A stretch of DNA of 64,000 nucleotides. Origin: Chloroflexus aurantiacus J-10-fl. Lineage in GTDB: Bacteria > Chloroflexota > Chloroflexia > Chloroflexales > Chloroflexaceae. Of the stretch, positions 1-64,000 are shown piece after piece (the stretch's first letter is position 1; the number at the start of each line of letters is the position of its first letter). The notes under the pieces were generated by a model, which worked only from the letters and a program-made list of their open reading frames with translations, did no database searches and was not told the origin of the DNA. Both the position numbers and the translations under genes were made by a program. The DNA lies in assembly GCF_000018865.1 (NCBI RefSeq), contig NC_010175.1, forward strand, positions 496,001 through 560,000. The letters are read 5' to 3'.

Positions 1-1
1 T

Positions 2-3000
2 GTCGCCGATAGCGAAGGCTTGCGGATCACAAACGCCAACAACAACACCGTCCGCAATAATCTGATCGGCGGGGTGGATCGCGGTATCAATGTGCGCATG
101 AATGCCAGCAATAATCTCATTAGCGGTAATCGGATTGGAGTACGCGCTTCAAGTAGCGATACTCCAGGTAGTGGTACGACAACCCGTCGGGACGGTATTC
201 AACTCAATAGCGGAACAAACAACCGCATTGAGTTCAATCTGATCGCCTTTACCGGCCAGAATAACACCTCTGCATTCAACGCTGCCCACGGTATTGTGGT
301 CAGGAGCAGTAATAATCAATTGTTCGGCAATCGGCTGGTGCGTAACGGTCGGCTTGGCTTCGGTCACGGTATCTTCGTCGCCGATAATGTAACCGGGGTT
401 CTGATCTCGCAAAACACGACCCAGGATAATGCTCAGGATGGCATTGGGCTTGGTAGTGGTGCAAATGGTGATCTCGCCGCACCATCATTTAATGCGGTAA
501 CCCCTGGCTCGCCTACTGTTACCGGTACGACCGGCTGCGGTGCCGGTTGTGTGGTCGAAATCTTCACCACCAGCGCCAGCGTCAGCGACCGCAACCGCGA
601 GGGGCCAGTCTTTCTTACCAGCACAACGACCGGTGTTGGTGGTGCGTTCAGCGTCAATGTCACCGGCTGTCTCGGCTATATCACCGCTACCGTCCATAAT
701 CCAACGACGGGCAACAGCTCACCCTTCTCAAATGCGCTTGATGTTAACGCAACCGATGCCTGTAGCACGCCAACGGCAACACTCACCGTTACCGGCGGGA
801 GCAGTCGTGCGGTCAGTATTGGCAGTACCTCGACGTACACGCTGACGCTCAGCCATACCTCTTTCGTCACCCGCACCTACACACTGACACTCGATAGCAC
901 CCGTGGCTGGACCAGTGGACCGACGCTGGTTGAACTGCCACCCAATGGCAACACGCAGCTCATCATCAGCGTGGCAGTCCCCTTTACCGCAACTGCCGGC
1001 GATACGGATACGACCACGGTTACGGCCCGCAGTGATCAAACTGTCTCGAACCCAATCACACTGACCACCACAGCGCAGGCGATCACAATCATTCCAGCCC
1101 GCCCCGAAGTCTCTCCCGGTCAGATCGTCGAACGAACGGGCAACACAGTCACCTTTGTCCATACCATCACCAATACCGGCCAGCTTGTCGGTACCTTCAG
1201 CGTCATTCGCCCCGATGGCAGCAGTGGCTTACCTGTCTTCAGCGGCACCCCACCAACCGGCTGGAATATCCAATCCGCCACCCTGTCCAGCTCAACGCTC
1301 AGCCCTGGAGCAACAGCCACCCTGACCATTGTCGCCAACACCCCGGCGAGCACAACACTACTCGCCGGCGACTATCCCTTCTCGTTCCGGGTACGGGCAA
1401 TCAGCCAGCAGGGAAGTCAAACCTTCACCGAACAGAGTGATCCGGCAACAACCGACACGGTACGAGTACCGGTTGCACGTAGCTTCAGCTTTACCGCACA
1501 GCCGCCTACCAGCCAACAGCTCACCCCGGCAGCAACGGTGAACTTTAGCTACATTTTGACCAATACCGGTAATATCACCGATACGTTCATCATCACACCC
1601 CCGACCGGCACAACACCTGCATCCAGCCTCTCGTTCAGTGCCACACCGGCAACGGCCTTTACGCTGGCTGCCGGTCAATCACGCCCGATCACAGTCACCG
1701 TAACTGCCAGCGCCAGCGAGCCGGTCGGAACGTACAATTTCACCGTCCAGGCCGGCGTCACCGGTGGCAGTAACCCACCTGCCAACCAAACCGCGAGTGG
1801 AACCGTTCAGGTCATCGGGGGTGGCACACCGGTCTTTGTCGGCACACCGCTGGTAACGCCCGATCCTGTCTTGCCCGGCGGCACAGCAACCATAACGGTT
1901 ACCGTGCGCAATGGTGGTAACGCCGCAGCACCGTTTGACTTTACGCAAACACTGCCATCTGGATGGAATCTGATCAGCAACAGCAGTACCTGCCCATCGC
2001 CGGTGCCCGCCGACACTACGACCTGCACGTATGTGGTAGAGGTAGCTGTCCCGGCCACAGCCGATGGCGGTGCGGCGACAGTAACTATACAGGCAATTGC
2101 CCGTAACGGTGGTCAAATACCGCCCGCACCGGATAGCACCGCTAGTGTGAATGCAACAGTGACCGTTGCGACGATCCGTAATCTACGTTTCGATCCCACA
2201 CCGCTGAACGCTAGTGCCGATCCGGGGGCCGTGATCACCTTCAGCCATACCCTGACCAACACCGGTAACGCACCTGATGCGTTTACGCTCAATCTGAGCG
2301 GATTACCGACAGGTTGGACTGCCACGGTGGTGCCAACCACAACCACAACTCTGGCCCGTAATGCCAGCCTGACTGTCACGGTACAGATCACCGTGCCAAC
2401 CGGCATCAGCGCCGGTACGACAGTTACGGCGACGATCCGTGCCACGTCACAAGGTAACCCGGCGGTAAGCGCCGAGGTGCTTGACAGCATCACCGTTAAT
2501 GCTGTGAACGGTGCCGAACTCTCACCGGGGACGACCATCAACAGCTTACCAGGAGCAACAGCCATCTTCACCCACACCCTGCGCAACAGTGGCTCAACCA
2601 CAATTACCTACGACCTCAGCGTTCGGAGTGGGGATGCAGGCTGGTCGGCTTTGAGTGTCAATCCGGCTACCAGCCCAATCCTGTCACCGGGAAGCAGCAC
2701 CATCGTGACAGTCACCGTCACCATTCCAACCGGTGCCGCTGCCGGAACCAGCAACACGATCACGGTTGAGGCACGGGCAACCGGTGACAGCACACTCCTT
2801 GCCAGTGCCGAAAACGTCGTTCAAGTCGGTGCCCTGCGCGATGTCGAGATTACCCCGGCACGAACCGTCATTGCCCTTCCCAACACGACAACCGTGATTA
2901 CCCATACGGTACGCAATCTCGGCTTCACTGCCGATTCCTACACCATCACCGCTCTCCAGGGTGATGGTCACAGTGCGATTGCCACACCAAATCAAGTCGA

Positions 3001-3541
3001 TCTGGGGCCAGGCGAGAGTCGCGAGATTGCCGTCCTCCTCACCCTACCGGCGGGACTGGCCGCCGATACGGTGCTCAGCAGCATCCGGGTAACGGCAACA
3101 TCGCGCAGCGATTCGAGCATTACCGACAGCATCTTCGACAGCGTGCGTGTCGGATTGGTTACCGGTGTTGCGCTCAGCAGTGACCGCTTGCAGGGCATCC
3201 CAGATGGTTCCAACCGGGTAATATTTAGCGGTATCGTGCTCGAAAATCTGGGTAATGCGACCGACACCTTCGATCTGACCGTCAGCGGTCTCGACAGCAA
3301 GTTCAGGGCCAGCGTCGTACCGACCAGCGTCACCCTAAACGGTGGTGCAATCGATGTTGGGATTGTGGTGACCGTTGATCTACCGCCAATTCAGCCATTT
3401 GCTCTCAGACACGACGTCACCCTAACGGCCACATCACGCCGTGATCCAGACCAACGCAGTAGCATTCGGCTCTCGATGATCTATCTCACCCGCCAGGCAA
3501 TCTTCGGCGAGCCGGTATTCATTCCGATCATCAGTCGTTAA
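2..3541 (+). CDS. Secreted beta-helix / NEW3-like repeat surface protein, 3' part (5' end outside window)
   Basis: The frame is open to the left edge, so the start lies outside the window; the TTG at 20 is only the first start-like codon. About 150 visible residues are Asn-rich turns (NNLIGG, NNLISGN, NNRIEFN, NNQLFGN) typical of a right-handed parallel beta-helix of the NosD/pectate-lyase type. A short beta domain follows (CGAGCVVEIFTTS to GNSSPFSNALDV). The rest, about 900 residues, is a string of roughly eight Thr/Ser-rich modules of about 110 residues, each carrying a variant of 'F.HTLTNTGN..D.F.L....P.GW', the pattern of NEW3/CARDB-type Ig-like domains. No C-terminal membrane anchor is seen; the protein ends FIPIISR, close to the end of the giant protein at 22662-39179. 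An extracellular adhesive or structural role is inferred; ligand unknown. Confidence 0.8.
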   Translation, partial: VADSEGLRITNANNNTVRNNLIGGVDRGINVRMNASNNLISGNRIGVRASSSDTPGSGTTTRRDGIQLNSGTNNRIEFNLIAFTGQNNTSAFNAAHGIVVRSSNNQLFGNRLVRNGRLGFGHGIFVADNVTGVLISQNTTQDNAQDGIGLGSGANGDLAAPSFNAVTPGSPTVTGTTGCGAGCVVEIFTTSASVSDRNREGPVFLTSTTTGVGGAFSVNVTGCLGYITATVHNPTTGNSSPFSNALDVNATDACSTPTATLTVTGGSSRAVSIGSTSTYTLTLSHTSFVTRTYTLTLDSTRGWTSGPTLVELPPNGNTQLIISVAVPFTATAGDTDTTTVTARSDQTVSNPITLTTTAQAITIIPARPEVSPGQIVERTGNTVTFVHTITNTGQLVGTFSVIRPDGSSGLPVFSGTPPTGWNIQSATLSSSTLSPGATATLTIVANTPASTTLLAGDYPFSFRVRAISQQGSQTFTEQSDPATTDTVRVPVARSFSFTAQPPTSQQLTPAATVNFSYILTNTGNITDTFIITPPTGTTPASSLSFSATPATAFTLAAGQSRPITVTVTASASEPVGTYNFTVQAGVTGGSNPPANQTASGTVQVIGGGTPVFVGTPLVTPDPVLPGGTATITVTVRNGGNAAAPFDFTQTLPSGWNLISNSSTCPSPVPADTTTCTYVVEVAVPATADGGAATVTIQAIARNGGQIPPAPDSTASVNATVTVATIRNLRFDPTPLNASADPGAVITFSHTLTNTGNAPDAFTLNLSGLPTGWTATVVPTTTTTLARNASLTVTVQITVPTGISAGTTVTATIRATSQGNPAVSAEVLDSITVNAVNGAELSPGTTINSLPGATAIFTHTLRNSGSTTITYDLSVRSGDAGWSALSVNPATSPILSPGSSTIVTVTVTIPTGAAAGTSNTITVEARATGDSTLLASAENVVQVGALRDVEITPARTVIALPNTTTVITHTVRNLGFTADSYTITALQGDGHSAIATPNQVDLGPGESREIAVLLTLPAGLAADTVLSSIRVTATSRSDSSITDSIFDSVRVGLVTGVALSSDRLQGIPDGSNRVIFSGIVLENLGNATDTFDLTVSGLDSKFRASVVPTSVTLNGGAIDVGIVVTVDLPPIQPFALRHDVTLTATSRRDPDQRSSIRLSMIYLTRQAIFGEPVFIPIISR

Positions 3542-3570
3542 GCAGCGACAACGAGCGAATTGTGAACACT

Positions 3571-4005
3571 ATGACCAAGACCATTCTCGTCTTACATGGC
3601 CCCAACCTCAACATGTTGGGCCGGCGCGAACCACACATCTACGGCGCCACCACACTGGCTGAAATCAACGAGGCACTTGAACAGCGCGGGAAAGCTGCGG
3701 GAGTAGAGGTTATCTGCATTCAGTCGAACCACGAGGGAGTGCTGGTCGACGCCGTGCAAACCCACGGCTGGACGGCAAGTGGGATCATTATTAATCCCGG
3801 CGCACTCACCCACTACGGCCTTTCCCTGCGTGATGCACTGGCGATGGTATCTGCGCCGATTATTGAAGTTCATCTCTCCAACGTCTACCAGCGGGAAGCA
3901 TTTCGCCATACCTCAGTGGTAGCCCCGATTGCCCGTGGTCAGATCACAGGTCTGGGCTGGCGCGGTTACCTGCTGGCCCTGGAGTGGTTACTCGCCGAGC
4001 TGTAG
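3571..4005 (+). CDS. aroQ: Type II 3-dehydroquinate dehydratase
   Basis: Converts 3-dehydroquinate to 3-dehydroshikimate in the cytosolic shikimate pathway. The 144-residue product has the usual type II length and all family motifs in order: ILVLHGPNLNMLG at the N terminus, the flexible-lid region with its Tyr (REPHIYG), QSNHEG, INPGALTHYGLSLRDAL, and EVHLSNVYQREAFRHTS with the conserved His. I chose the ATG at 3571 because family members begin a few residues before ILVLHGPN; an in-frame GTG at 3562 is possible. No clear ribosome binding site precedes either. The gene lies 29 bp after the surface-protein gene with no obvious promoter between them. A near-perfect hairpin at 4026-4060 lies just downstream but lacks a strong T tract. 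Confidence 0.95.
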   Translation: MTKTILVLHGPNLNMLGRREPHIYGATTLAEINEALEQRGKAAGVEVICIQSNHEGVLVDAVQTHGWTASGIIINPGALTHYGLSLRDALAMVSAPIIEVHLSNVYQREAFRHTSVVAPIARGQITGLGWRGYLLALEWLLAEL

Positions 4006-4025
4006 CGTAGCGCTCGTTAACGAAT

Positions 4026-4060
4026 GGTGACGGGCGTGCTCTATGTTGCGCCCGTTCACC
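4026..4060 (+). other. Hairpin downstream of aroQ
   Basis: Arms GGTGA-CGGGCG (4026-4036) and CGCCCG-TTCACC (4049-4060) pair with one bulge around a 12-base loop. The bases after it (TTGCTCCCG) are not a proper T run, so this is a possible weak terminator or 3'-end stabiliser of aroQ mRNA. Confidence 0.4.
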
Positions 4061-4159
4061 TTGCTCCCGAACCCAGCGGGGCGGCTGGAGTGGAGGTGAT
4101 CTGCCCACCTTCCTGAGCGTGCGAGTATACGAACTGACACATCACCCCTGCTGTCAGTA

Positions 4160-4195
4160 ACAAAAGCGACGTGCGGAAGCTACGTTCCGCACGTC
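4160..4195 (-). terminator. Rho-independent terminator of the amidohydrolase unit
   Basis: On the minus strand a perfect 11-bp stem (arms 4168-4178 and 4185-4195, GACGTGCGGAA and its complement) with a 6-base loop is followed by GCTTTTGTT. It lies about 70 bp past the stop codon of the amidohydrolase gene. Confidence 0.75.
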
Positions 4196-4263
4196 TCATA
4201 ACGCGAAGCTGCTTATCAGCCACAATTGCACGCACGAGAGGTTACCTGAATAGACTCCCCCTG

Positions 4264-5268
4264 TCAGGCAGCGATTCCCAAACTCCGCTTCTTCTCCTCG
4301 ACATCAAACCCGTGCAACCGGGCCAGATTCAGACCCAGAATCTTCTTCTTCGCCTCCTTCGTCAACTGACCACAGCCATAGCCCTGCACAATATCTTCCG
4401 GCAGCTCAAACTCCCAGAACGCCTTCAGCGCACCACGGGGATGCCAGATTGGCGTCTCACCGCCGTAAATAATCTTGTCCTCACCACACCAGAACAGCAA
4501 CTTAGCCATCGTCTCGGCGAAGACCCGTGGCGAGCGCACAACGAAATTCACCGTCGCGGCAATTGAGGCATAGAGGTTCGGATAGCGCACCAGTTGCCAG
4601 CAAATCTCATCGATAAACGGCAGACCGACGTGGAAAATGATAAAGTTAATCTCCGGGAAATTGGCCGCTGCACCATCCATATCCCACGCCTGCGTGTGCT
4701 CAACCGGCTGCGGGCCAAGCGGCACACCCTTGTGGACACCGATAATATTCACACCCAGCTCCAGCGCCTTCTCGAAAATGGGGAATGCCACCCGTGGGTC
4801 ATCCATCCGCCAGGGGAACGGCTGACCATAATCGTAGCGAACATTGTAGAGCTTAAAGCCGCGCGCACCGTACTCTTTGACCTGAATTTCCATCAGATCA
4901 AGCGCCTTTTTACCCTCTAGCGGATTAACCGATCCCCAAAAGACAGCCCGGTCAGGATAGCGCCGGGCCATCTCAGCACACCGCTCCCAGCTCGACAACC
5001 CATCCTTAAACAGATCGGTCAGCGGTAGAGGCTGGGCGATAATCATATCGGTGGGGCTTTCATCGAAGATCATGCGCGCAATTTCATCAACATGCCACTC
5101 GCGCATATACTCTTCGCGGCTCAACGTCTTCTCACCGGGGGCATTCAAGACTTGATGGAACGCATAGAGATGCTCGATAAACATCTCACCCGGCTTCCCA
5201 AACGCATTCGACTTATCAAAATTGAAAACGTGACACACCCCATCGAACACAAATGCATCATCAATCAT
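4264..5268 (-). CDS. Amidohydrolase-family (amidohydrolase_2) protein
   Basis: 334 residues with the features of the amidohydrolase_2/ACMSD-like TIM-barrel group: an N-terminal strand (DDAFVFDGVCHVFNF) where the usual metal-binding HxH is replaced by CHVF, a mid-protein His (NIIGVHKG), a second His near a strand end (INFIIFHVGLPF), and a late acidic position (KIIYGGETPIWHPRG) where the family normally has Asp. The incomplete metal-ligand set means hydrolase or decarboxylase activity cannot be assumed. Its ATG overlaps the TGA of the upstream DUF59 gene (ATGA), and GGAGGAGG lies just upstream, so the two are translationally coupled. The substrate is unknown; a DUF59 partner suggests metal-cofactor-linked metabolism, which is inference. 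Confidence 0.75.
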   Translation of the reverse strand: MIDDAFVFDGVCHVFNFDKSNAFGKPGEMFIEHLYAFHQVLNAPGEKTLSREEYMREWHVDEIARMIFDESPTDMIIAQPLPLTDLFKDGLSSWERCAEMARRYPDRAVFWGSVNPLEGKKALDLMEIQVKEYGARGFKLYNVRYDYGQPFPWRMDDPRVAFPIFEKALELGVNIIGVHKGVPLGPQPVEHTQAWDMDGAAANFPEINFIIFHVGLPFIDEICWQLVRYPNLYASIAATVNFVVRSPRVFAETMAKLLFWCGEDKIIYGGETPIWHPRGALKAFWEFELPEDIVQGYGCGQLTKEAKKKILGLNLARLHGFDVEEKKRSLGIAA

Positions 5269-5657
5269 GGTGCCTCCTCCTTCTGCGTCCTGCGCAACCG
5301 TGCCTCGCGTAACGGCAGAAGTTGTTCGAGTGGCAAACGCAACCGTTCACGCGCCTGTGCCGACATCCGTTCTGGCGACCATGGCGTATCCCACGTGATA
5401 TTCACCTGAACCTGTTCGATACCCGGCAGCGTCTTAACCTCCTCTTCCATCATCTGCAACAGGTGCAGGGCGAAGGGGCACCAGCCGGTGGTGAGAATAA
5501 TGTCAATCGCCACACGTTGCCCATCAACATTCACCCGCTCGACCAGCCCCATATCAACCACACTCACCTGCCGTTCCTTGCAGCATGGGTCATAACACCG
5601 TTGCAGCACGGCCATCACATCGTCGTGACCAACACCGACCGTCGTGGTCTCATTCAT
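5265..5657 (-). CDS. MIP18/DUF59-family (PaaD/SufT-like) protein
   Basis: 130 residues. The pattern 'VLQRCYDPCCKERQVSVVDMGLV' followed by 'VAIDIILTTGWCPF' and 'ITWDTPWSPERMS' is that of the DUF59/MIP18 family, members of which help Fe-S cluster assembly or serve in PaaD-type complexes. Conserved Cys residues lie in DPCC and GWCPF. The start at 5657 is set by AGGAGGT five bases upstream; a longer frame to 5702 has no such site. The gene ends in an ATGA overlap with the downstream amidohydrolase. A promoter-like pair lies at 5775-5804. Its exact client protein is not visible; the coupled amidohydrolase is the obvious candidate. Confidence 0.75.
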   Translation of the reverse strand: MNETTTVGVGHDDVMAVLQRCYDPCCKERQVSVVDMGLVERVNVDGQRVAIDIILTTGWCPFALHLLQMMEEEVKTLPGIEQVQVNITWDTPWSPERMSAQARERLRLPLEQLLPLREARLRRTQKEEAP

Positions 5658-5774
5658 TGGCACCTCCTGTTTGCAAGAAACACTAGAAAGCTCTCGCAGC
5701 ATTTGCGGAGAGCAATGCGGGGAAGATGCGCCACGCCGCGGAGAGAGATTGAGGGCAGAGTGATAACTAAAATG

Positions 5775-5804
5775 AATATATCATATATCCAGAATATCTT
5801 TCAA
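5775..5804 (-). promoter_or_regulatory. Sigma-70-type promoter for the DUF59-amidohydrolase unit
   Basis: On the minus strand TTGAAA (5799-5804), an 18-bp spacer and TATATT (5775-5780) in an AT-rich stretch, about 120 bp upstream of the start codon at 5657. Confidence 0.5.
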
Positions 5805-6014
5805 GAGGGTTGCAACGTAACGGCGCAGAAAGTCGCGCCGTATTCCTGAGCATAGCCTACCAGCCCAAGAGAGGGCCTCACCAGGAAATATTATGTCAAA
5901 TCAAAAAAAACAATATACCACCGGTATCGCGACACACATCAACATACCATTGGACACATTGCCCCAAAATGTGGTAGGATACAGCAGGTGAAACAATGGT
6001 AAGGATATCGTTGT
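5805..6014. other. Divergent intergenic region before moaB
   Basis: AT-rich stretch between the divergent DUF59 and moaB units. A 6-bp inverted repeat CACATT / AATGTG (5955-5960 and 5968-5973, loop GCCCCAA) lies 41 bp before the moaB start, between a TTGGAC (5950-5955) and a TAGGAT (5975-5980), so it could be an operator. No gene seen. Confidence 0.4.
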
Positions 6015-6524
6015 ATGAGCCACCAGGAACACCGCCGCCTGGCGGAAACACAGACGACGGCTATTCCCTGTGCCGTACTGACCATCAGCGACAGTCGCAG
6101 TGAAGCGACCGACGATAGCGGGCGATATATCTGCACTGCGTTGACGCAAGCCGGCCACAATGTGGTACAATATGCCGTGGTGCGAGATGAGCCGGCGCAA
6201 ATTGTGGAAATGGTGCGTCGTTTTGCCGCCGAAGGATGTAAAGTCATCATCACGAATGGCGGCACCGGTATCTCCCGCCGGGACAGCACCTTTGAAGCGA
6301 TTGATGCCTTGCTCGAAAAACGATTACCGGGTTTCGGCGAACTTTTTCGCATGCTCTCATTCGCCGAGATTGGGCCGGCGGCAATGCTGTCACGAGCGAC
6401 AGCCGGTGTTTTTGGCGGAACATTAATCTTTTGCCTGCCAGGTTCGCCCAACGCCGTTCAGCTTGGTATCGACCGCCTCATCTTGCCCGAACTGGCGCAT
6501 CTGGTTTGGGAAACTGTGCGCTAA
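6015..6524 (+). CDS. moaB: Molybdenum cofactor biosynthesis protein MoaB/MogA family
   Basis: 169 residues of the MoaB/MogA fold, which adenylylates molybdopterin before metal insertion. Visible signatures are 'AVLTISDSRSEATDDSG' near the N terminus, 'VVRDEPAQIVEMVRRF', the nucleotide-binding 'IITNGGTGISRRDST', 'PGFGELFRMLSFAEIGPAAMLSRA' and 'GTLIFCLPGSPNAV'. All are intact, so an active enzyme is expected. The ATG at 6015 has a weak AAGG element upstream. It stands as a single gene 79 bp before the V4R gene; no other moa, moe or molybdoenzyme gene is in the window. Confidence 0.92.
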   Translation: MSHQEHRRLAETQTTAIPCAVLTISDSRSEATDDSGRYICTALTQAGHNVVQYAVVRDEPAQIVEMVRRFAAEGCKVIITNGGTGISRRDSTFEAIDALLEKRLPGFGELFRMLSFAEIGPAAMLSRATAGVFGGTLIFCLPGSPNAVQLGIDRLILPELAHLVWETVR

Positions 6525-6603
6525 TTGCTATTTTCTGTTATAGTATGTGTGTTGTCGTAAAGAGTTGTTCTCTTCGTAGCTGTGAGAAGGAGCCAGAGAA
6601 CCC

Positions 6604-7242
6604 ATGACGTCAGTAGAAGCCTTCCGCGGCCTGTACTATCCTAACAAGATCGGCCGACTCTGCTTCCTGTCGCTGGAGGAAGTCATGGGTCAGAACGGCG
6701 TGAAGGCCTTGCTCCGGCTTGCCGATCTGCAACAGTACATCGACGCCTACCCGCCGAATGACCTGAAGCGTGAGTTCCCCTTCGAGGCAATCTCGAAATA
6801 CTCGGTGGCACTCGGCACGATGTATGGGCCGCGTGGAGCGCGCGGTCTTGAGTTGCGCGCCGGGCGGGTTGCCTTCTCGCTTGGTCTGAAGGAGTTCGGG
6901 CCGTTGCTTGGCATGGCTGACCTGGCATTGAAACTGATGCCGATCACCATGAAGCTCAAGATCGTGCTGAACGCCACTGCCCAAACGTTTGATCGTTTCT
7001 CCGACCAGTCGAGCCACGTGGAAGAAGAGCGCGGACGGTTCGTGTATCACATTACCCGCTGCTCTAACTGTATTACCCGTCCCGAACCCGGCCCGGTGTT
7101 TTATATCGCCCGCGGTATCCTCGAAGAGGCTACCGCCTGGGTCAGTGGTGGCCGACGGTTTGCAGTTGAGCAGTTGTCGTGTATGGGACAGGGTAATTGC
7201 TCGTCGTGCGCCTTTGCAATCGGCAAAGACCCGTTGGAGTAG
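6604..7242 (+). CDS. V4R (4-vinyl reductase domain) protein, BchJ-like
   Basis: 212 residues. The C-terminal half matches the V4R domain: the conserved stretch from '[14 protein letters not shown]' to '[16 protein letters not shown]' carries the Cys pairs CSNC and [10 protein letters not shown] that mark these small-molecule or metal-binding modules, with '[15 protein letters not shown]' between them. BchJ of phototrophs belongs to this family and was first linked to 8-vinyl reduction; it is now considered more likely an accessory or porphyrin-binding protein (family knowledge). In a phototroph a tetrapyrrole-related role is plausible but unproven, as V4R proteins also occur as sensors. AAGGAG lies 12 bp before the ATG. 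yidD follows after only 4 bp, and a terminator closes the pair. Confidence 0.75.
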
Positions 7243-7246
7243 CGCA

Positions 7247-7459
7247 ATGCTGCGCTGGCTATTGCTAAAATTGATCCGTTTCTATCAGGTCGCGATCTCG
7301 CCCTGGACGCCGCCGAGCTGTATCTATACACCAACTTGCTCGCACTACGGTTATGAGGCGATCAAGAAATACGGTGCGTTACGCGGTGGCTGGATGACGG
7401 TAAAGCGAATTGCCCGTTGTCACCCCTTTGCTCGTGGTGGTTACGATCCGGTGCCGTAG
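7247..7459 (+). CDS. yidD: Membrane protein insertion efficiency factor YidD
   Basis: 70 residues containing the full YidD signature: an N-terminal amphipathic helix ([16 protein letters not shown]), then '[37 protein letters not shown]' with its three conserved Cys, ending GGYDPVP. YidD sits at the inner face of the membrane beside YidC and assists membrane protein insertion. The ATG at 7247 starts 4 bp after the V4R stop codon, so the two are probably co-translated. The usual neighbours rpmH, rnpA and yidC are absent, so this copy is detached from the common cluster. Confidence 0.93.
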
Positions 7460-7494
7460 TAATCGCTGTCCTCTAACTTCGTGTGCAGATCATT

Positions 7495-7520
7495 GGGGCA
7501 CGCTGCCAGTGCCCCTTTTT
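7495..7520 (+). terminator. Rho-independent terminator after yidD
   Basis: Perfect 7-bp stem GGGGCAC (7495-7501) / GTGCCCC (7509-7515), 7-base loop, then TTTTT. It ends the V4R-yidD transcript. Confidence 0.9.
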
Positions 7521-7576
7521 CTTGTTATATGCACACGAGCCGCGTATGGCAACGTGAACGAGCGAATGCCCCGTCT

Positions 7577-7620
7577 GTAGGGGCGGGTTGTGCAGGGGCG
7601 GGTTGTGAACCCGCCCCTAC
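7577..7620. repeat. Palindromic GTAGGGGCG element, copy 1
   Basis: GTAGGGGCGGGTT, a partial second copy, then a fold-back arm AACCCGCCCCTAC ending at 7620. Member of the dispersed family also at 9290, 22243, 22401, 50513, 54623 and 60281. Confidence 0.75.
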
Positions 7621-7949
7621 ACGCCCATTATCATTGGTATTAAAATAATCCAAGTTGCCACCTACGCTGTGAGCAGGCCACGAAAGACTACCTGCTATAC
7701 GGTGACACCTTGGGTGCTATCCGCGTGCATCCGCCAAACCCGCGTCCATCCGTGTTCCACCCATCCCCCGTAGCACTCAACGACCAGCACCGCTGTAGTG
7801 ACGTAAGATAGCAACTTGGATTGTTAAAATACCCGGTACGCAACATGCAACTTTTGCATTCGCAGAATCGTCAATACTATCAGCCAGTTTGCTGCGATGA
7901 GAACGCAGCGTCTAAGAGATGTCGGATTACGACATCGGGAGTACAAACA
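7621..7949. other. Intergenic region upstream of the ECF sigma gene
   Basis: Holds a decayed dispersed repeat around 7725-7770 (CGCGTCCATCCGTGTTCCAC, resembling on the other strand the 9430 sequence ATGAACACGGAT). The frame upstream of the sigma start is open but has no family similarity. No other gene seen. Confidence 0.4.
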
Positions 7950-8624
7950 GTGGCTGAACCATCTCGTGAGACGATTGTACGCGCTCAACAGGGCGATCAG
8001 CAGGCCCTGACCGAATTAATCATCGGTCAGCAACATTATGTCTATAGCATCGCGATGAGCGTGCTCAAAAACGCTGATGATGCGGCTGATTTGACCCAGG
8101 AAGCGTTTATTCGCCTGTTTCGGGCACTCCCCCAGTATAGCGGCGAAAGCCGTTTCACCACCTGGTTGTACCGGCTGGTTATCAATCTCTGTCGCGATGA
8201 GCTGCGCCGACGAGGTCGTCAGGCACCCATCGTTCCTCCCGCAACCGACGATGAGGAGCTTGACGCACTTCATACTGTCGCCGATAACGACCGTTGGGTC
8301 GATCCGGCCCAATCGCTCGATCTGAATCAGTTACGTCTCGAAGTCCGGCGTGCGCTTGAACAGCTTGAACCACACTACCGCCTTGTGTTGACGTTGTACT
8401 ATTTTGAAGACTTGAAGTACACCGACATCGCCGAGATACTTGACCTTCCGCTCAATACGGTCAAAAGCCATATCCGGCGCGGCAAAGAACGACTGGCCCA
8501 ACTCTTGCAAACCAACGAACCACCGGCAACCCGCGCCGTTAATCAACCCAAACGTTCGGCAACGGACGATCACGTGGTACAAATCACCCCCCTACGTCTG
8601 TTGCCGGGATGGGGAAGGAGGTAA
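7950..8624 (+). CDS. ECF-type RNA polymerase sigma factor
   Basis: 224 residues from the GTG at 7950. Region 2 is 'DAADLTQEAFIRLFRALPQYSGESRFTTWLYRLVINLCRDELRRR', with the conserved QEAFIR and W..RI-type core; region 4 is 'RLVLTLYYFEDLKYTDIAEILDLPLNTVKSHIRRGKERLAQLL', a helix-turn-helix for the -35 element. There is no sigma 1.1 or region 3, so this is an extracytoplasmic-function factor. The start is uncertain: an in-frame ATG at 7845 would add 35 residues without family similarity. The next gene begins 3 bp after the stop with AGGAGG overlapping it and codes a small membrane protein, as expected for a sigma/anti-sigma pair. Confidence 0.88.
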   Translation: MAEPSRETIVRAQQGDQQALTELIIGQQHYVYSIAMSVLKNADDAADLTQEAFIRLFRALPQYSGESRFTTWLYRLVINLCRDELRRRGRQAPIVPPATDDEELDALHTVADNDRWVDPAQSLDLNQLRLEVRRALEQLEPHYRLVLTLYYFEDLKYTDIAEILDLPLNTVKSHIRRGKERLAQLLQTNEPPATRAVNQPKRSATDDHVVQITPLRLLPGWGRR

Positions 8625-8627
8625 TCT

Positions 8628-9095
8628 ATGAGCACGCAATTGCCTACACCACCTCCAGATGATCTGCTCGATGCGGCGCTTCGCCACGAATTACGTTGGG
8701 AGGCTCCGCCCGAACTGACCAATCGCTTACTGCACCTGGTGCCTGGTGCAGTTCCGATGGCCACGGCAGAAATCTCTCCCCTTCCCCGTTGGCGCCTTTA
8801 TGTTGCGATAGCTTTGATGTCACTGCTGATCCTGGTCTCGATACCTAGTGCATCGTACCTCTATCAGCTCGTCTGGTTCCAATGGGGGTTTGCGCAATTC
8901 ATTGCGCAACTTGAGGCATTGCCGGCCCGGCTACTGCAAACCTTCTACGAGACGATGCCATTTGCCCGCGAATTAGTCAGTATCATTGCGCTGATCCGCG
9001 ATCAGTTGCACTGGCTACTCGTTGCACTTGTGCTCTGGATTATTCTCGATAACTGGCAACCTGAAAGGCGACTGGTTCATCAGGAGAGTAAGTAA
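8628..9095 (+). CDS. Small membrane protein, putative anti-sigma partner
   Basis: 155 residues. The first 55 are soluble ('DDLLDAALRHELRWEAPPELTNRLLHLV'), which could be a sigma-binding helix; then a strong transmembrane segment (about 57-76, LYVAIALMSLLILVSIPSA), a periplasmic or outer stretch, and a second hydrophobic segment near the end (LHWLLVALVLWIILDNW). No zinc-binding HxxxCxxC anti-sigma motif is present. Assignment as an anti-sigma factor rests only on its coupling to the sigma gene (3 bp apart, AGGAGG spanning the stop) and its topology. Confidence 0.6.
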   Translation: MSTQLPTPPPDDLLDAALRHELRWEAPPELTNRLLHLVPGAVPMATAEISPLPRWRLYVAIALMSLLILVSIPSASYLYQLVWFQWGFAQFIAQLEALPARLLQTFYETMPFARELVSIIALIRDQLHWLLVALVLWIILDNWQPERRLVHQESK

Positions 9096-9522
9096 GAGCA
9101 GTCGCTTCGTGCAGAACACGGGTGTGAGTGCTGGACGTACGAATAAGGTTGCTTTGCTACCGGTACGGCTCGAATTGATGGTGATTAAGCGAAGCAAGCA
9201 TTCACCGATTATGTCAACCTGATAACCTGGCATTCAGGACACGCCAGCCAGCTATCACCATGATCCTTCACCTGAACGATATACCACCGGTAGGGGCGAC
9301 GCATGCGTCGCCCCTACTGCTACGCCGATAATGATCCACCAGCGCCTCGCCGGTGGCATACCTGCTAACGCTTCAGCACGAGGATCGCACCCGAACAATG
9401 CACATTAGAGCAGGATGTACTATTAGACCGATGAACACGGATCACCGTAAGCCATCTGTGAACATCTGTCACGTCTGTGCCCATCCGCACGTCCGTAATG
9501 TGCAAACCCTGGCGCTGAACGT
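9096..9522. other. Convergent intergenic region with repeats
   Basis: Lies between convergent genes. Contains the perfect palindrome at 9290-9317 and a degenerate repeat at about 9430-9500 with the phrases ATGAACACGGATCACCG and CATCTGTGAACATCTGTCAC, of the kind found scattered as decayed repeats in chloroflexal genomes. No gene is supported. Confidence 0.5.
9290..9317. repeat. Palindromic GTAGGGGCG element, copy 2 (perfect palindrome)
   Basis: GTAGGGGCGACGCA followed at once by its exact reverse complement, 28 bp in all. Located between two convergent genes. Confidence 0.85.
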
Positions 9523-10128
9523 TTACACAGTCGGAACCGGTTCACTCCAGATATAACTGGCCCAACTTTCCGCTGGATAGACCCGCTGCGGACGGAGTGG
9601 ATTGATGCGTGTATTCAGCATCGTTCCGCGACGTAGATGCGATAAACCGGTCTCTTCCACCAGCCAGATAACCCTGGCCTCGTAAGGACGATTGGCCGGA
9701 GGATAGACCCACAGCGTGAGTTCAACCTCTACTGCTCGCACCAGAATCGCACGCTTGTATGATCCAACAATGGCGACACGCAATACCTCGGCCCGTGCGG
9801 GCAAGGCCGTAGCCAGATCGCGTTCTATCGCCTGTTGAATGACCGCTCGTCGCCGCTCAAAACGACGAATTGCCGAATGCACTGGTGGAATCAACAGCAG
9901 CGACGTGCTGATAATCGCGTAGGGAAGCATCTGACCAAGTTTAATGCGTTGTTCGTCGCCATTAATTGTTCGACAACGAAAATGCAGAACACCTTCACTC
10001 CGGTCAGGTTCCAGGTTACCAGTACAGACCAGTGGCCCAATGACACGGGCCAAATCAGGCATGAAAACCAGTCCAGTTGTGCCACAAATAAAACCTAACA
10101 ACAGACTGAGAGCGATTCGAGCCAGCAT
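9523..10128 (-). CDS. Membrane protein of unknown function
   Basis: 201 residues, not recognised. A hydrophobic N-terminal segment (residues about 3-25, LSLLLGFICGTTGLVFMPDLA), a 35-residue extracytoplasmic stretch with two Cys (LVCTGNLEPDRSEGVLHFRC), a second membrane segment (LPYAIISTSLLLIPPVH), a basic helix (RRFERRRAVIQQAIERDL), then a beta-rich soluble domain ending in YIWSEPVPTV. The start is fixed by AAGGAG six bases before the ATG. It lies downstream of the hybrid kinase gene on the same strand with a 152-bp gap. Function unknown. Confidence 0.65.
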   Translation of the reverse strand: MLARIALSLLLGFICGTTGLVFMPDLARVIGPLVCTGNLEPDRSEGVLHFRCRTINGDEQRIKLGQMLPYAIISTSLLLIPPVHSAIRRFERRRAVIQQAIERDLATALPARAEVLRVAIVGSYKRAILVRAVEVELTLWVYPPANRPYEARVIWLVEETGLSHLRRGTMLNTRINPLRPQRVYPAESWASYIWSEPVPTV

Positions 10129-10280
10129 AGTGCGCTCCTTGCGCCGTGTGGTGTGGGTTTCCGGTAATGAGATCGGTCATGATCTACGGCAGTGGAGACA
10201 TGGGGCAGCGATTGGCGCACAGCACCGATCTCTGTATGATGTCAGATTGTAGCACACCGTGCGTACCAACATGAACGGAA

Positions 10281-13200
10281 TTATATGGCATGTTGTGAAG
10301 ACGCCAGAAACTGCTCAATCCGTTCGACCAATTGACGCAGACGGATCGGCTTCGCAAAATAGTCATTTGCTCCAGCCGACAGGCACCGTTCACGATCACC
10401 CGGCATCGCCAGTGCCGTCACCGCAATGATAGGCGTAGCAGCAAATGCCGCGTCGGCACGCAGCCGTTGTATCACTTCCAGGCCATCGAGTCCCGGCATT
10501 TGAATATCCATGATGATCAGATCAGGGCGCCACTCAGCAGCAATCTGCAATGCTTCTTTCCCTTGACACGCCACTCTTACCTCGTACCCCTGGGCAACCA
10601 GGTAATCGCTAAGGGTGACCCGATTGACCTCATTATCTTCCGCCAGTAATATTCGTCGGCTGAGCGGGCGCCGCGGAGCGGTTGAGGATGTCGTTTTTGT
10701 GACAGTAATCTGACTTAGCGCACGCCGAAGCATAAGTCGATTGATTGGCTTCACCAGATACGCTGCGGCTCCAGCAGCCAATCCACGCTCTGGTTCATCA
10801 ACTACCGACACAATGATCACCGGAACCTGTCGCAGATCGGGGTCGCGGCGCAGGTCGGCCAGTATCTCCCATCCTGAACGATCTGGCATCTGCACATCGA
10901 GCAAAATCAGATCGGGACGTAACGCCTGTACCTGCTCAACCGCACCTTTGCCATACGAGCATATAACAGGTTGAATCTGCAATTCTTCGAGATAACGGGC
11001 CAGTTGATCGGCAGTCGTTGCCGAGTCTTCGATGATCAGGGCTAATTGCACCGGAGGAAGTTCATCAGCAGACGAGGATGCTGCGATGTGCGTCACGGGC
11101 TGGTACGGCAGCGTGACCGTAAACCTGCTACCCACACCGGGCATACTCTCAACTTCCACCTTGCCACCGTGCAGTTCGACAAGGCGACGCACCAGCACTA
11201 ACCCCAACCCAGTACCTTCATGCTGCCGACTCAAACCGCTATCAAGCTGGACAAACGGCTGAAACAGACGCGACAAATCCTCTTCCGCAATCCCAATACC
11301 GGTATCGCTCACCGTGAACGCAATCGTTCCCTGCGTAGTATCTGTTGTCACCTGCAAGCTCACCGCACCACCTGCCGGCGTAAATTTCACGGCATTACTC
11401 AGCAAATTGACCAGAATCTGCTTCAGGCGACGTGGATCGGCAACGAACCGGGCATGGGGATCGTCAAGCTGAATAGAAAGGTGAATCTGTTTCTTTGTCG
11501 CCTGCTCTTTGACGAGGGCCATACTTGCTTCACAGACATCGCTGGCGGCGACTACCTCTTTCACCAGTTCAATCCGGTTGGCTTCAATCTTCGCCAGATC
11601 AAGGACATCATTAATCAGCGCCAGCAGATGCCGTCCACTCGCCTCAATGGCCCGGATTGCCTTCTGTTGCTGGTCGCGCAACGGGCCATACAATTCTTCC
11701 AGCAGACTCTCGCTCAAAGCCAGGATTGAATTGAGTGGTGTGCGCAGCTCGTGGCTCATGTTGGCGAGAAATTCATCTTTGGTGCGGGCAGCCCGGAGAA
11801 GTTCCGCATTGGCCCGGTGCAACTCAGCGGTACGTTCAGCAACCCGCTGCGCCAGGAGATCGCGCTCTACCTGCAAGGCCAGTTCAGCGTTGCGCCACGC
11901 CGTTACATCACGCACAATTGCAATCGCTTCCTCTGCCGGCAAAGCAGCTTTGATGCGCGCCTCGAAGAAATATTCTTTGGCTTCAACGATCAACTGATAC
12001 GCCAATGTCTGGAGTTCGCCAGAGGCGAACGCAGCGCTTAGCGCCTGCCGATACTGCGTTGCAATTGCGGCTGGAAAGAGCTGTTCGAGTGTGCTGTTAA
12101 TCATCGCTGTCGGGGCCATCGGCAATACCATCGACTCGGCAGCCACCACATCAACGACCTGCCCATCAGGCCGTAACCGCAATACCAGATCAGGCAAAGC
12201 ACTCACGATCAGATGATTACGCTGCTCACTGGTGCGCAGTTGTGCCTCTTGTTGACTCACCAGCAGGCCAAAGATGATGTCACGCACCAGCTCGTCCAGC
12301 AACTGTATTTCATCATGGTCAAAAGCCGCGGGTTGACCGGCATAGAAACACAACACCGCAGGCGGCTCATCAGGCACTACCAGCGGGAAACCGGCCATTG
12401 CCCGTAGACCATACGCTACAGCCTGCGAACGCCACGCTGCACAACGCGGATCGGTAGCGAGGTCATTGATAACGACCCGATCACCCTGACATACCGGTGA
12501 AAGTGTCATTGCCAACTGCTCGCCGGTGAGCAGGTGTACAAGTGACTGATCGAGTTCCTTCGCACTATGTATAGCGATGGTCTCGAATCGGCTTGTTACC
12601 AGGTTATGACGACCAATCCACACCAACCGAAAGCCACCCTCGCCAATCCCGACCTGACACACCTCTTGAAAGATGCGTTGTGGATCACGTTCACGAATAA
12701 TCATCTGATTGATCGCACTCAGCAACGCATAGGTACGGGTCAAACGACGCTGCCGCGCTTCGTGGCGCTGCCGAATCGCTACAAACAGAAAGAAGATAGC
12801 AACACTGGCAATAGCCAGTACCGTTCGGCTGATGGCATCCGCCGACCACCAGAACGGTAGGTAGTTTGTTCCCAGACAGAAGGCGATTGACCAGACCCTA
12901 CCGTAGCGGGGAATATCAGATATTGCCACTGCATCACGGATGACGATATCCAGATCGGAAATGTAGGGTGAAGGAACAGCTCTGCCACCGGTAAAGACGG
13001 CTAATGGCCGTAGTGACTCCTCTGTTGCATCAACCAGGACAAATTCGAGATCAGGTGTTGTCACCGGTCTTAACGCCTGCTCGATCACCTCCCCCGGTAC
13101 AATCAAGAAGGCAACCATCCCGCGAATGCGTTGTCGTCGTTCTTCCACCGATTGTGGTGGCAGGCTGCCACTGTACACCGGTGCAAACAACAAGACCGCA

Positions 13201-14324
13201 GGGGCCGGATCACTGGCCAGATACGATTGCAACGGTGCTGTTATCACCACCTGACCACTATCACGCGCCTGTTCGATAGCTGCTCGCCGCACCGGATCGG
13301 CTGCCAGATCAAGCCCTAGCACAGCCCGCCGACGGGCAAACGGTTCCAGGTAGGTGATTGGATAGTATTCATCACGGGTATCGGCTGGTCTGGCAGTTGC
13401 ATCGGGTTCGCGAATCCTGAAATCAGGCAGTCCGGTCTCCTGCATTGCATGTTCAAACGCTGTTCGTTGCTGCAATGGAATCCGTGGTATCCAACTAACC
13501 GCCCGTAATGCCGGCAAACGCGCCAGTTGGGTACGACTAAAGACGCTAAATTCATGCTGATCAACCCGTTGTGAAGCAAGAAACAGCGCACTCTGACTTA
13601 GCAGCGCCTGCTCATAGATCGTCAGCCGATCATTAATCAGACTCACCACCTCGTTGACATCTGCTTGCAGTTGTGTCGTAAACTGACGGTTGGCATCACG
13701 CCAGATGAGTTGCAGACTGAACAGCATGAGCGCCAGTAAAAGACTACTCACCGGCCACAACCATGGTTCACGCATTGGCCGTCGTTGCCGGTAGTACTCG
13801 CCGAGCACCATCCACGGCGTGACGAGCCAGACTCCGGCGACCAGATTGAGCCACCATTGCAGAGCAACTATTGGCGGACTGCTTACCAGGGGTTGCTGCA
13901 CAACCACCAGCACCATCACAGCTAGAAACGGTGCCGGTAATACAGCCAGTGCCAGTAAACCACACACCACCAGCGTATAGCGGATAGAGGAAGGGGGTAA
14001 GGTTCTCCCGAAGCGACGCACCAGCCAATTCACCAGCCAGGCCTGGATGATCGCGCTCAGACCAAAGACGAGGGCCGCAGCAAGCAGGCGCTCGGACGAC
14101 AGCCCTAGTTGCCGGAAAACCACCGTGTAGGCAATGAATGCTCCAATGAAAATAATCGGCAAGAGGCGCTTGCCGGCCAGCAAGACCCCCCCTGCCGCAA
14201 ATCCGCCGGCTACCCATAACAAAGGAATGCCACGATTAGCCAGCAGTGGTTGAGCACCCACCCAAATCAAGACGGCATATACTACCCCAAAACTGATGAG
14301 CGCCCTGCGCGACCACTGAGCCAT
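10281..14324 (-). CDS. Hybrid sensor histidine kinase: membrane sensor, CHASE, GAF, PAS, HisKA, HATPase, two receivers
   Basis: 1,347 residues from the ATG at 14324 (AGGATGG upstream; a TTG at 14357 is less likely). Order: about 200 residues of membrane helices resembling a MASE1-type sensor (GIPLLWVAGGFAAGGVLL), a CHASE-like outer domain (VSWIPRIPLQQRTAFEHAMQ, YYPITYLEPF) closed by a further helix, a GAF domain (RDPQRIFQEVCQVGIGEGGF), a PAS domain (LIVSALPDLVLRLRPDG), a HisKA helix with phospho-acceptor His near residue 858 in MSHELRTPLNSIL, an HATPase domain (NLLSNAVKFTP, DTGIGI, GTGLGL), then two receiver domains with phospho-acceptor Asp in LILLDVQMPDRSG and LIIMDIQMPGLDG and Lys in VKPI and AKPI. 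Membrane-bound multistep phosphorelay kinase; signal unknown. No separate output regulator is adjacent. Confidence 0.9.
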   Translation of the reverse strand: MAQWSRRALISFGVVYAVLIWVGAQPLLANRGIPLLWVAGGFAAGGVLLAGKRLLPIIFIGAFIAYTVVFRQLGLSSERLLAAALVFGLSAIIQAWLVNWLVRRFGRTLPPSSIRYTLVVCGLLALAVLPAPFLAVMVLVVVQQPLVSSPPIVALQWWLNLVAGVWLVTPWMVLGEYYRQRRPMREPWLWPVSSLLLALMLFSLQLIWRDANRQFTTQLQADVNEVVSLINDRLTIYEQALLSQSALFLASQRVDQHEFSVFSRTQLARLPALRAVSWIPRIPLQQRTAFEHAMQETGLPDFRIREPDATARPADTRDEYYPITYLEPFARRRAVLGLDLAADPVRRAAIEQARDSGQVVITAPLQSYLASDPAPAVLLFAPVYSGSLPPQSVEERRQRIRGMVAFLIVPGEVIEQALRPVTTPDLEFVLVDATEESLRPLAVFTGGRAVPSPYISDLDIVIRDAVAISDIPRYGRVWSIAFCLGTNYLPFWWSADAISRTVLAIASVAIFFLFVAIRQRHEARQRRLTRTYALLSAINQMIIRERDPQRIFQEVCQVGIGEGGFRLVWIGRHNLVTSRFETIAIHSAKELDQSLVHLLTGEQLAMTLSPVCQGDRVVINDLATDPRCAAWRSQAVAYGLRAMAGFPLVVPDEPPAVLCFYAGQPAAFDHDEIQLLDELVRDIIFGLLVSQQEAQLRTSEQRNHLIVSALPDLVLRLRPDGQVVDVVAAESMVLPMAPTAMINSTLEQLFPAAIATQYRQALSAAFASGELQTLAYQLIVEAKEYFFEARIKAALPAEEAIAIVRDVTAWRNAELALQVERDLLAQRVAERTAELHRANAELLRAARTKDEFLANMSHELRTPLNSILALSESLLEELYGPLRDQQQKAIRAIEASGRHLLALINDVLDLAKIEANRIELVKEVVAASDVCEASMALVKEQATKKQIHLSIQLDDPHARFVADPRRLKQILVNLLSNAVKFTPAGGAVSLQVTTDTTQGTIAFTVSDTGIGIAEEDLSRLFQPFVQLDSGLSRQHEGTGLGLVLVRRLVELHGGKVEVESMPGVGSRFTVTLPYQPVTHIAASSSADELPPVQLALIIEDSATTADQLARYLEELQIQPVICSYGKGAVEQVQALRPDLILLDVQMPDRSGWEILADLRRDPDLRQVPVIIVSVVDEPERGLAAGAAAYLVKPINRLMLRRALSQITVTKTTSSTAPRRPLSRRILLAEDNEVNRVTLSDYLVAQGYEVRVACQGKEALQIAAEWRPDLIIMDIQMPGLDGLEVIQRLRADAAFAATPIIAVTALAMPGDRERCLSAGANDYFAKPIRLRQLVERIEQFLASSQHAI

Positions 14325-14393
14325 GCGTATCCATCCTGGTAGCGTGAGAAACAACAAACCCTACCAGCATGTATCGTAGCATGGTGCAACTGT

Positions 14394-14882
14394 TTATGCT
14401 AGCGTGGTTGACATCTCAGCCAACTGACGGTATGCGCCGGCAAAATAGAGCAAGGGATCGCCTTCTGCTGCTCGCCGGAGGGCAATCACCCGACCCAGCA
14501 CGATGAGATGATCGCCACCATCCAAAATTCGCTCACGGGAACAGACCAGCGTCGCGAGGCTAGCAGACAAGACCGGTGCGCCGGCCAGCTCCTCTAATGC
14601 CACCTCAATATCCGGCTGTGGCCGACCGGCAAAATGACGGGCAATCGCTTCCTGGTCAGCCCGCAGAATATTGACGGCGAAATGACTGGCAGCACTAATG
14701 ACCGGAGCCATCCGAGCTTTCCGATCAACACACACCAGCAGCAACAGCGGATCGAGCGATACTGACGTGAGGGAGTTCGCAGTCATCCCACGGATATGAT
14801 CACCATCGCTTGCAGTAATGACGGTAACCCCAGTAGCGAACAGTCCTATCGTAGAGCGATACTCGCGTGGATCAATGGACAT
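14394..14882 (-). CDS. Flavin reductase-like domain protein
   Basis: 162 residues with the NAD(P)H:FMN/FAD oxidoreductase split-barrel pattern: 'YRSTIGLFATGVTVITAS', 'GMTANSLTSVSLDPLLLLVCVDRKA', 'FAVNILRADQEAIARHFA', 'LVCSRERILDGGDHLIVLGRV' and the terminal 'PLLYFAGAYRQL'. Such proteins reduce free flavin for a partner monooxygenase or bind FMN themselves. No monooxygenase partner is nearby, so its client is unknown. ATG at 14882; an in-frame TTG 12 bp upstream is unlikely. It lies 69 bp before the start of the hybrid kinase on the same strand; co-transcription is possible. Confidence 0.85.
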   Translation of the reverse strand: MSIDPREYRSTIGLFATGVTVITASDGDHIRGMTANSLTSVSLDPLLLLVCVDRKARMAPVISAASHFAVNILRADQEAIARHFAGRPQPDIEVALEELAGAPVLSASLATLVCSRERILDGGDHLIVLGRVIALRRAAEGDPLLYFAGAYRQLAEMSTTLA

Positions 14883-14894
14883 AATGCGTCTCAA

Positions 14895-15409
14895 TCATTT
14901 TCAAAACCTTTTCCTTTTATAAGTATACACCCGATTTGGTGATGATTCGCAACTATCTCCGCTGCTATCCAGGAAAACTCAACACAAAACGCACTGTTCA
15001 CTTCCCACAGCCATACAGTCAGGTACTGCATAGCGTGCGGCAACATGGGATTTACACGCACTCAGCACCCACGGACTGCCAGGGGTACCGCTGCACAACA
15101 CACCTGATCGTGAGTACGGCTGATGCAGAAGCGTGGCTTCTGCACGCCAAACCATGCGGCCCGCACAACTATAACGGGGAATGGTATCCACGCCGGTTTG
15201 TGATACCAGGGTGTGTGCAGGAGGAACACCGGTTGTGCGCATCCACGATCAGATGCACTGCCGACGTAATCAAGCGTCCCATGACCGCGATGAGACCAGA
15301 TGTGATATAACCGTTGGTCAAAACCATTTGTATCTCAAGCCGCTCTGTGCTATGCTGTACAAAACGGTATACTGTCGTAAGATCGGTTTTTGGGAGAGCA
15401 GGTGCAACT
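14895..15409. other. Intergenic region with degenerate dispersed repeat
   Basis: Positions about 15100-15180 (CCTGATCGTGAGTACGGCTG, then a hairpin GCAGAAGCGTGGCTTCTGC) resemble the longer repeats at 50745-50890 and 55900-56010. A TTGTAT (15328-15333), 17 bp, TATGCT (15351-15356) pair, and a TATACT at 15368, precede the hypothetical gene at 15410. No gene supported here. Confidence 0.45.
15328..15373 (+). promoter_or_regulatory. Possible promoter of the gene at 15410
   Basis: TTGTAT, 17-bp spacer, TATGCT; a consensus-like TATACT follows at 15368-15373 but lacks a good -35. Weak evidence. Confidence 0.3.
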
Positions 15410-15865
15410 ATGACGATCACCGATCGCATGCTAACCGGCGCTATCGCCAACAATCCCGGCAATTACCATGGCGATGGTGAATGGCGCTACTCAATCACTC
15501 AGCGTACTATCTACTTCAGCAAAGCCGCTGCACCCGATCCACGCGATCAGGAGCCGTTTTTCCCGCTCCCATCACTCAATCCAGACGGTTCGGGGCGTAT
15601 GGAACGTGCGTTTCGCCAGTTCATTCGCCGGCGCTGGCCACCCAGCCGCTGCACCGAACTAGAGAAATTTGCCGAGCGGCGCGGCTGGCATCTGGCGATG
15701 GAATTGAAATACGGTGGTGGAGCACTTGAAGATCACGAGGCTGCCGAGTGGCAATATGTCGTCAATCGCGAACTTCAGCGCCTGGCCGCCGAAGTTCGCG
15801 CCCGCATCGCCGAGTTAGAGCAACAGGCTACTCAATCTGAGCCGACACCTGCATCTGGCGGGTAA
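15410..15865 (+). CDS. Conserved-looking hypothetical protein
   Basis: 151 residues, not recognised. Soluble and charged: 'MTITDRMLTGAIANNPGNYH', a basic middle (RAFRQFIRRRWPPSRC), 'ELEKFAERRGWHLAMELKYGGGALEDHEAAEW', and a C-terminal coiled-coil-like helix (NRELQRLAAEVRARIAELEQQ). No signal peptide or membrane segment. The ATG at 15410 follows GAGCAGGTG; upstream codons look like repeat-derived sequence. Its last 38 bp overlap the 3' end of the convergent gene at 15828. Function unknown. Confidence 0.65.
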   Translation: MTITDRMLTGAIANNPGNYHGDGEWRYSITQRTIYFSKAAAPDPRDQEPFFPLPSLNPDGSGRMERAFRQFIRRRWPPSRCTELEKFAERRGWHLAMELKYGGGALEDHEAAEWQYVVNRELQRLAAEVRARIAELEQQATQSEPTPASGG

Positions 15866-16208
15866 ACGCTCGCCCCAACTGGCGGTATACCAGCGTTGCC
15901 GTGATGGTGTAGGATTCACCGGGCTGAGCCTTACCAATCAGTGGCACCTCGGCTTCCAGCGCCTCGCCATCGACGGTAACGCTGCCCTGCGCCCCCCCGG
16001 CGAATTGCACATCAAAAATCACATTGACCGGTCGGCTACCAGGCCCATACCCCCAGCTCAACATTGCATACATTGGCTCAATACCACTAAGGCTGGTGAT
16101 CCGTGGATGGCGGAGCCGGGCCGGAATCAATGCCCCGCGCACGATCATATATATCACAACCGACCAAAAAGAGAGCCAGAAACCGCGTTGCAAGGCTTTG
16201 ACGTTCAT
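15828..16208 (-). CDS. Single-pass membrane protein of unknown function
   Basis: 126 residues, not recognised. One membrane segment near the N terminus (residues about 9-29, GFWLSFWSVVIYMIVRGALIP), then a beta-sandwich-like exported part ('PVNVIFDVQFAGGAQGSVTVDG', 'GESYTITATLVYRQLGRAF'). Last gene of the rfbD operon; its ATG overlaps the yhbY stop by 4 bp. The 3' end overlaps the convergent gene at 15410-15865 by 38 bp, and no terminator separates them. Confidence 0.65.
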   Translation of the reverse strand: MNVKALQRGFWLSFWSVVIYMIVRGALIPARLRHPRITSLSGIEPMYAMLSWGYGPGSRPVNVIFDVQFAGGAQGSVTVDGEALEAEVPLIGKAQPGESYTITATLVYRQLGRAFTRQMQVSAQIE

Positions 16209-16492
16209 ACCTGTATCTTCCTCTGCGTCGGATCGGCATGCTGACGGAACAGGATCGCTGTATGGCCGATGATCGCTACCAGATCAGCCCCGGTTTCGCT
16301 AACAATCGTCTCGGTTAGCGATTGTTTCATGTCCTTATGATCAAGAAACCGCACCTTGATCAATTCATGGGCATTCAACTCTTGCTCAATCTTGGCCAGG
16401 ATACCCTCCGTCAAGCCATTCTTGCCAATCATCACCGTGACCGGCAACGGATGGGCCAGCCGACGCAAATATGCACGTTGCGCAGGTTTCAT
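16205..16492 (-). CDS. yhbY: YhbY/CRM-domain RNA-binding protein
   Basis: 95 residues, the full length of bacterial YhbY. The CRM domain is complete: 'KPAQRAYLRRLAHPLPVTVMIGKNGLTEGILAKIEQELNAHELIKVRFLDH' followed by 'VSETGADLVAIIGHTAILFRQ', with the GxxGLTEG loop that contacts RNA. The family binds pre-50S ribosomal particles. It is embedded in a polysaccharide-type operon with 4-bp ATGA overlaps on both sides, so its expression is tied to two glycosyltransferases, an odd pairing with no known functional link. Confidence 0.92.
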   Translation of the reverse strand: MKPAQRAYLRRLAHPLPVTVMIGKNGLTEGILAKIEQELNAHELIKVRFLDHKDMKQSLTETIVSETGADLVAIIGHTAILFRQHADPTQRKIQV

Positions 16493-17274
16493 CGTGGAGC
16501 AACCTCCTCAATTGGGGTCGATGTCACATCATACTTTCCACACAAATCGTTGATCCGCACCCGCAGCACATCCCGCAGATTCCGCCAAGAGTCACGGAGC
16601 GGATTCACTTTTGTCTCGGTGCCATAACGCCATTTCACCGGAATTTCGCAAATGGCATAGCCTCGACGCTGAGCTAAAAAGAGCAGTTCAACATCGTAGG
16701 CAGTCACTGCTGCCCCACGCACTATCGGCGCATCATCGCCATAAATGCGCACACGCTGAAAGAGATCACGGGCAACCGCTCGCCGTAATGCTTTAAAACC
16801 ACACTGGGTATCGTTAATCCCCCGCAGTGCTACCAGCCGAATAATCCAGTTGAAGACCCGGCCCATCACGTGACGATACCAGGGTTCGCCCTCACGCGAT
16901 GCCCCTATCCCCTCACGCGAACCGATGGCAATGGGATAGCCACGTTCAATTGCCGCTCGCAAGCGCGGCCATTCTTCGATTGGGGTTGCCAGATCAGCAT
17001 CACAGAGCAGGATAATGTCACCCCGCGCTGCCAGAGCACCGGTGCGTACCGCAAATCCCTTGCCACGATGCTCACAGCGCAACACCGTGGCACCGGCTGC
17101 TTCTGCTACCTCTGCCGTGCGATCCTCACTGCCGTCGTCAACCACAATCACTTCGGCAGTGTACGGTTCGTTGACCAGAAACGCCTTGATAGCTGCCAGA
17201 GTGGCCGGCAAGCGCCGCTCTTCATTGTAGGCAGGAATCACAATGGATAGGAATGGCTCATTGTTCGTCGTCAT
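16489..17274 (-). CDS. Family 2 glycosyltransferase, dolichyl/polyprenyl-phosphate-sugar synthase type
   Basis: 261 residues, GT-A fold: 'LSIVIPAYNEERRLPATL', 'EVIVVDDGSEDRTAEVA', 'GKGFAVRTGALAARGDIILLCDADLATP' with the DAD metal site, 'AIGSREG', 'NDTQCGFKALRRAVA', and a final 'EIPVKWRYGTETKVNPLRDSWRNL'. This is the layout of the DPG/DPM synthase subfamily, which transfers a sugar from a nucleotide donor to a polyprenyl phosphate at the membrane. No C-terminal membrane helices are present. The start codon overlaps the stop of the upstream GT2 gene by 4 bp. Confidence 0.88.
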   Translation of the reverse strand: MTTNNEPFLSIVIPAYNEERRLPATLAAIKAFLVNEPYTAEVIVVDDGSEDRTAEVAEAAGATVLRCEHRGKGFAVRTGALAARGDIILLCDADLATPIEEWPRLRAAIERGYPIAIGSREGIGASREGEPWYRHVMGRVFNWIIRLVALRGINDTQCGFKALRRAVARDLFQRVRIYGDDAPIVRGAAVTAYDVELLFLAQRRGYAICEIPVKWRYGTETKVNPLRDSWRNLRDVLRVRINDLCGKYDVTSTPIEEVAPR

Positions 17275-18233
17275 ACGAATCTCTGTGCTGGTGGTTGCGA
17301 AAGTTCAAATGCAGCGACAAGGGCTGCTTCCTCTTCTGGCGTGAATGCACGACGCGACCAAAAGTGCGGCAATGCGCGTAGACCGGCCAGTTGACCGCGG
17401 AGACGCGCCCGTGCTGCAGGTTCGCGGAAGTGACGCAGACTGTGAAGCGCAAAACGCAATTGCGACACCAGGAGCGCCGGCCAGTACCGCCGCTGTACAA
17501 CCGGCGGCATATTCTTGACCCATACCAGTGGAAAATTACGCCCACAGTAATAACTGGCCAGCACACCACCGCCACTGGCACTCAGGCGATGATACACCAC
17601 CGCAGTCGGGACAAAGATTGTGCGCAGCCCTTTGCGCCGTGCCCGTAAGTTCAAATCAACATCTTCACAATACATAACCAGGGCTTCATCAAACACGCGA
17701 CCATCTTCTGCCAGTTGCTCCAGCGCACAACGTCGGTAGGCGGCTGCACCGGCACACGGCCCAAACACCTCATGGAATGCGTCATACTGGCCGCGATCCT
17801 CTTCCCATACTCCACGATTACCCGGTTCACCGTTTGGACGGTAGAAATCCCCGGCTGAATGGATGATATTGCGGCGATCAAACAGTCGCAATTTAGCGGC
17901 AGCAAAGGCAAACTGCGGCCAGCGTTCGAGCGCACCAATCAACGCTGCCAGCCAGTTTGGATCGGCTTCCGTATCATTGTTGAGCAACACGAAAAACGGC
18001 TCTCGCGTTGCCGCGAATGCTGCATTGACTGCTGCGGCAAACCCACGATTCTGCGGCAAACGCAGCACGCGCACCTCCGGGTAACGGGTAGTTATCAGCG
18101 CGACCGAATCATCGGTACTCGCATCATCAACCACCGTCACCGTAAAATCACGCCGGGTCTGGGCACGTAACGAGTCAAGACAGGTCGGCAACAGTGCACT
18201 ACCGTTGTAATTAGGCACAACAACGTCAATCAT
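17271..18233 (-). CDS. Family 2 glycosyltransferase, rhamnosyltransferase-like
   Basis: 320 residues: 'IDVVVPNYNGSALLPTCLDSLRAQ', 'VTVVDDASTDDSV', 'LRLPQNRGFAAAVNAAFA', 'FFVLLNNDTEADPNWL' with the metal-binding NND, an 'EVFGPCAGAAAYRRCALE' acceptor-side motif, and 'FDEALVMYCEDVDLNLRAR' with the ED catalytic pair. This layout is common in rhamnosyltransferases and O-chain enzymes; rfbD immediately upstream, overlapping by 4 bp, makes rhamnose a plausible donor sugar (inference). The C-terminal 90 residues are basic and amphipathic, consistent with membrane association. Confidence 0.87.
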   Translation of the reverse strand: MIDVVVPNYNGSALLPTCLDSLRAQTRRDFTVTVVDDASTDDSVALITTRYPEVRVLRLPQNRGFAAAVNAAFAATREPFFVLLNNDTEADPNWLAALIGALERWPQFAFAAAKLRLFDRRNIIHSAGDFYRPNGEPGNRGVWEEDRGQYDAFHEVFGPCAGAAAYRRCALEQLAEDGRVFDEALVMYCEDVDLNLRARRKGLRTIFVPTAVVYHRLSASGGGVLASYYCGRNFPLVWVKNMPPVVQRRYWPALLVSQLRFALHSLRHFREPAARARLRGQLAGLRALPHFWSRRAFTPEEEAALVAAFELSQPPAQRFV

Positions 18234-19084
18234 GTCGGCAACACTTCATTTGGCAGGCGTCCCAAATAGTCGGCGAGTGCATCCTGCCATGGACGAAAGG
18301 TGATGCCCAGGCTGGCACCAGCAAGATTAGCCAGGGGCGTGTATGGAGGTGGCGTACTGTCACGCTGAAAATCACACAGACGGATCGGCTGGAGCGGAAT
18401 ATTCAACCCAACACGACGAAGAATCTCCGCCGCAAATTCATACCGCGAGCAGATACCATCGTTCACAAAATGATAGGTGCCGTAGTAGTCGGTTGTGATC
18501 AACCGGGCCAGCCCCGCCGCAACATCAAAGGTGTAGGTCGGACTACCGATCTCGTCGGCTACCATACGTAAACCATGAGCGGGCGGATTGGCTGCCAGCC
18601 GTAAGACAGTACGAACAAAATTACGTTCACCGCCAAACAGCCAGGCTACCCGCACAATGAAATGCCGGGCGACAAGCGAACGAACCGCCTGTTCACCGGC
18701 CAGTTTACTCTGCCCATACGGATTAATCGCACGAGGGGGATCGTCTTCAAAGTAGGGCCGGCGGGCATCACCGGCAAACACCTCGTTGGTACTGATGTAG
18801 ACCAGCGCCGCATCGATTCGCCGACAACCGAGTGCCACATAGCGCGTGCCCAGGCCATTCACCCGATACGCTAATCCCGGATCACGTGCACATCCATCGA
18901 CATTGGTATACGCTGCGGCGTGAATTACCACATCAGCATCAGTCGCCGCAATCTGCTCAACAGTTACCGGATCGGTCAACTCCAACTGATCGTGCCCTAG
19001 CGGCACCAGCGTATGCTGATCGGCCAATGTAGCGATCAGTGCCCGTCCTAACTGCCCATTAGCTCCGGTAATAGCAATCCGCAC
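18230..19084 (-). CDS. rfbD: dTDP-4-dehydrorhamnose reductase
   Basis: 284 residues. Reduces dTDP-4-keto-L-rhamnose to dTDP-L-rhamnose with NAD(P)H. The N-terminal Rossmann motif is 'RIAITGANGQLGRAL'; 'DLVIHAAAY'-type strand (ADVVIHAAAYTNVDGCA), 'LVYISTNEVFAGD', the catalytic YxxxK in 'NPYGQSKLAGE', and 'GTYHFVNDG' are all in place. The start is a GTG at 19084 preceded by GAGGAG; a TTG at 19108 lies upstream of that site. First gene of a five-gene operon in which every junction is a 4-bp overlap. rfbA, rfbB and rfbC are not in the window. Confidence 0.9.
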   Translation of the reverse strand: MRIAITGANGQLGRALIATLADQHTLVPLGHDQLELTDPVTVEQIAATDADVVIHAAAYTNVDGCARDPGLAYRVNGLGTRYVALGCRRIDAALVYISTNEVFAGDARRPYFEDDPPRAINPYGQSKLAGEQAVRSLVARHFIVRVAWLFGGERNFVRTVLRLAANPPAHGLRMVADEIGSPTYTFDVAAGLARLITTDYYGTYHFVNDGICSRYEFAAEILRRVGLNIPLQPIRLCDFQRDSTPPPYTPLANLAGASLGITFRPWQDALADYLGRLPNEVLPT

Positions 19085-19121
19085 AAGGCGTCTCCTCGAC
19101 TTAATCAATTACCGGCTACAC

Positions 19122-19150
19122 AGAGTAGCAGAAGAGCACACCGGCGTCAA
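19122..19150 (-). promoter_or_regulatory. Promoter of the rfbD operon
   Basis: On the minus strand TTGACG (19145-19150), 17 bp, TACTCT (19122-19127) with TGC immediately before it (extended -10). About 38 bp upstream of the rfbD start. Confidence 0.5.
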
Positions 19151-19325
19151 CCGATACGACTGCTATAAGGGAGCACGTAGAGCCGGCAAGTACATGTAGC
19201 AGCTTACCTGCAAGCGTATTACCAGTGCCGGGTTACAGCCACCAACAATGAGCGGTTCCAGCCGTTGACGAAGAAGCCTCTGCCGATGTTCGTATGTGCA
19301 TCCAGGCTAATCTAACCTGAACCTG

Positions 19326-20807
19326 CTAACCGATAACCCGATCAGAAGAGTCTTCCTCGACAAAAGGAATGCGCAATTCGACACAAATCCCAGGGCGATC
19401 CGAACGATTCCGCATCTGGTAGCTCCCACCAACCGCCAGAATAATGCGTGCCACCTGTGCCAGCCCCAAACCCATACCCTCAACCTGGCCGGTAAAGTTA
19501 CGCTCAGCCTGATAATACGGCTGCCTGATTTTTTGTAAGTGAGCCGGGGGTAAATGCACACCATCGTCACACACTACCAGGCGCACCTGATTTTGCGCCA
19601 GATCGGCATCAACCCGAATAGTCACCATTGGCCGCTGTTGGGGATGAAACTTCCGTGCATTTTCGCATAGCTCACGCAGCACCATCTCCAGGCTGCGCCG
19701 CGATATACGCAGCCGACGTGCATCCAGCACCGGATCGATACTCAAACTAATCGCTGGAATCTCAAGTTCCTGATTGAGCGTGCTCACCATGGCCGGTAAA
19801 TCAAACACGGTACAGTTATCATAATGTATATCACCCGGACTGCGAACGTACAGAAAAATATCATCAATCACCTGCTGTAAGCGTTTAGCAGCACTAAGCG
19901 CAATCGCCGCAATATTACGCGCCATGGTACGATCCATATGCTCAATATTGTCGTACAAAAGGTTTAGTCCACCCAAATAGCTAACGAGCGGGGTGCGCAA
20001 TTTATGTGAAATTGCCGTGTGGAACGTCCACATATCGCGTTGTAACGTAATCTGCTGTGTAACATCGCACAAAGTGACCACAATTTGATCATCAGAGGGA
20101 TGAATACGCGCAGCTTCAACCTGAAGCCACTGTTCCGGGCTGCGTGATGTTTCAGGATGCACGAGATAGAGTAGTTCAGGCGCCCCTATCGGCCATTGCT
20201 CCCATGCTTCAGGGGGAACCAGACGGTAGCGCTGCGTAACCAGTTCACGGAATGGCCTGACCGGCTGTTCATTGGCGGTTAGACCAAGATACGTGCGTGC
20301 ACGGCGGTTGGCGTAACGGATCTGATCATCGTGATCAATAATGACATAAGCGTTATCGGATGTCTCGATCACCCACTCGAAACGCGCCCGTTCGACGTTC
20401 ACTTTGGCCTGCTCCTGCAGCAGACGCCGATAGCGATTGAGGCGTAAGACCGTGTTAATCCGGGCCTGTAACTCTCCCGGATCGAACGGCTTGGTGATAA
20501 ATTCATCAGCACCGGCCTCGAAGCCATGAATTTTCGCTTCACGATCATTCAGCGCGGTAATCATGACAATCGGTATCTGAGCTGTTGCCGGATCGTCACG
20601 TAAGCGCTGGCACACCTCGAAGCCATTCATATCCGGCAGCATAACATCAAGCAGGATAAGATCGGGCAGATGCTGCTGTGCAAGTTGCAGCGCCTGATCA
20701 CCGCGCTGCGCAGTGATCAGGCGGAGATTGAAGGGGGTTATTATTTCGATGAGCAATGAACGCATCAGCTCATCGTCATCAACGATCAAGATGGTATTTT
20801 GCTCCAT
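19326..20807 (-). CDS. Response regulator-sensor kinase (receiver, PAS, HisKA-like, HATPase)
   Basis: 493 residues, no membrane segment. N-terminal receiver: 'ILIVDDDELMRSLL', phospho-acceptor Asp in 'DLILLDVMLPDMNGFEV', Thr in 'VMITAL' and Lys in 'FITKPFDPGEL'. A linker coiled coil leads to a PAS domain ('FEWVIETSDNAYVIIDHDDQIRYANRRA'). The kinase core has 'FHTAISHKLRTPLVSYLGGLNLL' with the acceptor His followed by Lys instead of the usual Glu, then an HATPase with 'LRELCENARKFHP' and 'GMGLGLAQVARIILAVGG'. The Glu-to-Lys change beside the His and the weak G1 box (VVCDDGVHLPP) suggest reduced or unusual phosphatase/kinase behaviour (inference). Monocistronic as far as visible. Confidence 0.85.
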   Translation of the reverse strand: MEQNTILIVDDDELMRSLLIEIITPFNLRLITAQRGDQALQLAQQHLPDLILLDVMLPDMNGFEVCQRLRDDPATAQIPIVMITALNDREAKIHGFEAGADEFITKPFDPGELQARINTVLRLNRYRRLLQEQAKVNVERARFEWVIETSDNAYVIIDHDDQIRYANRRARTYLGLTANEQPVRPFRELVTQRYRLVPPEAWEQWPIGAPELLYLVHPETSRSPEQWLQVEAARIHPSDDQIVVTLCDVTQQITLQRDMWTFHTAISHKLRTPLVSYLGGLNLLYDNIEHMDRTMARNIAAIALSAAKRLQQVIDDIFLYVRSPGDIHYDNCTVFDLPAMVSTLNQELEIPAISLSIDPVLDARRLRISRRSLEMVLRELCENARKFHPQQRPMVTIRVDADLAQNQVRLVVCDDGVHLPPAHLQKIRQPYYQAERNFTGQVEGMGLGLAQVARIILAVGGSYQMRNRSDRPGICVELRIPFVEEDSSDRVIG

Positions 20808-21035
20808 GATAATATCCTACCATGGAGCTATTACGAATGATGTGACAAAATTGTTCACTTTGGCAACGAGATTACGGATAGGTTCGCAACAATTGGGGCA
20901 TCCTATCAGACAGCGGAGTAGCACCAGACCAGGAAGAGCATACCACGCTGCGCTGCACACTGTTGTCAGGATAAACTACACCAGAGCCTATCTGCAGAAC
21001 CTCACTCGCCTGGCTACGATTGTTCAGACAGATGT

Positions 21036-21461
21036 TTAGACCGCTTCCATTCCACCGCGAGTAGCCCGAATAATACTGAGCAGCTCATCATCAGTCAGCG
21101 GACATCCATTTTGTTCCCACCACTGGCGATACCAGGTAAGATTGGCTGTAAACGCCCGAATCACCTCATCCCGATTGAGCGGCGGTATTTTACGTCGCAG
21201 CGCTTCGCGAATTTCCTGACGATCACTTTCCGTTAATTCAGGTAGTGTGTCAAGAATCCGATCAGCACGCAACAGAAAGAGTTCACGCTCAATGGTTGGA
21301 AATTCATTGTTGATCTGACGAATGTTGCCAAGATAGGCCACAGTACGTTGCCGTGGTTGCCCACGTTCATCACGGTAACTCTCAACAAGGTAGGCATCGT
21401 AAAAGTTGGTATTGGCAATTTCGGCGTTCTTATGCTTGCGCACCACCCACCGGATATACAT
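21036..21461 (-). CDS. Short protein resembling the N-terminal part of IS1634-type transposases
   Basis: 141 residues from the ATG at 21461, fixed by AGGAGG six bases upstream. The first 50 residues ('MYIRWVVRKHKNAEIANTNFY', 'LVESYRDERGQPRQRTVAYLG') look like the start of IS1634/IS1380-like transposases, where a similar phrase reads 'YIR...K.K.G..Y..L.ESYR..GK.RQR.L..LG'. The DDE catalytic part is absent; the rest is helical and charged, ending ATRGGMEAV. It has its own promoter-like site at 21626-21654 and intact coding, so it may be a domesticated stand-alone protein rather than a remnant. Function unknown. Confidence 0.55.
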   Translation of the reverse strand: MYIRWVVRKHKNAEIANTNFYDAYLVESYRDERGQPRQRTVAYLGNIRQINNEFPTIERELFLLRADRILDTLPELTESDRQEIREALRRKIPPLNRDEVIRAFTANLTWYRQWWEQNGCPLTDDELLSIIRATRGGMEAV

Positions 21462-21625
21462 GGCGCGCCTCCTGTAGGGATGATTAGGAAAGCCAGGGTG
21501 CACTGGCTGTTCCATTTGATAAATAACCGTTTTGTCGATTCCGCTATGAGTTGCAACAAACGCAGTAGCCTGTCGTCACCCGTCGGGCCATTGCTAATAA
21601 GGATAGATTTCAATTTGTTTTGCCT

Positions 21626-21654
21626 ATTATAACATATTGAACCTGTTTTGTCAT
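21626..21654 (-). promoter_or_regulatory. Strong sigma-70-type promoter for the gene at 21036-21461
   Basis: On the minus strand ATGACA (21649-21654), 17 bp, TATAAT (21626-21631), giving a leader of about 155 bases that contains a hairpin AGCCAG...CTGGCT near 21490-21510. Confidence 0.6.
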
Positions 21655-22242
21655 GACTTTTTGCTTGATAGTCAAAAAATTGCCTGAAAAACGCTTGCCT
21701 TCCGTGGCAGGAGAAGCACATCTTGCAACCACCAGACATTGGTTAAGCCGCCGGATGATCTTCCTCTGCACCCCAGCCCACAGGCTATGTTTCGATGTAA
21801 ACGTTGGGTACGTGCCCATATATTGCGCTGAACGGTCATACCGGCAAATCTGACGAATCTGGGCATTGCTGCCCGGTACCGCCGGTTCCCGATCTCAGCG
21901 GGGGCCTTTCATTACCCACAATCCTGTAGTCACCCGCTGCGCTCTTCATCAGGGACTATCCCAGCGTGCGCTCCCCCTGGCACCACCGCATGGCACCAGC
22001 CCTATCGTGATGCCGAAGCTATCCAGTTATACGCCCATTACTACAAGGATCAACGAGGGTAGTCAGAATGACACAGTGGTGACAGACGGGGATGGCTTGC
22101 CAGGTAGGGCAGGACCAGACGCTTTCCAGGCAGGCGCTCATCCCCGTCATGGGCGCTGCTGCACCCTGATCAGGTATCACCGGCTGCCAGTCGGCTACGA
22201 TTGTCATCCTGTGGATAACGGTAGCATCCCGTACCGGCATTG

Positions 22243-22270
22243 GTAGGGGCGCACGGCCGTGCGCCCCTAC
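22243..22270. repeat. Palindromic GTAGGGGCG element, copy 3 (perfect palindrome)
   Basis: GTAGGGGCGCACGG joined to its exact reverse complement, 28 bp. Confidence 0.85.
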
Positions 22271-22400
22271 CGGGTGCGGTCAGGTTGATCCCTGCTGGCC
22301 TATGACATGACCGATGCATCATACTGACTACCTGGCAACATATTGGTAATGAAAAGACGCAATCCGTGGAGATCTCTGCCACAATACAGATGGGCGGGTT

Positions 22401-22433
22401 CCGTAGGGGCGGGTTTTGAACCCGCCCCTACGG
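22401..22433. repeat. Palindromic GTAGGGGCG element, copy 4
   Basis: Arms CCGTAGGGGCGGGTT and AACCCGCCCCTACGG around TTG; 33 bp. Confidence 0.85.
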
Positions 22434-22583
22434 ACGGTGCATATGCCCGCTCACATTGCCATACGCGGGATACAACAAACGAGGGGATGGCGAAAGGAAT
22501 ATGCCCTGGATCGTGTACTACGCATTGGATGGTATCAGATTTGCACTATACGTACTCCGCAGACATTTCCTCGCCTGACACCC

Positions 22584-22630
22584 AAAAACCAAATGCCTCG
22601 CCCCACGCCATTGTGCGGCAAGGCATTTGG
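22584..22630 (-). terminator. Rho-independent terminator of the giant gene
   Basis: On the minus strand CCAAATGCCT (22621-22630) pairs with AGGCATTTGG (22589-22598), with further pairing inside, and is followed by TTTTTGGG. It starts 32 bp after the stop codon of the giant surface protein. Confidence 0.85.
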
Positions 22631-22661
22631 TTCCAACGAACAATGCCGGCAAGGCTACCGG

Positions 22662-25600
22662 CTAGCGCTGAATAATTGGCACCAGTACCCGATAGGTAAA
22701 CTGCACTGCCGGACTGCTCAGCATAAACTCGTGGCGGTCACCGTCGACTTCTACTTCGACCAGCCAGTAGTGGTAGCTCACGTTGGGCTGTGCTGTGCGA
22801 TCAAACCACTGATAGCTCGCCCCACTACCAGCACTGCCCTGGGCCGGGATTGGTGTGCTCAGAATGGGTGTTGCATCAGCGCGATTTCCGGTGCTGCTCC
22901 GCAGCAGCAGGAAACCAAGCGTATCACGCTCGCTACCCGTGACCCAACGCAGTAATACGCCATTCGCCTGACGCTCAGCGGTGAAGCTGAGGAGCGTGAT
23001 TGCCGTTGGCGGTGCCGGCTGGTGAATGCCAGCCCACCAGCTCAGATCGGTCTGCCCATAACCGAGCGTGAAGACCTGCGTGCGCTGGGTATCTGGATCG
23101 ACATCACTGTCGCGACCGCTATCACCACCCTGGCCCGACGGGCTAAACACCCATCCGTTCGGCAAACTGAACGTCAGGTAGTAGTCACCCGGCGGCAGAT
23201 TGGTGAATAGATACGCACCATTGCTGTCAGTCACGACCGTCTGCACTAGCGTACCATCAGCCCGGTAGAGACTGACCGTAATGCCACTTACGCCGGTCTC
23301 TCCCGAATCGGCAATCCCATTCGCATTGATGTCATGCCAGACCCGATTACCCAACGTAGCCGGCAGGAAGATACCGGCGTCCCAGGTCAGGTCAACCTCA
23401 CCTGACTCCAGCACAGTGGCGTTCATCGCACCGGTATCCGGGTCAGCATCAGAGTCGAGTGCGTTGTTGCTACCCTGGTTGGCAACAGTGACGACATACC
23501 CAGCCGGCACCTGCACCGTCACCGTGTACGTGCCCGGCGCGAGATCGTCAAACCGGTAGAAGCCATTGCTGTCGGTAGTAGCGGTCAGGTTCACCACTGT
23601 ACCAGCGCCGGTCGTGCCGTTCAACAACACGGTAACATTCGCCACTCCCGACTCTGTGCCGTCCTGTACCCCGTCGCCATCGGTGTCTTCCCAGACGAAG
23701 TTGCCGATGCTGGCCGGACGATAGAGACCGGCGTCCCAGCTCAGATCGACTTCGCCCGACTCCAGCACCGTAGCGTTCATCGCACCGGTGTTCGGGTCAG
23801 CATCCGAGTCGAGCGCGTCGTTGCTGCCCTGATCGGCGGCAGTGAAGACGTAACCGGCGGGTGGAGCTACCGTGATCGTATAGTTCCCCGGCAGCAAGTT
23901 CTCGAACCGGTACACACCATCAATATCCGTTACGACCGACACATCTACGCTATTGCCATCGCTATCCGTACCGGTCAGCCGCACGGTGACGCCTGCGATC
24001 CCTGATTCGCCACCATCCTGCACCCCGTTACCGTTACGATCTTCCCATACCAGATTCCCGATGCTGGCCGGCAGTATGAGACCGGTATCCCAGTCCAGGT
24101 TCTCGCTGCCGCTCTGCAGGGTGAAGGTGGTGGTAGCCCCATTTCCTGGATCAGCATCCGAGTCTGATGCATCATCACCACCTCGATCCGGATAGGTGAA
24201 GCGAGCACCACCTGACAGATCACTGAAGACCAGGTAGTAATCACCCGGCGGCACATTCTCGAACAGGTAGAAGCCGTCGTCGTCTGTACGCTGGGTTGCG
24301 ACCATTACATCGTCGGACGTACCGGCAATACCATCATCCCCGACGTCGTAGAGCGTGACCAGAACGTTGGCAACGCCCGGTTCGGTGCTCTCATAGATGC
24401 CGTTCCCGTTCAAATCATTCCAGACCAGATCGCCAACCGTTGCCGGACGGAAGATACCGAAATCGACCGTCAGGTTGCTGTTGCGGTCATCACCATCAAC
24501 CGCCGTATCTGGTTCGCCATCAGGTCGGAGCGTGATCAGGCTACTCACGATGTTGAAGCTGGAGTCAACATCGCTCTGCCGCGTGCCATTGTCGTCATTA
24601 TCGAGATCACCGTTCGCCGCTACGCCCGGCTCATACGGCCCACCGCTCAGCGAACGTGCGCCGGTACTGCTGCGATAGTTGAACCACGGCGAGTCGGCCT
24701 CAAATTGCCGGCCCGGTAACACGACAATGTAGTCACCCTGGGGCAGATTGGTGAAGCGATACACCCCATTGCCATCGGTGACGGTGGATGCCACCTCTTG
24801 ATCAGATGCATCCCACGTCCCGTTGCTGTTACTATCGCGGTAGAGGCGGACTTGCACACCACCAACACCGCTCTCGCCACTATCAACAACCCCATTGTTG
24901 TTGGTATCTTCCCAAACCAGATTGCCCAGACTGAGCAGCGGGTAAACACCGGCATCACGGTTTGTATCGGACTGACCACTGAGCAGGGCGAAGACATCTG
25001 TCTCACCGTTGGTTGCGGTCACATCGCTATCAGTGGTGTCATCACCGCTGCTATCTGCCGGACTGAATGTCAACCCAGACGGAATGTCCGTGAAGCGCAA
25101 GCGATACTCACCGGGCGGCAAGTTGGTGAAGCTGTACGAGCCGTCTGCCGCCGTCGTGGTCGAACCGACCGTTGAGCCATCGGCCCGGTAGAGCGTAACC
25201 GTCACGTTCTCAATTCCGCTCTCACCCACATCCTGCACGCCGTTGCCGTTGCGATCAAGCCAGACGAGATCACCCACGCTGGTTAACTGATACACCCCCG
25301 CATCCCAGCGCTCATCAACCTGCCCGCTGACCAGGGTGAAGGTGGTGGTTTGACCGGTGCTTTGGCTGGCATCCGAGTCCGCCGCGTCATCCCCACCCTG
25401 ATCGGCAGCGGTGAAGACGTAGCCGGACGGCAGGTTGCTGAAGACCAGGTAGTACTCACCGGGCGGCAGGTTGGTGAAGCTGTACGAGCCGTCTGCCGCC
25501 GTCGTGGTCGAACCGACCGGCGAGCCATCGGCCCGGTAGAGCGTGACCGTCACGTTGCCGATCCCGCTCTCACCCGTATCCTGCACGCCGTCGCCATCCG

Positions 25601-28600
25601 TGTCTTCCCACACGAAGTTGCCGATGCTGGCTGGCCGGTAGAGACCGGCGTCCCAGATCAGGTCAACTTCGCCCGACTCTAGCACTGTGGCGCTCATCTC
25701 ACCGGTAGCTGGATTGGCGTCGGAGTCGCGGGCATCGTCACTGCCCTGGTTGTCAGTAGTGAAGACATACCCACCCGGCGACTGCACCGCCACTGTGTAC
25801 GTGCCCGGTGCAAGGTTGTCAAACCGGTAGAAGCCATCGCTGTCAGTAGTCGTGGTCAGGTTCACCACCGTCCCGATACCGGTGGTACCCGTCAGTTGCA
25901 CCTCGACGCCTTCAATACCTGGCTCACCCGCATCCTGCACGCCGTTCCCGTTGATGTCTTCCCACACGAAGTTGCCGATGCTGGCTGCACCGAAGAGGCC
26001 GGCGTCCCAGCTTACGTCCTCCTCGCCGGAGACAAGCGTCGTGGCCGACATCACGCCACTGCTATTTGCATCAGAGTCGCGGCTGTCATCACCACCCTGA
26101 TCAGCAGCAGTAAAGCCATCGCCTGCCGGTGCGGTGACCGTAATCGTGTACGTGCCCGGTGCGAGGTTGGTAAAGCGGTAGAGACCATCGCCATCGGTCG
26201 TGGTGGTTTGGGCCACAACCGCGCCAGCACCGGTCGTACCGCTCAACTGCACGGTGACGTTCGCCACACCCGGCTCACCGCTATCCTGGATACCATTGCC
26301 GTTGGTATCGCGCCAGACCCGGTCACCGATGCTGGCCGGTCGGTAAAGACCGGCATCCCAGGTCAGGTCGACCTCACCCGACTCCAGCTCCGTGGCGCTC
26401 ATAACGCCAGTATTCGGGTCAGCGTCCGAGTCGCGGGCATCGTCACCACCCTGGTCGGTGGCAGTAACAGCATACCCAGCCGATGCCTGCACCATCACTG
26501 TGTACGTGCCCGGTGCGAGGTTGTCAAACCGGTAGAAGCCATCGCTGTCAGTGATAGCGGTCAGGGTCACAGCGGCACCAGCGCCGGTCGTCCCGTTCAA
26601 CCGCACGGTGACGTTCGCCACACCCGACTCTGTGCCATCCTGTACCCCGTCGCCATCGGTATCTTCCCAGACGAAGTTGCCGATGCTGGCCGGCTGATAC
26701 GCCCCGGCATCCCAGCGTTCATCAACCTGCCCGCTGACCAGGGTGAAGGTGGCGGTTTGACCGGTGCTTTGGCTGGCATCCGAGTCCGCCGCGTCATCAC
26801 CACCCTGATCGGCAGCGGTGAAGACGTAGCCAGACGGCAGGTTGCTGAAGACCAGGTAGTACTCACCGGGCGGCAGGTTGGTGAAGCTGTACGAGCCGTC
26901 TGCCGCCGTCGTGGTCGAACCGACCATTGAGCCATCGGCCCGGTAGAGCGTGACCGTCACGTTGCCGATCCCGCTCTCACCCGTATCCTGCACGCCATTG
27001 CCGTTGACATCGTGCCAGACGACGTTGCCAACGCTGGCCGGCTGGTAGAGACCCATATCCCAGGTCGGATCATTATCACCCGACGCGAGCGTGATAACCG
27101 TCGTCTGCCGTGAGATCGGATTCACATCGCTATCGATAGTGTTGTCGCTGCCCTGATCCTGTGGGCTGATGTTGTAACCGGCCGGCAGGTTGAAGAGCAG
27201 GTAATAGCTCCCCGGTCTTAAGCCGCTGAAGCTGTAATTACCACTGCTGTCAGTGGATGTCGCCGCGACGAAGACATCATCACCACCACCGATAACACCA
27301 TCCGGTCCAACACTGTAGATTGCGACAGCAACACTCTGAATGCCCGACTCGCCAGTATCTTGCAACCCGTTGCCGTTGGAGTCGAGCCAGACCCGATCAC
27401 CAACACTGGCCGGACGGTAGAGACCGGCGTCCCAGGTCAGATCGACTTCGCCCGACGTTAGCACGGTAGCGCTCATCGCACCGGTCGTCGGATCGGCGTC
27501 CGAGTCGAGTCCATCGTCACTACCCTGGTTGGCGGCAGTAAAGGCATACCCAGTCGGCAATTGCACTGTCACCGTATACGTGCCCGGTGCGAGGTTGTTA
27601 AACCGGTAGAAGCCATTGCTGTCGGTGGTAGTGGTCAGGTTCACAACCGTACCAGCGCCGGTCGTGCCATTCAACAGCACAGTGACATTCGCCACACCTG
27701 GCTCGCCACTATCCTGCACTCCATCCCCATCCGTGTCTTCCCACACGAAGTTGCCGATGCTGACGCGGTTGAAGACCCCCATATCCCAGGACGGGTCATT
27801 ATCACCCGCAGCGAGCGTGATCAGCGGCGTCTGGCGGGTTACCGGGTCAACATCGCTGTCAGCAGCGTTATCGCTGCCCTGATCTTGCGGACTGACATCG
27901 CTGTACCCGGTGGGTTGGGCGAAGATCAGGTAGTAATTGCCGGGCAGAAGATGGCTGAAGCCATACACCCCACTCCCATCAGTGCTGGTTGTCGCCACCA
28001 GTGCATCGTCGCCACCGCCAATAGCATTGTCAGGGCCGGCACTGAACAACTGCACACTTACCCCACCGATGCCCGATTCGCCGGTATCCTGAATACCATC
28101 GGCATCCTGATCGTGCCAGACCCGATCACCAAGGCGGGCATGACGGAAGAAGCCGAAATCAACCGTCAGATTGCCGTTATCGCCATCGCCGTCAGTGGTT
28201 GGTTCAGTACTGCGTGCGAGCGTGACCGGTGCGCTGTCAACGTTGCCGCTACCACTGGTAGTACCGTTGTCATCGTTGTCGATGTTGCTATCGGGATCGG
28301 GGGCCGGTTCGTAGGAGCCGGTAGCCGATCCATTGGTACCGGTGCTCGACACAAAACCGGCCAGCGGCTGACCAGCACCAAACTGGCTGGCCGGAATGCG
28401 CACAATGTAGTTCCCCTCAATCAAATCGCTGAAGGTGTAGAGACCGCCACTCGCTGTTGTAGTGAATGCAACAAATTCACCTGCATCAACCTGGTTATTG
28501 CCGTTGCTGTCCAGGTAGAGTTCGATGCGCACACCATCAATCCCGGCCTCGCCGCTATCGCGTTGGCCGTTGTTGTTCACATCGTGCCAGACCAGATTGC

Positions 28601-31600
28601 CCAGCGTGAGTGGCTCGAAGAAACCGAAATCGAGCGTCAGATTGCCGTTCGCACCATCACCATCAGTGGTTGGCTCGACCGACGGATTGAGCGAGATGAC
28701 CCCGCTGACCACACCGTTACTGGTGTCGGTACCGTTATCATCGTTGTCACTGTTGTTGTCCGGATCACCAGCCGGTTCATACGGCCCGGTCGCAGCACCA
28801 TTGCTGCCGGTGCTCGAGCGATGGCGGTAGAGCGGTTGTCCAATGGCAAAATTGCTATCCGGGATGACGACGATGTAGTTCCCCTGCTCTAAACCGGTAA
28901 AGGAGTAGTTACCGGTTGCATCAGTTGTGGTTGATGCCACAAACTCACCCGCATCAGGTTGACCGTTATTGTTGCTATCGCGGTAGAGATCAACCTGAAC
29001 ACCACTGATCCCACTCTCACCTCCATCAACCAGACCGTTATCGTTGCTGTCGTACCAGACCAGACTCCCCAACGTCAGGCGGGGGTACAATCCCAAATCC
29101 CAGCTCAAATCGTTATTGTTCGTGAGCACGATGTTGGCAGTTCGCAGCGAGGATGGATCAACATCCGAGTCGACGGTATTATCACCACCCTGACCCAGCG
29201 GACTGATTGCGTACTGCGCCGGTATGTCGCTAAAGGCCAGGTAGTAGGTACCAGCAATTAGACGGTCGAAGAGGTAGCTGGTCGCGGCTGCTACCGACGT
29301 GCGCGTAATAGGCTGGATGCCGGGCGTGTTTGGATCACCGTCAAGCGGCTGACCGGTTGTGGCATTGTAGATGGTGATCGTAACACCCGCAATATAGGTT
29401 GTTTCGCCCGTTTCGCGTATTCCATTCCCATTGACATCGAGCCAGACCTGATCGCCAATCCGGGCATCATCAAACAGGCCGAAGTCAATCGTGAGATTGC
29501 TGTTGGCATCAGCAGCCGGATTGGTTACTCCAGCCGGCATCACTGCATCCGGTTCGCCGGTAGGCATTAAGCCGACACGCACGGTGAAGACCGGACTACG
29601 CTCATTATTGCCGGTCGCAGTACCGTTATCATCGTTATCCACCGTGCTGCTATCAGGATCAAGTCCCGGTTCGTAGGGACCACTGGCACTACCATTGACC
29701 CCAGTACTTGAGACGTTACTTGCATCCGAGACAACTTCTACGGCGTAATTACCACCATCGCGCAGACCACCAAACAGGTAACGTCCACCGTTGCTGGTTG
29801 TGATGGTGGCGACCGCAGTTGTTTCACTGCCACTGATTACACCGTCATTATTAGCATCGTAGAGCAAGTTTACCGTTCTACCATTAGCATAGCCACCATT
29901 GATATCTCCAGCATCAAAGACACCGTTGTTATTGAGATCGATCCAGACCCGGTTACCGATGGTCAGGCTGTAGAAGCCGAAATCGACGGTCAAATTGGTA
30001 TTGCTATCGCCATCTTCACCGGTTGGTTCACCGTCAAGACCAAGGGTGACTGCGGTGCTGCGTACCAGATCCGTCGCCGCACCGGTCACTACACCCACAT
30101 TTGGCCCGATCCCGTTATCATCGTTATCGATATCGCCATCGGGATCGTTAGCAGTATCGGTCGCATTGCCATTATCACTGCTGCGGTAGAAGCGCAGTGC
30201 GCCACCGGTACCAAAATTGCTTGCCGGAATGACCACCAGATAATCGCCGGGGACAAGGTCGGTGAAGCGATAGTCTCCACCACCACCGGTCGTGGTGGTC
30301 GCAACCAGCGTATCGGTGCCGGCATCGTAGCTACCGTTCGCATTCGTATCACGGTAGAGCTGGACGGTTACACCATCAATCCCGGCCTCGCCGCTATCGC
30401 GTTGGCCGTTGTTGTTCACATCGTGCCAGACCAGATTGCCCAGCGTCAGCGGGCGGAAGAAGCCGAAGTCAACGGTCAGATTGCCGTTATTGCCATCGCC
30501 ATCGCCTGTTGGCTCATCTTGTGAGCGCAGGGTGATCAAGGCCGAGCGAACAGCCCCACTGCCATCGGTGGTACCGTTGTCATCGTTATCAACGTTGTTG
30601 TCAGGATCAGGTGCTGCCTCGTAAGGACCGGTCGCAGAGCCGTTGGTGCCGGTGCTGGAACGGAAGGCCGGCTGATTACCACTCGGCCCAAGCGCAGTGC
30701 CACCTGCGAAATTACTGGCCGGAATCTCAACCAGATAATTCCCCGGATCGAGATCGGTGAAGTTGTAGAAGCCACCACCGGCAGAGGTCGTTGTGGCAAT
30801 TGGGGTTTCTTCACTACCGTCAATGATCCCGTTTCGATCTGCGTCGTAGTAGAGATCGACAACCACCCCATCAATGCCACTCTCGCCACTATCGAGCAGA
30901 CCGTTATTGTTGACGTCGTTCCAGACCTGATTGCCCAGGTTCACTCGCTGGTACAAACCAGCATCCCAGCTTAGATCACTCTCGCCGGCGACCAGGTTTG
31001 TCACGATGGTCTGACCGCTGGTGCGATCAGGATCGCTATCGGCGGTATCATTGCCACCTTGATCCTGCGGACTACGGACATAGTCGGTCGGCAGGTCAAA
31101 GACGAGATAGTAGTTGCCAGGAATGAGATAATCAAATCCGTAACTGCCATCAGCAGCCGTGGTTGTGGTCGCAATGAGCGTGTTGCTGGCATCGTAGAGC
31201 CGTACCGTCACGCCACCGATGCCTGTCTCATCACCACCATCCTGCACACCGTCGGCATCGCGGTCGAACCAGACCAGATTACCGATGCTTGCCGGACGGA
31301 AAAGGCCGAAGTCAACCGTCAGATTGCTGTTTTCGTTACGCGCCGGATCGGTGATGCTGCCCGGCAACGGATCGCTCTCGGCGGTTGGTTCACTATTGGG
31401 GGCCAGCCGCACAATGGTGCTGCGCACAACACCGCCGCTGCGGGTACCGTTATCATCGCTGTCGGTAGTGTTGGTATCGGCGTCAGGTGCCGGTTCATAA
31501 GCCCCGGTCGCACTGCCGTTCGTACCCGTGCTCGACACATAGCCTGCCGGCAGAACGACTTCTACCAGGTAGTTACCCTGCACCAGACCGCTGAAGAGAT

Positions 31601-34600
31601 AGTAACCACCATTTGCGGTTGTCGTAGTAGCAACCGGCGTCGTTTCACCGCTATCACTGACATCACCATCACCATTGAGGTCACGGTAGAGGCGCACGGT
31701 CACGCCATTGATCCCGGTCTCGCTGCCGTTGATCTGACCGTTGTTATCGGTATCTTCCCAAACCCGGTTGCCCAACGAGAGGAGCTGGTAGAGACCGGCG
31801 TCCCAGGTCGGATCATTCTCACCAGATTCGAGATCAATGGTTGTTGTCGTAGCCGTTGCCGCAGTTCCTGTCGGCACGTCCGAATCGGTGGCGTCGGTTG
31901 CTGCCGTGGCATCCCCAACCGTGAAGCCATATCCGTTCGGGCGAGTGAAGCGCACACGATAGAGACCGGGTTGCAGATCGGTAAAGCCGTAGCCACTGCT
32001 CCCATTGGTGGTCGTTGTTGCCAGTGTATCGTCGGCAGTTCCGAAGGTACGGTCACGTCCGGCACCGATCAACTCAACGGTGACATTCGCAAAGCCTGGC
32101 TCACCTGTCTCCTGGACGCCATCACCATCCAGGTCTTCCCAGACGAAATCACCCAAACTGGCCGGAATCACCAGGCCGGCATCCCAACTCAGATCGCTTT
32201 CACCCGAATCGAGGGTAGTGGCGATCATTGCGCCGGCGTTATCGGCATCGCTATCGTTGTTGTCCGTTGCGCCGGCCACCTCGGTCGCCGTAATATCGCG
32301 ATACGTGAACCGTTCGCCGGTTGGCGCAGTAACCGTTATCTGATAGCTCCCCGGTGCCAGATTGGTGAAGCTGTAGATACCACCGCCGCCTGTCGTGATC
32401 GTCAGGCTCACCGGGCTACCACTGCCGGTCGTACCGGTGAGAGTTACGGTTACACCATCAATCCCACTCTCACCACTATCCTGCACGCCATTGCCGTTGG
32501 TATCGCGCCAGACAAAGTTGCCGATGCTGGCGGGACGGTAGAGACCGGCATCCCAGCTCAGATCGCTCTCACCCGATTCGAGCGTGGTTGTAGCCATGAC
32601 GCCTGATGCGTTGGTATCAGAGTCACCTGTATCATCACCCTGATTGGCAGCAGTAAAAACATACCCGGCCGGTGCGCTGACACTCACCGTGTAGGTACCG
32701 GGCACGAGATTGGCGAACAGATAAATGCCGTTGCTATCGGTTTGTGTCGTCAACGAGACGGGGTCACCTGCACCGGTGGTACCGTTTAGGGTCACGGTCA
32801 CATTCGCCAGTACCGGCTCACCGGCATCCTGGCGACCGTTCCCATTGCGATCTTCCCAGACAAAATTGCCGATTTCAGCCGGTTGATACAGACCTAAATC
32901 GTATTGCGGATTGTTACCCGAAACCGGCGTGAACGGTGCCGTCTCGAAACTACTGTTGGCATCACTATCGAGCTGATCATCGCTACCCTGGTCTTGTGGA
33001 CTGCGCAGATAACCGGTTGGAATCTCGCTAAAGCGAATACGGTACGTCCCAGGGAAGAGATTGGTGAACTGGTAGAGACCATTGCTATCGGTGAAGGTGT
33101 AATCGAGTACGGTGCCATCGCTATCACGCAGCAATTCGACGCGCACCCCAGGGATACCGGTGGTTTCATCAATATCCTGTACCCCATCGGCATCACGATC
33201 AAGCCAGACGCGATCACCGACGGTGATGGTCTCGAAGATACCGGCATCAACGGTGAGATTCGCATCGCCCGAATTCAAACGCACAATTCCTGTGCGCCCA
33301 TCGAGCGGATTGGCATCGCTATCAGCAGTATCGTCACCACCCTGATCGACGCGGGTAAATGATCGATTGGCCGGTAGATTGCTGAAGACGACATAGTATT
33401 CGCCGGGTGACAGATTGGTGAAGAGATATTCGCCATTGGCATCGGTCGTCTGCGTAGCAACCAGTGTCCCGTCGAGCGCAAAGAGCCGCACGGTCACTCC
33501 GCTTACACCACTCTCGCCTGGGTCTTGCACTCCGTCAACATCGGCATCAAACCAGACCCGATTACCCAGGCTGGCCGGGTTCAACACACCCATATCCAGC
33601 GTGCGGTTGGATGTGCTGGAGAGCAGTTCGACAATTGGCGTGCGCCGGTTGGCATCAACATCGCTGTCGGTCTCGTCGGTGGCAACCACGGCATCGCGCG
33701 GGCTGAGCAGGCTGTAACCGGAAGCCGCACCGAAGGCGACGAAATACCGTCCGGGTTGGAGATTACTGAAGAGGTATTCGCCGATGCCATCGGTTGTGGC
33801 TGAAGCAACCAGCACATCATCGGCTGTGCCGGCCTGTCCATCATTGCCCGGCTGGTACAACTCTACCGGCACGTTGGCTACTCCCGGCTCGCCACCATCC
33901 TGACGGCCATTGCCATTTATATCGTGCCAGACCCGATCACCGATACTGGCCAACTGATAGAGGCCGAGATCCCAGCGCAGATCGTTCTCACCGGCGCTCA
34001 ACGTCGTCGCTACGGTCAGGAACGTCGTCGGATCGGCATCGGAGTCGGCATTATCATTCCCGCCCTGATCCTGGGGGCTGATGATAAAGCTGGCCGGTAC
34101 CACAAACCGCAGGTAATAGTCGCCAGCAAGCAAGTTCTCAAAGCGGTAGAAGCCATCAACATCGGTCACCGTGGTATTGAGCGGGTTGCCTGCGCTGTCG
34201 TAAAGCACAACCTGCACCCCCGGAACACCGGTTGTTTCACTCGCATCTTGAATACCGTTGGCATTCAGATCGAGCCAGACCCGATCACCGATACTGGCCG
34301 TCGGCACAATACCGAAGTCCCAGGTTGGATCATTCTCGCCTGGATCGAGGGTCGTAGTTGCCGTCTGGCGTGTAATGGGATCGGCATCGCTGTCAAGCGT
34401 ATCATCGCTCCCCTGATTCTGTGGACTGGCCCGATAACCGCCAGGCAGGCTGAACTCCACGTAGTAGTCGGCAGGGATCAGATTGGTAAAGCTGTAGAAG
34501 CCACTGCTATTCGTGGTGGTGGTGGCTACCGGTACACTGCTGCCCGGACGGTAGAGCCGAACCTGCACCCCACCTACACCCGGCTCACCGGTGTCCTGAA

Positions 34601-37600
34601 TACCATTGTTATTGGTATCACTCCAGACGCGATCACCGATGGATGCGAAGACAAACAGCCCCATATCCCAGTTGGGATCGTTCTCACCCGGCGTCAGCTC
34701 AATGATAGCGGTGCGACGGGTGGTGAGATCGGCATCGCTGTCAACTGTATCATCGCTGCCCTGATCGGTAGGCGATACGGCAAAACCGGCTGGTGGCGAC
34801 CCAAACGCGACAAAGTAGCGACCGGGCGGCAGATTGGTGAAGCCATAATTGCCATTGCTGTCAGTCGTTGTGGTAGCAACCAGCTCATCGTCGGTAGTAC
34901 CCGCCACGTTATCGTAACCGGGCCGATAGAGCTGTACCTGCACCCCACTCACACCCGGCTCGCCGGCGTCCTGAATACCGTCGTAATCAAGATCATTCCA
35001 GACCCGATCACCCAGACTGGCCGGTGTCGCGACCAGACCGGCATCCCAGCTCAGATCGGTCTGGTTTGCAGCAAGCGTAATGACCGGCGTCAAACCGGCA
35101 TTGTTAACGTCACTGTCCAGATCATTATTCGCACCCTGATCGGCAGTCGTGAAGCTGTATCCGGCAGGCAGATTGCTGAAGCGCACCTGATAGGTACCGG
35201 CAGCCAACCCGCTGAAGCCGTACCGACCGACGCCATCGGTCACCGTGATGGTTGGTTGCACACCGGATGTTGTCGGATCGCTATCAATAGGATTGCCACT
35301 GCCATCGAGTAGCTCAACCGTCACACCGGCAACCCCTGGTTCACCGGCATCCTGGATACCATTGCTATTCGTATCAAACCAGACCCGATCACCGAGTGCA
35401 GCGCCATTCACAAAACCAAAATCGAGGGTCTGGTTACCGTTGGTACCATCGCCATCATCGGTCGGCTCGCCGTTGATCGTGAGGGTAATCGGCTGTGAGC
35501 GAACGGTTGCACCAAACAGCGCACCATTGTCATCGTGATCGACATTGGTATCGGGATCAGGGGCCGGATCATTCCCACTGCTCGAACGCATGCCGAAGAG
35601 AGCGCCACCCGGTGCAAAGTTGTCATCGTCAATCACCACAATATAGTCGCCGGCCACCAGATTCGTGAACTGATAATAACCGGCTTCACCGCTAACTGTT
35701 GCCGTGGTTGAGCTACCGACATACTCACCGGCATCGGGCTGACCATTGCTGTTGACATCACGGAAGAGACTCAGACGAACCCCGTTGATGCCGGCTTCAC
35801 CGTTCAAAGGCTCGTAGCGACCATCATTATCGCGGTCATGCCAGACCCGATTGCCCAACGCGAGCGTACCCGCCGGCACGAGCAAACCGGCATCGCGGCT
35901 ACGGTCGAACTGATTGGTCACCAGGGTAAAGACATCTGTACGTCCAGTCGTCGGATTCGCATCAGAGTCGAGTTGATCATTACTGCCACTATCGGCAGTC
36001 GTAAAGTTCAGACCGGCAGGCAATACAAACTCAACGTAATAATTGCCGGCGCTTAAGCCACTGAAGAGATAGTAGCCGGGATTACCGAGCAGGTCGTCAG
36101 CCGTGACAGTTGTATCAACCAACGTACCACTCGCTGTGTAGAGCCGTACCGTAATCCCATTCACACCATCGCCAGACGGCTCGTCTTGCACACCGTTGCC
36201 GTTGCGATCAATCCAGACATAATTCCCGACTGCCGTGTCGTTGATCAAACCGACATCCCAGGTGTCATCATTTTCACCGGAGATAAGGGTTGTCACTGCG
36301 CTATAGCGCGTTGTCAGGTTAATATCTGAATCGCGGCTATCATCGCCACCCTGATCAGGAGTGGTCAAGCTGTATCCAGCCGGAGGAGTGACGCGAATAT
36401 AGTAATCACCGGGTGGAATGTCTGTGGGATCAGAGAAGAGATAATAACCGGGGTTTCCATCATTATCCGGGCCAGAGATGGTAAAGCCTACCCAGCGATC
36501 ACCAGTGCTCGGCCCGGCAACGCCGTCGGAATCCTGGTAGAAGTCAATCCGTGCCCCGTTGACCCCGACCTCGCCGGTGTCCTGCACACCATTCAGATTC
36601 GCGTCCAGCCAGACGTAGTTCCCATACGATGGCGGAATAACCGGCCCTCGCTCAATACCCACCCGTGGCGGTTCAGCCGCCAGCAACGGATTCCCATTGA
36701 TGTCAAAAGCGCGATAGCCGAACGTATTCCAGGCAATCTCGCCCGGCGTACCGCCCAGCGGTGCGCGCATCGGCCAGGTGATGACAATTGAGTCTTGCGG
36801 ATAGAGTACACGACTGCCGAAATCAATCCGCACCGACCGCACGGTCGTTATGTCCGATGGTAGCACAGTTGACCACTGAGGATCGACACACCCCGGTGCA
36901 TCAATTGGATCACCATTCGCATCGGTGAGACCGAGATCGGGATTACGGCAGGGGTTGTTGGTCGTGCTGTAATAGACGGTTGCGCCGTCGGGCACCACAA
37001 TCGGGCCGGCCAGATAGGGTTGCCACTGGCTATCACGCGGATCGTTGAAGCGGACGACACCGACATCACCGACCCACGGCAGAATATCGATGAGCACCAG
37101 ATTGGTCAACGGCACTGAATTGGTATTGGTGATAATGAGTCGATAGTCAGCCATGCCACCGGGTGTGGTCAAACCGGTATCGGGATCGCGCGTCCACTCA
37201 GTATCGAGCTGACCGAGCACCCACTTCGCCGAACTGGCATTCGCAGCCGCCGCCAGGCTCAGGCTGGTAATTGATGATGAACAGAGCAGCTCGGTAATAT
37301 TGCCATCGCCATCAAAATCGTTGCTATCGGGGTTTTGCTGACTGCACCGATCAATAAAGATTTCACCGGCAGGATTGGCAAAACTGGCCAGCGATGCCGT
37401 ATTGTTGATGGTACCGGCCTGAGTTGCCGGATCGATCCGGGCCTCGAATCTTAACGTAAACGACGCATTCGGCGGCAGACTGTAGCTATCCCAGCGCCAG
37501 CGCAGCAAAGTACGACCGGTACCATTAAAATCCTCGATCACTTCGAGTACCGGATCGGGGGCACCCGCCGGACGAGAAACGACCGTTGCACTCCCCGGCA

Positions 37601-39179
37601 CATAGATCAGAGCCGGCACCAGCAGATCGGCCAGCATCGGATTGATCAGAGCGGCAGCCGGACTACCAACTGCGGTATTCGCCAGCGTAATCGTATAGAT
37701 GACGGTATCACCCGCATACGCCACCGCCGGACTCACCGACTTGGCGACTTCGGCGCGAGCACCCGGTTCGATGATGCGCGTGCGTGCCTCATCGGTACGA
37801 GTCGCTGTAAACCCATTGTAGGTAAAGGTACTGGTAGCCTGATTAACGACCACCCCGTTGATCGGACTGGCAGTGACCACAGCACTGAAGTTATGTCCAG
37901 TTGCACTAAAACCAAACGGCAATGGATCGAGGTAGCGCCAGCGGATCGCCGTAATCTGCTCACCTGCCCCCAGCGTCAGAGTCGTACAGCCACCACCGGT
38001 ATTGGGCGCGATATTCACACAGCTTGTGGTCGTGAATGGGCTTCCGGGTACAGCAGTGAAGGTAGGATTGAGATTCGTAGTGTACTCCAGCTCAACCCGT
38101 ACCCCGGCAATATTGCCACCGGCAGCGGTTATCCGGGTCACCTGCAACTCTGGTGGTACCGGATCGGTCACCACGACATCATTTAATGGCGTAGTACCCG
38201 TATTGATCGTGTTGAAGGTGTAGGTCACCGTATCGCCAACCAATGCCGTGGTAGGGCCATTCTTGGTGAAACCATAACCGGGCGTGGGCGGTTGGATTCG
38301 GCGCACATCGTCATCGGTAAGCGTGATCGTCACCGAACCGGCCTGGGCTGTCACATCCATCACGTTCCGCACTTCCGTGCCGACGGTGAAGGTAGCAGAC
38401 GGAAAGATCACCGTCACCGTGCGCGTTGCACACAGGCTACCCGGCACTGTCAGACTGGTCGGCGGCCAGGTAACGGTGTTGGTGGCACCGTTGAAGGTAC
38501 CACCATCGGAAGCACTGACAAACGTAACGCCGGTCGGCAGAGTATCGGTAATCTGGACATTAGTCAGGTTCAATGCACCAGAACCGTTATTGGGGATACA
38601 TACCTGAAGTTGATAGGTTGTTGGCACATCAGGAGCACCACCGGAGACAAAGGTCTTGGTGGCGACCGCGTTCGGTTCAGCACGGGCGGTTATCGTCAGC
38701 GGGTTCGAGAGATCGGGTGGCGCGGTTGTCGAGCGCATCTCGGCCCGGAGCGTAGCCGTAGTACCATCGGGCGTGCTGCCGGCAGGGAAACGCACCCGTA
38801 ATTCCAGCCGACCACTGTCACCGGCGGCTAATGGTGCATTGAACGTCCAGGTGACGGTACGGGTGGCAGGGTTGTACGACGGCGACGTTCCGGCACCCAG
38901 CGCCTGCACGTCACCGACACCACCGGCCAGGGTTGGCGGCAACACCACCGTCACCGTGGCATTCTCACAGGGTGTGTTCAGCACACTCGAACAGCTATAG
39001 TCAACATTGATGACCGACCAGTCACCGCTGTTAACAACGGGAAAATTGGTACTGAGCGTTACATCAGTCGTGGCATTAGCCAAAGCGACATCCGGGCGCA
39101 GCCCTGCCAACACCACGGTAAGGATCAGCAACAGGCTAAGCAGCGTGCGACGAGCGGCAACGATGTTCTGGCGCAACAT
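22662..39179 (-). CDS. Giant secreted protein with about 35 SdrD-B/Cna-B-like repeats
   Basis: 5,505 residues from the ATG at 39179 (GAGGT seven bases upstream). A signal peptide covers about residues 1-34 (LLSLLLILTVVLAGLRPDVALA). Roughly 900 residues follow with DUF11-type modules ('VTYTFNTINTGTTPLNDVVVTDPVPPEL'). Then I count 35 repeats that begin with variants of 'SIGDRVWLDxNGNGVQDxGE', a Ca-binding-type acidic loop, and end in 'SDADPxTG..T.L.SGE.DL.WDAGLY': SdrD-B domains of about 110-140 residues. The last 110 residues are an Ig/fibronectin-like domain ('ITLLSFTAERQANGVLLRWVTGSERDTLGFLLLRS') ending RVLVPIIQR, with no LPxTG or membrane helix. An extended Ca-stiffened stalk for cell-surface adhesion or sheath formation is inferred. 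Several repeats are nearly identical at DNA level. Confidence 0.88.
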   Translation of the reverse strand: MLRQNIVAARRTLLSLLLILTVVLAGLRPDVALANATTDVTLSTNFPVVNSGDWSVINVDYSCSSVLNTPCENATVTVVLPPTLAGGVGDVQALGAGTSPSYNPATRTVTWTFNAPLAAGDSGRLELRVRFPAGSTPDGTTATLRAEMRSTTAPPDLSNPLTITARAEPNAVATKTFVSGGAPDVPTTYQLQVCIPNNGSGALNLTNVQITDTLPTGVTFVSASDGGTFNGATNTVTWPPTSLTVPGSLCATRTVTVIFPSATFTVGTEVRNVMDVTAQAGSVTITLTDDDVRRIQPPTPGYGFTKNGPTTALVGDTVTYTFNTINTGTTPLNDVVVTDPVPPELQVTRITAAGGNIAGVRVELEYTTNLNPTFTAVPGSPFTTTSCVNIAPNTGGGCTTLTLGAGEQITAIRWRYLDPLPFGFSATGHNFSAVVTASPINGVVVNQATSTFTYNGFTATRTDEARTRIIEPGARAEVAKSVSPAVAYAGDTVIYTITLANTAVGSPAAALINPMLADLLVPALIYVPGSATVVSRPAGAPDPVLEVIEDFNGTGRTLLRWRWDSYSLPPNASFTLRFEARIDPATQAGTINNTASLASFANPAGEIFIDRCSQQNPDSNDFDGDGNITELLCSSSITSLSLAAAANASSAKWVLGQLDTEWTRDPDTGLTTPGGMADYRLIITNTNSVPLTNLVLIDILPWVGDVGVVRFNDPRDSQWQPYLAGPIVVPDGATVYYSTTNNPCRNPDLGLTDANGDPIDAPGCVDPQWSTVLPSDITTVRSVRIDFGSRVLYPQDSIVITWPMRAPLGGTPGEIAWNTFGYRAFDINGNPLLAAEPPRVGIERGPVIPPSYGNYVWLDANLNGVQDTGEVGVNGARIDFYQDSDGVAGPSTGDRWVGFTISGPDNDGNPGYYLFSDPTDIPPGDYYIRVTPPAGYSLTTPDQGGDDSRDSDINLTTRYSAVTTLISGENDDTWDVGLINDTAVGNYVWIDRNGNGVQDEPSGDGVNGITVRLYTASGTLVDTTVTADDLLGNPGYYLFSGLSAGNYYVEFVLPAGLNFTTADSGSNDQLDSDANPTTGRTDVFTLVTNQFDRSRDAGLLVPAGTLALGNRVWHDRDNDGRYEPLNGEAGINGVRLSLFRDVNSNGQPDAGEYVGSSTTATVSGEAGYYQFTNLVAGDYIVVIDDDNFAPGGALFGMRSSSGNDPAPDPDTNVDHDDNGALFGATVRSQPITLTINGEPTDDGDGTNGNQTLDFGFVNGAALGDRVWFDTNSNGIQDAGEPGVAGVTVELLDGSGNPIDSDPTTSGVQPTITVTDGVGRYGFSGLAAGTYQVRFSNLPAGYSFTTADQGANNDLDSDVNNAGLTPVITLAANQTDLSWDAGLVATPASLGDRVWNDLDYDGIQDAGEPGVSGVQVQLYRPGYDNVAGTTDDELVATTTTDSNGNYGFTNLPPGRYFVAFGSPPAGFAVSPTDQGSDDTVDSDADLTTRRTAIIELTPGENDPNWDMGLFVFASIGDRVWSDTNNNGIQDTGEPGVGGVQVRLYRPGSSVPVATTTTNSSGFYSFTNLIPADYYVEFSLPGGYRASPQNQGSDDTLDSDADPITRQTATTTLDPGENDPTWDFGIVPTASIGDRVWLDLNANGIQDASETTGVPGVQVVLYDSAGNPLNTTVTDVDGFYRFENLLAGDYYLRFVVPASFIISPQDQGGNDNADSDADPTTFLTVATTLSAGENDLRWDLGLYQLASIGDRVWHDINGNGRQDGGEPGVANVPVELYQPGNDGQAGTADDVLVASATTDGIGEYLFSNLQPGRYFVAFGAASGYSLLSPRDAVVATDETDSDVDANRRTPIVELLSSTSNRTLDMGVLNPASLGNRVWFDADVDGVQDPGESGVSGVTVRLFALDGTLVATQTTDANGEYLFTNLSPGEYYVVFSNLPANRSFTRVDQGGDDTADSDANPLDGRTGIVRLNSGDANLTVDAGIFETITVGDRVWLDRDADGVQDIDETTGIPGVRVELLRDSDGTVLDYTFTDSNGLYQFTNLFPGTYRIRFSEIPTGYLRSPQDQGSDDQLDSDANSSFETAPFTPVSGNNPQYDLGLYQPAEIGNFVWEDRNGNGRQDAGEPVLANVTVTLNGTTGAGDPVSLTTQTDSNGIYLFANLVPGTYTVSVSAPAGYVFTAANQGDDTGDSDTNASGVMATTTLESGESDLSWDAGLYRPASIGNFVWRDTNGNGVQDSGESGIDGVTVTLTGTTGSGSPVSLTITTGGGGIYSFTNLAPGSYQITVTAPTGERFTYRDITATEVAGATDNNDSDADNAGAMIATTLDSGESDLSWDAGLVIPASLGDFVWEDLDGDGVQETGEPGFANVTVELIGAGRDRTFGTADDTLATTTTNGSSGYGFTDLQPGLYRVRFTRPNGYGFTVGDATAATDATDSDVPTGTAATATTTTIDLESGENDPTWDAGLYQLLSLGNRVWEDTDNNGQINGSETGINGVTVRLYRDLNGDGDVSDSGETTPVATTTTANGGYYLFSGLVQGNYLVEVVLPAGYVSSTGTNGSATGAYEPAPDADTNTTDSDDNGTRSGGVVRSTIVRLAPNSEPTAESDPLPGSITDPARNENSNLTVDFGLFRPASIGNLVWFDRDADGVQDGGDETGIGGVTVRLYDASNTLIATTTTAADGSYGFDYLIPGNYYLVFDLPTDYVRSPQDQGGNDTADSDPDRTSGQTIVTNLVAGESDLSWDAGLYQRVNLGNQVWNDVNNNGLLDSGESGIDGVVVDLYYDADRNGIIDGSEETPIATTTSAGGGFYNFTDLDPGNYLVEIPASNFAGGTALGPSGNQPAFRSSTGTNGSATGPYEAAPDPDNNVDNDDNGTTDGSGAVRSALITLRSQDEPTGDGDGNNGNLTVDFGFFRPLTLGNLVWHDVNNNGQRDSGEAGIDGVTVQLYRDTNANGSYDAGTDTLVATTTTGGGGDYRFTDLVPGDYLVVIPASNFGTGGALRFYRSSDNGNATDTANDPDGDIDNDDNGIGPNVGVVTGAATDLVRSTAVTLGLDGEPTGEDGDSNTNLTVDFGFYSLTIGNRVWIDLNNNGVFDAGDINGGYANGRTVNLLYDANNDGVISGSETTAVATITTSNGGRYLFGGLRDGGNYAVEVVSDASNVSSTGVNGSASGPYEPGLDPDSSTVDNDDNGTATGNNERSPVFTVRVGLMPTGEPDAVMPAGVTNPAADANSNLTIDFGLFDDARIGDQVWLDVNGNGIRETGETTYIAGVTITIYNATTGQPLDGDPNTPGIQPITRTSVAAATSYLFDRLIAGTYYLAFSDIPAQYAISPLGQGGDNTVDSDVDPSSLRTANIVLTNNNDLSWDLGLYPRLTLGSLVWYDSNDNGLVDGGESGISGVQVDLYRDSNNNGQPDAGEFVASTTTDATGNYSFTGLEQGNYIVVIPDSNFAIGQPLYRHRSSTGSNGAATGPYEPAGDPDNNSDNDDNGTDTSNGVVSGVISLNPSVEPTTDGDGANGNLTLDFGFFEPLTLGNLVWHDVNNNGQRDSGEAGIDGVRIELYLDSNGNNQVDAGEFVAFTTTASGGLYTFSDLIEGNYIVRIPASQFGAGQPLAGFVSSTGTNGSATGSYEPAPDPDSNIDNDDNGTTSGSGNVDSAPVTLARSTEPTTDGDGDNGNLTVDFGFFRHARLGDRVWHDQDADGIQDTGESGIGGVSVQLFSAGPDNAIGGGDDALVATTSTDGSGVYGFSHLLPGNYYLIFAQPTGYSDVSPQDQGSDNAADSDVDPVTRQTPLITLAAGDNDPSWDMGVFNRVSIGNFVWEDTDGDGVQDSGEPGVANVTVLLNGTTGAGTVVNLTTTTDSNGFYRFNNLAPGTYTVTVQLPTGYAFTAANQGSDDGLDSDADPTTGAMSATVLTSGEVDLTWDAGLYRPASVGDRVWLDSNGNGLQDTGESGIQSVAVAIYSVGPDGVIGGGDDVFVAATSTDSSGNYSFSGLRPGSYYLLFNLPAGYNISPQDQGSDNTIDSDVNPISRQTTVITLASGDNDPTWDMGLYQPASVGNVVWHDVNGNGVQDTGESGIGNVTVTLYRADGSMVGSTTTAADGSYSFTNLPPGEYYLVFSNLPSGYVFTAADQGGDDAADSDASQSTGQTATFTLVSGQVDERWDAGAYQPASIGNFVWEDTDGDGVQDGTESGVANVTVRLNGTTGAGAAVTLTAITDSDGFYRFDNLAPGTYTVMVQASAGYAVTATDQGGDDARDSDADPNTGVMSATELESGEVDLTWDAGLYRPASIGDRVWRDTNGNGIQDSGEPGVANVTVQLSGTTGAGAVVAQTTTTDGDGLYRFTNLAPGTYTITVTAPAGDGFTAADQGGDDSRDSDANSSGVMSATTLVSGEEDVSWDAGLFGAASIGNFVWEDINGNGVQDAGEPGIEGVEVQLTGTTGIGTVVNLTTTTDSDGFYRFDNLAPGTYTVAVQSPGGYVFTTDNQGSDDARDSDANPATGEMSATVLESGEVDLIWDAGLYRPASIGNFVWEDTDGDGVQDTGESGIGNVTVTLYRADGSPVGSTTTAADGSYSFTNLPPGEYYLVFSNLPSGYVFTAADQGGDDAADSDASQSTGQTTTFTLVSGQVDERWDAGVYQLTSVGDLVWLDRNGNGVQDVGESGIENVTVTLYRADGSTVGSTTTAADGSYSFTNLPPGEYRLRFTDIPSGLTFSPADSSGDDTTDSDVTATNGETDVFALLSGQSDTNRDAGVYPLLSLGNLVWEDTNNNGVVDSGESGVGGVQVRLYRDSNSNGTWDASDQEVASTVTDGNGVYRFTNLPQGDYIVVLPGRQFEADSPWFNYRSSTGARSLSGGPYEPGVAANGDLDNDDNGTRQSDVDSSFNIVSSLITLRPDGEPDTAVDGDDRNSNLTVDFGIFRPATVGDLVWNDLNGNGIYESTEPGVANVLVTLYDVGDDGIAGTSDDVMVATQRTDDDGFYLFENVPPGDYYLVFSDLSGGARFTYPDRGGDDASDSDADPGNGATTTFTLQSGSENLDWDTGLILPASIGNLVWEDRNGNGVQDGGESGIAGVTVRLTGTDSDGNSVDVSVVTDIDGVYRFENLLPGNYTITVAPPAGYVFTAADQGSNDALDSDADPNTGAMNATVLESGEVDLSWDAGLYRPASIGNFVWEDTDGDGVQDGTESGVANVTVLLNGTTGAGTVVNLTATTDSNGFYRFDDLAPGTYTVTVQVPAGYVVTVANQGSNNALDSDADPDTGAMNATVLESGEVDLTWDAGIFLPATLGNRVWHDINANGIADSGETGVSGITVSLYRADGTLVQTVVTDSNGAYLFTNLPPGDYYLTFSLPNGWVFSPSGQGGDSGRDSDVDPDTQRTQVFTLGYGQTDLSWWAGIHQPAPPTAITLLSFTAERQANGVLLRWVTGSERDTLGFLLLRSSTGNRADATPILSTPIPAQGSAGSGASYQWFDRTAQPNVSYHYWLVEVEVDGDRHEFMLSSPAVQFTYRVLVPIIQR
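25303..25589 (-). repeat. Near-identical intragenic repeat, copy 1
   Basis: 287 bp aligned without gaps to 26710-26996 with seven mismatches counted by eye. The offset of 1,407 bp equals 469 codons, so recombination between the copies keeps frame. Confidence 0.8.
26710..26996 (-). repeat. Near-identical intragenic repeat, copy 2
   Basis: Partner of 25303-25589; codes the 'YSFTNLPPGEYYLVFSNLPSG' region and flanks of two SdrD-B repeats. Confidence 0.8.
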
Positions 39180-39737
39180 AGGTTCAACCTCAAGTAATAA
39201 TACGTGCATGACCCGGCAACACCGAAGTGCGACCGAAAAGCCGTAACGAAGTATATCGGCAGCACGAACCAGAGCATTACCATTTGATGTGGTCTGAAGC
39301 ACAGCGTCTCTCTTTTGTGGGGAAAACGGTTTGTATCTGGTAGCCTGGATGGAGTATCACCACAGAGGCACGGAGGGCACAGAGGCAATTTATCTTCAGT
39401 CTTTGCCGTGCATCACTGCTGATGTCACCCACCAGTGTTCTTCAGCCTGGTGATGGAATAGCTCGCTCCAGGGGTAGACTCCCGCCCACGCTTGTCCATC
39501 GCCTGGGCCACGTCGGGGCAGGCTGGAAGCCAGCTCGACGATCCGCACCACCGATCAATCGCATTCAGTTGAGCTTGACAGACGTGCTCTGCACACCGTC
39601 ATCCCCGTGACCAGCAGGAAAACCGCTACAACCCGCGTCTGATCAGCAGCGCGGCTGGCGCGGCAGCGTGGCTGCCGCAGTGTGCAGAGCGGAAACGCTG
39701 GTTCTGCCCATTCGTGCTCAAAACAATCACAGGGTTG
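39180..39737. other. Intergenic region upstream of the giant gene, with repeat fragments
   Basis: Holds a decayed dispersed repeat at 39356-39387 (CACCACAGAGGCACGGAGGG) and, at about 39610-39700, a copy of the GGCAGCGTGGCTGCC repeat family shared with 50745-50890. No gene supported. Confidence 0.5.
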
Positions 39738-40558
39738 ATGCGTGCCGGAGGCGTGCGTTCCCAGGTATCTCGGGCGGTGCGCGCTGGAGGCGCGCGTTCC
39801 CAGGTATCTCGGTCGGTGTGCGCCGGAGGCGTGCGCTCCCAGGTATCTCAGTCGGTACGCGCCGGAGGCGCGCGCTCCCAGGTATCTCAGTCGGTGCGCG
39901 CCGGAGGCGTGCGCTCCCAGGTATCTCGGTCGGTGCGCACTGGAGATGCGCGTTCCCAGGTATCTCGGTCGGTGTGCGCCGGAGGCGTGCGCTCCCAGGT
40001 ATCTCGGTCGGTGCGCGCTGGAGGTGCGCGTTTCCAGGGGAATTCAGTCGGTGTGCGCCGGAGGCGTGCGCTCCCAGGTATCTCGGTCGGTGCACGCCGG
40101 AGGCGCGCGTTCCCAGGTATCTCGGTCAGTACGCGCCGGAGGCGCGCGCTCCCAGGTATCTCAGTCGGTGCGCGCTGGAGGCGTGCGCTCCCAGGTATCT
40201 CAGTCGGTGCGCGCTGGAGGCGTGCGCTCCCAGGTATCTCAGTCGGTGCGCGCTGGAGGCGTGCGCTCCCAGGTATCTCAGTCGGTGCGCGCCGGAGGCG
40301 TGCGCTCCCAGGTATCTCGGTCGGTGCGCGCTGGAGGTGCGCGTTTCCAGGGGAATTCAGTCGGTGTGCGCCGGAGGCGTGCGCTCCCAGGTATCTCGGT
40401 CGGTGCACGCCGGAGGCGCGCGTTCCCAGGTATCTCGGTCGGTGCGCGCTGGAGGCGTGCGCTCCCAGGTATCTCGGTCAGTACGCGCCGGAGGCGTGCG
40501 CTCCCAGGTATCTCGGTCAGTACGCGCCGGAGGCGTGCGCTCCCAGGGGAACTCTACA
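39738..40558. repeat. 39-bp minisatellite array, 21 units
   Basis: Twenty-one head-to-tail units of 39 bp, typified by GTGCGCGCTGGAGGCGTGCG then CTCCCAGGTATCTCAGTCG. Units 8 (40011-40050) and 16 (40324-40363) are 40-bp variants with TTTCCAGGGGAATTCAGTCG. Units 12-14 (40168-40284) are identical, and 8-10 repeat as 16-18, showing recent higher-order duplication. Because 39 is divisible by three every frame stays open within a run, but the 40-bp units shift all frames, so long reading frames here are artefacts. Confidence 0.93.
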
Positions 40559-40809
40559 GGTATTGTCACCCTGTGCAAAAATCAGGCGTTTCAGGTAGAG
40601 AATTCATAACCATGCCGGCCATCAATTACTTATTGCAATACTTCCATGTACTATGCAATTGACAATCATACATTGTCAATTGAAGTTTCAGTCATCTGAC
40701 ACCGCATCATAAAGAGAAAATCAATACAATCAACCCACTCTATACCATTATTTAAGACATATATGCAAATTTTTGAGGTTGACAAGCGATTGCACAAATT
40801 TTGCAAATA
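40559..40809. other. AT-rich upstream region of the bacteriochlorophyll operon
   Basis: Markedly richer in A+T than its surroundings. Contains the perfect inverted repeat at 40656-40682 and another 8-bp inverted pair ATATGCAA (40761-40768) / TTGCATAT (40810-40817), the second arm of which includes the -35 box. Repeated TTGCA/TGCAAAT phrases fill 40760-40820. Confidence 0.55.
40656..40682. promoter_or_regulatory. Perfect 11-bp inverted repeat, candidate operator
   Basis: CAATTGACAAT (40656-40666), loop CATAC, ATTGTCAATTG (40672-40682). It is about 130 bp upstream of the -35 box of the bch operon; it has no T tract typical of a terminator. Confidence 0.55.
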
Positions 40810-40838
40810 TTGCATATGTCTGTTCTATATGCTATACT
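40810..40838 (+). promoter_or_regulatory. Promoter of the bacteriochlorophyll operon
   Basis: TTGCAT (40810-40815), 17-bp spacer, TATACT (40833-40838) preceded by TGC (extended -10). Transcription would start near 40845, leaving a leader of about 148 bases. Confidence 0.7.
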
Positions 40839-40880
40839 CACGCTGAACGAAACATCCCGAACGCCTCAAAATATCCAGGA

Positions 40881-40951
40881 AGGGTCGCCGAGTCTGCCAG
40901 AAGCAATGGGTAAGACGCCCTGAAAAAATGTAGTGCAAACTCTGTGCTACA
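40881..40951 (+). promoter_or_regulatory. Folded 5' leader of the bacteriochlorophyll operon
   Basis: AGGG (40881-40884) pairs with CCCT (40918-40921), enclosing GTCT/AGAC and GCC/GGT pairings; an A6 tract and a second hairpin TGTAG...CTACA (40929-40951) follow. It does not match a riboswitch class I recognise. Confidence 0.4.
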
Positions 40952-40992
40952 CGTTGGTTCGCCTTTGACAAAGAACTAGAAAGGTGTGCGCA

Positions 40993-42351
40993 ATGGGTCT
41001 GCTCCGTTTCGCCGTCAAGACCTTTCGCCTCTCGCTGATGCGGGTAGGCGCCGGATGGATGTTTGCCCTGCTCACGTTCAACTTCAACCGGGTGTCAATT
41101 TCAGACCTCGGCGCAATGGCAGTGATTGTTACCACCCTGATTGGTCTGCACCACTTCATCTCGTTCTTTCAGGTGTACTGGGGGCGATTCACCGACCGTT
41201 ATCCGATCTTCGGTTTACGCCGCACACCTTACGTTATTCTGTCGAACGTAGGCGCTGCCCTTATCTTCCTCGCCTTGCCAAGTATTGCGGTTGGCCTGGG
41301 TGAGCGTTCCATTATTGCAACTATTGAAGCCTTCGCCCTCATCTTTTTGTTCGGTGTGCTGATGGCAATGAACGGTAGCTCGTCGAATGCGCTCATTGCC
41401 GAGGTCACCACACCGAAAGAGCGCGGGGCCGTCGTCGCCTTTATCTGGGCCACGGTGATTATCAGCGGTATCGTCTCGGCTGGTATCTCGCGCGTGATTA
41501 TGCCGGTCTACTCACCGGAGGCTATGCAGCAGCTTTATAACCTGACCCCAATTATCGTGACGGTCACCGTGTTGCTGGGTGTGATCGGGCTGGAGAAGCC
41601 GATCTCGAAGGAAGAGCATCGCAAGCTGCTGGAGCAGGCTCCTGAGAAGGGCGAAGCCGGGCCGCTGGAGACGTGGCGAGTTGCGACCGGTCTGATGAAG
41701 CGGAATCCCCAGGTGCGTGGCTTTTTCGCCTTCGTACTGCTGGCAATTCTCGGTATCTTCCTGCAAGATGCAATCCTCGAACCGTTCGGGGCTGAGGTGT
41801 TCGGCATGCCGCAAAAAGACACGGCTGCATTCCAGCAGGCCTGGGGTGCCGGTGCATTGCTCGGTATGCTCGGCATTGGTATTCTCTCCAGCATCTTCCC
41901 CATCCAGAAGAAGACTATCGCTACTCTCGGTGGCCTGGGGGTAGCCGGTGGGCTGGCAATGTTGATGATTTCGGCTCTTACCCTGCACCGCGAGATTATC
42001 AGCCCGGCACTGCTCATTATGGGGTTGGGCATCGGTCTCTTCAACGTCGGCGCACTAGCGATGATGATGGAGATGACCGTCGAAGGGCAGACCGGTCTGT
42101 ATATGGGGATGTGGGGTATGGCACAAGGCCTCGGCAATGGGTTTGCCAATGTGATCAGTGGTCTTGGCCATACGGTGATGATCGAAGGTGGTCTGGTCAC
42201 GCCATCGGTTGGTTATGGACTGGTGTTCGGGTTGGAAGCTCTGCTGATGGTGCTGGCTATCGGCATTTTGCGCGGTATTTCGGTGCAGGAATTCAAGGGC
42301 CTGACCCGGCAGGAGATTACAACTGCGCTGGCAATGGATGCGGCATCATAG
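40993..42351 (+). CDS. PucC/LhaA-family transporter (BCD family)
   Basis: 452 residues with about twelve membrane helices in major-facilitator arrangement. The opening 'LLRFAVKTFRLSLMRVGAGWMFALLTFNFNRVSISDLGA' and the cytoplasmic loop 'YWGRFTDRYPIFGLRRTPYVILSN' are the signature of the PucC/LhaA/Bch2 group, which in phototrophs handles assembly of light-harvesting or reaction-centre complexes and perhaps delivers bacteriochlorophyll. Late helices are Met- and Gly-rich (ALAMMMEMTVEGQTGLYMGMWGMAQGLGNGFAN). The ATG at 40993 has AGAAAGGTG upstream; a GTG at 40984 is less likely. First gene of the bch operon; the methyltransferase gene starts 30 bp later. Confidence 0.88.
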   Translation: MGLLRFAVKTFRLSLMRVGAGWMFALLTFNFNRVSISDLGAMAVIVTTLIGLHHFISFFQVYWGRFTDRYPIFGLRRTPYVILSNVGAALIFLALPSIAVGLGERSIIATIEAFALIFLFGVLMAMNGSSSNALIAEVTTPKERGAVVAFIWATVIISGIVSAGISRVIMPVYSPEAMQQLYNLTPIIVTVTVLLGVIGLEKPISKEEHRKLLEQAPEKGEAGPLETWRVATGLMKRNPQVRGFFAFVLLAILGIFLQDAILEPFGAEVFGMPQKDTAAFQQAWGAGALLGMLGIGILSSIFPIQKKTIATLGGLGVAGGLAMLMISALTLHREIISPALLIMGLGIGLFNVGALAMMMEMTVEGQTGLYMGMWGMAQGLGNGFANVISGLGHTVMIEGGLVTPSVGYGLVFGLEALLMVLAIGILRGISVQEFKGLTRQEITTALAMDAAS

Positions 42352-42381
42352 CTTGCAGCGCCTGGAGAGAAGAGACCCGGC

Positions 42382-43203
42382 ATGCCGTTACCGATCACAT
42401 TTGATCAAATTGCCGATGTGTACGATGCGCAACGTGCGCATCCCGCCGAGGTATCGACCGCGATTGGGCAGGCCATCGTCGATCAGGCCGGCAGTGGGGC
42501 ACGAGTGCTTGAAATCGGGATCGGGAGTGGGCGTATTGCCCTGCCGGTCGCCGCTGCCGGTGCCACTGTCATCGGGATTGACATCTCGGCAGGTATGTTG
42601 CACGTTGCCCACCGACGGGCCGAAGAGACCGGCACACCACTTCATCTCGTGCAGGCCGATGCGCAATACCTTCCCTTTGCCACGGCAACCTTTGATGCGG
42701 TGCTGGCTGTACACGTGCTTCATCTGCTCCCGAACTGGCGCGCCGGACTGGCTGAGATGGTGCGCGTGACTCGCCCAGGCGGTGTGATCATTCAGGGTGT
42801 TGACTGGCGTGATCCGGCATCATGCGTTGGCTTGCTGCGCGGGCAATTACGGCAGACGGTGATGGATTTGCTTCCTGGTGCTCGCCCACCGGGCGCAGGT
42901 GCAGCAGTAAGCCAGCACCTGGCGAAGCTGGGAGCACCGGTGGTGGAAGAAGGGATTGTTGCGGCGCGCTGGCACCGCACGCTGAGTCCGGCAGAGGTGA
43001 TTGCCGGTATGGCCGCACGCAGCGATGCAGAAACATGGGCATTAAGTGATGAGGTGTTGCAGACAGCCATTGAGCGTGTGCAAGGTTGGGCTGCGCAGCA
43101 ATGGCCTGATCTCAACGAGAGGCAAGAAGTCGAACATCGATTTCTGCTCACCGTGAGTCGCGTCAGCACAGCACCGGCAAACGATCAACGTGGAGGAAGA
43201 TGA
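42382..43203 (+). CDS. Class I SAM-dependent methyltransferase in the bch operon
   Basis: 273 residues. SAM-binding motif I is 'VLEIGIGSGRIALPVAAAG', motif II 'VIGIDISAGML', then 'LVQADAQYLPFATATFDAVLAVHVLHLLPNW' and 'VTRPGGVIIQG': the Methyltransf_11 pattern. The C-terminal 110 residues are helical and carry no recognised domain. It differs from BchM in its motifs and length, so the substrate is not known, although its place between the PucC-type gene and bchF (its TGA overlaps the bchF start) points to pigment metabolism. Candidates such as a tetrapyrrole or quinone methylation are speculation. Confidence 0.75.
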   Translation: MPLPITFDQIADVYDAQRAHPAEVSTAIGQAIVDQAGSGARVLEIGIGSGRIALPVAAAGATVIGIDISAGMLHVAHRRAEETGTPLHLVQADAQYLPFATATFDAVLAVHVLHLLPNWRAGLAEMVRVTRPGGVIIQGVDWRDPASCVGLLRGQLRQTVMDLLPGARPPGAGAAVSQHLAKLGAPVVEEGIVAARWHRTLSPAEVIAGMAARSDAETWALSDEVLQTAIERVQGWAAQQWPDLNERQEVEHRFLLTVSRVSTAPANDQRGGR

Positions 43204-43691
43204 TGTATACACCCGAACAACTGGAACGCCGCAACCGATCACCCTGGACAAAAGCCCAGTTCATCCTGGCCCCAATCCAGTTCATCGTGTTCATCATCAG
43301 CTTTGCCCTGGTTATCCGCTATCTGGCAACTGGTGAAGGGTATTGGGTTGCGACAGTGAGCGTGTGGATCAAGATTGCGCTGATCTGGGCCTTGACCATC
43401 ACCGGTATGCTGTGGGAACACGACATCTACGGTAAGTATTTCATGGCCCGTGAGTTCTTCTGGGAAGATTTGGGTAATCTGATTGCTATTCTGACCCACA
43501 ATGCCTATTTCGTTGCCGTGTGGCTGCACCTCGATAGCCGCACGATCATGTGGGTGATGGTCTTCGCCTACGTCACATACCTCTTCAACGCCGGTCAATT
43601 TCTCTGGCGTGGCATCCGTTCGGCAAAGGAACGGCGTTTATTACAGGCGCAATTGCAGGCTCAATCAGCAGGTATGGCCAAACCATCATAA
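43203..43691 (+). CDS. bchF: 3-vinyl bacteriochlorophyllide hydratase
   Basis: 162 residues with four membrane segments. The family pattern is clear: 'YTPEQLERRNRSPWTKAQFILAPIQFIVFIISFALVIRYLATGEGY', 'TGMLWEHDIYGKYFMAREFFWEDLGNL' and 'YLFNAGQFLWRGIR'. BchF adds water to the C3 vinyl group, giving the hydroxyethyl group that BchC oxidises to acetyl. ATG codons occur at 43200 and 43203; GGAGG is 6 bp before the second, which I prefer. The start overlaps the methyltransferase TGA. bchC follows after 60 bp. Confidence 0.9.
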   Translation: MYTPEQLERRNRSPWTKAQFILAPIQFIVFIISFALVIRYLATGEGYWVATVSVWIKIALIWALTITGMLWEHDIYGKYFMAREFFWEDLGNLIAILTHNAYFVAVWLHLDSRTIMWVMVFAYVTYLFNAGQFLWRGIRSAKERRLLQAQLQAQSAGMAKPS

Positions 43692-43751
43692 CACCAACCG
43701 GTTCTCTGGGTGAAGATTACGCTGCGGCGTACTAGAAAGCGGATCGACTGT

Positions 43752-44741
43752 ATGCCGATCAAGTCACGAGCAGTAGTTATTCCAAAGCGAAACACGATTG
43801 AGATTCGCACGGTGCAGGTTAATGAACCAAAAGCCGGTGATGTGCTGATCAAGACTGCCTTTACGTCGATTAGCGCCGGTACCGAACGGATGTTGCTTGA
43901 TGGCCGGCTGCCCCAACCACAACTGCTCTTCCCGGTTGTGCCCGGCTACGAGACGGTTGGGCAGGTGGTGCAGGTTGGTAGTAAAGCACCGAAAGAATTG
44001 CTCGGTCAATGGGTGTATATCGGCGGTGCCCGCTGCTTCCGCGGCGTCAATGCGGCCTGGGGTGGACAGAGTGAGTACATTACCGCCGAACACGAACGAG
44101 TTGTGCCGCTTGGTTCGCTCGACCCGGCCACCGGGGTGTTGCTGGCTCTGGCCGCCACAGCACTGCACGGTATCAAAATCGGCCAGATTCGCCGCAGTGA
44201 TCGGGTGCTGGTTTTGGGGCAGGGCATTGTCGGTCAACTGGCAGCCCGCCTGGCAAAATATGCCGGTGCTCAGCACGTGGCCGTCGCCGACCGGGTGGCA
44301 GTACGCTTGCAAGCCAGTCAGGCCGACCAGGTTATCGATGTTACCCGTGAGTCGCTTGACGAAGCTATCGGCGAAGCCAAGGTTGATGTGCTGATCGAGG
44401 CCACCGGCTCGATGGGTGCCTTGTCGGGAGCATTACCGCTCCTGGCTAACCACGGGCGAGTCGTGTTATTGGGCTACTACGACCACATCAACATTCCCTA
44501 CGCACCGGTATTTATGCGTGAGGCGCAGATTCTGGTTGCGCGCGAGTGGGAATTCGGCCCTGATGGTGATCTGCCGCGGGTACGCGATTTGCTGGCTAAT
44601 GGCGACTTGAAGGTTGATGGTCTGTTAACCCATCACGTCCCGCTCGACCGCATTCAGGCTGCTTATCGCCTGGCCCTGGAAGACCCGGCCTGTTTGAAGG
44701 TTGTTGTCACGTGGCCGCAAAACGGTACCGACGCAGCGTAG
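43752..44741 (+). CDS. bchC: Bacteriochlorophyllide a dehydrogenase (2-desacetyl-2-hydroxyethyl form)
   Basis: 329 residues of the medium-chain dehydrogenase fold. Seen are 'VVIPKRNTIEIRTVQVNEPKAGDVLIKTAFTSISAGTERMLL', 'FPVVPGYETVGQVVQVG', 'GGQSEYI', the NAD-binding 'VLVLGQGIVGQLAARLAKYAGA', and 'VDVLIEATGSMGAL'. This is BchC, which oxidises the 3-hydroxyethyl group to the acetyl group of bacteriochlorophyllide a with NAD. The classical zinc-ligand Cys pattern is missing, as in other BchC proteins. ATG at 43752; the longer frame to 43710 lacks similarity. Between bchF and bchX in one transcription unit. Confidence 0.92.
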   Translation: MPIKSRAVVIPKRNTIEIRTVQVNEPKAGDVLIKTAFTSISAGTERMLLDGRLPQPQLLFPVVPGYETVGQVVQVGSKAPKELLGQWVYIGGARCFRGVNAAWGGQSEYITAEHERVVPLGSLDPATGVLLALAATALHGIKIGQIRRSDRVLVLGQGIVGQLAARLAKYAGAQHVAVADRVAVRLQASQADQVIDVTRESLDEAIGEAKVDVLIEATGSMGALSGALPLLANHGRVVLLGYYDHINIPYAPVFMREAQILVAREWEFGPDGDLPRVRDLLANGDLKVDGLLTHHVPLDRIQAAYRLALEDPACLKVVVTWPQNGTDAA

Positions 44742-44793
44742 TACTCACTCGCCAAGGAGCAATGCGCATCAGCCTGGAAAGAGAGATGGCTTT

Positions 44794-46029
44794 ATGCCCG
44801 CCCATCCAAAAACGAAACAACCAGGTTCAACAGCACGAATGCTCGCCGTCTACGGCAAAGGCGGCATGGGAAAATCATTCTTCACCACCAATCTGGTAAG
44901 CAAGCTGGCCCTGTTGGGAAATCGCGTGCTTCAGCTCGGTTGCGATCCCAAACACGATAGTTGCAATGCCCTGTTCGGCGGTATCAGTCTGCCAACACTC
45001 GGTGATGTCTGGCGCGAGTTCAAAGAAGCCGGGCGCGAAGAGGAGCTGGCCGCCCATCACGTCATCTTTAAGACCACCATCATGAATGGTGCGGCAACTG
45101 TCTATGGCTGTGAGATTGGCGGGCCGGAAGTAGGACGTGGCTGTGGTGGACGTGGAATCACGTTCGGCTTTGATATGCTCGAAAAGTTCGGCCTCAGCCA
45201 ATGGGCGCTTGACTATGTGGTGATGGATTTTCTCGGCGATGTGGTCTGTGGTGGGTTTGCAACACCCCTCTCACGTTCACTGGCTGAAGAGGTCATCATT
45301 CTCTGCGGGAACGACCGGCAAAGCCTCTACGCTGCCAACAACATTGCCAGCGCGGCCAAATACTTCGCCAGCATGGGTGGGCGCACCAAACTGCTGGGGC
45401 TGGTGGTCAATCGCGACGACGGTAGCGGTGTGGCGGCCCGCTTCGCCGAAAAGATCAATCTGCCGGTACTGGCCAGCATTCCCCTGGATCGCAAAGTGCG
45501 CGAATTGGCCGATGCCTGTCAGTTAGCTTTGCAAGAGCCGCGTTTTGATGCTCTCTTTGACCGACTGGCGCGTCAGATCATCGACCGCACGTTGCCGACG
45601 GTCAAGATGGAAGAGGTACAACCTCTTCCATACAAAGAATTTCTCAGCGTCTTTGGAGCCGAAGAGCCAGATATTACGCCGACCGGAGCGACCGCTGAAG
45701 AATTGTTCGGTGACCACCAGGTACGCCAGCCGGCACCGGTGATCACGCTTGGCCTGATGGAGCGAGCGGTCGGCGAGAAGCCAGAGATGGATGCCCCAAC
45801 CCGGCTGGTTGTCACCCGGTTGCTCAAAGAATTGGGTATGTACGTCACCGAAGCCAACCACGATCCGAAGAAGGGCATGACGCTAACGATTGATGGGCAT
45901 ACGACGGTGTGCATAGGTAACACCGACGATCTGGACAGCAAGATTGCCATCCTGGCGGCCTTGCAGCGTTCAGGAGAGCCGTTCCGCTACGTTGATCTGC
46001 GCCGACCGGCCAGCCCGTTCTACCGGTAA
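44794..46029 (+). CDS. bchX: Chlorophyllide a reductase iron protein, with C-terminal extension
   Basis: 411 residues. NifH-like ATPase that passes electrons to BchYZ for reduction of the C7-C8 bond. Walker A is 'VYGKGGMGKSFFTTNL' (about residues 18-33); the two 4Fe-4S Cys lie in 'GPEVGRGCGGRGI' and 'LDYVVMDFLGDVVCGGF'; 'LQLGCDPKHDS' is the switch I region. Proteobacterial BchX ends near residue 330; here about 80 more residues follow 'VITLGLMERAVGEK', including 'TRLVVTRLLKELGMYVTEAN' and a terminal 'YVDLRRPASPFYR'. The extension is in frame and keeps good codon usage, so it is genuine. ATG at 44794; GAGAGA upstream. bchY and bchZ, usual neighbours in proteobacteria, are not here. Confidence 0.93.
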   Translation: MPAHPKTKQPGSTARMLAVYGKGGMGKSFFTTNLVSKLALLGNRVLQLGCDPKHDSCNALFGGISLPTLGDVWREFKEAGREEELAAHHVIFKTTIMNGAATVYGCEIGGPEVGRGCGGRGITFGFDMLEKFGLSQWALDYVVMDFLGDVVCGGFATPLSRSLAEEVIILCGNDRQSLYAANNIASAAKYFASMGGRTKLLGLVVNRDDGSGVAARFAEKINLPVLASIPLDRKVRELADACQLALQEPRFDALFDRLARQIIDRTLPTVKMEEVQPLPYKEFLSVFGAEEPDITPTGATAEELFGDHQVRQPAPVITLGLMERAVGEKPEMDAPTRLVVTRLLKELGMYVTEANHDPKKGMTLTIDGHTTVCIGNTDDLDSKIAILAALQRSGEPFRYVDLRRPASPFYR

Positions 46030-46235
46030 GCGGGCGCAGCATTGTAACCGCAGGTTGGATGATGGAGGTGGGCAATGTGGCTACGCCTTGCCAGACAAAC
46101 CACTGAGTATCGGGTCGCGCCGCTCAGGTTACGGATACGCTGGTGGATCGAGGGATGGATATGGCGCTGGGGCCAAACTGCGGCGGCACTGAACGCGGAA
46201 AGCCCCGATTTACAAAACCCGTGGTGGAGGCGCTG

Positions 46236-46988
46236 ATGAGTGAAAACGACGAAATCCCCGATCTGAAACTGCTCAATCGCCTCCTGGTGGAACGGATGCG
46301 GGTCAAACGGCGACCGGTCGCGATCACCTATTGTTACGATGGGCCACCACCGGGATACGAGCCGGTCAATGTGGTGGCGTGTGCGATTGTCCGCGAAGCC
46401 GAACAGGGGCGGCGCGTGTATGTTGATGCAAACCACCACGACTGTTGGGTAGGGCAGTACCACCTCGGTTTCAATCCTGATCCGGGGCCGTACATTACCC
46501 AGGGTATCTATCTGACCGATGCGCAGGGCTTTTATACACCGGAAGCCGCGGCGTGCAATAAACAGCAAAGCTACTCGTTACCGGCAGGGATGATCAAGGC
46601 ACTGGCGGCGGCACCACTTGACGACGTACCAGATGGAGTACCGGTTGATCTGATGGTCTGTGTGGTTGATCCACAACGGGCAATGCAGATCGCCGGTGCA
46701 GCCAGTGTGCGCATCGGGACATTTCCGGTCGGTGAGTTGGGTGCCAGTGCGTGTGCCTCAATTTTTGCTGCACCCTGGCACACCAAAAATTCAGTGTTTG
46801 CCATTGGTGACGGCGGCGGACGAATGCATAATCGGCTCGATCCGAGTGAAATGTTCGTTTCCATCCCGCGATCACATTTGCGCTACGTGGTAGAATTAAT
46901 AGAGAACTTCCGTATCGATCCGCAGAAAATGCGTGAAGTCATTATGCCGTCGTATGCTGCAAAAGCTCAACAGTCGCGAGAGGAGTGA
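46236..46988 (+). CDS. DUF169-family protein in the bch operon
   Basis: 250 residues. The pattern 'LLVERMRVKRRPVAITYCYDGPPPGYEP' near the start, 'GFYTPEAAACNKQQSYSLPAGMIKALAAAPL', 'DLMVCVVDPQRAMQIAGAA' and 'GTFPVGELGASACASIFAAPWHTKNSVFAIGDGGGRMHNRLDPSEMFVSIP' are those of DUF169, a family of unknown function often found beside redox or metal enzymes. Several Cys (TYCYD, HDCWVG, AACNKQ, VCVVDP, SACAS) could bind metal. ATG at 46236 set by GGAGG six bases upstream. It follows bchX and precedes a small membrane gene, and may serve chlorophyllide reductase (inference). Confidence 0.8.
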   Translation: MSENDEIPDLKLLNRLLVERMRVKRRPVAITYCYDGPPPGYEPVNVVACAIVREAEQGRRVYVDANHHDCWVGQYHLGFNPDPGPYITQGIYLTDAQGFYTPEAAACNKQQSYSLPAGMIKALAAAPLDDVPDGVPVDLMVCVVDPQRAMQIAGAASVRIGTFPVGELGASACASIFAAPWHTKNSVFAIGDGGGRMHNRLDPSEMFVSIPRSHLRYVVELIENFRIDPQKMREVIMPSYAAKAQQSREE

Positions 46989-46993
46989 ACACT

Positions 46994-47188
46994 ATGCCAA
47001 GCGGACTCGGAGAAGCCACCCAAATGATTGGTCCGTTGACGCCGGCAATCCTGTGTTGGGCCAGTTTGATTTTGACCGTTCTGGGTCTTGGTCTGACGTT
47101 CTTGTGGACGAATATCACTGCCTACGCACGTCGTACTCGCACCGGACGCAAGCCGACGGCCGGCTCCGTGATTAAATCACAGCGTTAG
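46994..47188 (+). CDS. Small single-pass membrane protein
   Basis: 64 residues: 'MPSGLGEATQMIGPLTPAIL', one membrane helix (about residues 16-38, PAILCWASLILTVLGLGLTFLW), and a basic tail (YARRTRTGRKPTAG). The basic residues after the helix suggest a cytoplasmic C terminus. GAGGAG eight bases before the ATG overlaps the DUF169 stop region. No family recognised. As the last gene before the bchI attenuator-like element it could be an anchor or accessory subunit of a bacteriochlorophyll enzyme, which is inference. Confidence 0.65.
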   Translation: MPSGLGEATQMIGPLTPAILCWASLILTVLGLGLTFLWTNITAYARRTRTGRKPTAGSVIKSQR

Positions 47189-47207
47189 ACCGGCTTCACA
47201 CAGGATA

Positions 47208-47306
47208 ACGGAATACCGTCGCCAGGAAGGAAGCACAGCATAGCTCTGTCTGTCCTGCCTGGTCAGGTTCGTTGCAGGCAGGCGGCTCCACGCCTGCCGT
47301 TTTATT
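47208..47306 (+). promoter_or_regulatory. Attenuator-like element with alternative hairpins upstream of bchI
   Basis: Four segments: 1 = CCAGGAAGGA (47222-47231), 2 = CCTGCCTGG (47254-47262), 3 = CAGGCAGGCG (47275-47284), 4 = CGCCTGCC (47291-47298) then GTTTTATT. Segments 1 and 2 close a long imperfect stem whose inner part is ACAG/CTGT. Segments 3 and 4 form an 8-bp terminator. Segment 2 also pairs perfectly over 8 bp with segment 3 (47254-47261 with 47275-47282), which would destroy both. The bchI ATG lies at 47327. Ligand or protein signal unknown. Confidence 0.6.
47277..47306 (+). terminator. Rho-independent terminator just upstream of bchI
   Basis: GGCAGGCG (47277-47284), loop GCTCCA, CGCCTGCC (47291-47298), then GTTTTATT. 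It sits 20 bp before the bchI start codon and after the small membrane gene. Confidence 0.8.
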
Positions 47307-47326
47307 GCGTACAAAGGTAACGTCAG

Positions 47327-48439
47327 ATGAGCAAAGAACACGTGCAAACAATCGCAACCGACGACGTATCGAAGAATGGTCATACCCCACCGACAAACGC
47401 CTCAACACCCCCCTACCCGTTTGTGGCGATTGTTGGTCAGGCTGAACTGAAGCTGGCTCTTTTGCTGTGTGTGGTCAACCCAACTATCGGCGGCGTGATG
47501 GTGATGGGGCATCGCGGGACGGCCAAATCAACCGCGGTACGGGCACTGGCAGCTATGTTGCCGCCGATCAAAGCGGTTGCCGGCTGTCCGTATTCGTGCG
47601 CGCCCGACCGCACGGCCGGGCTGTGCGATCAGTGTCGGGCGTTAGAACAGCAATCCGGTAAAACGAAAAAGCCTGCGGTGATAAATATTCCGGTGCCGGT
47701 GGTAGACCTGCCCCTCGGTGCCACCGAAGATCGCGTCTGCGGTACTCTCGACATCGAACGAGCGTTGACTCAGGGTGTACAGGCATTCGCCCCTGGCCTG
47801 CTGGCCCGCGCCAATCGCGGCTTTCTCTATATTGATGAAGTGAATCTGCTCGAAGACCATCTGGTTGACGTGTTACTCGACGTAGCGGCATCAGGTGTCA
47901 ACGTGGTTGAACGAGAGGGTGTCAGCGTGCGCCACCCGGCCCGCTTCGTACTGGTGGGATCGGGAAACCCTGAAGAGGGTGATCTGCGGCCCCAGCTTCT
48001 CGACCGGTTCGGTCTGCATGCCCGCATCACCACCATTACCGATGTGAGCGAGCGGGTCGAGATTGTCAAGCGACGACGTGAATACGACGCCGATCCGTTT
48101 GCGTTTGTCGAAAAATGGGCCAAAGAGACCCAGAAACTACAACGCAAAATCAAGCAAGCCCAACGGCGTTTACCAGAGGTAATCTTGCCCGATCCGGTAC
48201 TCTACAAGATTGCCGAACTGTGCGTCAAACTTGAGGTTGATGGTCACCGCGGTGAACTCACCCTGGCCAGAGCAGCAACCGCCCTGGCCGCGCTCGAAGG
48301 CCGGAATGAGGTCACCGTACAGGACGTGCGCCGAATCGCAGTACTGGCATTGCGCCATCGGTTGCGCAAAGACCCGCTCGAAACCCAGGACGATGCAGTA
48401 CGGATTGAGCGCGCCGTTGAAGAGGTGTTGGTACCGTAA
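47327..48439 (+). CDS. bchI: Magnesium chelatase ATPase subunit I
   Basis: 370 residues, AAA+ ATPase that with BchD and BchH inserts Mg into protoporphyrin IX. Walker A 'GHRGTAKST' is at residues 61-69; a Cys-rich insert 'CPYSCAPDRTAGLCDQC' follows, then 'LPLGATEDRVCGTLDIERAL', Walker B 'GFLYIDEVNLLEDHLVDVLLDVAASG', sensor 'FVLVGSGNPEEGDLRPQLLDRFGL' and sensor 2 'HRGELTLARAATALAALEGR'. AAAGG lies upstream of the ATG at 47327, within 30 bp of the terminator of the attenuator-like element, so expression probably depends on read-through or antitermination. bchD follows after 54 bp. Confidence 0.95.
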   Translation: MSKEHVQTIATDDVSKNGHTPPTNASTPPYPFVAIVGQAELKLALLLCVVNPTIGGVMVMGHRGTAKSTAVRALAAMLPPIKAVAGCPYSCAPDRTAGLCDQCRALEQQSGKTKKPAVINIPVPVVDLPLGATEDRVCGTLDIERALTQGVQAFAPGLLARANRGFLYIDEVNLLEDHLVDVLLDVAASGVNVVEREGVSVRHPARFVLVGSGNPEEGDLRPQLLDRFGLHARITTITDVSERVEIVKRRREYDADPFAFVEKWAKETQKLQRKIKQAQRRLPEVILPDPVLYKIAELCVKLEVDGHRGELTLARAATALAALEGRNEVTVQDVRRIAVLALRHRLRKDPLETQDDAVRIERAVEEVLVP

Positions 48440-48493
48440 CGCGACGTGAGCCTGACAACATTATCATCACAGTCGCTGTTGAAGGAACCTGAT

Positions 48494-50398
48494 ATGGTGC
48501 AAAAAGCCATTGCATTACCGGCAGCGCCTCTGCCATTCACGGCAATTGTTGGCCTGGATACGGCCCGGCAGGCGCTGCTGTTGCTGGCGGTTGATCCATC
48601 ACTGGCCGGGGTTGCGATTGGGGCCGGCGCCGGCACCGGCAAAAGCGCACTGGTACGGGCTTTTGCCCGTATGCTGGCCGGTGGTCGTGAATTTGATCCG
48701 ACCATCCCCTGGCAGTTGGTCGAGATGCCGGTCGGCGTGAGCGAAGATCGACTGCTGGGGGGGATAGATATTGAAGCAACCCTGGCGACGGGTGAGCGTG
48801 TCCATCGCAGCGGTCTGCTGGCCCGCGCCAATGGCGGCATGCTCTATGTGGATAGTGTGAATCTGCTCGATGACAGCACGATCAACCATATTTTGAGCGC
48901 ACTCGATAGCGGTGTTGTGCGGGTCGAACGGGAGGGAATTTCGGTCGTTGAACCGGCCCGCTTCGTGTTGCTGGTAACTTACGATCCGGCAGAAGGGCCA
49001 CCTCGTCGCCACTTACTCGACCGCCTGGGATTGATTGTGGCGCCAATTGGGAAAGCGCCGGTAACGACCAGAGCTGAAGTGGTGCGTCGTAACTTGCAAC
49101 CCGGCACCGATTACGAAGATGACGAAGCGCTGGTATTGGCCGGCATCCTGGCTGCACGTGAGCTATTGCCTTCAGTCACCATCAGTGATGAGCAGGTCCA
49201 GCAGTTGAGCCTGACAGCGATGGCACTCGGTATTGAAGGTCATCGTGCCGACCTGTTTGCAGTACGTGCAGCCCGCGCCGCCGCTGCACTGGCCGGACGG
49301 GAAGAGGTGAATAACGACGATCTCGAACTGGCAGTACGATTGGTCATGCTGCCACGCGCAACCCGCCTCCCCGAAATGACGCCGGAAGAGGCCGGGCCGC
49401 CGCCACCACCGGAACCGGCGCCACCTCCGCCATCACCAGAGAATAGTGACGATGAGCAGCGCGACGATGAAGAGGAAAAACCACCGCAGCCGCCTGAAGA
49501 CGAGCTGACCATCGAAGAGCTGATTCTGGCAGCGATGGAGACTGATGTGCCGCCAGACATTCTCGAAACACCGTTTACCGTGCGGCGACGCGGACGGAGC
49601 GGCTCACGCGGCACAATTTCGGGTCAGCGCGGGCGACATATCCGCTCGGTGCCGGGGAAACCGGCTCAGGGACGGCTCGATGTCATTGCCACGCTGCGGG
49701 CAGCCGCGCCATGGCAACGGATTCGGGCAGCGGAATACCATCCCCACCGACGCGGACGTATCCATCTGCGTGCTGATGATTTGCATATCAAGAAATATCG
49801 CTCGAAGGCAGGAACGCTCTTCTGCTTTCTGGTTGATGCCAGCGGTTCGATGGCGCTGCACCGGATGCGCCAGGCCAAGGGAGCGGTTAATGCGCTCTTG
49901 CAACAGGCCTACGTTCACCGCGACCAGGTAGCGTTACTGGCATTCCGTGGCGAACGCGCCGACCTGCTACTCCCCCCATCACAAAGCGTCGAGCTGGCCA
50001 AACGCGCCCTCGATGTCTTGCCAACCGGTGGTGGTACCCCCCTGGCCGCAGCCCTCCTCGCTGCGTACCAGATTAGCGAACAGGCCCGCTCACGAGGCAT
50101 CTTCCGCACAACTATCGTCTTGATCACCGATGGACGGCCAAACGTCCCGCTCAAAGCCGATCCGACGATGGACAAAGCACGGCGACTCGAACAGGCCCGG
50201 CAAGAAGTGCAACAACTGGCCGGTCGGCTGCGTGCCGCCGGTGTTGGCGCGGTTGTGATCGACACCCAGCGCAGCTTTGTGTCGCGTGGTGAAGCACAAC
50301 AACTGGCGGCCTGGCTGGGTGGACGTTATGTCTACCTGCCTAACGGACGAGGTGATCAGATCGCCAACGCGGTGATTGCAGCCAGTGAGGAGGGTTAA
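48494..50398 (+). CDS. bchD: Magnesium chelatase subunit D
   Basis: 634 residues. N-terminal AAA+ module related to BchI with a Walker A-like 'GAGAGTGKSALV' but 'MLYVDSVNLLDDSTINHILSALDSG' where BchI has DE, so ATP hydrolysis is probably lost, as is typical of this subunit. A Pro/acidic linker follows ('PPPPPEPAPPPPSPENSDDE'), then a von Willebrand A domain with MIDAS 'FLVDASGSMALHRM', 'LPTGGGTPLAAALLAAY' and 'VLITDGRPN'. It platforms the BchI ring and contacts BchH. ATG at 48494 with GAAGGA upstream; a GTG at 48446 is possible. bchH is not in the window. Confidence 0.94.
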   Translation: MVQKAIALPAAPLPFTAIVGLDTARQALLLLAVDPSLAGVAIGAGAGTGKSALVRAFARMLAGGREFDPTIPWQLVEMPVGVSEDRLLGGIDIEATLATGERVHRSGLLARANGGMLYVDSVNLLDDSTINHILSALDSGVVRVEREGISVVEPARFVLLVTYDPAEGPPRRHLLDRLGLIVAPIGKAPVTTRAEVVRRNLQPGTDYEDDEALVLAGILAARELLPSVTISDEQVQQLSLTAMALGIEGHRADLFAVRAARAAAALAGREEVNNDDLELAVRLVMLPRATRLPEMTPEEAGPPPPPEPAPPPPSPENSDDEQRDDEEEKPPQPPEDELTIEELILAAMETDVPPDILETPFTVRRRGRSGSRGTISGQRGRHIRSVPGKPAQGRLDVIATLRAAAPWQRIRAAEYHPHRRGRIHLRADDLHIKKYRSKAGTLFCFLVDASGSMALHRMRQAKGAVNALLQQAYVHRDQVALLAFRGERADLLLPPSQSVELAKRALDVLPTGGGTPLAAALLAAYQISEQARSRGIFRTTIVLITDGRPNVPLKADPTMDKARRLEQARQEVQQLAGRLRAAGVGAVVIDTQRSFVSRGEAQQLAAWLGGRYVYLPNGRGDQIANAVIAASEEG

Positions 50399-50512
50399 CA
50401 CTGTAGAAGCAGGTTCCTGGAGCTGACATCATCAAACCGGCATACACCATCTGAGCTGGCGTGTACCGCACAGCCGCGATGTCGCGCCGAGAGTATCGAG
50501 AGTATAAGGTGA

Positions 50513-50534
50513 TGGGGCGACGCGGGTCGCCCCA
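50513..50534. repeat. Palindromic GGGGCG element, copy 5
   Basis: Arms TGGGGCGAC and GTCGCCCCA around GCGG. Downstream of bchD, where it could act at the transcript end. Confidence 0.7.
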
Positions 50535-50744
50535 CATTTGTGTATAAGCACGTCCTCTTCGAGTAGGGGATAATATCAAGTCTCAACCAATACTGTACAT
50601 CATCGCTGCAACATCAATCGTCATCGATCATCCCTTTCACCGTGTTTTGTTGCGTTGTTAGCAATGCACCGGTGCAATTCCCCGTGGGGCTGACTTCCAG
50701 CCTGCGTTCATACTTCCCTTTCACCAGAGTCACGTACCGGCGAG

Positions 50745-50890
50745 AGAAACCGCTACGACCCGCGCCTGATTGTGAGCACGACTGGAGCGGCAGCGTGGCT
50801 GCCACACTCCAAACCGTGCGACACGTGCACGACGAGCGGGTAAGACAACCCATCCAGCACATGCTGGCACGGCTGGAGCGCGCACTGCCA
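50745..50890. repeat. Long dispersed repeat, copy 1
   Basis: Shares with 55900-56010 an ordered series of phrases: ACCCGCGCC.GAT.GTGAGCA, CCGCACTCCAAACC (here CCACACTCCAAACC), CGACACGTG, CGGGTAAG.CAACC, ATCCAGC. Includes the hairpin GGCAGCGTGGCTGCC, which is missing from the second copy. Confidence 0.75.
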
Positions 50891-51600
50891 CCGGGCCAGT
50901 CGCCCAAAACAGCACATGTGGCGATCATACTCACTGATAAGTGCGTGGTTAACACCATACAATAGTTGTGGGTAATGCATAGGCGACGGGAAGGGGTGCC
51001 TTCAGCCCCGAAGAGGCGTGCAGGTCGTGAGGGAGGGTTTCAGGAGTCGGCGGGAGCGGTTGCCTGCTCGCTTTAGCCAAGCTCCACCGTGACTTACACG
51101 CTTCAGGTAGGGCTTCAGCCCACAAGACCCGGCGGGACTGGTCTGGCAGCGGGGGCAGGTTGTCGTGCGGCAGGATGTTCGCGCTCCAGGGTATGCCAGC
51201 GCTTGCACACCATAATAGGGTAGAACTCTCGTTAAATGACACCTGAAGTAACAACACCGGTAACCGCATCCGGCTACCGGTGTCGTGTATTCGGCAACCC
51301 GCCGCCGAGGGATTATGAGGAAGGCGGAAGAGGGCTAGCGGGGAACAACAGAGGTAATGTACAGTTGTTTTTTGAGGTTCGCTACAGTTGCCCCCCCAAC
51401 GACGGGTGTTGCCTTCTCTACACACCTATAGCATACGACACAGAGTTACGCCAGACAATAGTTCTTTACTCCCCCCTTCTATGACCCATGTGGTTTGCAT
51501 ATACTGGTATTAACATATTCGCTCAAACCAGCACCGGCCAGTTCGCCGAATATGCTACAATCAAGGATAGTACAACCAGGGACTTACCGAAGCGTTGGCT

Positions 51601-53094
51601 ATGCCACCTAAACCACGAGGAACAACTCTGTTCGATGCCCAACGACAGCAGGCGCTGCAACAACAGGCGCCACTGGCTGCCCGTATGCGCCCGCGCACAC
51701 TCGAAGAGTTCGTTGGACAGCATCATCTTGTCGGTGAAGGCAAACTGCTCCGGCGAGCGATTGCGAATGATCAGCTCTTTTCGCTGATTCTGTGGGGGCC
51801 ACCCGGCAGCGGGAAGACGACGCTGGCGCAAATTATTGCGCACAGCACGAAAGCCCACTTCGAGCCGATAAGTGCAGTTAGTGCCGGAGTAAACGATTTG
51901 CGGCGAGTGGTGCAAGAGGCGCAAGACCGGCTCGGTATGTTCCAGCAGCGCACGGTAGTCTTTATCGACGAGATTCATCGCTTTAACAAGAGCCAGCAAG
52001 ACGCAATCTTGCCCTACGTCGAAGATGGCACCATCATTTTGATCGGGGCAACGACTGAAAATCCATCCTTCGAGGTCAATTCAGCGCTCCTCTCGCGGGC
52101 CAGGGTCTTCAAACTCGAAGCCCTTACCGATGAAGAGATCGGGGTTCTGATTGACCGGGCACTCACCGACCGGGAACGCGGTTTGGGGGATTTGAAAATT
52201 ATGCTGGCTCGTGATGCGCGTGACTACCTGGTCAATATGGCAAACGGTGATGCGCGGACGGCGCTGAATGCCCTCGAAGCAGCGGCGCGCTCGAAACCGC
52301 CGGCGATTGGCGAAACCCGGTTGATCACCGTCGATGATATTCGTGATGCGCTGCAAAGCCGGGCTGTGCGCTACGACAAGCACGGTGAACTGCATTACGA
52401 TGCAATTTCGGCGTTGCACAAGAGTGTCCGCGATAGCGATCCCGACGGCGCACTCTACTGGTTGGGGCGGATGCTCGATGGCGGTGAAGACCCTCTCTAT
52501 ATTGCGCGACGCCTGGTGCGGATCGCCGTCGAAGACATTGGGCTGGCCGATCCGCAGGCACTCCCGCAAACAATCGCTGCCCAACAAGCGGTTCACTTTC
52601 TCGGTCAACCGGAAGGTGAACTGGCGCTGGCGCAGGCCGTGGTTTATCTTTGTCTGGCACCGAAGAGTAATGCGCTCTACCGGGCTTATGGTGCGGTGCA
52701 ACGCGACGTTGCCGAGACGCGGAACGAACCGGTACCGCTCCATTTACGAAACGCGCCAACGCAGTTGATGAAACGGTTAGGCTACGGTAAGGGGTATGAA
52801 TACGCTCACGACCTGCCGGAGGGGCGTTCGGATCAGGAGCATCTCCCGCCCAATCTGGCCGGACGCATCTATTACGAGCCGACCGGGCGAGGGTTTGAAG
52901 CTGAGGCGCGTGAGCGATTGGCCTGGCGTGAAAAGCGACGCCTGCAAACGCCACCGACCCCACCACCAGTATCAGAGCCGGCACCCGGCGAAGAGTCGCA
53001 ATTACCACCCGACGAGCTGGCACCCGGTGAAGAGCCGCAACTGCCACCTGCTGCTTCTGCATCACGGCGGCGTGAAAAGCGGGGTAAGGTATAG
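51601..53094 (+). CDS. rarA: Replication-associated recombination protein A (MgsA/RarA AAA+ ATPase)
   Basis: 497 residues. AAA+ core: 'PLAARMRPRTLEEFVGQHHLVG', Walker A 'LWGPPGSGKTTLAQII', Walker B 'VVFIDEIHRFNKSQQDAILP', sensor 1 'IGATTENPSFEVNSALLSRARVF', then the tetramerisation part ('DAISALHKSVRDSDPDGALYWLGRML', 'GKGYEYAHDLPEG'). It acts at stalled replication forks. After the usual end near 'ERLAWREKRR' there is a Pro/Glu tail of about 45 residues with two similar units (PGEESQLPPDE and PGEEPQLPPA), unusual for the family. ATG at 51601; no good SD site. Confidence 0.94.
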   Translation: MPPKPRGTTLFDAQRQQALQQQAPLAARMRPRTLEEFVGQHHLVGEGKLLRRAIANDQLFSLILWGPPGSGKTTLAQIIAHSTKAHFEPISAVSAGVNDLRRVVQEAQDRLGMFQQRTVVFIDEIHRFNKSQQDAILPYVEDGTIILIGATTENPSFEVNSALLSRARVFKLEALTDEEIGVLIDRALTDRERGLGDLKIMLARDARDYLVNMANGDARTALNALEAAARSKPPAIGETRLITVDDIRDALQSRAVRYDKHGELHYDAISALHKSVRDSDPDGALYWLGRMLDGGEDPLYIARRLVRIAVEDIGLADPQALPQTIAAQQAVHFLGQPEGELALAQAVVYLCLAPKSNALYRAYGAVQRDVAETRNEPVPLHLRNAPTQLMKRLGYGKGYEYAHDLPEGRSDQEHLPPNLAGRIYYEPTGRGFEAEARERLAWREKRRLQTPPTPPPVSEPAPGEESQLPPDELAPGEEPQLPPAASASRRREKRGKV

Positions 53095-53170
53095 CACGTG
53101 AACGATGCATTGAAAAACGTAAAAACAAAGGACGCGCCAATGGCGGCGCACATCAGGCGAGGTGAGATGT

Positions 53171-54328
53171 ATGATTGAGCGGGCACAAGTGGTTATTATT
53201 GGTGCAGGTGTAATCGGCGCCAGTATTGCTTTTCATCTGGCCGAACGTGGCCTGCGCGACGTGATCATCCTGGAGCGTGAAGAGACCGAAATCAGCGGTA
53301 GTACGGCCCGCTCGGCGGCGGGAGTGCGCCATCAATTTTCATCGCGTACCAATGTGCTGTTGTCACGCTATAGCATCGAGCGTTTACGCCATTTCGAGGA
53401 AGAAGTTGGTGGTCACGCCGAATTACGTCAAGTTGGCTACCTGTTTTTGATCAACGACGAGCAGACCTGGGCGCAATACATGCGCAACGTGGCGATGCAG
53501 CGCGAGTTGGGGGTGCGGGTCGAGGTTTTAACCCCCGCTGAAGCAGCCCGCTTCATCCCGCAGATGCGGACTGACGATCTGATCGGTGCCACGTTTGGCC
53601 CCGATGACGGATACTGCGATCCTTACGGTATCGCCCTGGGTTATCTGCGTGCTGCGCAGCGCCACGGCGTGCGATTGTACCGGGGGAGACCGGTCACCGG
53701 CTTTCACATCCAGGGTGGTCGGGTGACGGCAGTTGAAACACCAGCCGGTACGGTGGGTTGTGAGTTCGTGATCAACTGCGCTGGACCGTGGGCCGGTGAA
53801 GTCGCCGCCCTGGCAGGTCTTGATCTGCCGGTACGACCATACCGACGGAATGTGTATATGACGACACCCTTCCCGGCGATCAGTGCCCCAATTCCACTGA
53901 CGATAGATGTAGGCAGCGGTTTCTATATGCGGCGCGAGGGGCAGAGCATTCTGATGGGGCGGTCAAACCCCAATGAGCCAAGCAGTACCAACACAAATGT
54001 GGACTGGGACTGGTTGGAGGCAGTGATCGAGGCCGGTATCCACCGCTTCCCCATTCTCGAAACAGCCGGGCTGGCCGAGCAGCAGTGCTGGGCCGGGTTG
54101 TACGAGATTACGCCTGATCATAACCCGATTCTCGGTCGTCACCCCGATCTGGCCGGTTACATTGATGCCAGTGGGTTTAGCGGTCACGGCATTATGCACG
54201 CACCGGCTACGGGCTTACTCATCGCTGAAGAGGTGATCGACGGTCGAGCACATACGATCAACATCGACGAATTGCGGATCGACCGATTCCGCAGTGGTCA
54301 TCTGGCATCCGAATTTAATGTGATTTAG
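53171..54328 (+). CDS. FAD-dependent oxidoreductase (DAO/sarcosine oxidase beta type)
   Basis: 385 residues. N-terminal dinucleotide fold 'VVIIGAGVIGASIAFHLAERG', 'GSTARSAAGVRHQFSS' near the flavin, 'VTAVETPAGTVGCEFVINCAGPWAGEVAALAGL', and the C-terminal FAD motif 'PILGRHPDLAGYIDASGFSGHGIMHAPATGLLIAEEVI'. This is the DAO superfamily, which oxidises amines such as sarcosine, glycine or D-amino acids; the substrate cannot be told. ATG at 53171 with AGGTGAG upstream. It follows rarA after 76 bp and precedes a small gene by 14 bp, with which it likely forms an operon. Confidence 0.85.
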   Translation: MIERAQVVIIGAGVIGASIAFHLAERGLRDVIILEREETEISGSTARSAAGVRHQFSSRTNVLLSRYSIERLRHFEEEVGGHAELRQVGYLFLINDEQTWAQYMRNVAMQRELGVRVEVLTPAEAARFIPQMRTDDLIGATFGPDDGYCDPYGIALGYLRAAQRHGVRLYRGRPVTGFHIQGGRVTAVETPAGTVGCEFVINCAGPWAGEVAALAGLDLPVRPYRRNVYMTTPFPAISAPIPLTIDVGSGFYMRREGQSILMGRSNPNEPSSTNTNVDWDWLEAVIEAGIHRFPILETAGLAEQQCWAGLYEITPDHNPILGRHPDLAGYIDASGFSGHGIMHAPATGLLIAEEVIDGRAHTINIDELRIDRFRSGHLASEFNVI

Positions 54329-54342
54329 CGAGGTGATTTCCA

Positions 54343-54588
54343 ATGACACTCGATGAAGCAATTGCCGAGATCAAGCGCCGGATTGCCGAGGTTAGTCCCA
54401 GCGCAGTCACGCGCGTCACCCGGGTTTCAGCAGAAGAGGCCAGCATCCGCGCTTACGCCCCTGCTGCCGATGAGCAAGCGATTAAGAATGCAACCAACGA
54501 GTTCACGCTATCGCTCTTGACGAATGAAGGGCTTGAGGTGCAGGTGCTGGTGTACGATATTACGACTTCTTTGCCACCAGAAGAGTAG
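54343..54588 (+). CDS. Small protein of unknown function
   Basis: 81 residues: 'LDEAIAEIKRRIAEVSPSAVTRVTRVSAEEASIRAYAPAADEQAIKNATNEFTLSLLTNEGLEVQVLVYDITTSLPPEE'-type alpha/beta content with no Cys, signal or membrane segment. GAGGTGATTTCC precedes the ATG. It follows the FAD oxidoreductase by 14 bp, so a shared transcript is likely. I do not recognise the family. Confidence 0.65.
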   Translation: MTLDEAIAEIKRRIAEVSPSAVTRVTRVSAEEASIRAYAPAADEQAIKNATNEFTLSLLTNEGLEVQVLVYDITTSLPPEE

Positions 54589-54622
54589 AACCCACGTACA
54601 AACAGACACTAGAGGAACAGGG

Positions 54623-54646
54623 AGGGGTGACACATATGTCGCCCCT
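54623..54646. repeat. Palindromic GGGGCG element, copy 6
   Basis: AGGGGTGACACA and TATGTCGCCCCT: arms pair with one G-T wobble. Located right after the 54343-54588 gene. Confidence 0.65.
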
Positions 54647-54784
54647 TCGTTATTGCTACAGACCATACCAGATGGTCGGGTGTGTCATTGCCCGGTGCTG
54701 CCTGTGAGCGCCTGGCTTTCTGGCACCGGCGAGGATAACGTCCGCGCACCGTAAAGGTTGTGAGGTCGGGCAGCGCGGCAGCAG

Positions 54785-54960
54785 GGCTGCTGTACGCCAT
54801 ACGAACGGTGATACATTGGCTAACGCTACCGGTGAGGGTGCGGCAGTGAGGTCAGGCGTGCGGCAGTATGGCTGCTGTACGCCATACGAACGGTGATGCA
54901 TTGGCTAACGCTACCGGTGAGGGTGCGGCAGCGAGTTCAGGCGTGCGGCAGCAGAGCAGT
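54785..54960. repeat. 85-bp direct tandem repeat, about two copies
   Basis: GGCTGCTGTACGCCATACGA recurs at 54785 and 54870, and the 85-bp interval is almost identical, followed by a partial third copy (GTGCGGCAGCAGAGCAG). The phrase GCGGCAG.A.GGCTGC links it to the long dispersed repeat family. Confidence 0.75.
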
Positions 54961-55031
54961 CGCACGCCAGGTTGACGGCATTCTGCCGCTAAACCGCGAA
55001 GGCATCCTGACGGAGATGCTCGAATGCGGTG

Positions 55032-55799
55032 CTACGCATAGCGTTCGCCCTCCATCAAAACGGCCTGCAACTGGCGTTTCAATCGCGCAAACGCTTGATC
55101 TGTCACCAACGCATACGAGCGTGGTCGGGGGAGTTCGACCCGGACTTCGAGGGCAATCCGGGCTGGCCGGGGCGTGAGCACATAGATGCGATCTGCCAGA
55201 ATGATCGCTTCATCAATGTCATGCGTCACCAGAAGCACGGTACGGTCGAGGCGATCCCACAATGACAGTAACCACTGCTGTAATTGAGCACGGGTAAGCG
55301 CATCGAGAGCACCAAATGGCTCATCGAGGAGCATGACTGGCCGATGCCAGAGCACTGTACGCAGAAATGCCGCCCGTTGCCGCATGCCACCAGACAACAT
55401 TGCCGGTCGGGCATCGCCCCACCCTTGTAAGCCGAAATCGGCCAGGAGCGCCCGCGCTTCCCGGCGTGCGGCTGCAACATCGCCGCCCTGCACGACGGTC
55501 GCCAGGACCGCATTCTCTACCACCGACAGCCAGGGTAGCAGGGCATCGCGCTGTGGCATGTAGGCAACCTGACCACGGCAACCGGTAACATCATTCCCAT
55601 CAATCACCACTGCCCCGGCATCAGGGGTTTCCAGTCCCGCGATGATGTTGAAGAGGGTCGTTTTGCCGCTGCCGCTTGGCCCAATTACCGCCACAAATTC
55701 TCCTGCCGCAACCTGCATATTCAGGCCATCCAGCACGACGACCGGGCCGGTAGGGGTTGTAAACGTTTTGCGGATCGCCCGTATCTCAAGCGTTGCCAT
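55032..55799 (-). CDS. thiZ: ABC transporter ATPase, thiamine/precursor uptake
   Basis: 255 residues of the nitrate/sulfonate/taurine (NitT/TauT) ATPase type: Walker A 'VIGPSGSGKTTLFNIIAGL', Q-loop 'VAYMPQRDALLPWLSVVENAVL', signature 'MLSGGMRQRAAFLRTVL', Walker B 'VMLLDEPFGALDALTRAQL' and the H-loop 'VTHDIDEAIILADRIYVL'. The ATG at 55799 has AGGT upstream; an in-frame ATG at 55829 is possible. The 372-bp gap to the binding-protein gene holds a dispersed repeat, but the strand, order and family match a ThiXYZ system, so it is most likely the last gene of that operon. Confidence 0.85.
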   Translation of the reverse strand: MATLEIRAIRKTFTTPTGPVVVLDGLNMQVAAGEFVAVIGPSGSGKTTLFNIIAGLETPDAGAVVIDGNDVTGCRGQVAYMPQRDALLPWLSVVENAVLATVVQGGDVAAARREARALLADFGLQGWGDARPAMLSGGMRQRAAFLRTVLWHRPVMLLDEPFGALDALTRAQLQQWLLSLWDRLDRTVLLVTHDIDEAIILADRIYVLTPRPARIALEVRVELPRPRSYALVTDQAFARLKRQLQAVLMEGERYA

Positions 55800-56171
55800 A
55801 TGTGTACCTGGTGCCGGTATGACCGGCATATGCTGTCTGATACAATGAGCCAGATAATCGTGACAAGAACGTATGTCGTCCCCGCGACCAACAGAGTAAT
55901 CAGCGTGACCCGCGCCGGATCGTGAGCATGGCTACCGCACTCCAAACCCCACGACACGTGGATAACGAACGGGTAAGGCAACCAATCCAGCGCGTGATGG
56001 CAGCATACTGGGAGCAGGGTATACTGTCTCTGGTGATTGACAAACCATTCATAAGCCTATGCGATGGTCGGGTAGCACGACAGCCCAGCTCTTGTAAAAA
56101 ATGTCACACCTGGACAGAGGGCAGTGGTGCGGAAGCTCTACTACCGCACCACATACCACCTCGTCACCTAA
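55800..56171. other. Gap between thiY and thiZ filled by a dispersed repeat
   Basis: Positions about 55900-56010 are the second long copy of the repeat at 50745-50890. No gene, terminator or clear promoter on the minus strand is visible. Confidence 0.55.
55900..56010. repeat. Long dispersed repeat, copy 2
   Basis: Aligns with 50750-50880 through GTGAGCA, CCGCACTCCAAACC, CGACACGTG, CGGGTAAGGCAACC and ATCCAGC, with a deletion where copy 1 has its hairpin. Confidence 0.75.
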
Positions 56172-57161
56172 CTAGGGCAGAAACTCATTGGTAAACGCCT
56201 TTTCCGGTTCGATCATGCGGGCAATCAGGTTACGCTCGGCCATCCATTGGGCATACGCTCGCCAGACTTCGAGCTTCTGTTCACCCCAGCGGGGAGCATC
56301 GGCCTGATACTGGGTAGCCAGATATTGCTGACTGCGGCGCACCAGTTCGGCATCAAGCTCAGGCGCGGCCTGCAACAGAATCTCGGCTGCTTCGGCGGGT
56401 CGATCAATGGCAAAGCGATAACCGGCACTCGTCGCAGCCAGGAAGCGACGCACCAGATCGGGTTGTTCGGCAATCATCTTTTCGCTGGTGATGATCACCG
56501 GGGTGTAGTAGTCGGGGATGCACTGCACGTCGTTCATCATCACAATGTTGAGCGGTACGCCGCGCACCTCGGCTTCGATGCCGGTCCAGCCCTTGAAAAT
56601 CCAGACAAAATCGACTTCATCGCGTTCGGTTGCGACAAAAAAGTCGGAGCTACCGATGTCTACGAATTGCACCTGATCAAACTGATCGCCCACACCTGCG
56701 CATTCGAGCAGACCGCGAATCACTGCCTCTTCAATTGGCGAGCCGAATGCACCATATTTTTTGCCGATAAAATCGCGAGGACTGGTGATGCCCTCTTCCA
56801 CCCGGCTGGCGAATCCGCTGGTGTTGTGCTGAATGATCGCGGCAATCGAGACAATCGGCACTCCTTCTACCCGCGCCTGGGTGACGCCTTCCTGATACGA
56901 GATGCCAAAATCGAGGCGACCGGCGGCCACAAGCTGCTCGACTGTACCACCCTCTTGCGCACCGAGAATCTCGACCTGCAACCCCTGATCCCTGTAATAA
57001 CCTTGCGCCTGCGCCACGTACAGGCCGGTATGGTTCGTGTTCGGCGTCCAGTCCAAACCAACCCGCACAGTGGTCAACGGCGGCTCAGAAACTGCCGGTG
57101 TCGTCGCCGCACCACAGGCCGTCAGGATGACGATCAAACCTAAGAGTAACCATCTGCGCAT
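56172..57161 (-). CDS. thiY: Thiamine/pyrimidine-precursor-binding lipoprotein (NMT1/THI5-like)
   Basis: 329 residues. Lipoprotein signal: 'RRWLLLGLIVILTACGAA' with the lipobox LTAC. The mature part has the NMT1/THI5 fold: 'VRVGLDWTPNTNHTGLYVAQAQGYY', 'VEILGAQEGGTVEQLVAAGRLDFGISYQEGV', 'IIQHNTSGFASR', 'PRDFIGKKYGAFGSPIEEAVI'. Such proteins deliver the thiamine pyrimidine moiety or thiamine to a ThiXZ transporter. AAAGGAG precedes the ATG at 57161, which overlaps the permease TGA by one base (TGATG). The TPP riboswitch upstream of the operon supports the substrate class; whether it is HMP, FAMP or thiamine is open. Confidence 0.9.
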   Translation of the reverse strand: MRRWLLLGLIVILTACGAATTPAVSEPPLTTVRVGLDWTPNTNHTGLYVAQAQGYYRDQGLQVEILGAQEGGTVEQLVAAGRLDFGISYQEGVTQARVEGVPIVSIAAIIQHNTSGFASRVEEGITSPRDFIGKKYGAFGSPIEEAVIRGLLECAGVGDQFDQVQFVDIGSSDFFVATERDEVDFVWIFKGWTGIEAEVRGVPLNIVMMNDVQCIPDYYTPVIITSEKMIAEQPDLVRRFLAATSAGYRFAIDRPAEAAEILLQAAPELDAELVRRSQQYLATQYQADAPRWGEQKLEVWRAYAQWMAERNLIARMIEPEKAFTNEFLP

Positions 57162-57979
57162 CAACGTTCTCCTTTCCAGAAGACAATCCAACGTTCGAGG
57201 AGACTAACCAGCGTAAACAGGGCAATTGTGAGCAGTGACGTGACCAGCGCAGCCACGAAGACCTGATCGGTACGAAACGCACGCAGTGAGCGAGCGATGT
57301 AGACCCCCAATCCGGCACTGGCGCCGATCCATTCGGCGAGGACTGCCCCGATCACGCTGTAGGTAATGGAGACTTTGATCCCGGTGAAGATGGCCGGTAG
57401 CGCAGCCCGTAATCGCAAGAGGCGGAGTAGTTGCCAGTAGCTGGCTCCCATCGCCTCTAGCAGGCGGCGCTGATCACGGTCGGCACTTTGCAGGCCATCA
57501 ATCGTATTGACCACAATCGGAAAGAAGGTAATCAGCGCTACGACCAGCACTTTCGGCAATAGTCCAAAGCCGAAGCCGACCACCAGCAGCGGCGCAATCG
57601 CGACAATCGGTACCGTCTGCGAGGTGACGAGCAGCGGATAGATCGCTCGCCGCAGGACGGGCGAGGCGTCGAGGGCAATCCCCAGGCTAAAGCCGGCAAC
57701 CAGTGCCAGCGCGAAGCCAGGGATGGTCACCGTCAACGTCGCCAGCGTGTGACCGGCCAGCACCGGCAGACTGGCGAACAACGTGCGGACGATCCGCGAG
57801 GGTGGCGGCAGCAGCCAGTCGGGGATCGCGAAAAACCAGACCAGTCCCTCCCACAGAAGCAGCAGGCTGATGACGAGCAATGTCGGCGGGCCATACTCGA
57901 ACAGACCGGCCCGCCACGAAGGACGCACTGCTACCGTGACCGGCGTCGCAGGCATCGATTGCGAGACATCGTCACTCAT
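57161..57979 (-). CDS. thiX: ABC transporter permease, thiamine/precursor uptake
   Basis: 272 residues with about six membrane helices and the binding-protein-dependent permease loop 'EAMGASYWQLLRLLRLRAALPAIFTGIKVSITYSVIGAVLAEWIG' (EAA motif contacting the ATPase). 'LLLLWEGLVWFFAIPDWLLPPPSRIVRTL' at the start is typical of NitT/TauT/ThiX permeases. ATG at 57979 overlaps the 3' end of the upstream MTH1187 gene by 8 bp; a second ATG at 58012 would extend the overlap. Its stop is shared with the thiY start (TGATG). Confidence 0.9.
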   Translation of the reverse strand: MSDDVSQSMPATPVTVAVRPSWRAGLFEYGPPTLLVISLLLLWEGLVWFFAIPDWLLPPPSRIVRTLFASLPVLAGHTLATLTVTIPGFALALVAGFSLGIALDASPVLRRAIYPLLVTSQTVPIVAIAPLLVVGFGFGLLPKVLVVALITFFPIVVNTIDGLQSADRDQRRLLEAMGASYWQLLRLLRLRAALPAIFTGIKVSITYSVIGAVLAEWIGASAGLGVYIARSLRAFRTDQVFVAALVTSLLTIALFTLVSLLERWIVFWKGER

Positions 57980-58265
57980 ACTTAGCCAGCTTTTCGGCGA
58001 TTGATGATCCATTGGGGTCGTAATCCACCTTGATGAGGGTAAAGACGCGACTGGCGCCGGCTGCCAGCACCGCCTCTTGCGCCTGTTTGATCACCGCCAT
58101 AATTGCATCGTAATCGCCTTCAATCGTCGTTTCCATCGGGCAGACACGGTAGGTCAGACCGCTGGCGGCAACGACCGCAATCGCGGCATCCACGGCAGCA
58201 TACGTCGTCGCCTTATCAGGTAATCCGCCGGGCAACACTTCAAAACTTACCGTTACCGACGCCAT
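57972..58265 (-). CDS. Thiamine-binding MTH1187/YkoF-family protein
   Basis: 97 residues, the usual length of the MTH1187 (DUF77) family: 'VTVSFEVLPGGLPDKATTYAAVDAAIAVVAASGLTYRVCPMETTIEGDYDAIMAVIKQAQEAVLAAGASRVFTLIKVDYD'. Family members bind thiamine or its hydroxymethylpyrimidine part in the cytosol and are co-regulated with thiamine transporters. ATG at 58265 with AAAGGAG upstream. First gene after the TPP riboswitch. Confidence 0.9.
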   Translation of the reverse strand: MASVTVSFEVLPGGLPDKATTYAAVDAAIAVVAASGLTYRVCPMETTIEGDYDAIMAVIKQAQEAVLAAGASRVFTLIKVDYDPNGSSIAEKLAKYE

Positions 58266-58312
58266 CGCTGAACTCCTTTCCCATCTCACAACCAACCAAA
58301 CCACGTACAAAC

Positions 58313-58345
58313 AAAAACCGCCATTCCAGCGCTGAGGAATGACGG
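58313..58345 (-). terminator. Expression-platform terminator of the TPP riboswitch
   Basis: On the minus strand CCGTCATTCC (58336-58345) and GGAATGGCGG (58318-58327) form a 10-bp stem with one G-T pair and an 8-base loop, followed by TTTTTG (58313-58317). It lies between the aptamer and the first gene. Confidence 0.88.
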
Positions 58346-58360
58346 GGTATCATCAATACG

Positions 58361-58455
58361 CCTTCCCTCCGCTGGCATAACCCAGATCAGGTTCAAAGGG
58401 TCAGCGGCATCAATCGGGCCGCACTCTCAGCCGGGCTTACCCGGCTCCCCTGGCA
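58361..58455 (-). promoter_or_regulatory. TPP riboswitch (THI element)
   Basis: The minus strand reads CAGGGGAGCC..GGCTGAGAGTGC..GACCC..TGAACCTGATCTGGGTTATGCCAGCG..GGGAAGG, the conserved thi-box aptamer with its CTGAGA and GAACCTGATC..GGTTA..CCAGCG..GGGAA blocks. It should bind thiamine pyrophosphate and favour the terminator at 58313-58345. Confidence 0.97.
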
Positions 58456-58485
58456 GCGCGTATGCGCTTTTGCAGTTTGAGAGGA

Positions 58486-58514
58486 ATGATAGAAGGAAGT
58501 GGTACGGATGTCAA
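58486..58514 (-). promoter_or_regulatory. Promoter of the thiamine-uptake operon
   Basis: On the minus strand TTGACA (58509-58514), 17 bp, TATCAT (58486-58491), just upstream of the riboswitch. Confidence 0.8.
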
Positions 58515-58625
58515 GCGGAGGAAATAGGGGATAGAAGATAGAAGATAGAAGATAGGAGATAGGGTAGAGGAGAGAGGAAATAGGAGAGAGGAGGTGGGAG
58601 GTAGGGGAGAGGGGTTATGAGTTGG
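58515..58625. repeat. Purine-only tract with GATAGAA repeats
   Basis: About 110 bases almost entirely of A and G (with T only inside the repeated unit) on the plus strand, including three copies of GATAGAA in tandem at about 58531-58551 and repeated GAGAGG. It lies between the thiamine promoter and the tRNA. Confidence 0.7.
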
Positions 58626-58745
58626 TGATAGGCTGGGATTGTGTTGCGGCCCGGTATGCACGAACGGTAGCAGCCAGCGCCCGGCTGGCGCGGTGCTGCG
58701 GGGGTAGAGAGTAAAAAAACAGGCGACCGCACTATCGGTCGCCTT

Positions 58746-58820
58746 TGGTGGGCCGCCTCGGATTCGAACCGAGAACCTGTCGGTTATGAGCCGATTGCTC
58801 TGCCGTTGAGCTAGCGGCCC
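58746..58820 (-). tRNA. tRNA with CAU anticodon (Met; Ile-CAU possible)
   Basis: Acceptor arms GGGCCGC (from 58820) and GCGGCCC, D arm GCTC...GAGC, anticodon loop CTCATAA with anticodon CAT, T arm CTCGG TTCGAATC CCGAG, and an encoded CCA at 58746-58748. The anticodon stem has an A-C mismatch at its first pair. The acceptor stem starts with a normal pair, so it is not the initiator. Elongator Met is most likely; a lysidine-modified tRNA-Ile cannot be ruled out. Confidence 0.93.
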
Positions 58821-58829
58821 GTCAGCCCT

Positions 58830-58859
58830 ATTATAGCCAGAGATCGGCCCTGTCGTCAA
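58830..58859 (-). promoter_or_regulatory. Promoter of the tRNA gene
   Basis: TTGACG (58854-58859), 18 bp, TATAAT (58830-58835) on the minus strand, 10 bp before the tRNA. The -35 box contains the stop codon of the methyltransferase gene. Confidence 0.75.
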
Positions 58860-59665
58860 TTCAGCGGACGCCGGCCAACTACCAGTAACATCGAACGTGT
58901 CGGCGGAATCGCTGCGGTGAGGGCGAAGAAGAGTGCTTTTGCCAGCACGCGATGGGGGGCACGCAGCAATCGGCCTGCTTCAAGACCGACCCGCTCCCAC
59001 GGCGCCTCGAACCGGCGCGACTCAATCCGAAAACCGGCCTGCTCAACCAGCCAGGTCAACTCTTCCATCGTGTAGGTGCGGCTGTGGGTGGTATAGCGCG
59101 CCTCACCCTCTAACAGCATCTGATGACGAAACTCCTCACGAGTACTCAGACTCTGCCAGAGCAGCATGCGCAGGATTGCCCGCGCCCGGCTTTTCAGATA
59201 CAGCTCGTTCGGGGTAGTGATCAACACCCGACCACCGGGACGGAGCACGCGATAAAACTCGCGCAAGATCGGCAGCGGTGAATAGACCATGTGCTCGATG
59301 ACTTCCGAGAAAACAACCCAATCGAAGCTGGTATCAGGGTAAGGGAGCGGCTCCCGTTCCAGGTTCACCTGGCGCACCTCGACCCCCAACCGATCCCAGA
59401 GCGCTTTGCGGGTAAAGGGGTCGAGATCGGCACCGCTGACCTGAAAGCCGGCACCCACCAGCAGCTCGGTGAAATGGCCGGGTGTGACCCCTACCTCAAG
59501 CACACGCGCACCATTGGCCGGACCCATCGCCTGCAACATTGCGGCAAACCGATAGCGGTGCAGCCGAAAATACGCCTCTTTACCATCAGCCCGCGCACTC
59601 TGTTCGACACGGGCAAATAATGCGGACTGGTCAACTTTTGTCATTGTCTGTTCGTCAATCATCAT
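58856..59665 (-). CDS. Class I SAM-dependent methyltransferase
   Basis: 269 residues if started at the ATG at 59665; ATGs at 59662 and 59644 are alternatives and none has a good SD site. 'GARVLEVGVTPGHFTELLVGAGFQVSGADLDP' is motif I/II, followed by 'EPLPYPDTSFDWVVFSEVIEHM' and 'VLRPGGRVLITTPNELYLKSRARAI'. The late motif resembles sugar/polyprenol or O-antigen-type methyltransferases and UbiG-like enzymes. The C-terminal 30 residues are hydrophobic (AKALFFALTAAIPPTRSMLLVVG), which may seat it on the membrane. Divergent from the gene at 59764. Substrate unknown. Confidence 0.8.
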   Translation of the reverse strand: MMIDEQTMTKVDQSALFARVEQSARADGKEAYFRLHRYRFAAMLQAMGPANGARVLEVGVTPGHFTELLVGAGFQVSGADLDPFTRKALWDRLGVEVRQVNLEREPLPYPDTSFDWVVFSEVIEHMVYSPLPILREFYRVLRPGGRVLITTPNELYLKSRARAILRMLLWQSLSTREEFRHQMLLEGEARYTTHSRTYTMEELTWLVEQAGFRIESRRFEAPWERVGLEAGRLLRAPHRVLAKALFFALTAAIPPTRSMLLVVGRRPLN

Positions 59666-59763
59666 AGCGGTTGTCACCACACGTAACGCCGCGCCGTATA
59701 GTATCATACTCACGGCAGATGAGCGAGTCGTACCGATTTGTACAGAGATGGAAGGAGCAAGTC

Positions 59764-60201
59764 GTGAATTCATCACCTCCATCCTCACAACCATCACGCA
59801 TTGACTATAGCCGGCTCTTCTTGCGCTGGCTCATCTATTCGCTGGCCATCTTTGCCGCGGTCTGGATCGTGCCGGGGATCGAGTTCAGCGGGCCGGGGTG
59901 GCAGATTGGCATTGTCGCTCTGCTGTTTGGGCTACTCAATGCCTTGCTGCGTCCACTGCTCTACCTGCTGACCTGTCCGCTCGTTATTCTCACGCTCGGT
60001 CTGTTTGGTCTGGTGATTAACGCCCTGTTACTTGGCCTGACCTCAGCCCTGGCCGATCAGCTCGGTATCGCCTTCACGGTTGATGGGTTCTGGCCGGCAT
60101 TCTTCGGCGGCCTGGTCATCGCTATCGTCAGCACGACCCTGCAATACCTTGCCGGAGACGTGCAGGTGCGGATTATGGTAGAGCGCCGACCACCAGAGTA
60201 G
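59764..60201 (+). CDS. Four-helix membrane protein, phage holin superfamily IV-like
   Basis: 145 residues with four hydrophobic segments: 'LFLRWLIYSLAIFAAVWIVPGIEF', 'IGIVALLFGLLNALLRPLLYLLTCPLVILTLGLFGLVINALLLGL', and 'FWPAFFGGLVIAIVSTTLQYL'. The pattern 'GLLNALLRPLLYLLTCPLVILTLGLFGLVINALLL' is the hallmark of the DUF360/PF04020 family, named after mycobacteriophage holins but widespread in chromosomes with no known lytic role. The GTG start at 59764 is chosen for GGAAGGAG seven bases upstream; earlier ATGs lack such a site. No phage genes nearby. Confidence 0.85.
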   Translation: MNSSPPSSQPSRIDYSRLFLRWLIYSLAIFAAVWIVPGIEFSGPGWQIGIVALLFGLLNALLRPLLYLLTCPLVILTLGLFGLVINALLLGLTSALADQLGIAFTVDGFWPAFFGGLVIAIVSTTLQYLAGDVQVRIMVERRPPE

Positions 60202-60280
60202 ATAGGGGTAGGAGGCAAGTATTTGAGCTACTTGGTTATTATGATTATTTCATCCTGATCATCTGATCAGTTCAACAGAC

Positions 60281-60302
60281 AGGGCGCACAGCCGTGCGCC
60301 CT
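60281..60302. repeat. Palindromic GGGCG element, copy 7
   Basis: AGGGCGCAC / GTGCGCCCT around AGCC, between convergent genes; it may end transcription on both strands. Confidence 0.7.
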
Positions 60303-60329
60303 TACTCTACCCCCTACCTTCCCCCGCTG

Positions 60330-62213
60330 TCAAAGCCGCTCGCGAGCACGGTGCAGTCGGATGGTGCGGGTTAGCAGGGTTGCGCCGAGCAACAGCACAC
60401 CCAGGAACGGAATGCCGGCGCTGGTGTTTGGCAGCGGTGCCTGACCGCCACTTGCGCCCCCTGCCGCCGGCGGTGTTGTGGTCGGCGTGGTTGTCACGGC
60501 TGGCGGCGCACCTCCACCCAGCACAATATCAGGTGTTGCGGTTGCCGTAGCCGTGGCCGGTGCAGAGGTTGCGGTTGTGCCAGCTGTCGGCGAAACGACC
60601 GTCGCGGTGAGTGTGGCCGGTGCACGGGTTGCGGTTGCGGTTGCCGTTGCTACCTGTTGTCCACCAACCACCAGCACCGTACTGATGTTCGAGAAGACCG
60701 GTCGGCTGAGGTCGCGTTGGTTGGCCTGCGCCTGTACGACGAGGAGGGTACCGGCAGCCACATCTGAGCGAATGCGGGTAGCGATGGTCACCTCAACCCG
60801 TTCACCGGGTGCTAAGTCTGGCGCAAGGTATGTTACCGTCTGACCGTTGATCGTCGGATCGGCGCCCCGGCTCGCGTTTGCGCCCAGCACCTGGAGATTC
60901 GAGGGCATGACGCTGCGCAGGCTTACGGCACTCACCGTCTGCGCCGGGTGGGTGTTACCGAGCACAATGGTAAACACAATGTCTTGCCCGGCGTAAGCAC
61001 TTCCCCAATCGCTGGCGAGCCGTAGGAGCAGATCACTCTCAGCGAACGCAGCCGGCGCCGGCGGCTCGGTTGGTGTTGGTGAAGCAGCCGGGGTTGGCGT
61101 GTTCGTTGGCGGTGCCGGCGGACGTGGCCGTGGTGTCGCCGTTGGCCGTGGCGCAACTGTTGCTACCGGTGCCGGTGGTGGTGGCTCGGTGGGTAAGACT
61201 ACCGGCGGCGGTGGTGCAGTTGGTGTCGGCGGTGATGTTGGCGCCGGTAGTGGTTCGGTCGGACGCGGCGGTGGCGGTGGTGATGTCGGACGCGGTGGTG
61301 ATGTTGGCTGAACGACCGGTGTGTTCGTGGCCGTTGGGGTCGATGTCGTAGAGACAGGTGTTGGCGTCACCGATGTGGCAGTTGGGGTGTTGGTGGCAGT
61401 ACTAGTAGCCGTTACTGTCGGTGTTTCAGTTGGAGAACTGGTAGGGACAGTCCCCCCGGCAACAGTTACATTCACCACATTGGAAACCCCGACCTGCAAG
61501 CTACCCTGTTCCAACACAGCCTGGTTGGGAATAATTGACCCTTCCGTTGCCGATGCACGTACCCGCACCTGTAACGTCACCGACGCCGGGTTGAATCGAC
61601 TTACCGTCAGGGTGCAGAGTACGGTCTGGCCTGGAAAACATGTTCCCCCAAAAGCGGACGCCTCTATTAGTTCCAGATTTGCATCCAGTACATCGCGTAA
61701 GGTGAGCGTAATCGGGCTATCACTCTGCGTTGTAACCGCCAGACTGTAGCTGAATGATTGCCCGATATTGACAGTGCTCAATGAAGCAAATTTGTTTACA
61801 CGGGTCGTACCCGGTGTTGGCGAAGGGGTAAGTGTTGGGAGTGATGTATTGGTCGGGGTGACCGTCACCCCGGTGGGGGTGACCGTTTCCCCGGTCGGGG
61901 TGACCGTCACCCCGGTCGGGATATTGGTCGGTGTGAGTGTATTGGTCGGCACCGGCGAACCCGGTGTAGCCGTCGCCAGTGGAGTAAATGTCGGTGGTCG
62001 TTGTTCGAGGCTGACTGGCGTTTCGGTCGCAGCCATTAGTTCCTGAGCAGGAGCAACCGGTGGCCTGATCCAGTTCAGCCCTTCCAGTGTGAGCGGCACC
62101 ACGATCATCAACACACTCACCGTAATCGCCATGATCTCCCAGATTGTCCATGGTGCCGGTGCGCGTCCACGACCGGGAGGGAGTCTGGTTGCAGGTGACG
62201 GCTTTGGTGGCAT
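60330..62213 (-). CDS. Cell-surface protein with LPNTS sorting signal
   Basis: 627 residues; GAGGAG five bases before the ATG at 62213. A membrane signal-anchor (about residues 24-47, IWEIMAITVSVLMIVVPLTLEGL) is followed by a Thr/Pro linker with repeats such as 'VTPTGVTVTP', a DUF11-like domain ('VNKFASLSTVNIGQSFSYSLAVTTQSDSPITLTLRDVLDANLEL'), a very Pro-rich spacer ('PTSPPRPTSPPPPPRPTEP'), a second DUF11-like domain ('SAYAGQDIVFTIVLGNTHPAQTVSAVSLRSVMPSNLQV'), and a C-terminal sorting signal: LPNTS, a hydrophobic helix (GIPFLGVLLLGATLLT) and a basic tail (RTIRLHRARERL). The sortase gene is 15 bp upstream on the same strand. Confidence 0.85.
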   Translation of the reverse strand: MPPKPSPATRLPPGRGRAPAPWTIWEIMAITVSVLMIVVPLTLEGLNWIRPPVAPAQELMAATETPVSLEQRPPTFTPLATATPGSPVPTNTLTPTNIPTGVTVTPTGETVTPTGVTVTPTNTSLPTLTPSPTPGTTRVNKFASLSTVNIGQSFSYSLAVTTQSDSPITLTLRDVLDANLELIEASAFGGTCFPGQTVLCTLTVSRFNPASVTLQVRVRASATEGSIIPNQAVLEQGSLQVGVSNVVNVTVAGGTVPTSSPTETPTVTATSTATNTPTATSVTPTPVSTTSTPTATNTPVVQPTSPPRPTSPPPPPRPTEPLPAPTSPPTPTAPPPPVVLPTEPPPPAPVATVAPRPTATPRPRPPAPPTNTPTPAASPTPTEPPAPAAFAESDLLLRLASDWGSAYAGQDIVFTIVLGNTHPAQTVSAVSLRSVMPSNLQVLGANASRGADPTINGQTVTYLAPDLAPGERVEVTIATRIRSDVAAGTLLVVQAQANQRDLSRPVFSNISTVLVVGGQQVATATATATRAPATLTATVVSPTAGTTATSAPATATATATPDIVLGGGAPPAVTTTPTTTPPAAGGASGGQAPLPNTSAGIPFLGVLLLGATLLTRTIRLHRARERL

Positions 62214-62228
62214 ACGATCTCCTCAATC

Positions 62229-63167
62229 TCAACTGAGTGGACGCGAATCGACCAGATCGGCAATGACGACCAGGCGCTGCGTGTCCCAGTTGGTACAGGT
62301 TATCAGGGTCAAAACAGGGGTCGGTGTCGGATCCATCACTTCAACCTGGGTCGGCCAGACGTTACGCATCTCGCGCACTCGGTAGCGGTATACCCAACCG
62401 CCCGCCTCCAGCAATATCTCATCACCAGGACGCAGTGCCGGCAGATCACGAAACACAGCGCCACGCAAGCCGGCATGTCCGGCCAGCACGGTATTGCCCG
62501 TCGTGCCCGGTAGGGCCGTGCCGTGATGATAGCCGGCGGCATATTCAGCGACCTGCCACGCGCCATCAACGACAAAGACCTCGTACACCGGCGTGTCAAG
62601 CTGGATGCTGGGAATACGCAGTCGCTGCGGTCGCGGATCGGTTTTCGGCAGCGGTTTGACACTGGTCTGCGGGGCAAGGTAATCAGCCGGCTCAACCGCC
62701 AGACCAGGGTCGGTGAAGGGTAGTGCCGGCAGGTGCGGTGCGGCTGCCGGCGGTGCAACCGGGGCTGGTGGTGGTGATGTGATCTCCTCTGCCGGCGGTG
62801 CAACCGGGGCTGGCGGTGGCATGATCACCTCTGCCGGCTGGCTCTTGCCCTGCCAGGCTCGCCACCAGTCGCGGCCATAGCCGTCGATGAACCAGTAGGC
62901 AAAGACGATCACCATTGTGGCGAAGAGCAAGATTTCGGCGATGAGCAATGCGCGATCCACCCAATTGCGCAACAGGAAGCCGCGTAAGGCTTCTTCGCGA
63001 TATGCATCCCGCGAACGCAGGCGCAGCGGACGAAACGGATCGCGCCGGGCAGGGAGATCGTTCAAGAGCAAATGTTGCAGCAGATCATTGTCACCGGTAC
63101 GCTGTACCGGCGAGGACGAGGTTGACGACCGTTGACTGGCAGATCGGCGCTGCGAAAAAGTGGTCAT
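62229..63167 (-). CDS. Sortase family transpeptidase
   Basis: 312 residues from the ATG at 63167. N-terminal cytoplasmic part of about 80 basic residues, one membrane helix (RALLIAEILLFATMVIVFAYWFI), a Pro-rich spacer with a direct repeat (PPPAPVAPP twice), then the catalytic domain: 'LRIPSIQLDTPVYEV', 'GYHHGTALPGTTGNTVLAGHAGLRGAVFRDLPAL' with the active His in AGHAG, and 'PVLTLITCTNWDTQRLVVIADLV' with catalytic Cys in TC and the essential Arg. It would join LPNTS-type substrates, of which the next gene supplies one, to a cell-surface acceptor. The GTG at 63221 is excluded because the -10 box overlaps it. Confidence 0.9.
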   Translation of the reverse strand: MTTFSQRRSASQRSSTSSSPVQRTGDNDLLQHLLLNDLPARRDPFRPLRLRSRDAYREEALRGFLLRNWVDRALLIAEILLFATMVIVFAYWFIDGYGRDWWRAWQGKSQPAEVIMPPPAPVAPPAEEITSPPPAPVAPPAAAPHLPALPFTDPGLAVEPADYLAPQTSVKPLPKTDPRPQRLRIPSIQLDTPVYEVFVVDGAWQVAEYAAGYHHGTALPGTTGNTVLAGHAGLRGAVFRDLPALRPGDEILLEAGGWVYRYRVREMRNVWPTQVEVMDPTPTPVLTLITCTNWDTQRLVVIADLVDSRPLS

Positions 63168-63212
63168 TGTTTTACTGTCTCTGAAGCCAGTACCGGCAAG
63201 TCGATTGGAAGC

Positions 63213-63241
63213 ATTATACACGACGATAGGATCATCTGCAA
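63213..63241 (-). promoter_or_regulatory. Promoter of the sortase operon
   Basis: TTGCAG (63236-63241), 17 bp, TATAAT (63213-63218) on the minus strand; start codon 46 bp downstream. Confidence 0.8.
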
Positions 63242-63305
63242 TAGTCTGACCGATAGAATGAGCGATTCTCTACGATCAATCGTCGTCAAGTGTAAAAGAA
63301 AGTGT

Positions 63306-64000
63306 TTACGCCAACGCCGCACAGAGCCGTTCGACCCCCAACGCAAAGCGTTCAGGTTCGCAGAGTGCCGACAGCATGACATGGCAACCCGGCACGTCAC
63401 CGTAGAAGTAGCCGGGATGGACAAAGACCCCGTGGTCGAGCAGGAAGAGCACCAGTGCCTCTTCGTCTTCCCACCCGTCAATGGCCGGGAAGAGATAGTA
63501 GCCGCCGGCAGGCGGTCGGGCACGGAGGCGCGGATGATCGGCAAACCGTTGCAGTGCCAGAGTCAGGTTTGCCCGTACCCGTTCGACCATCGCCTGTACG
63601 AACGGTTCGCCTTGAGCAAACAGGGTTGGCAAGAGATATTGACTCAGCGCATTCGCGCCCAGCAGGGTATCGTTTAACAGTTCCAGCCGGGCGGCAAACT
63701 GGCGAGCCGGCTGGTTGAGTGCGATCCAACCCAATTTCAGGTCGGGTAGGGCAAAGAGTTTCGAGATGCCGTTGAGGGTGAAGACCGGTAGCTCTGGATG
63801 GAGCGCCGCCAGGGGTGGCGTGGTCGGTGCAGCATAGGTAAACGGCGCAAAGACCTCGTCACAAATAACTGGAATACCCAGGAGATCGAGCGTCGCTATT
63901 GACGCATCGATGATGGCACCGGTTGGATTGTGGGGCGACACAATCAAAATCGCCCGTGTTCGCTCATCGGCCAGCCGACGAAGCGAACGGGCATTGATCC
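63306..64000 (-). CDS. Aminotransferase class I/II, 3' part (5' end beyond window)
   Basis: The frame is open to the right edge, so the N terminus is missing; about 230 residues are seen. 'ILIVSPHNPTGAII' is the family NPTG motif, 'IPVICDEVFAPFTY' holds the Asp that contacts the PLP pyridine nitrogen, and 'TLNGISKLFALPDLKLGWIAL' holds the PLP Lys with the following Arg-equivalent position replaced by Lys (LKLGW). The C-terminal 'GGYYLFPAIDGWEDEEALVLFLLDHGVFVHPGYFYG' is typical of the AlaC/AspC-like fold I enzymes. Substrate cannot be told from this part. Confidence 0.85.
   Translation of the reverse strand, partial: INARSLRRLADERTRAILIVSPHNPTGAIIDASIATLDLLGIPVICDEVFAPFTYAAPTTPPLAALHPELPVFTLNGISKLFALPDLKLGWIALNQPARQFAARLELLNDTLLGANALSQYLLPTLFAQGEPFVQAMVERVRANLTLALQRFADHPRLRARPPAGGYYLFPAIDGWEDEEALVLFLLDHGVFVHPGYFYGDVPGCHVMLSALCEPERFALGVERLCAALA

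Follow-up and report, generated by a model that had tools for sequence, protein, structure and literature searches.

The window, a stretch of 64,000 nucleotides of the Chloroflexus aurantiacus J-10-fl genome (contig NC_010175.1, positions 496,001 to 560,000), carries bacteriochlorophyll genes in the order bchF-bchC-bchX, followed by a DUF169 gene (46143-46988), a gene for a protein of 64 amino acids, small64 (46994-47188, plus strand), bchI for magnesium chelatase subunit I (47327-48439, plus strand; TIGR02030, E 9e-196) and bchD (48446-50398; TIGR02031, E 1.6e-259). The stop codon of small64 (47186-47188) opens the leader described here, which is the 138-nt gap from small64 to bchI and which contains a likely bchI ribosome-binding site, AAAGG, read directly at 47313-47317 (plus strand); AAAGGT is invariant in the seven other genomes of our genus sample. 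This sample covers one genus, Chloroflexus, with eight genomes (G000 to G007), the window species included. The order bchF-bchC-bchX-DUF169-small64-bchI is found in all eight, with small64, leader and bchI immediately adjoining, and bchD comes next in seven, the contig of G005 stopping there. In excerpts of two papers, the Caur locus tags of bchX (0417) and bchI (0419) leave one number for small64 and the DUF169 gene together (PMC3150298, PMC9316378), and the excerpt of the latter assigns bchI-1/bchD-1 to the same operon as bchF, bchC and bchX (PMC9316378). At one locus of G007 (L186, G007:C59:162300-170800) identity to the window is 100% for bchC and bchX and 99.3% for the DUF169 gene, while small64 (90.6%) and bchI (91.4%) stand at the ordinary genus distance; either a recombination breakpoint lies within the operon or the assembly is a mosaic.

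The small64 product matches chain N of PDB entry 8ydm, annotated 'hypothetical protein', over residues 1-64 of 64 (phmmer, E 7e-39), and has no NCBIfam or Pfam match. We take 8ydm to be a C. aurantiacus structure, its listing naming no organism; it also holds a reaction centre L chain, to which the PufL of the window genome matches over 311/311 residues (8ydm_L). Given these two matches, small64 encodes a photocomplex component, and the switch does not lie directly behind the bchX group, as the original prediction had it, since this gene stands between them. Outside Chloroflexus, a small64 homologue precedes bchI in 27 of 35 loci, two of which (L161 and L036) come from the same genome. The eight loci without it are L030, which is cut by a contig end, and the seven from family f4, which we regard as Roseiflexaceae, where no small64 homologue is found within 2.5-2.8 kb upstream of bchI.

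All leader elements lie on the plus strand. The predicted intrinsic terminator pairs 47277-47284 (GGCAGGCG) with strand 4 at 47291-47298 (CGCCTGCC) and is followed by a U-rich tract at 47299-47306 (GTTTTATT); 20 nt separate the end of this tract from the bchI start codon (ATG, 47327). The terminator is read directly from the sequence, is also found by a terminator scan and has an energy of -17.1 kcal/mol in the window species. Its 5' arm belongs to strand 3 (47275-47284), of which 47275-47282 (CAGGCAGG) forms a perfect 8-bp antiterminator pairing with 47254-47261 (CCTGCCTG) of strand 2 (47252-47261). Both hairpins are present as originally predicted, and so is the mutual exclusivity of 1:2 + 3:4 versus 2:3, the alternative helices sharing 47254-47257 in strand 2 and 47277-47282 in strand 3. 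The stem proposed as 1:2 fared less well: 47222-47231 (CCAGGAAGGA) does pair imperfectly with about 47253-47262, and does so in the minimum-energy fold, but it is specific to the window species, no stem of this type being seen in the aligned region of the seven relatives. Two features had been overlooked, the small64 gene ending at 47188 and a conserved strand 1 (CAGGAT, 47201-47206), which pairs with 47252-47257 and aligns to GCGGGAT in the seven others. Next to this strand lies a conserved stretch of the arm, 47207-47222 (AACGGAATACCGTCGC), a candidate signal-binding part. A scan for sigma-70 promoters detects none inside the leader.

The 1:2, 2:3, 3:4 layout is found at the same place in all eight genomes. 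Conservation of both alternative pairings among related genomes had been named beforehand as a check on the switch, and both persist throughout the genus. In the seven relatives the strands read GCGGGAT (1), TCCCGCC (2), GGGCGGG (3) and GCCCGC or GCTCGC (4), then the U tract, and in the window CAGGAT (1), GTCCTGCCTG (2), CAGGCAGGCG (3) and CGCCTGCC (4). The named helices are free of mismatches in 8/8 genomes, with helix 1:2 of the window counted as six pairs, as it is broken at its outermost position (A against C). In the window species one position has changed in concert in strands 1, 2, 3 and 4, by which 1:2, 2:3 and 3:4 are all kept, and strands 1 and 3 carry further changes besides; window strand 3 was placed against the relatives by structure, plain alignment putting it four columns off. 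The bchI tree pairs the window species with G006 as sisters (support 0.976); G006 keeps the common form, hence the four-strand change is derived in the window species. A G+C-rich hairpin followed by a U-rich tract occurs in all eight leaders, at -14.0 to -18.3 kcal/mol and with imperfect tracts of 5-6 U in 10. A second small hairpin is seen in the relatives' leaders (alignment A2, columns 119-143), in which the last bases of the U tract may be paired to the start codon of bchI, with the ribosome-binding site looped out between them.

Fourfold-degenerate bchI sites have a mean identity of 49% (0.37-0.73) among the seven relatives. In the same comparison strand 1 (columns 15-21) is 100% and strand 2 (columns 68-75) 94% identical. 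No other segment of the Chloroflexus leader is as well conserved: identity falls to 88% in the tail, to 83% in the hairpin and to 62% in the middle part of the arm. The stretch 47207-47222 of the window shows 75% mean identity to the other seven, against 44% at fourfold bchI sites.

RNAalifold on the seven relatives gives a long arm made of P0 (columns 7-12/90-95), P1 (13-21/68-77), an inner helix and P2, and then the terminator; the P2 partner of 47207-47222 is not evident in the window species. Five arm pairs have changes on both sides, spread over G001, G003 and G006. Compared with column shuffles, which do not keep dinucleotides, the consensus fold stands at z -5.25 as a whole and at z -4.34 without the terminator, with 0/300 shuffles as low, and the antiterminator alone at z -2.96 (1/300). 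The antiterminator can be extended to 13 pairs with 92.3% of cells paired in the seven-genome alignment, and in the consensus model both of its strands would be hidden by P0 and P1. Slid controls pair 29-52% of cells versus 91-96% for the real helices. Shuffles of pair letters in the seven-genome alignment do not reject chance, neither for the terminator state (141/500 for cells paired, 54/500 for covariation score) nor for the antiterminator state (201/500 and 110/500), since most helix columns, key strands included, hardly vary.

In a second kind of control the terminator was held fixed and the part upstream was dinucleotide-shuffled, 2000 times per genome. The 2:3 helix of the window is matched in 7/2000 shuffles, and 2:3 and 1:2 jointly in none; for the seven relatives, between 32 and 289 of 2000 shuffles match 2:3 by itself and between 1 and 24 match the two helices together. 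Among 64 terminator-like sites in twenty 20-kb stretches (400 kb) of the same genome, none reaches the 2:3 score of the window, one and three reach the lower scores of relatives, and none shows both pairings at any of three thresholds. Folding of the leader, suggested earlier as a check, returns the originally proposed stem in the minimum-energy fold, but the total energy is unremarkable (z -1.32, with 21/200 shuffles folding as well); z is -2 or lower in only 3/8 Chloroflexus leaders.

No second copy of the leader was found in the window genome (5,258,541 bases), where only fragments of 14-20 bases occur elsewhere. The hairpin pattern of the relatives, with up to three mismatches allowed, is found once, at the bchI leader, in six of the eight genus genomes and nowhere in the other two, so that neither the window genome nor the genus shows the many copies per genome of a REP-like dispersed repeat. 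A leader model, R1, was built from seven leaders and searched in 61 genomes, 17 of which have a match up to E 1. It recovers the leader in all eight genus genomes, the window leader at just 23.8 bits (E 0.0158), and among the 61 genomes it finds the leader in the genus Chloroflexus only, matches in other genera being weak (E 0.07 to 0.93). Three additional matches fall inside the genus: the one at G007:C38 (27.7 bits, E 0.0014) belongs to an array of tandem hairpins, G004:C1:1140851 (18.6 bits, E 0.34) is probably a chance match, and at G005:C9:1796 the model meets the leader's own hairpin on its opposite strand. The short tandem hairpins of G007:C38 (GGGCGAGG.ATGCCTCGCCC-GTCCATTTTGG, about 3470-3630 of L159) resemble the bchI terminator hairpin of the relatives. 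Rfam 15, at gathering and at lenient thresholds, gives no match at the window leader (up to E 5 on 47150-47340) and, up to E 1, two matches in the loci of the seven relatives, both far below their cut-offs and taken as chance: RF02423 on the G006 leader (19 bits, cut-off 80, E 0.39) and RF01119 outside the G004 leader (19.2 bits, cut-off 40, E 0.28). Signal-recognition-particle RNA, suspected at first from the motif GGAAGGAAGCA in the window, was dropped as no match was found. The leader is not reported in the open-access literature searched (Chloroflexus bchI operon, attenuators, riboswitches, small RNA).

Twenty-five leaders from 16 other Chloroflexaceae genera were also analysed, with start codons picked by eye among in-frame candidates. 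Three loci were excluded: L030 is cut by its contig end, L035 has a gap of 737 nt, and L161 duplicates the genome of L036. In 21 of the 25 the leader folds better than its shuffles (z -2 or lower), and strong hairpins of unrelated sequence are seen between small64 and bchI, several of them without a U tract. An upstream partner of the hairpin does not stand out in any of the 21 testable leaders (lowest count 17/300 shuffles), where the strongest ungapped stem was taken, in some cases not the terminator-like one. Given these unrelated hairpins, a hairpin at this place would be either older than the genus or repeatedly gained, and the switch itself looks like a Chloroflexus addition.

Equilibrium folding of partial transcripts was modelled for the eight genomes at 37°C and at 55°C, the latter being a growth temperature used for C. 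aurantiacus according to an excerpt of PMC4686737. In the seven relatives helix 1:2 comes first, with a probability of 0.74 or more. With strand 3 just out, 2:3 reaches 0.64-0.87 in five of the seven at 37°C and is about 0 in G003 and G004 at both temperatures; at 55°C it amounts to 0.28 or less in six of the seven and to 0.75 in G006, which prefers the antiterminator throughout. With strand 4 out, the terminator has a probability of 0.85 or more in 7/8 genomes. In the full-length leader of G004 another fold replaces the terminator, which is left with 0.03 at 37°C. In the window species 47222-47231 sequesters strand 2, at 0.57-0.63 with strand 3 out and at 0.98 or more with strand 4 out; the antiterminator is at 0.30-0.39 when strand 3 is out, and the helix with the conserved strand 1 scarcely forms (at most 0.07 at 37°C and 0.17 at 55°C). 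Hence, the hiding of strand 2 appears to be kept in this species, with the hiding strand presumably replaced. P0 is near 0 in the window species and at 0.09 or less in the full-length leaders of all eight. In these models the terminated fold is the default at growth temperature, so read-through would need the help of a factor.

Published transcript data bear on the two sides of the leader in another species. G004, a single contig of 4,684,931 bases, which we take to be C. aggregans, has bchI-like genes at 1.471, 2.821 and 3.784 Mb, besides weaker AAA+ matches, and pufLM at 1.996-1.998 Mb. In C. aggregans the bchI paralogues are Cagg_1192, 2319 and 3123, and pufLM is Cagg_1639-1640 (PMC8004040). 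Given 1.21-1.23 kb per tag throughout G004, Cagg_3123 would be the bchI of the operon, and from the order of the list we infer that bchI-III is Cagg_3123. In a diel metatranscriptome of C. aggregans in a hot-spring mat, bchF, bchX and bchC peak around 15:00, and bchD and bchI-III at 05:00 (PMC8004040). These data support, on the gene mapping adopted here, a different daily course for transcripts before and behind the leader; the differing peaks could also stem from separate decay or from a promoter at another place.

The sequence establishes a real, conserved, genus-specific attenuator-like RNA, by way of three mutually exclusive pairings that the whole genus keeps, their single occurrence and their position; regulated termination at this RNA is likely. 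We consider it moderately probable that it acts as a transcription attenuator inside the bchF-bchC-bchX-DUF169-small64-bchI-bchD operon, as the original prediction read it; that reading is strengthened by pairings kept in 8/8 genomes, by a consensus fold that beats column shuffles and by C. aggregans patterns that part at the junction. In the proposed mechanism RNA polymerase, past small64, enters the 138-nt leader, where by default the 5' arm would capture strand 2 and hairpin 3:4 would form, and transcription would stop about 20 nt before bchI. If the arm were blocked or destabilised, strand 2 would pair with strand 3 as antiterminator, the terminator would not form and the polymerase would read on into bchI-bchD. 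The conserved arm may sense a bound factor, a small molecule or an RNA-binding protein, and a ribosome terminating on small64 is a second candidate input. The switch would thus probably tune the amount of a pigment-making enzyme from a shared operon.

Magnesium chelatase is the first committed step of bacteriochlorophyll synthesis. A conserved attenuator before its genes would be a concrete, testable control point; it would explain how bchI-bchD might follow another daily course than bchF-bchC-bchX within one operon, and would tie the chelatase to the photocomplex subunit gene sitting right before the switch. According to an excerpt of PMC9316378, the control of this synthesis in Chloroflexus is unclear, photosynthesis genes being scattered. 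In a more specific and quite improbable version, the arm would represent a riboswitch class that is new and restricted to Chloroflexus, responding to a tetrapyrrole intermediate, to Mg2+ or to a redox signal; if true, such a riboswitch would gate magnesium chelatase transcription from within an operon.

Terminator/antiterminator attenuators and transcriptional riboswitches are a general class with exclusive helices. The Chloroflexus leader resembles them in its 1:2 + 3:4 versus 2:3 pairing, in the terminator-like hairpin before the regulated gene and in the terminated fold favoured in 7/8 genomes once strand 4 is out, and differs in lying between operon genes instead of at the operon 5' end and in its restriction to one genus; unlike known riboswitches, it matches no Rfam 15 aptamer class. 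Strand order and exclusivity are those of a trp-type attenuator, but no leader peptide with control codons is found among open reading frames of at least 20 amino acids, the upstream frame being the conserved 64-aa subunit that ends before strand 1. Intra-operon attenuators are known from E. coli in rplL-rpoB, orfE-pyrE and frd-ampC, where a terminator likewise separates one product from a second, encoded downstream, that is needed less; to this Chloroflexus adds a conserved antiterminator and a sequestering arm. The puf intercistronic hairpin of Rhodobacter, mentioned in an excerpt of PMC11354728, is also an RNA structure between photosynthesis genes that sets a ratio. It works via mRNA stability, whereas the U tract and alternative pairings of Chloroflexus point to transcription.

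The main rival, although in our estimate unlikely, is a plain ratio-setting hairpin, that is a fixed, unregulated stem-loop which, as partial terminator or RNA-protecting hairpin, yields more photocomplex subunit than chelatase from a single operon, much like the puf hairpin in Rhodobacter. It keeps this rank because the other Chloroflexaceae carry unrelated hairpins here (the 21 of 25 leaders above), which support a hairpin that mainly sets the ratio of the two products, and the upstream product, as a structural subunit, may have to be made in greater quantity than an enzyme. Such a hairpin would need neither strand 1 nor strand 2, yet these are the best conserved leader segments, which argues that Chloroflexus does more than ratio setting, and the other genera show no standout upstream partner. 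Moreover, the transcript peaks differ in time and not only in level (PMC8004040).

We are more doubtful of ribosome-coupled attenuation, in which a ribosome finishing small64 would cover the start of the arm, favour the antiterminator and so let the chelatase genes be transcribed. The consensus arm P0 does start at column 7, three nt after the stop codon, and in 8/8 genomes no insertion or deletion interrupts the alignment between the stop codon and the end of strand 1, which is weak evidence given the shortness of the spacer. Against it, P0 is scarcely populated in full-length folds, and the conserved stretch 47207-47222 lies beyond the reach of the footprint of a terminating ribosome, suggesting another reader.

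It is highly improbable that the strong hairpin and U tract are an ordinary end-of-operon terminator with bchI-bchD served by their own promoter. The hairpin is only 28 nt from the ATG, too little for a promoter plus ribosome-binding site, so a bchI transcript that carries its own ribosome-binding site and starts upstream must pass it, and the excerpt of PMC9316378 places bchI-1/bchD-1 in the operon of the genes upstream. Finally, chance or a dispersed repeat, in which two neighbouring hairpins of one family would pair automatically, has in our view only the slimmest probability and is already disfavoured: strands 1/3 and 2/4 do resemble each other and the R1 match in G007 does sit in a tandem array of similar hairpins, but the pattern is single in the genomes that have it, the window genome holds mere fragments and the joint shuffle counts range from 0 to 24/2000.

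Two other features were observed in the window. A tandem repeat of period 39 with about 21 copies (39739-40547) lies upstream of a PUCC-family transporter gene (40984-42351), and on the minus strand a TPP riboswitch (RF00059, 69.9 bits, 58346-58461) is accompanied by a tRNA at 58749-58820.
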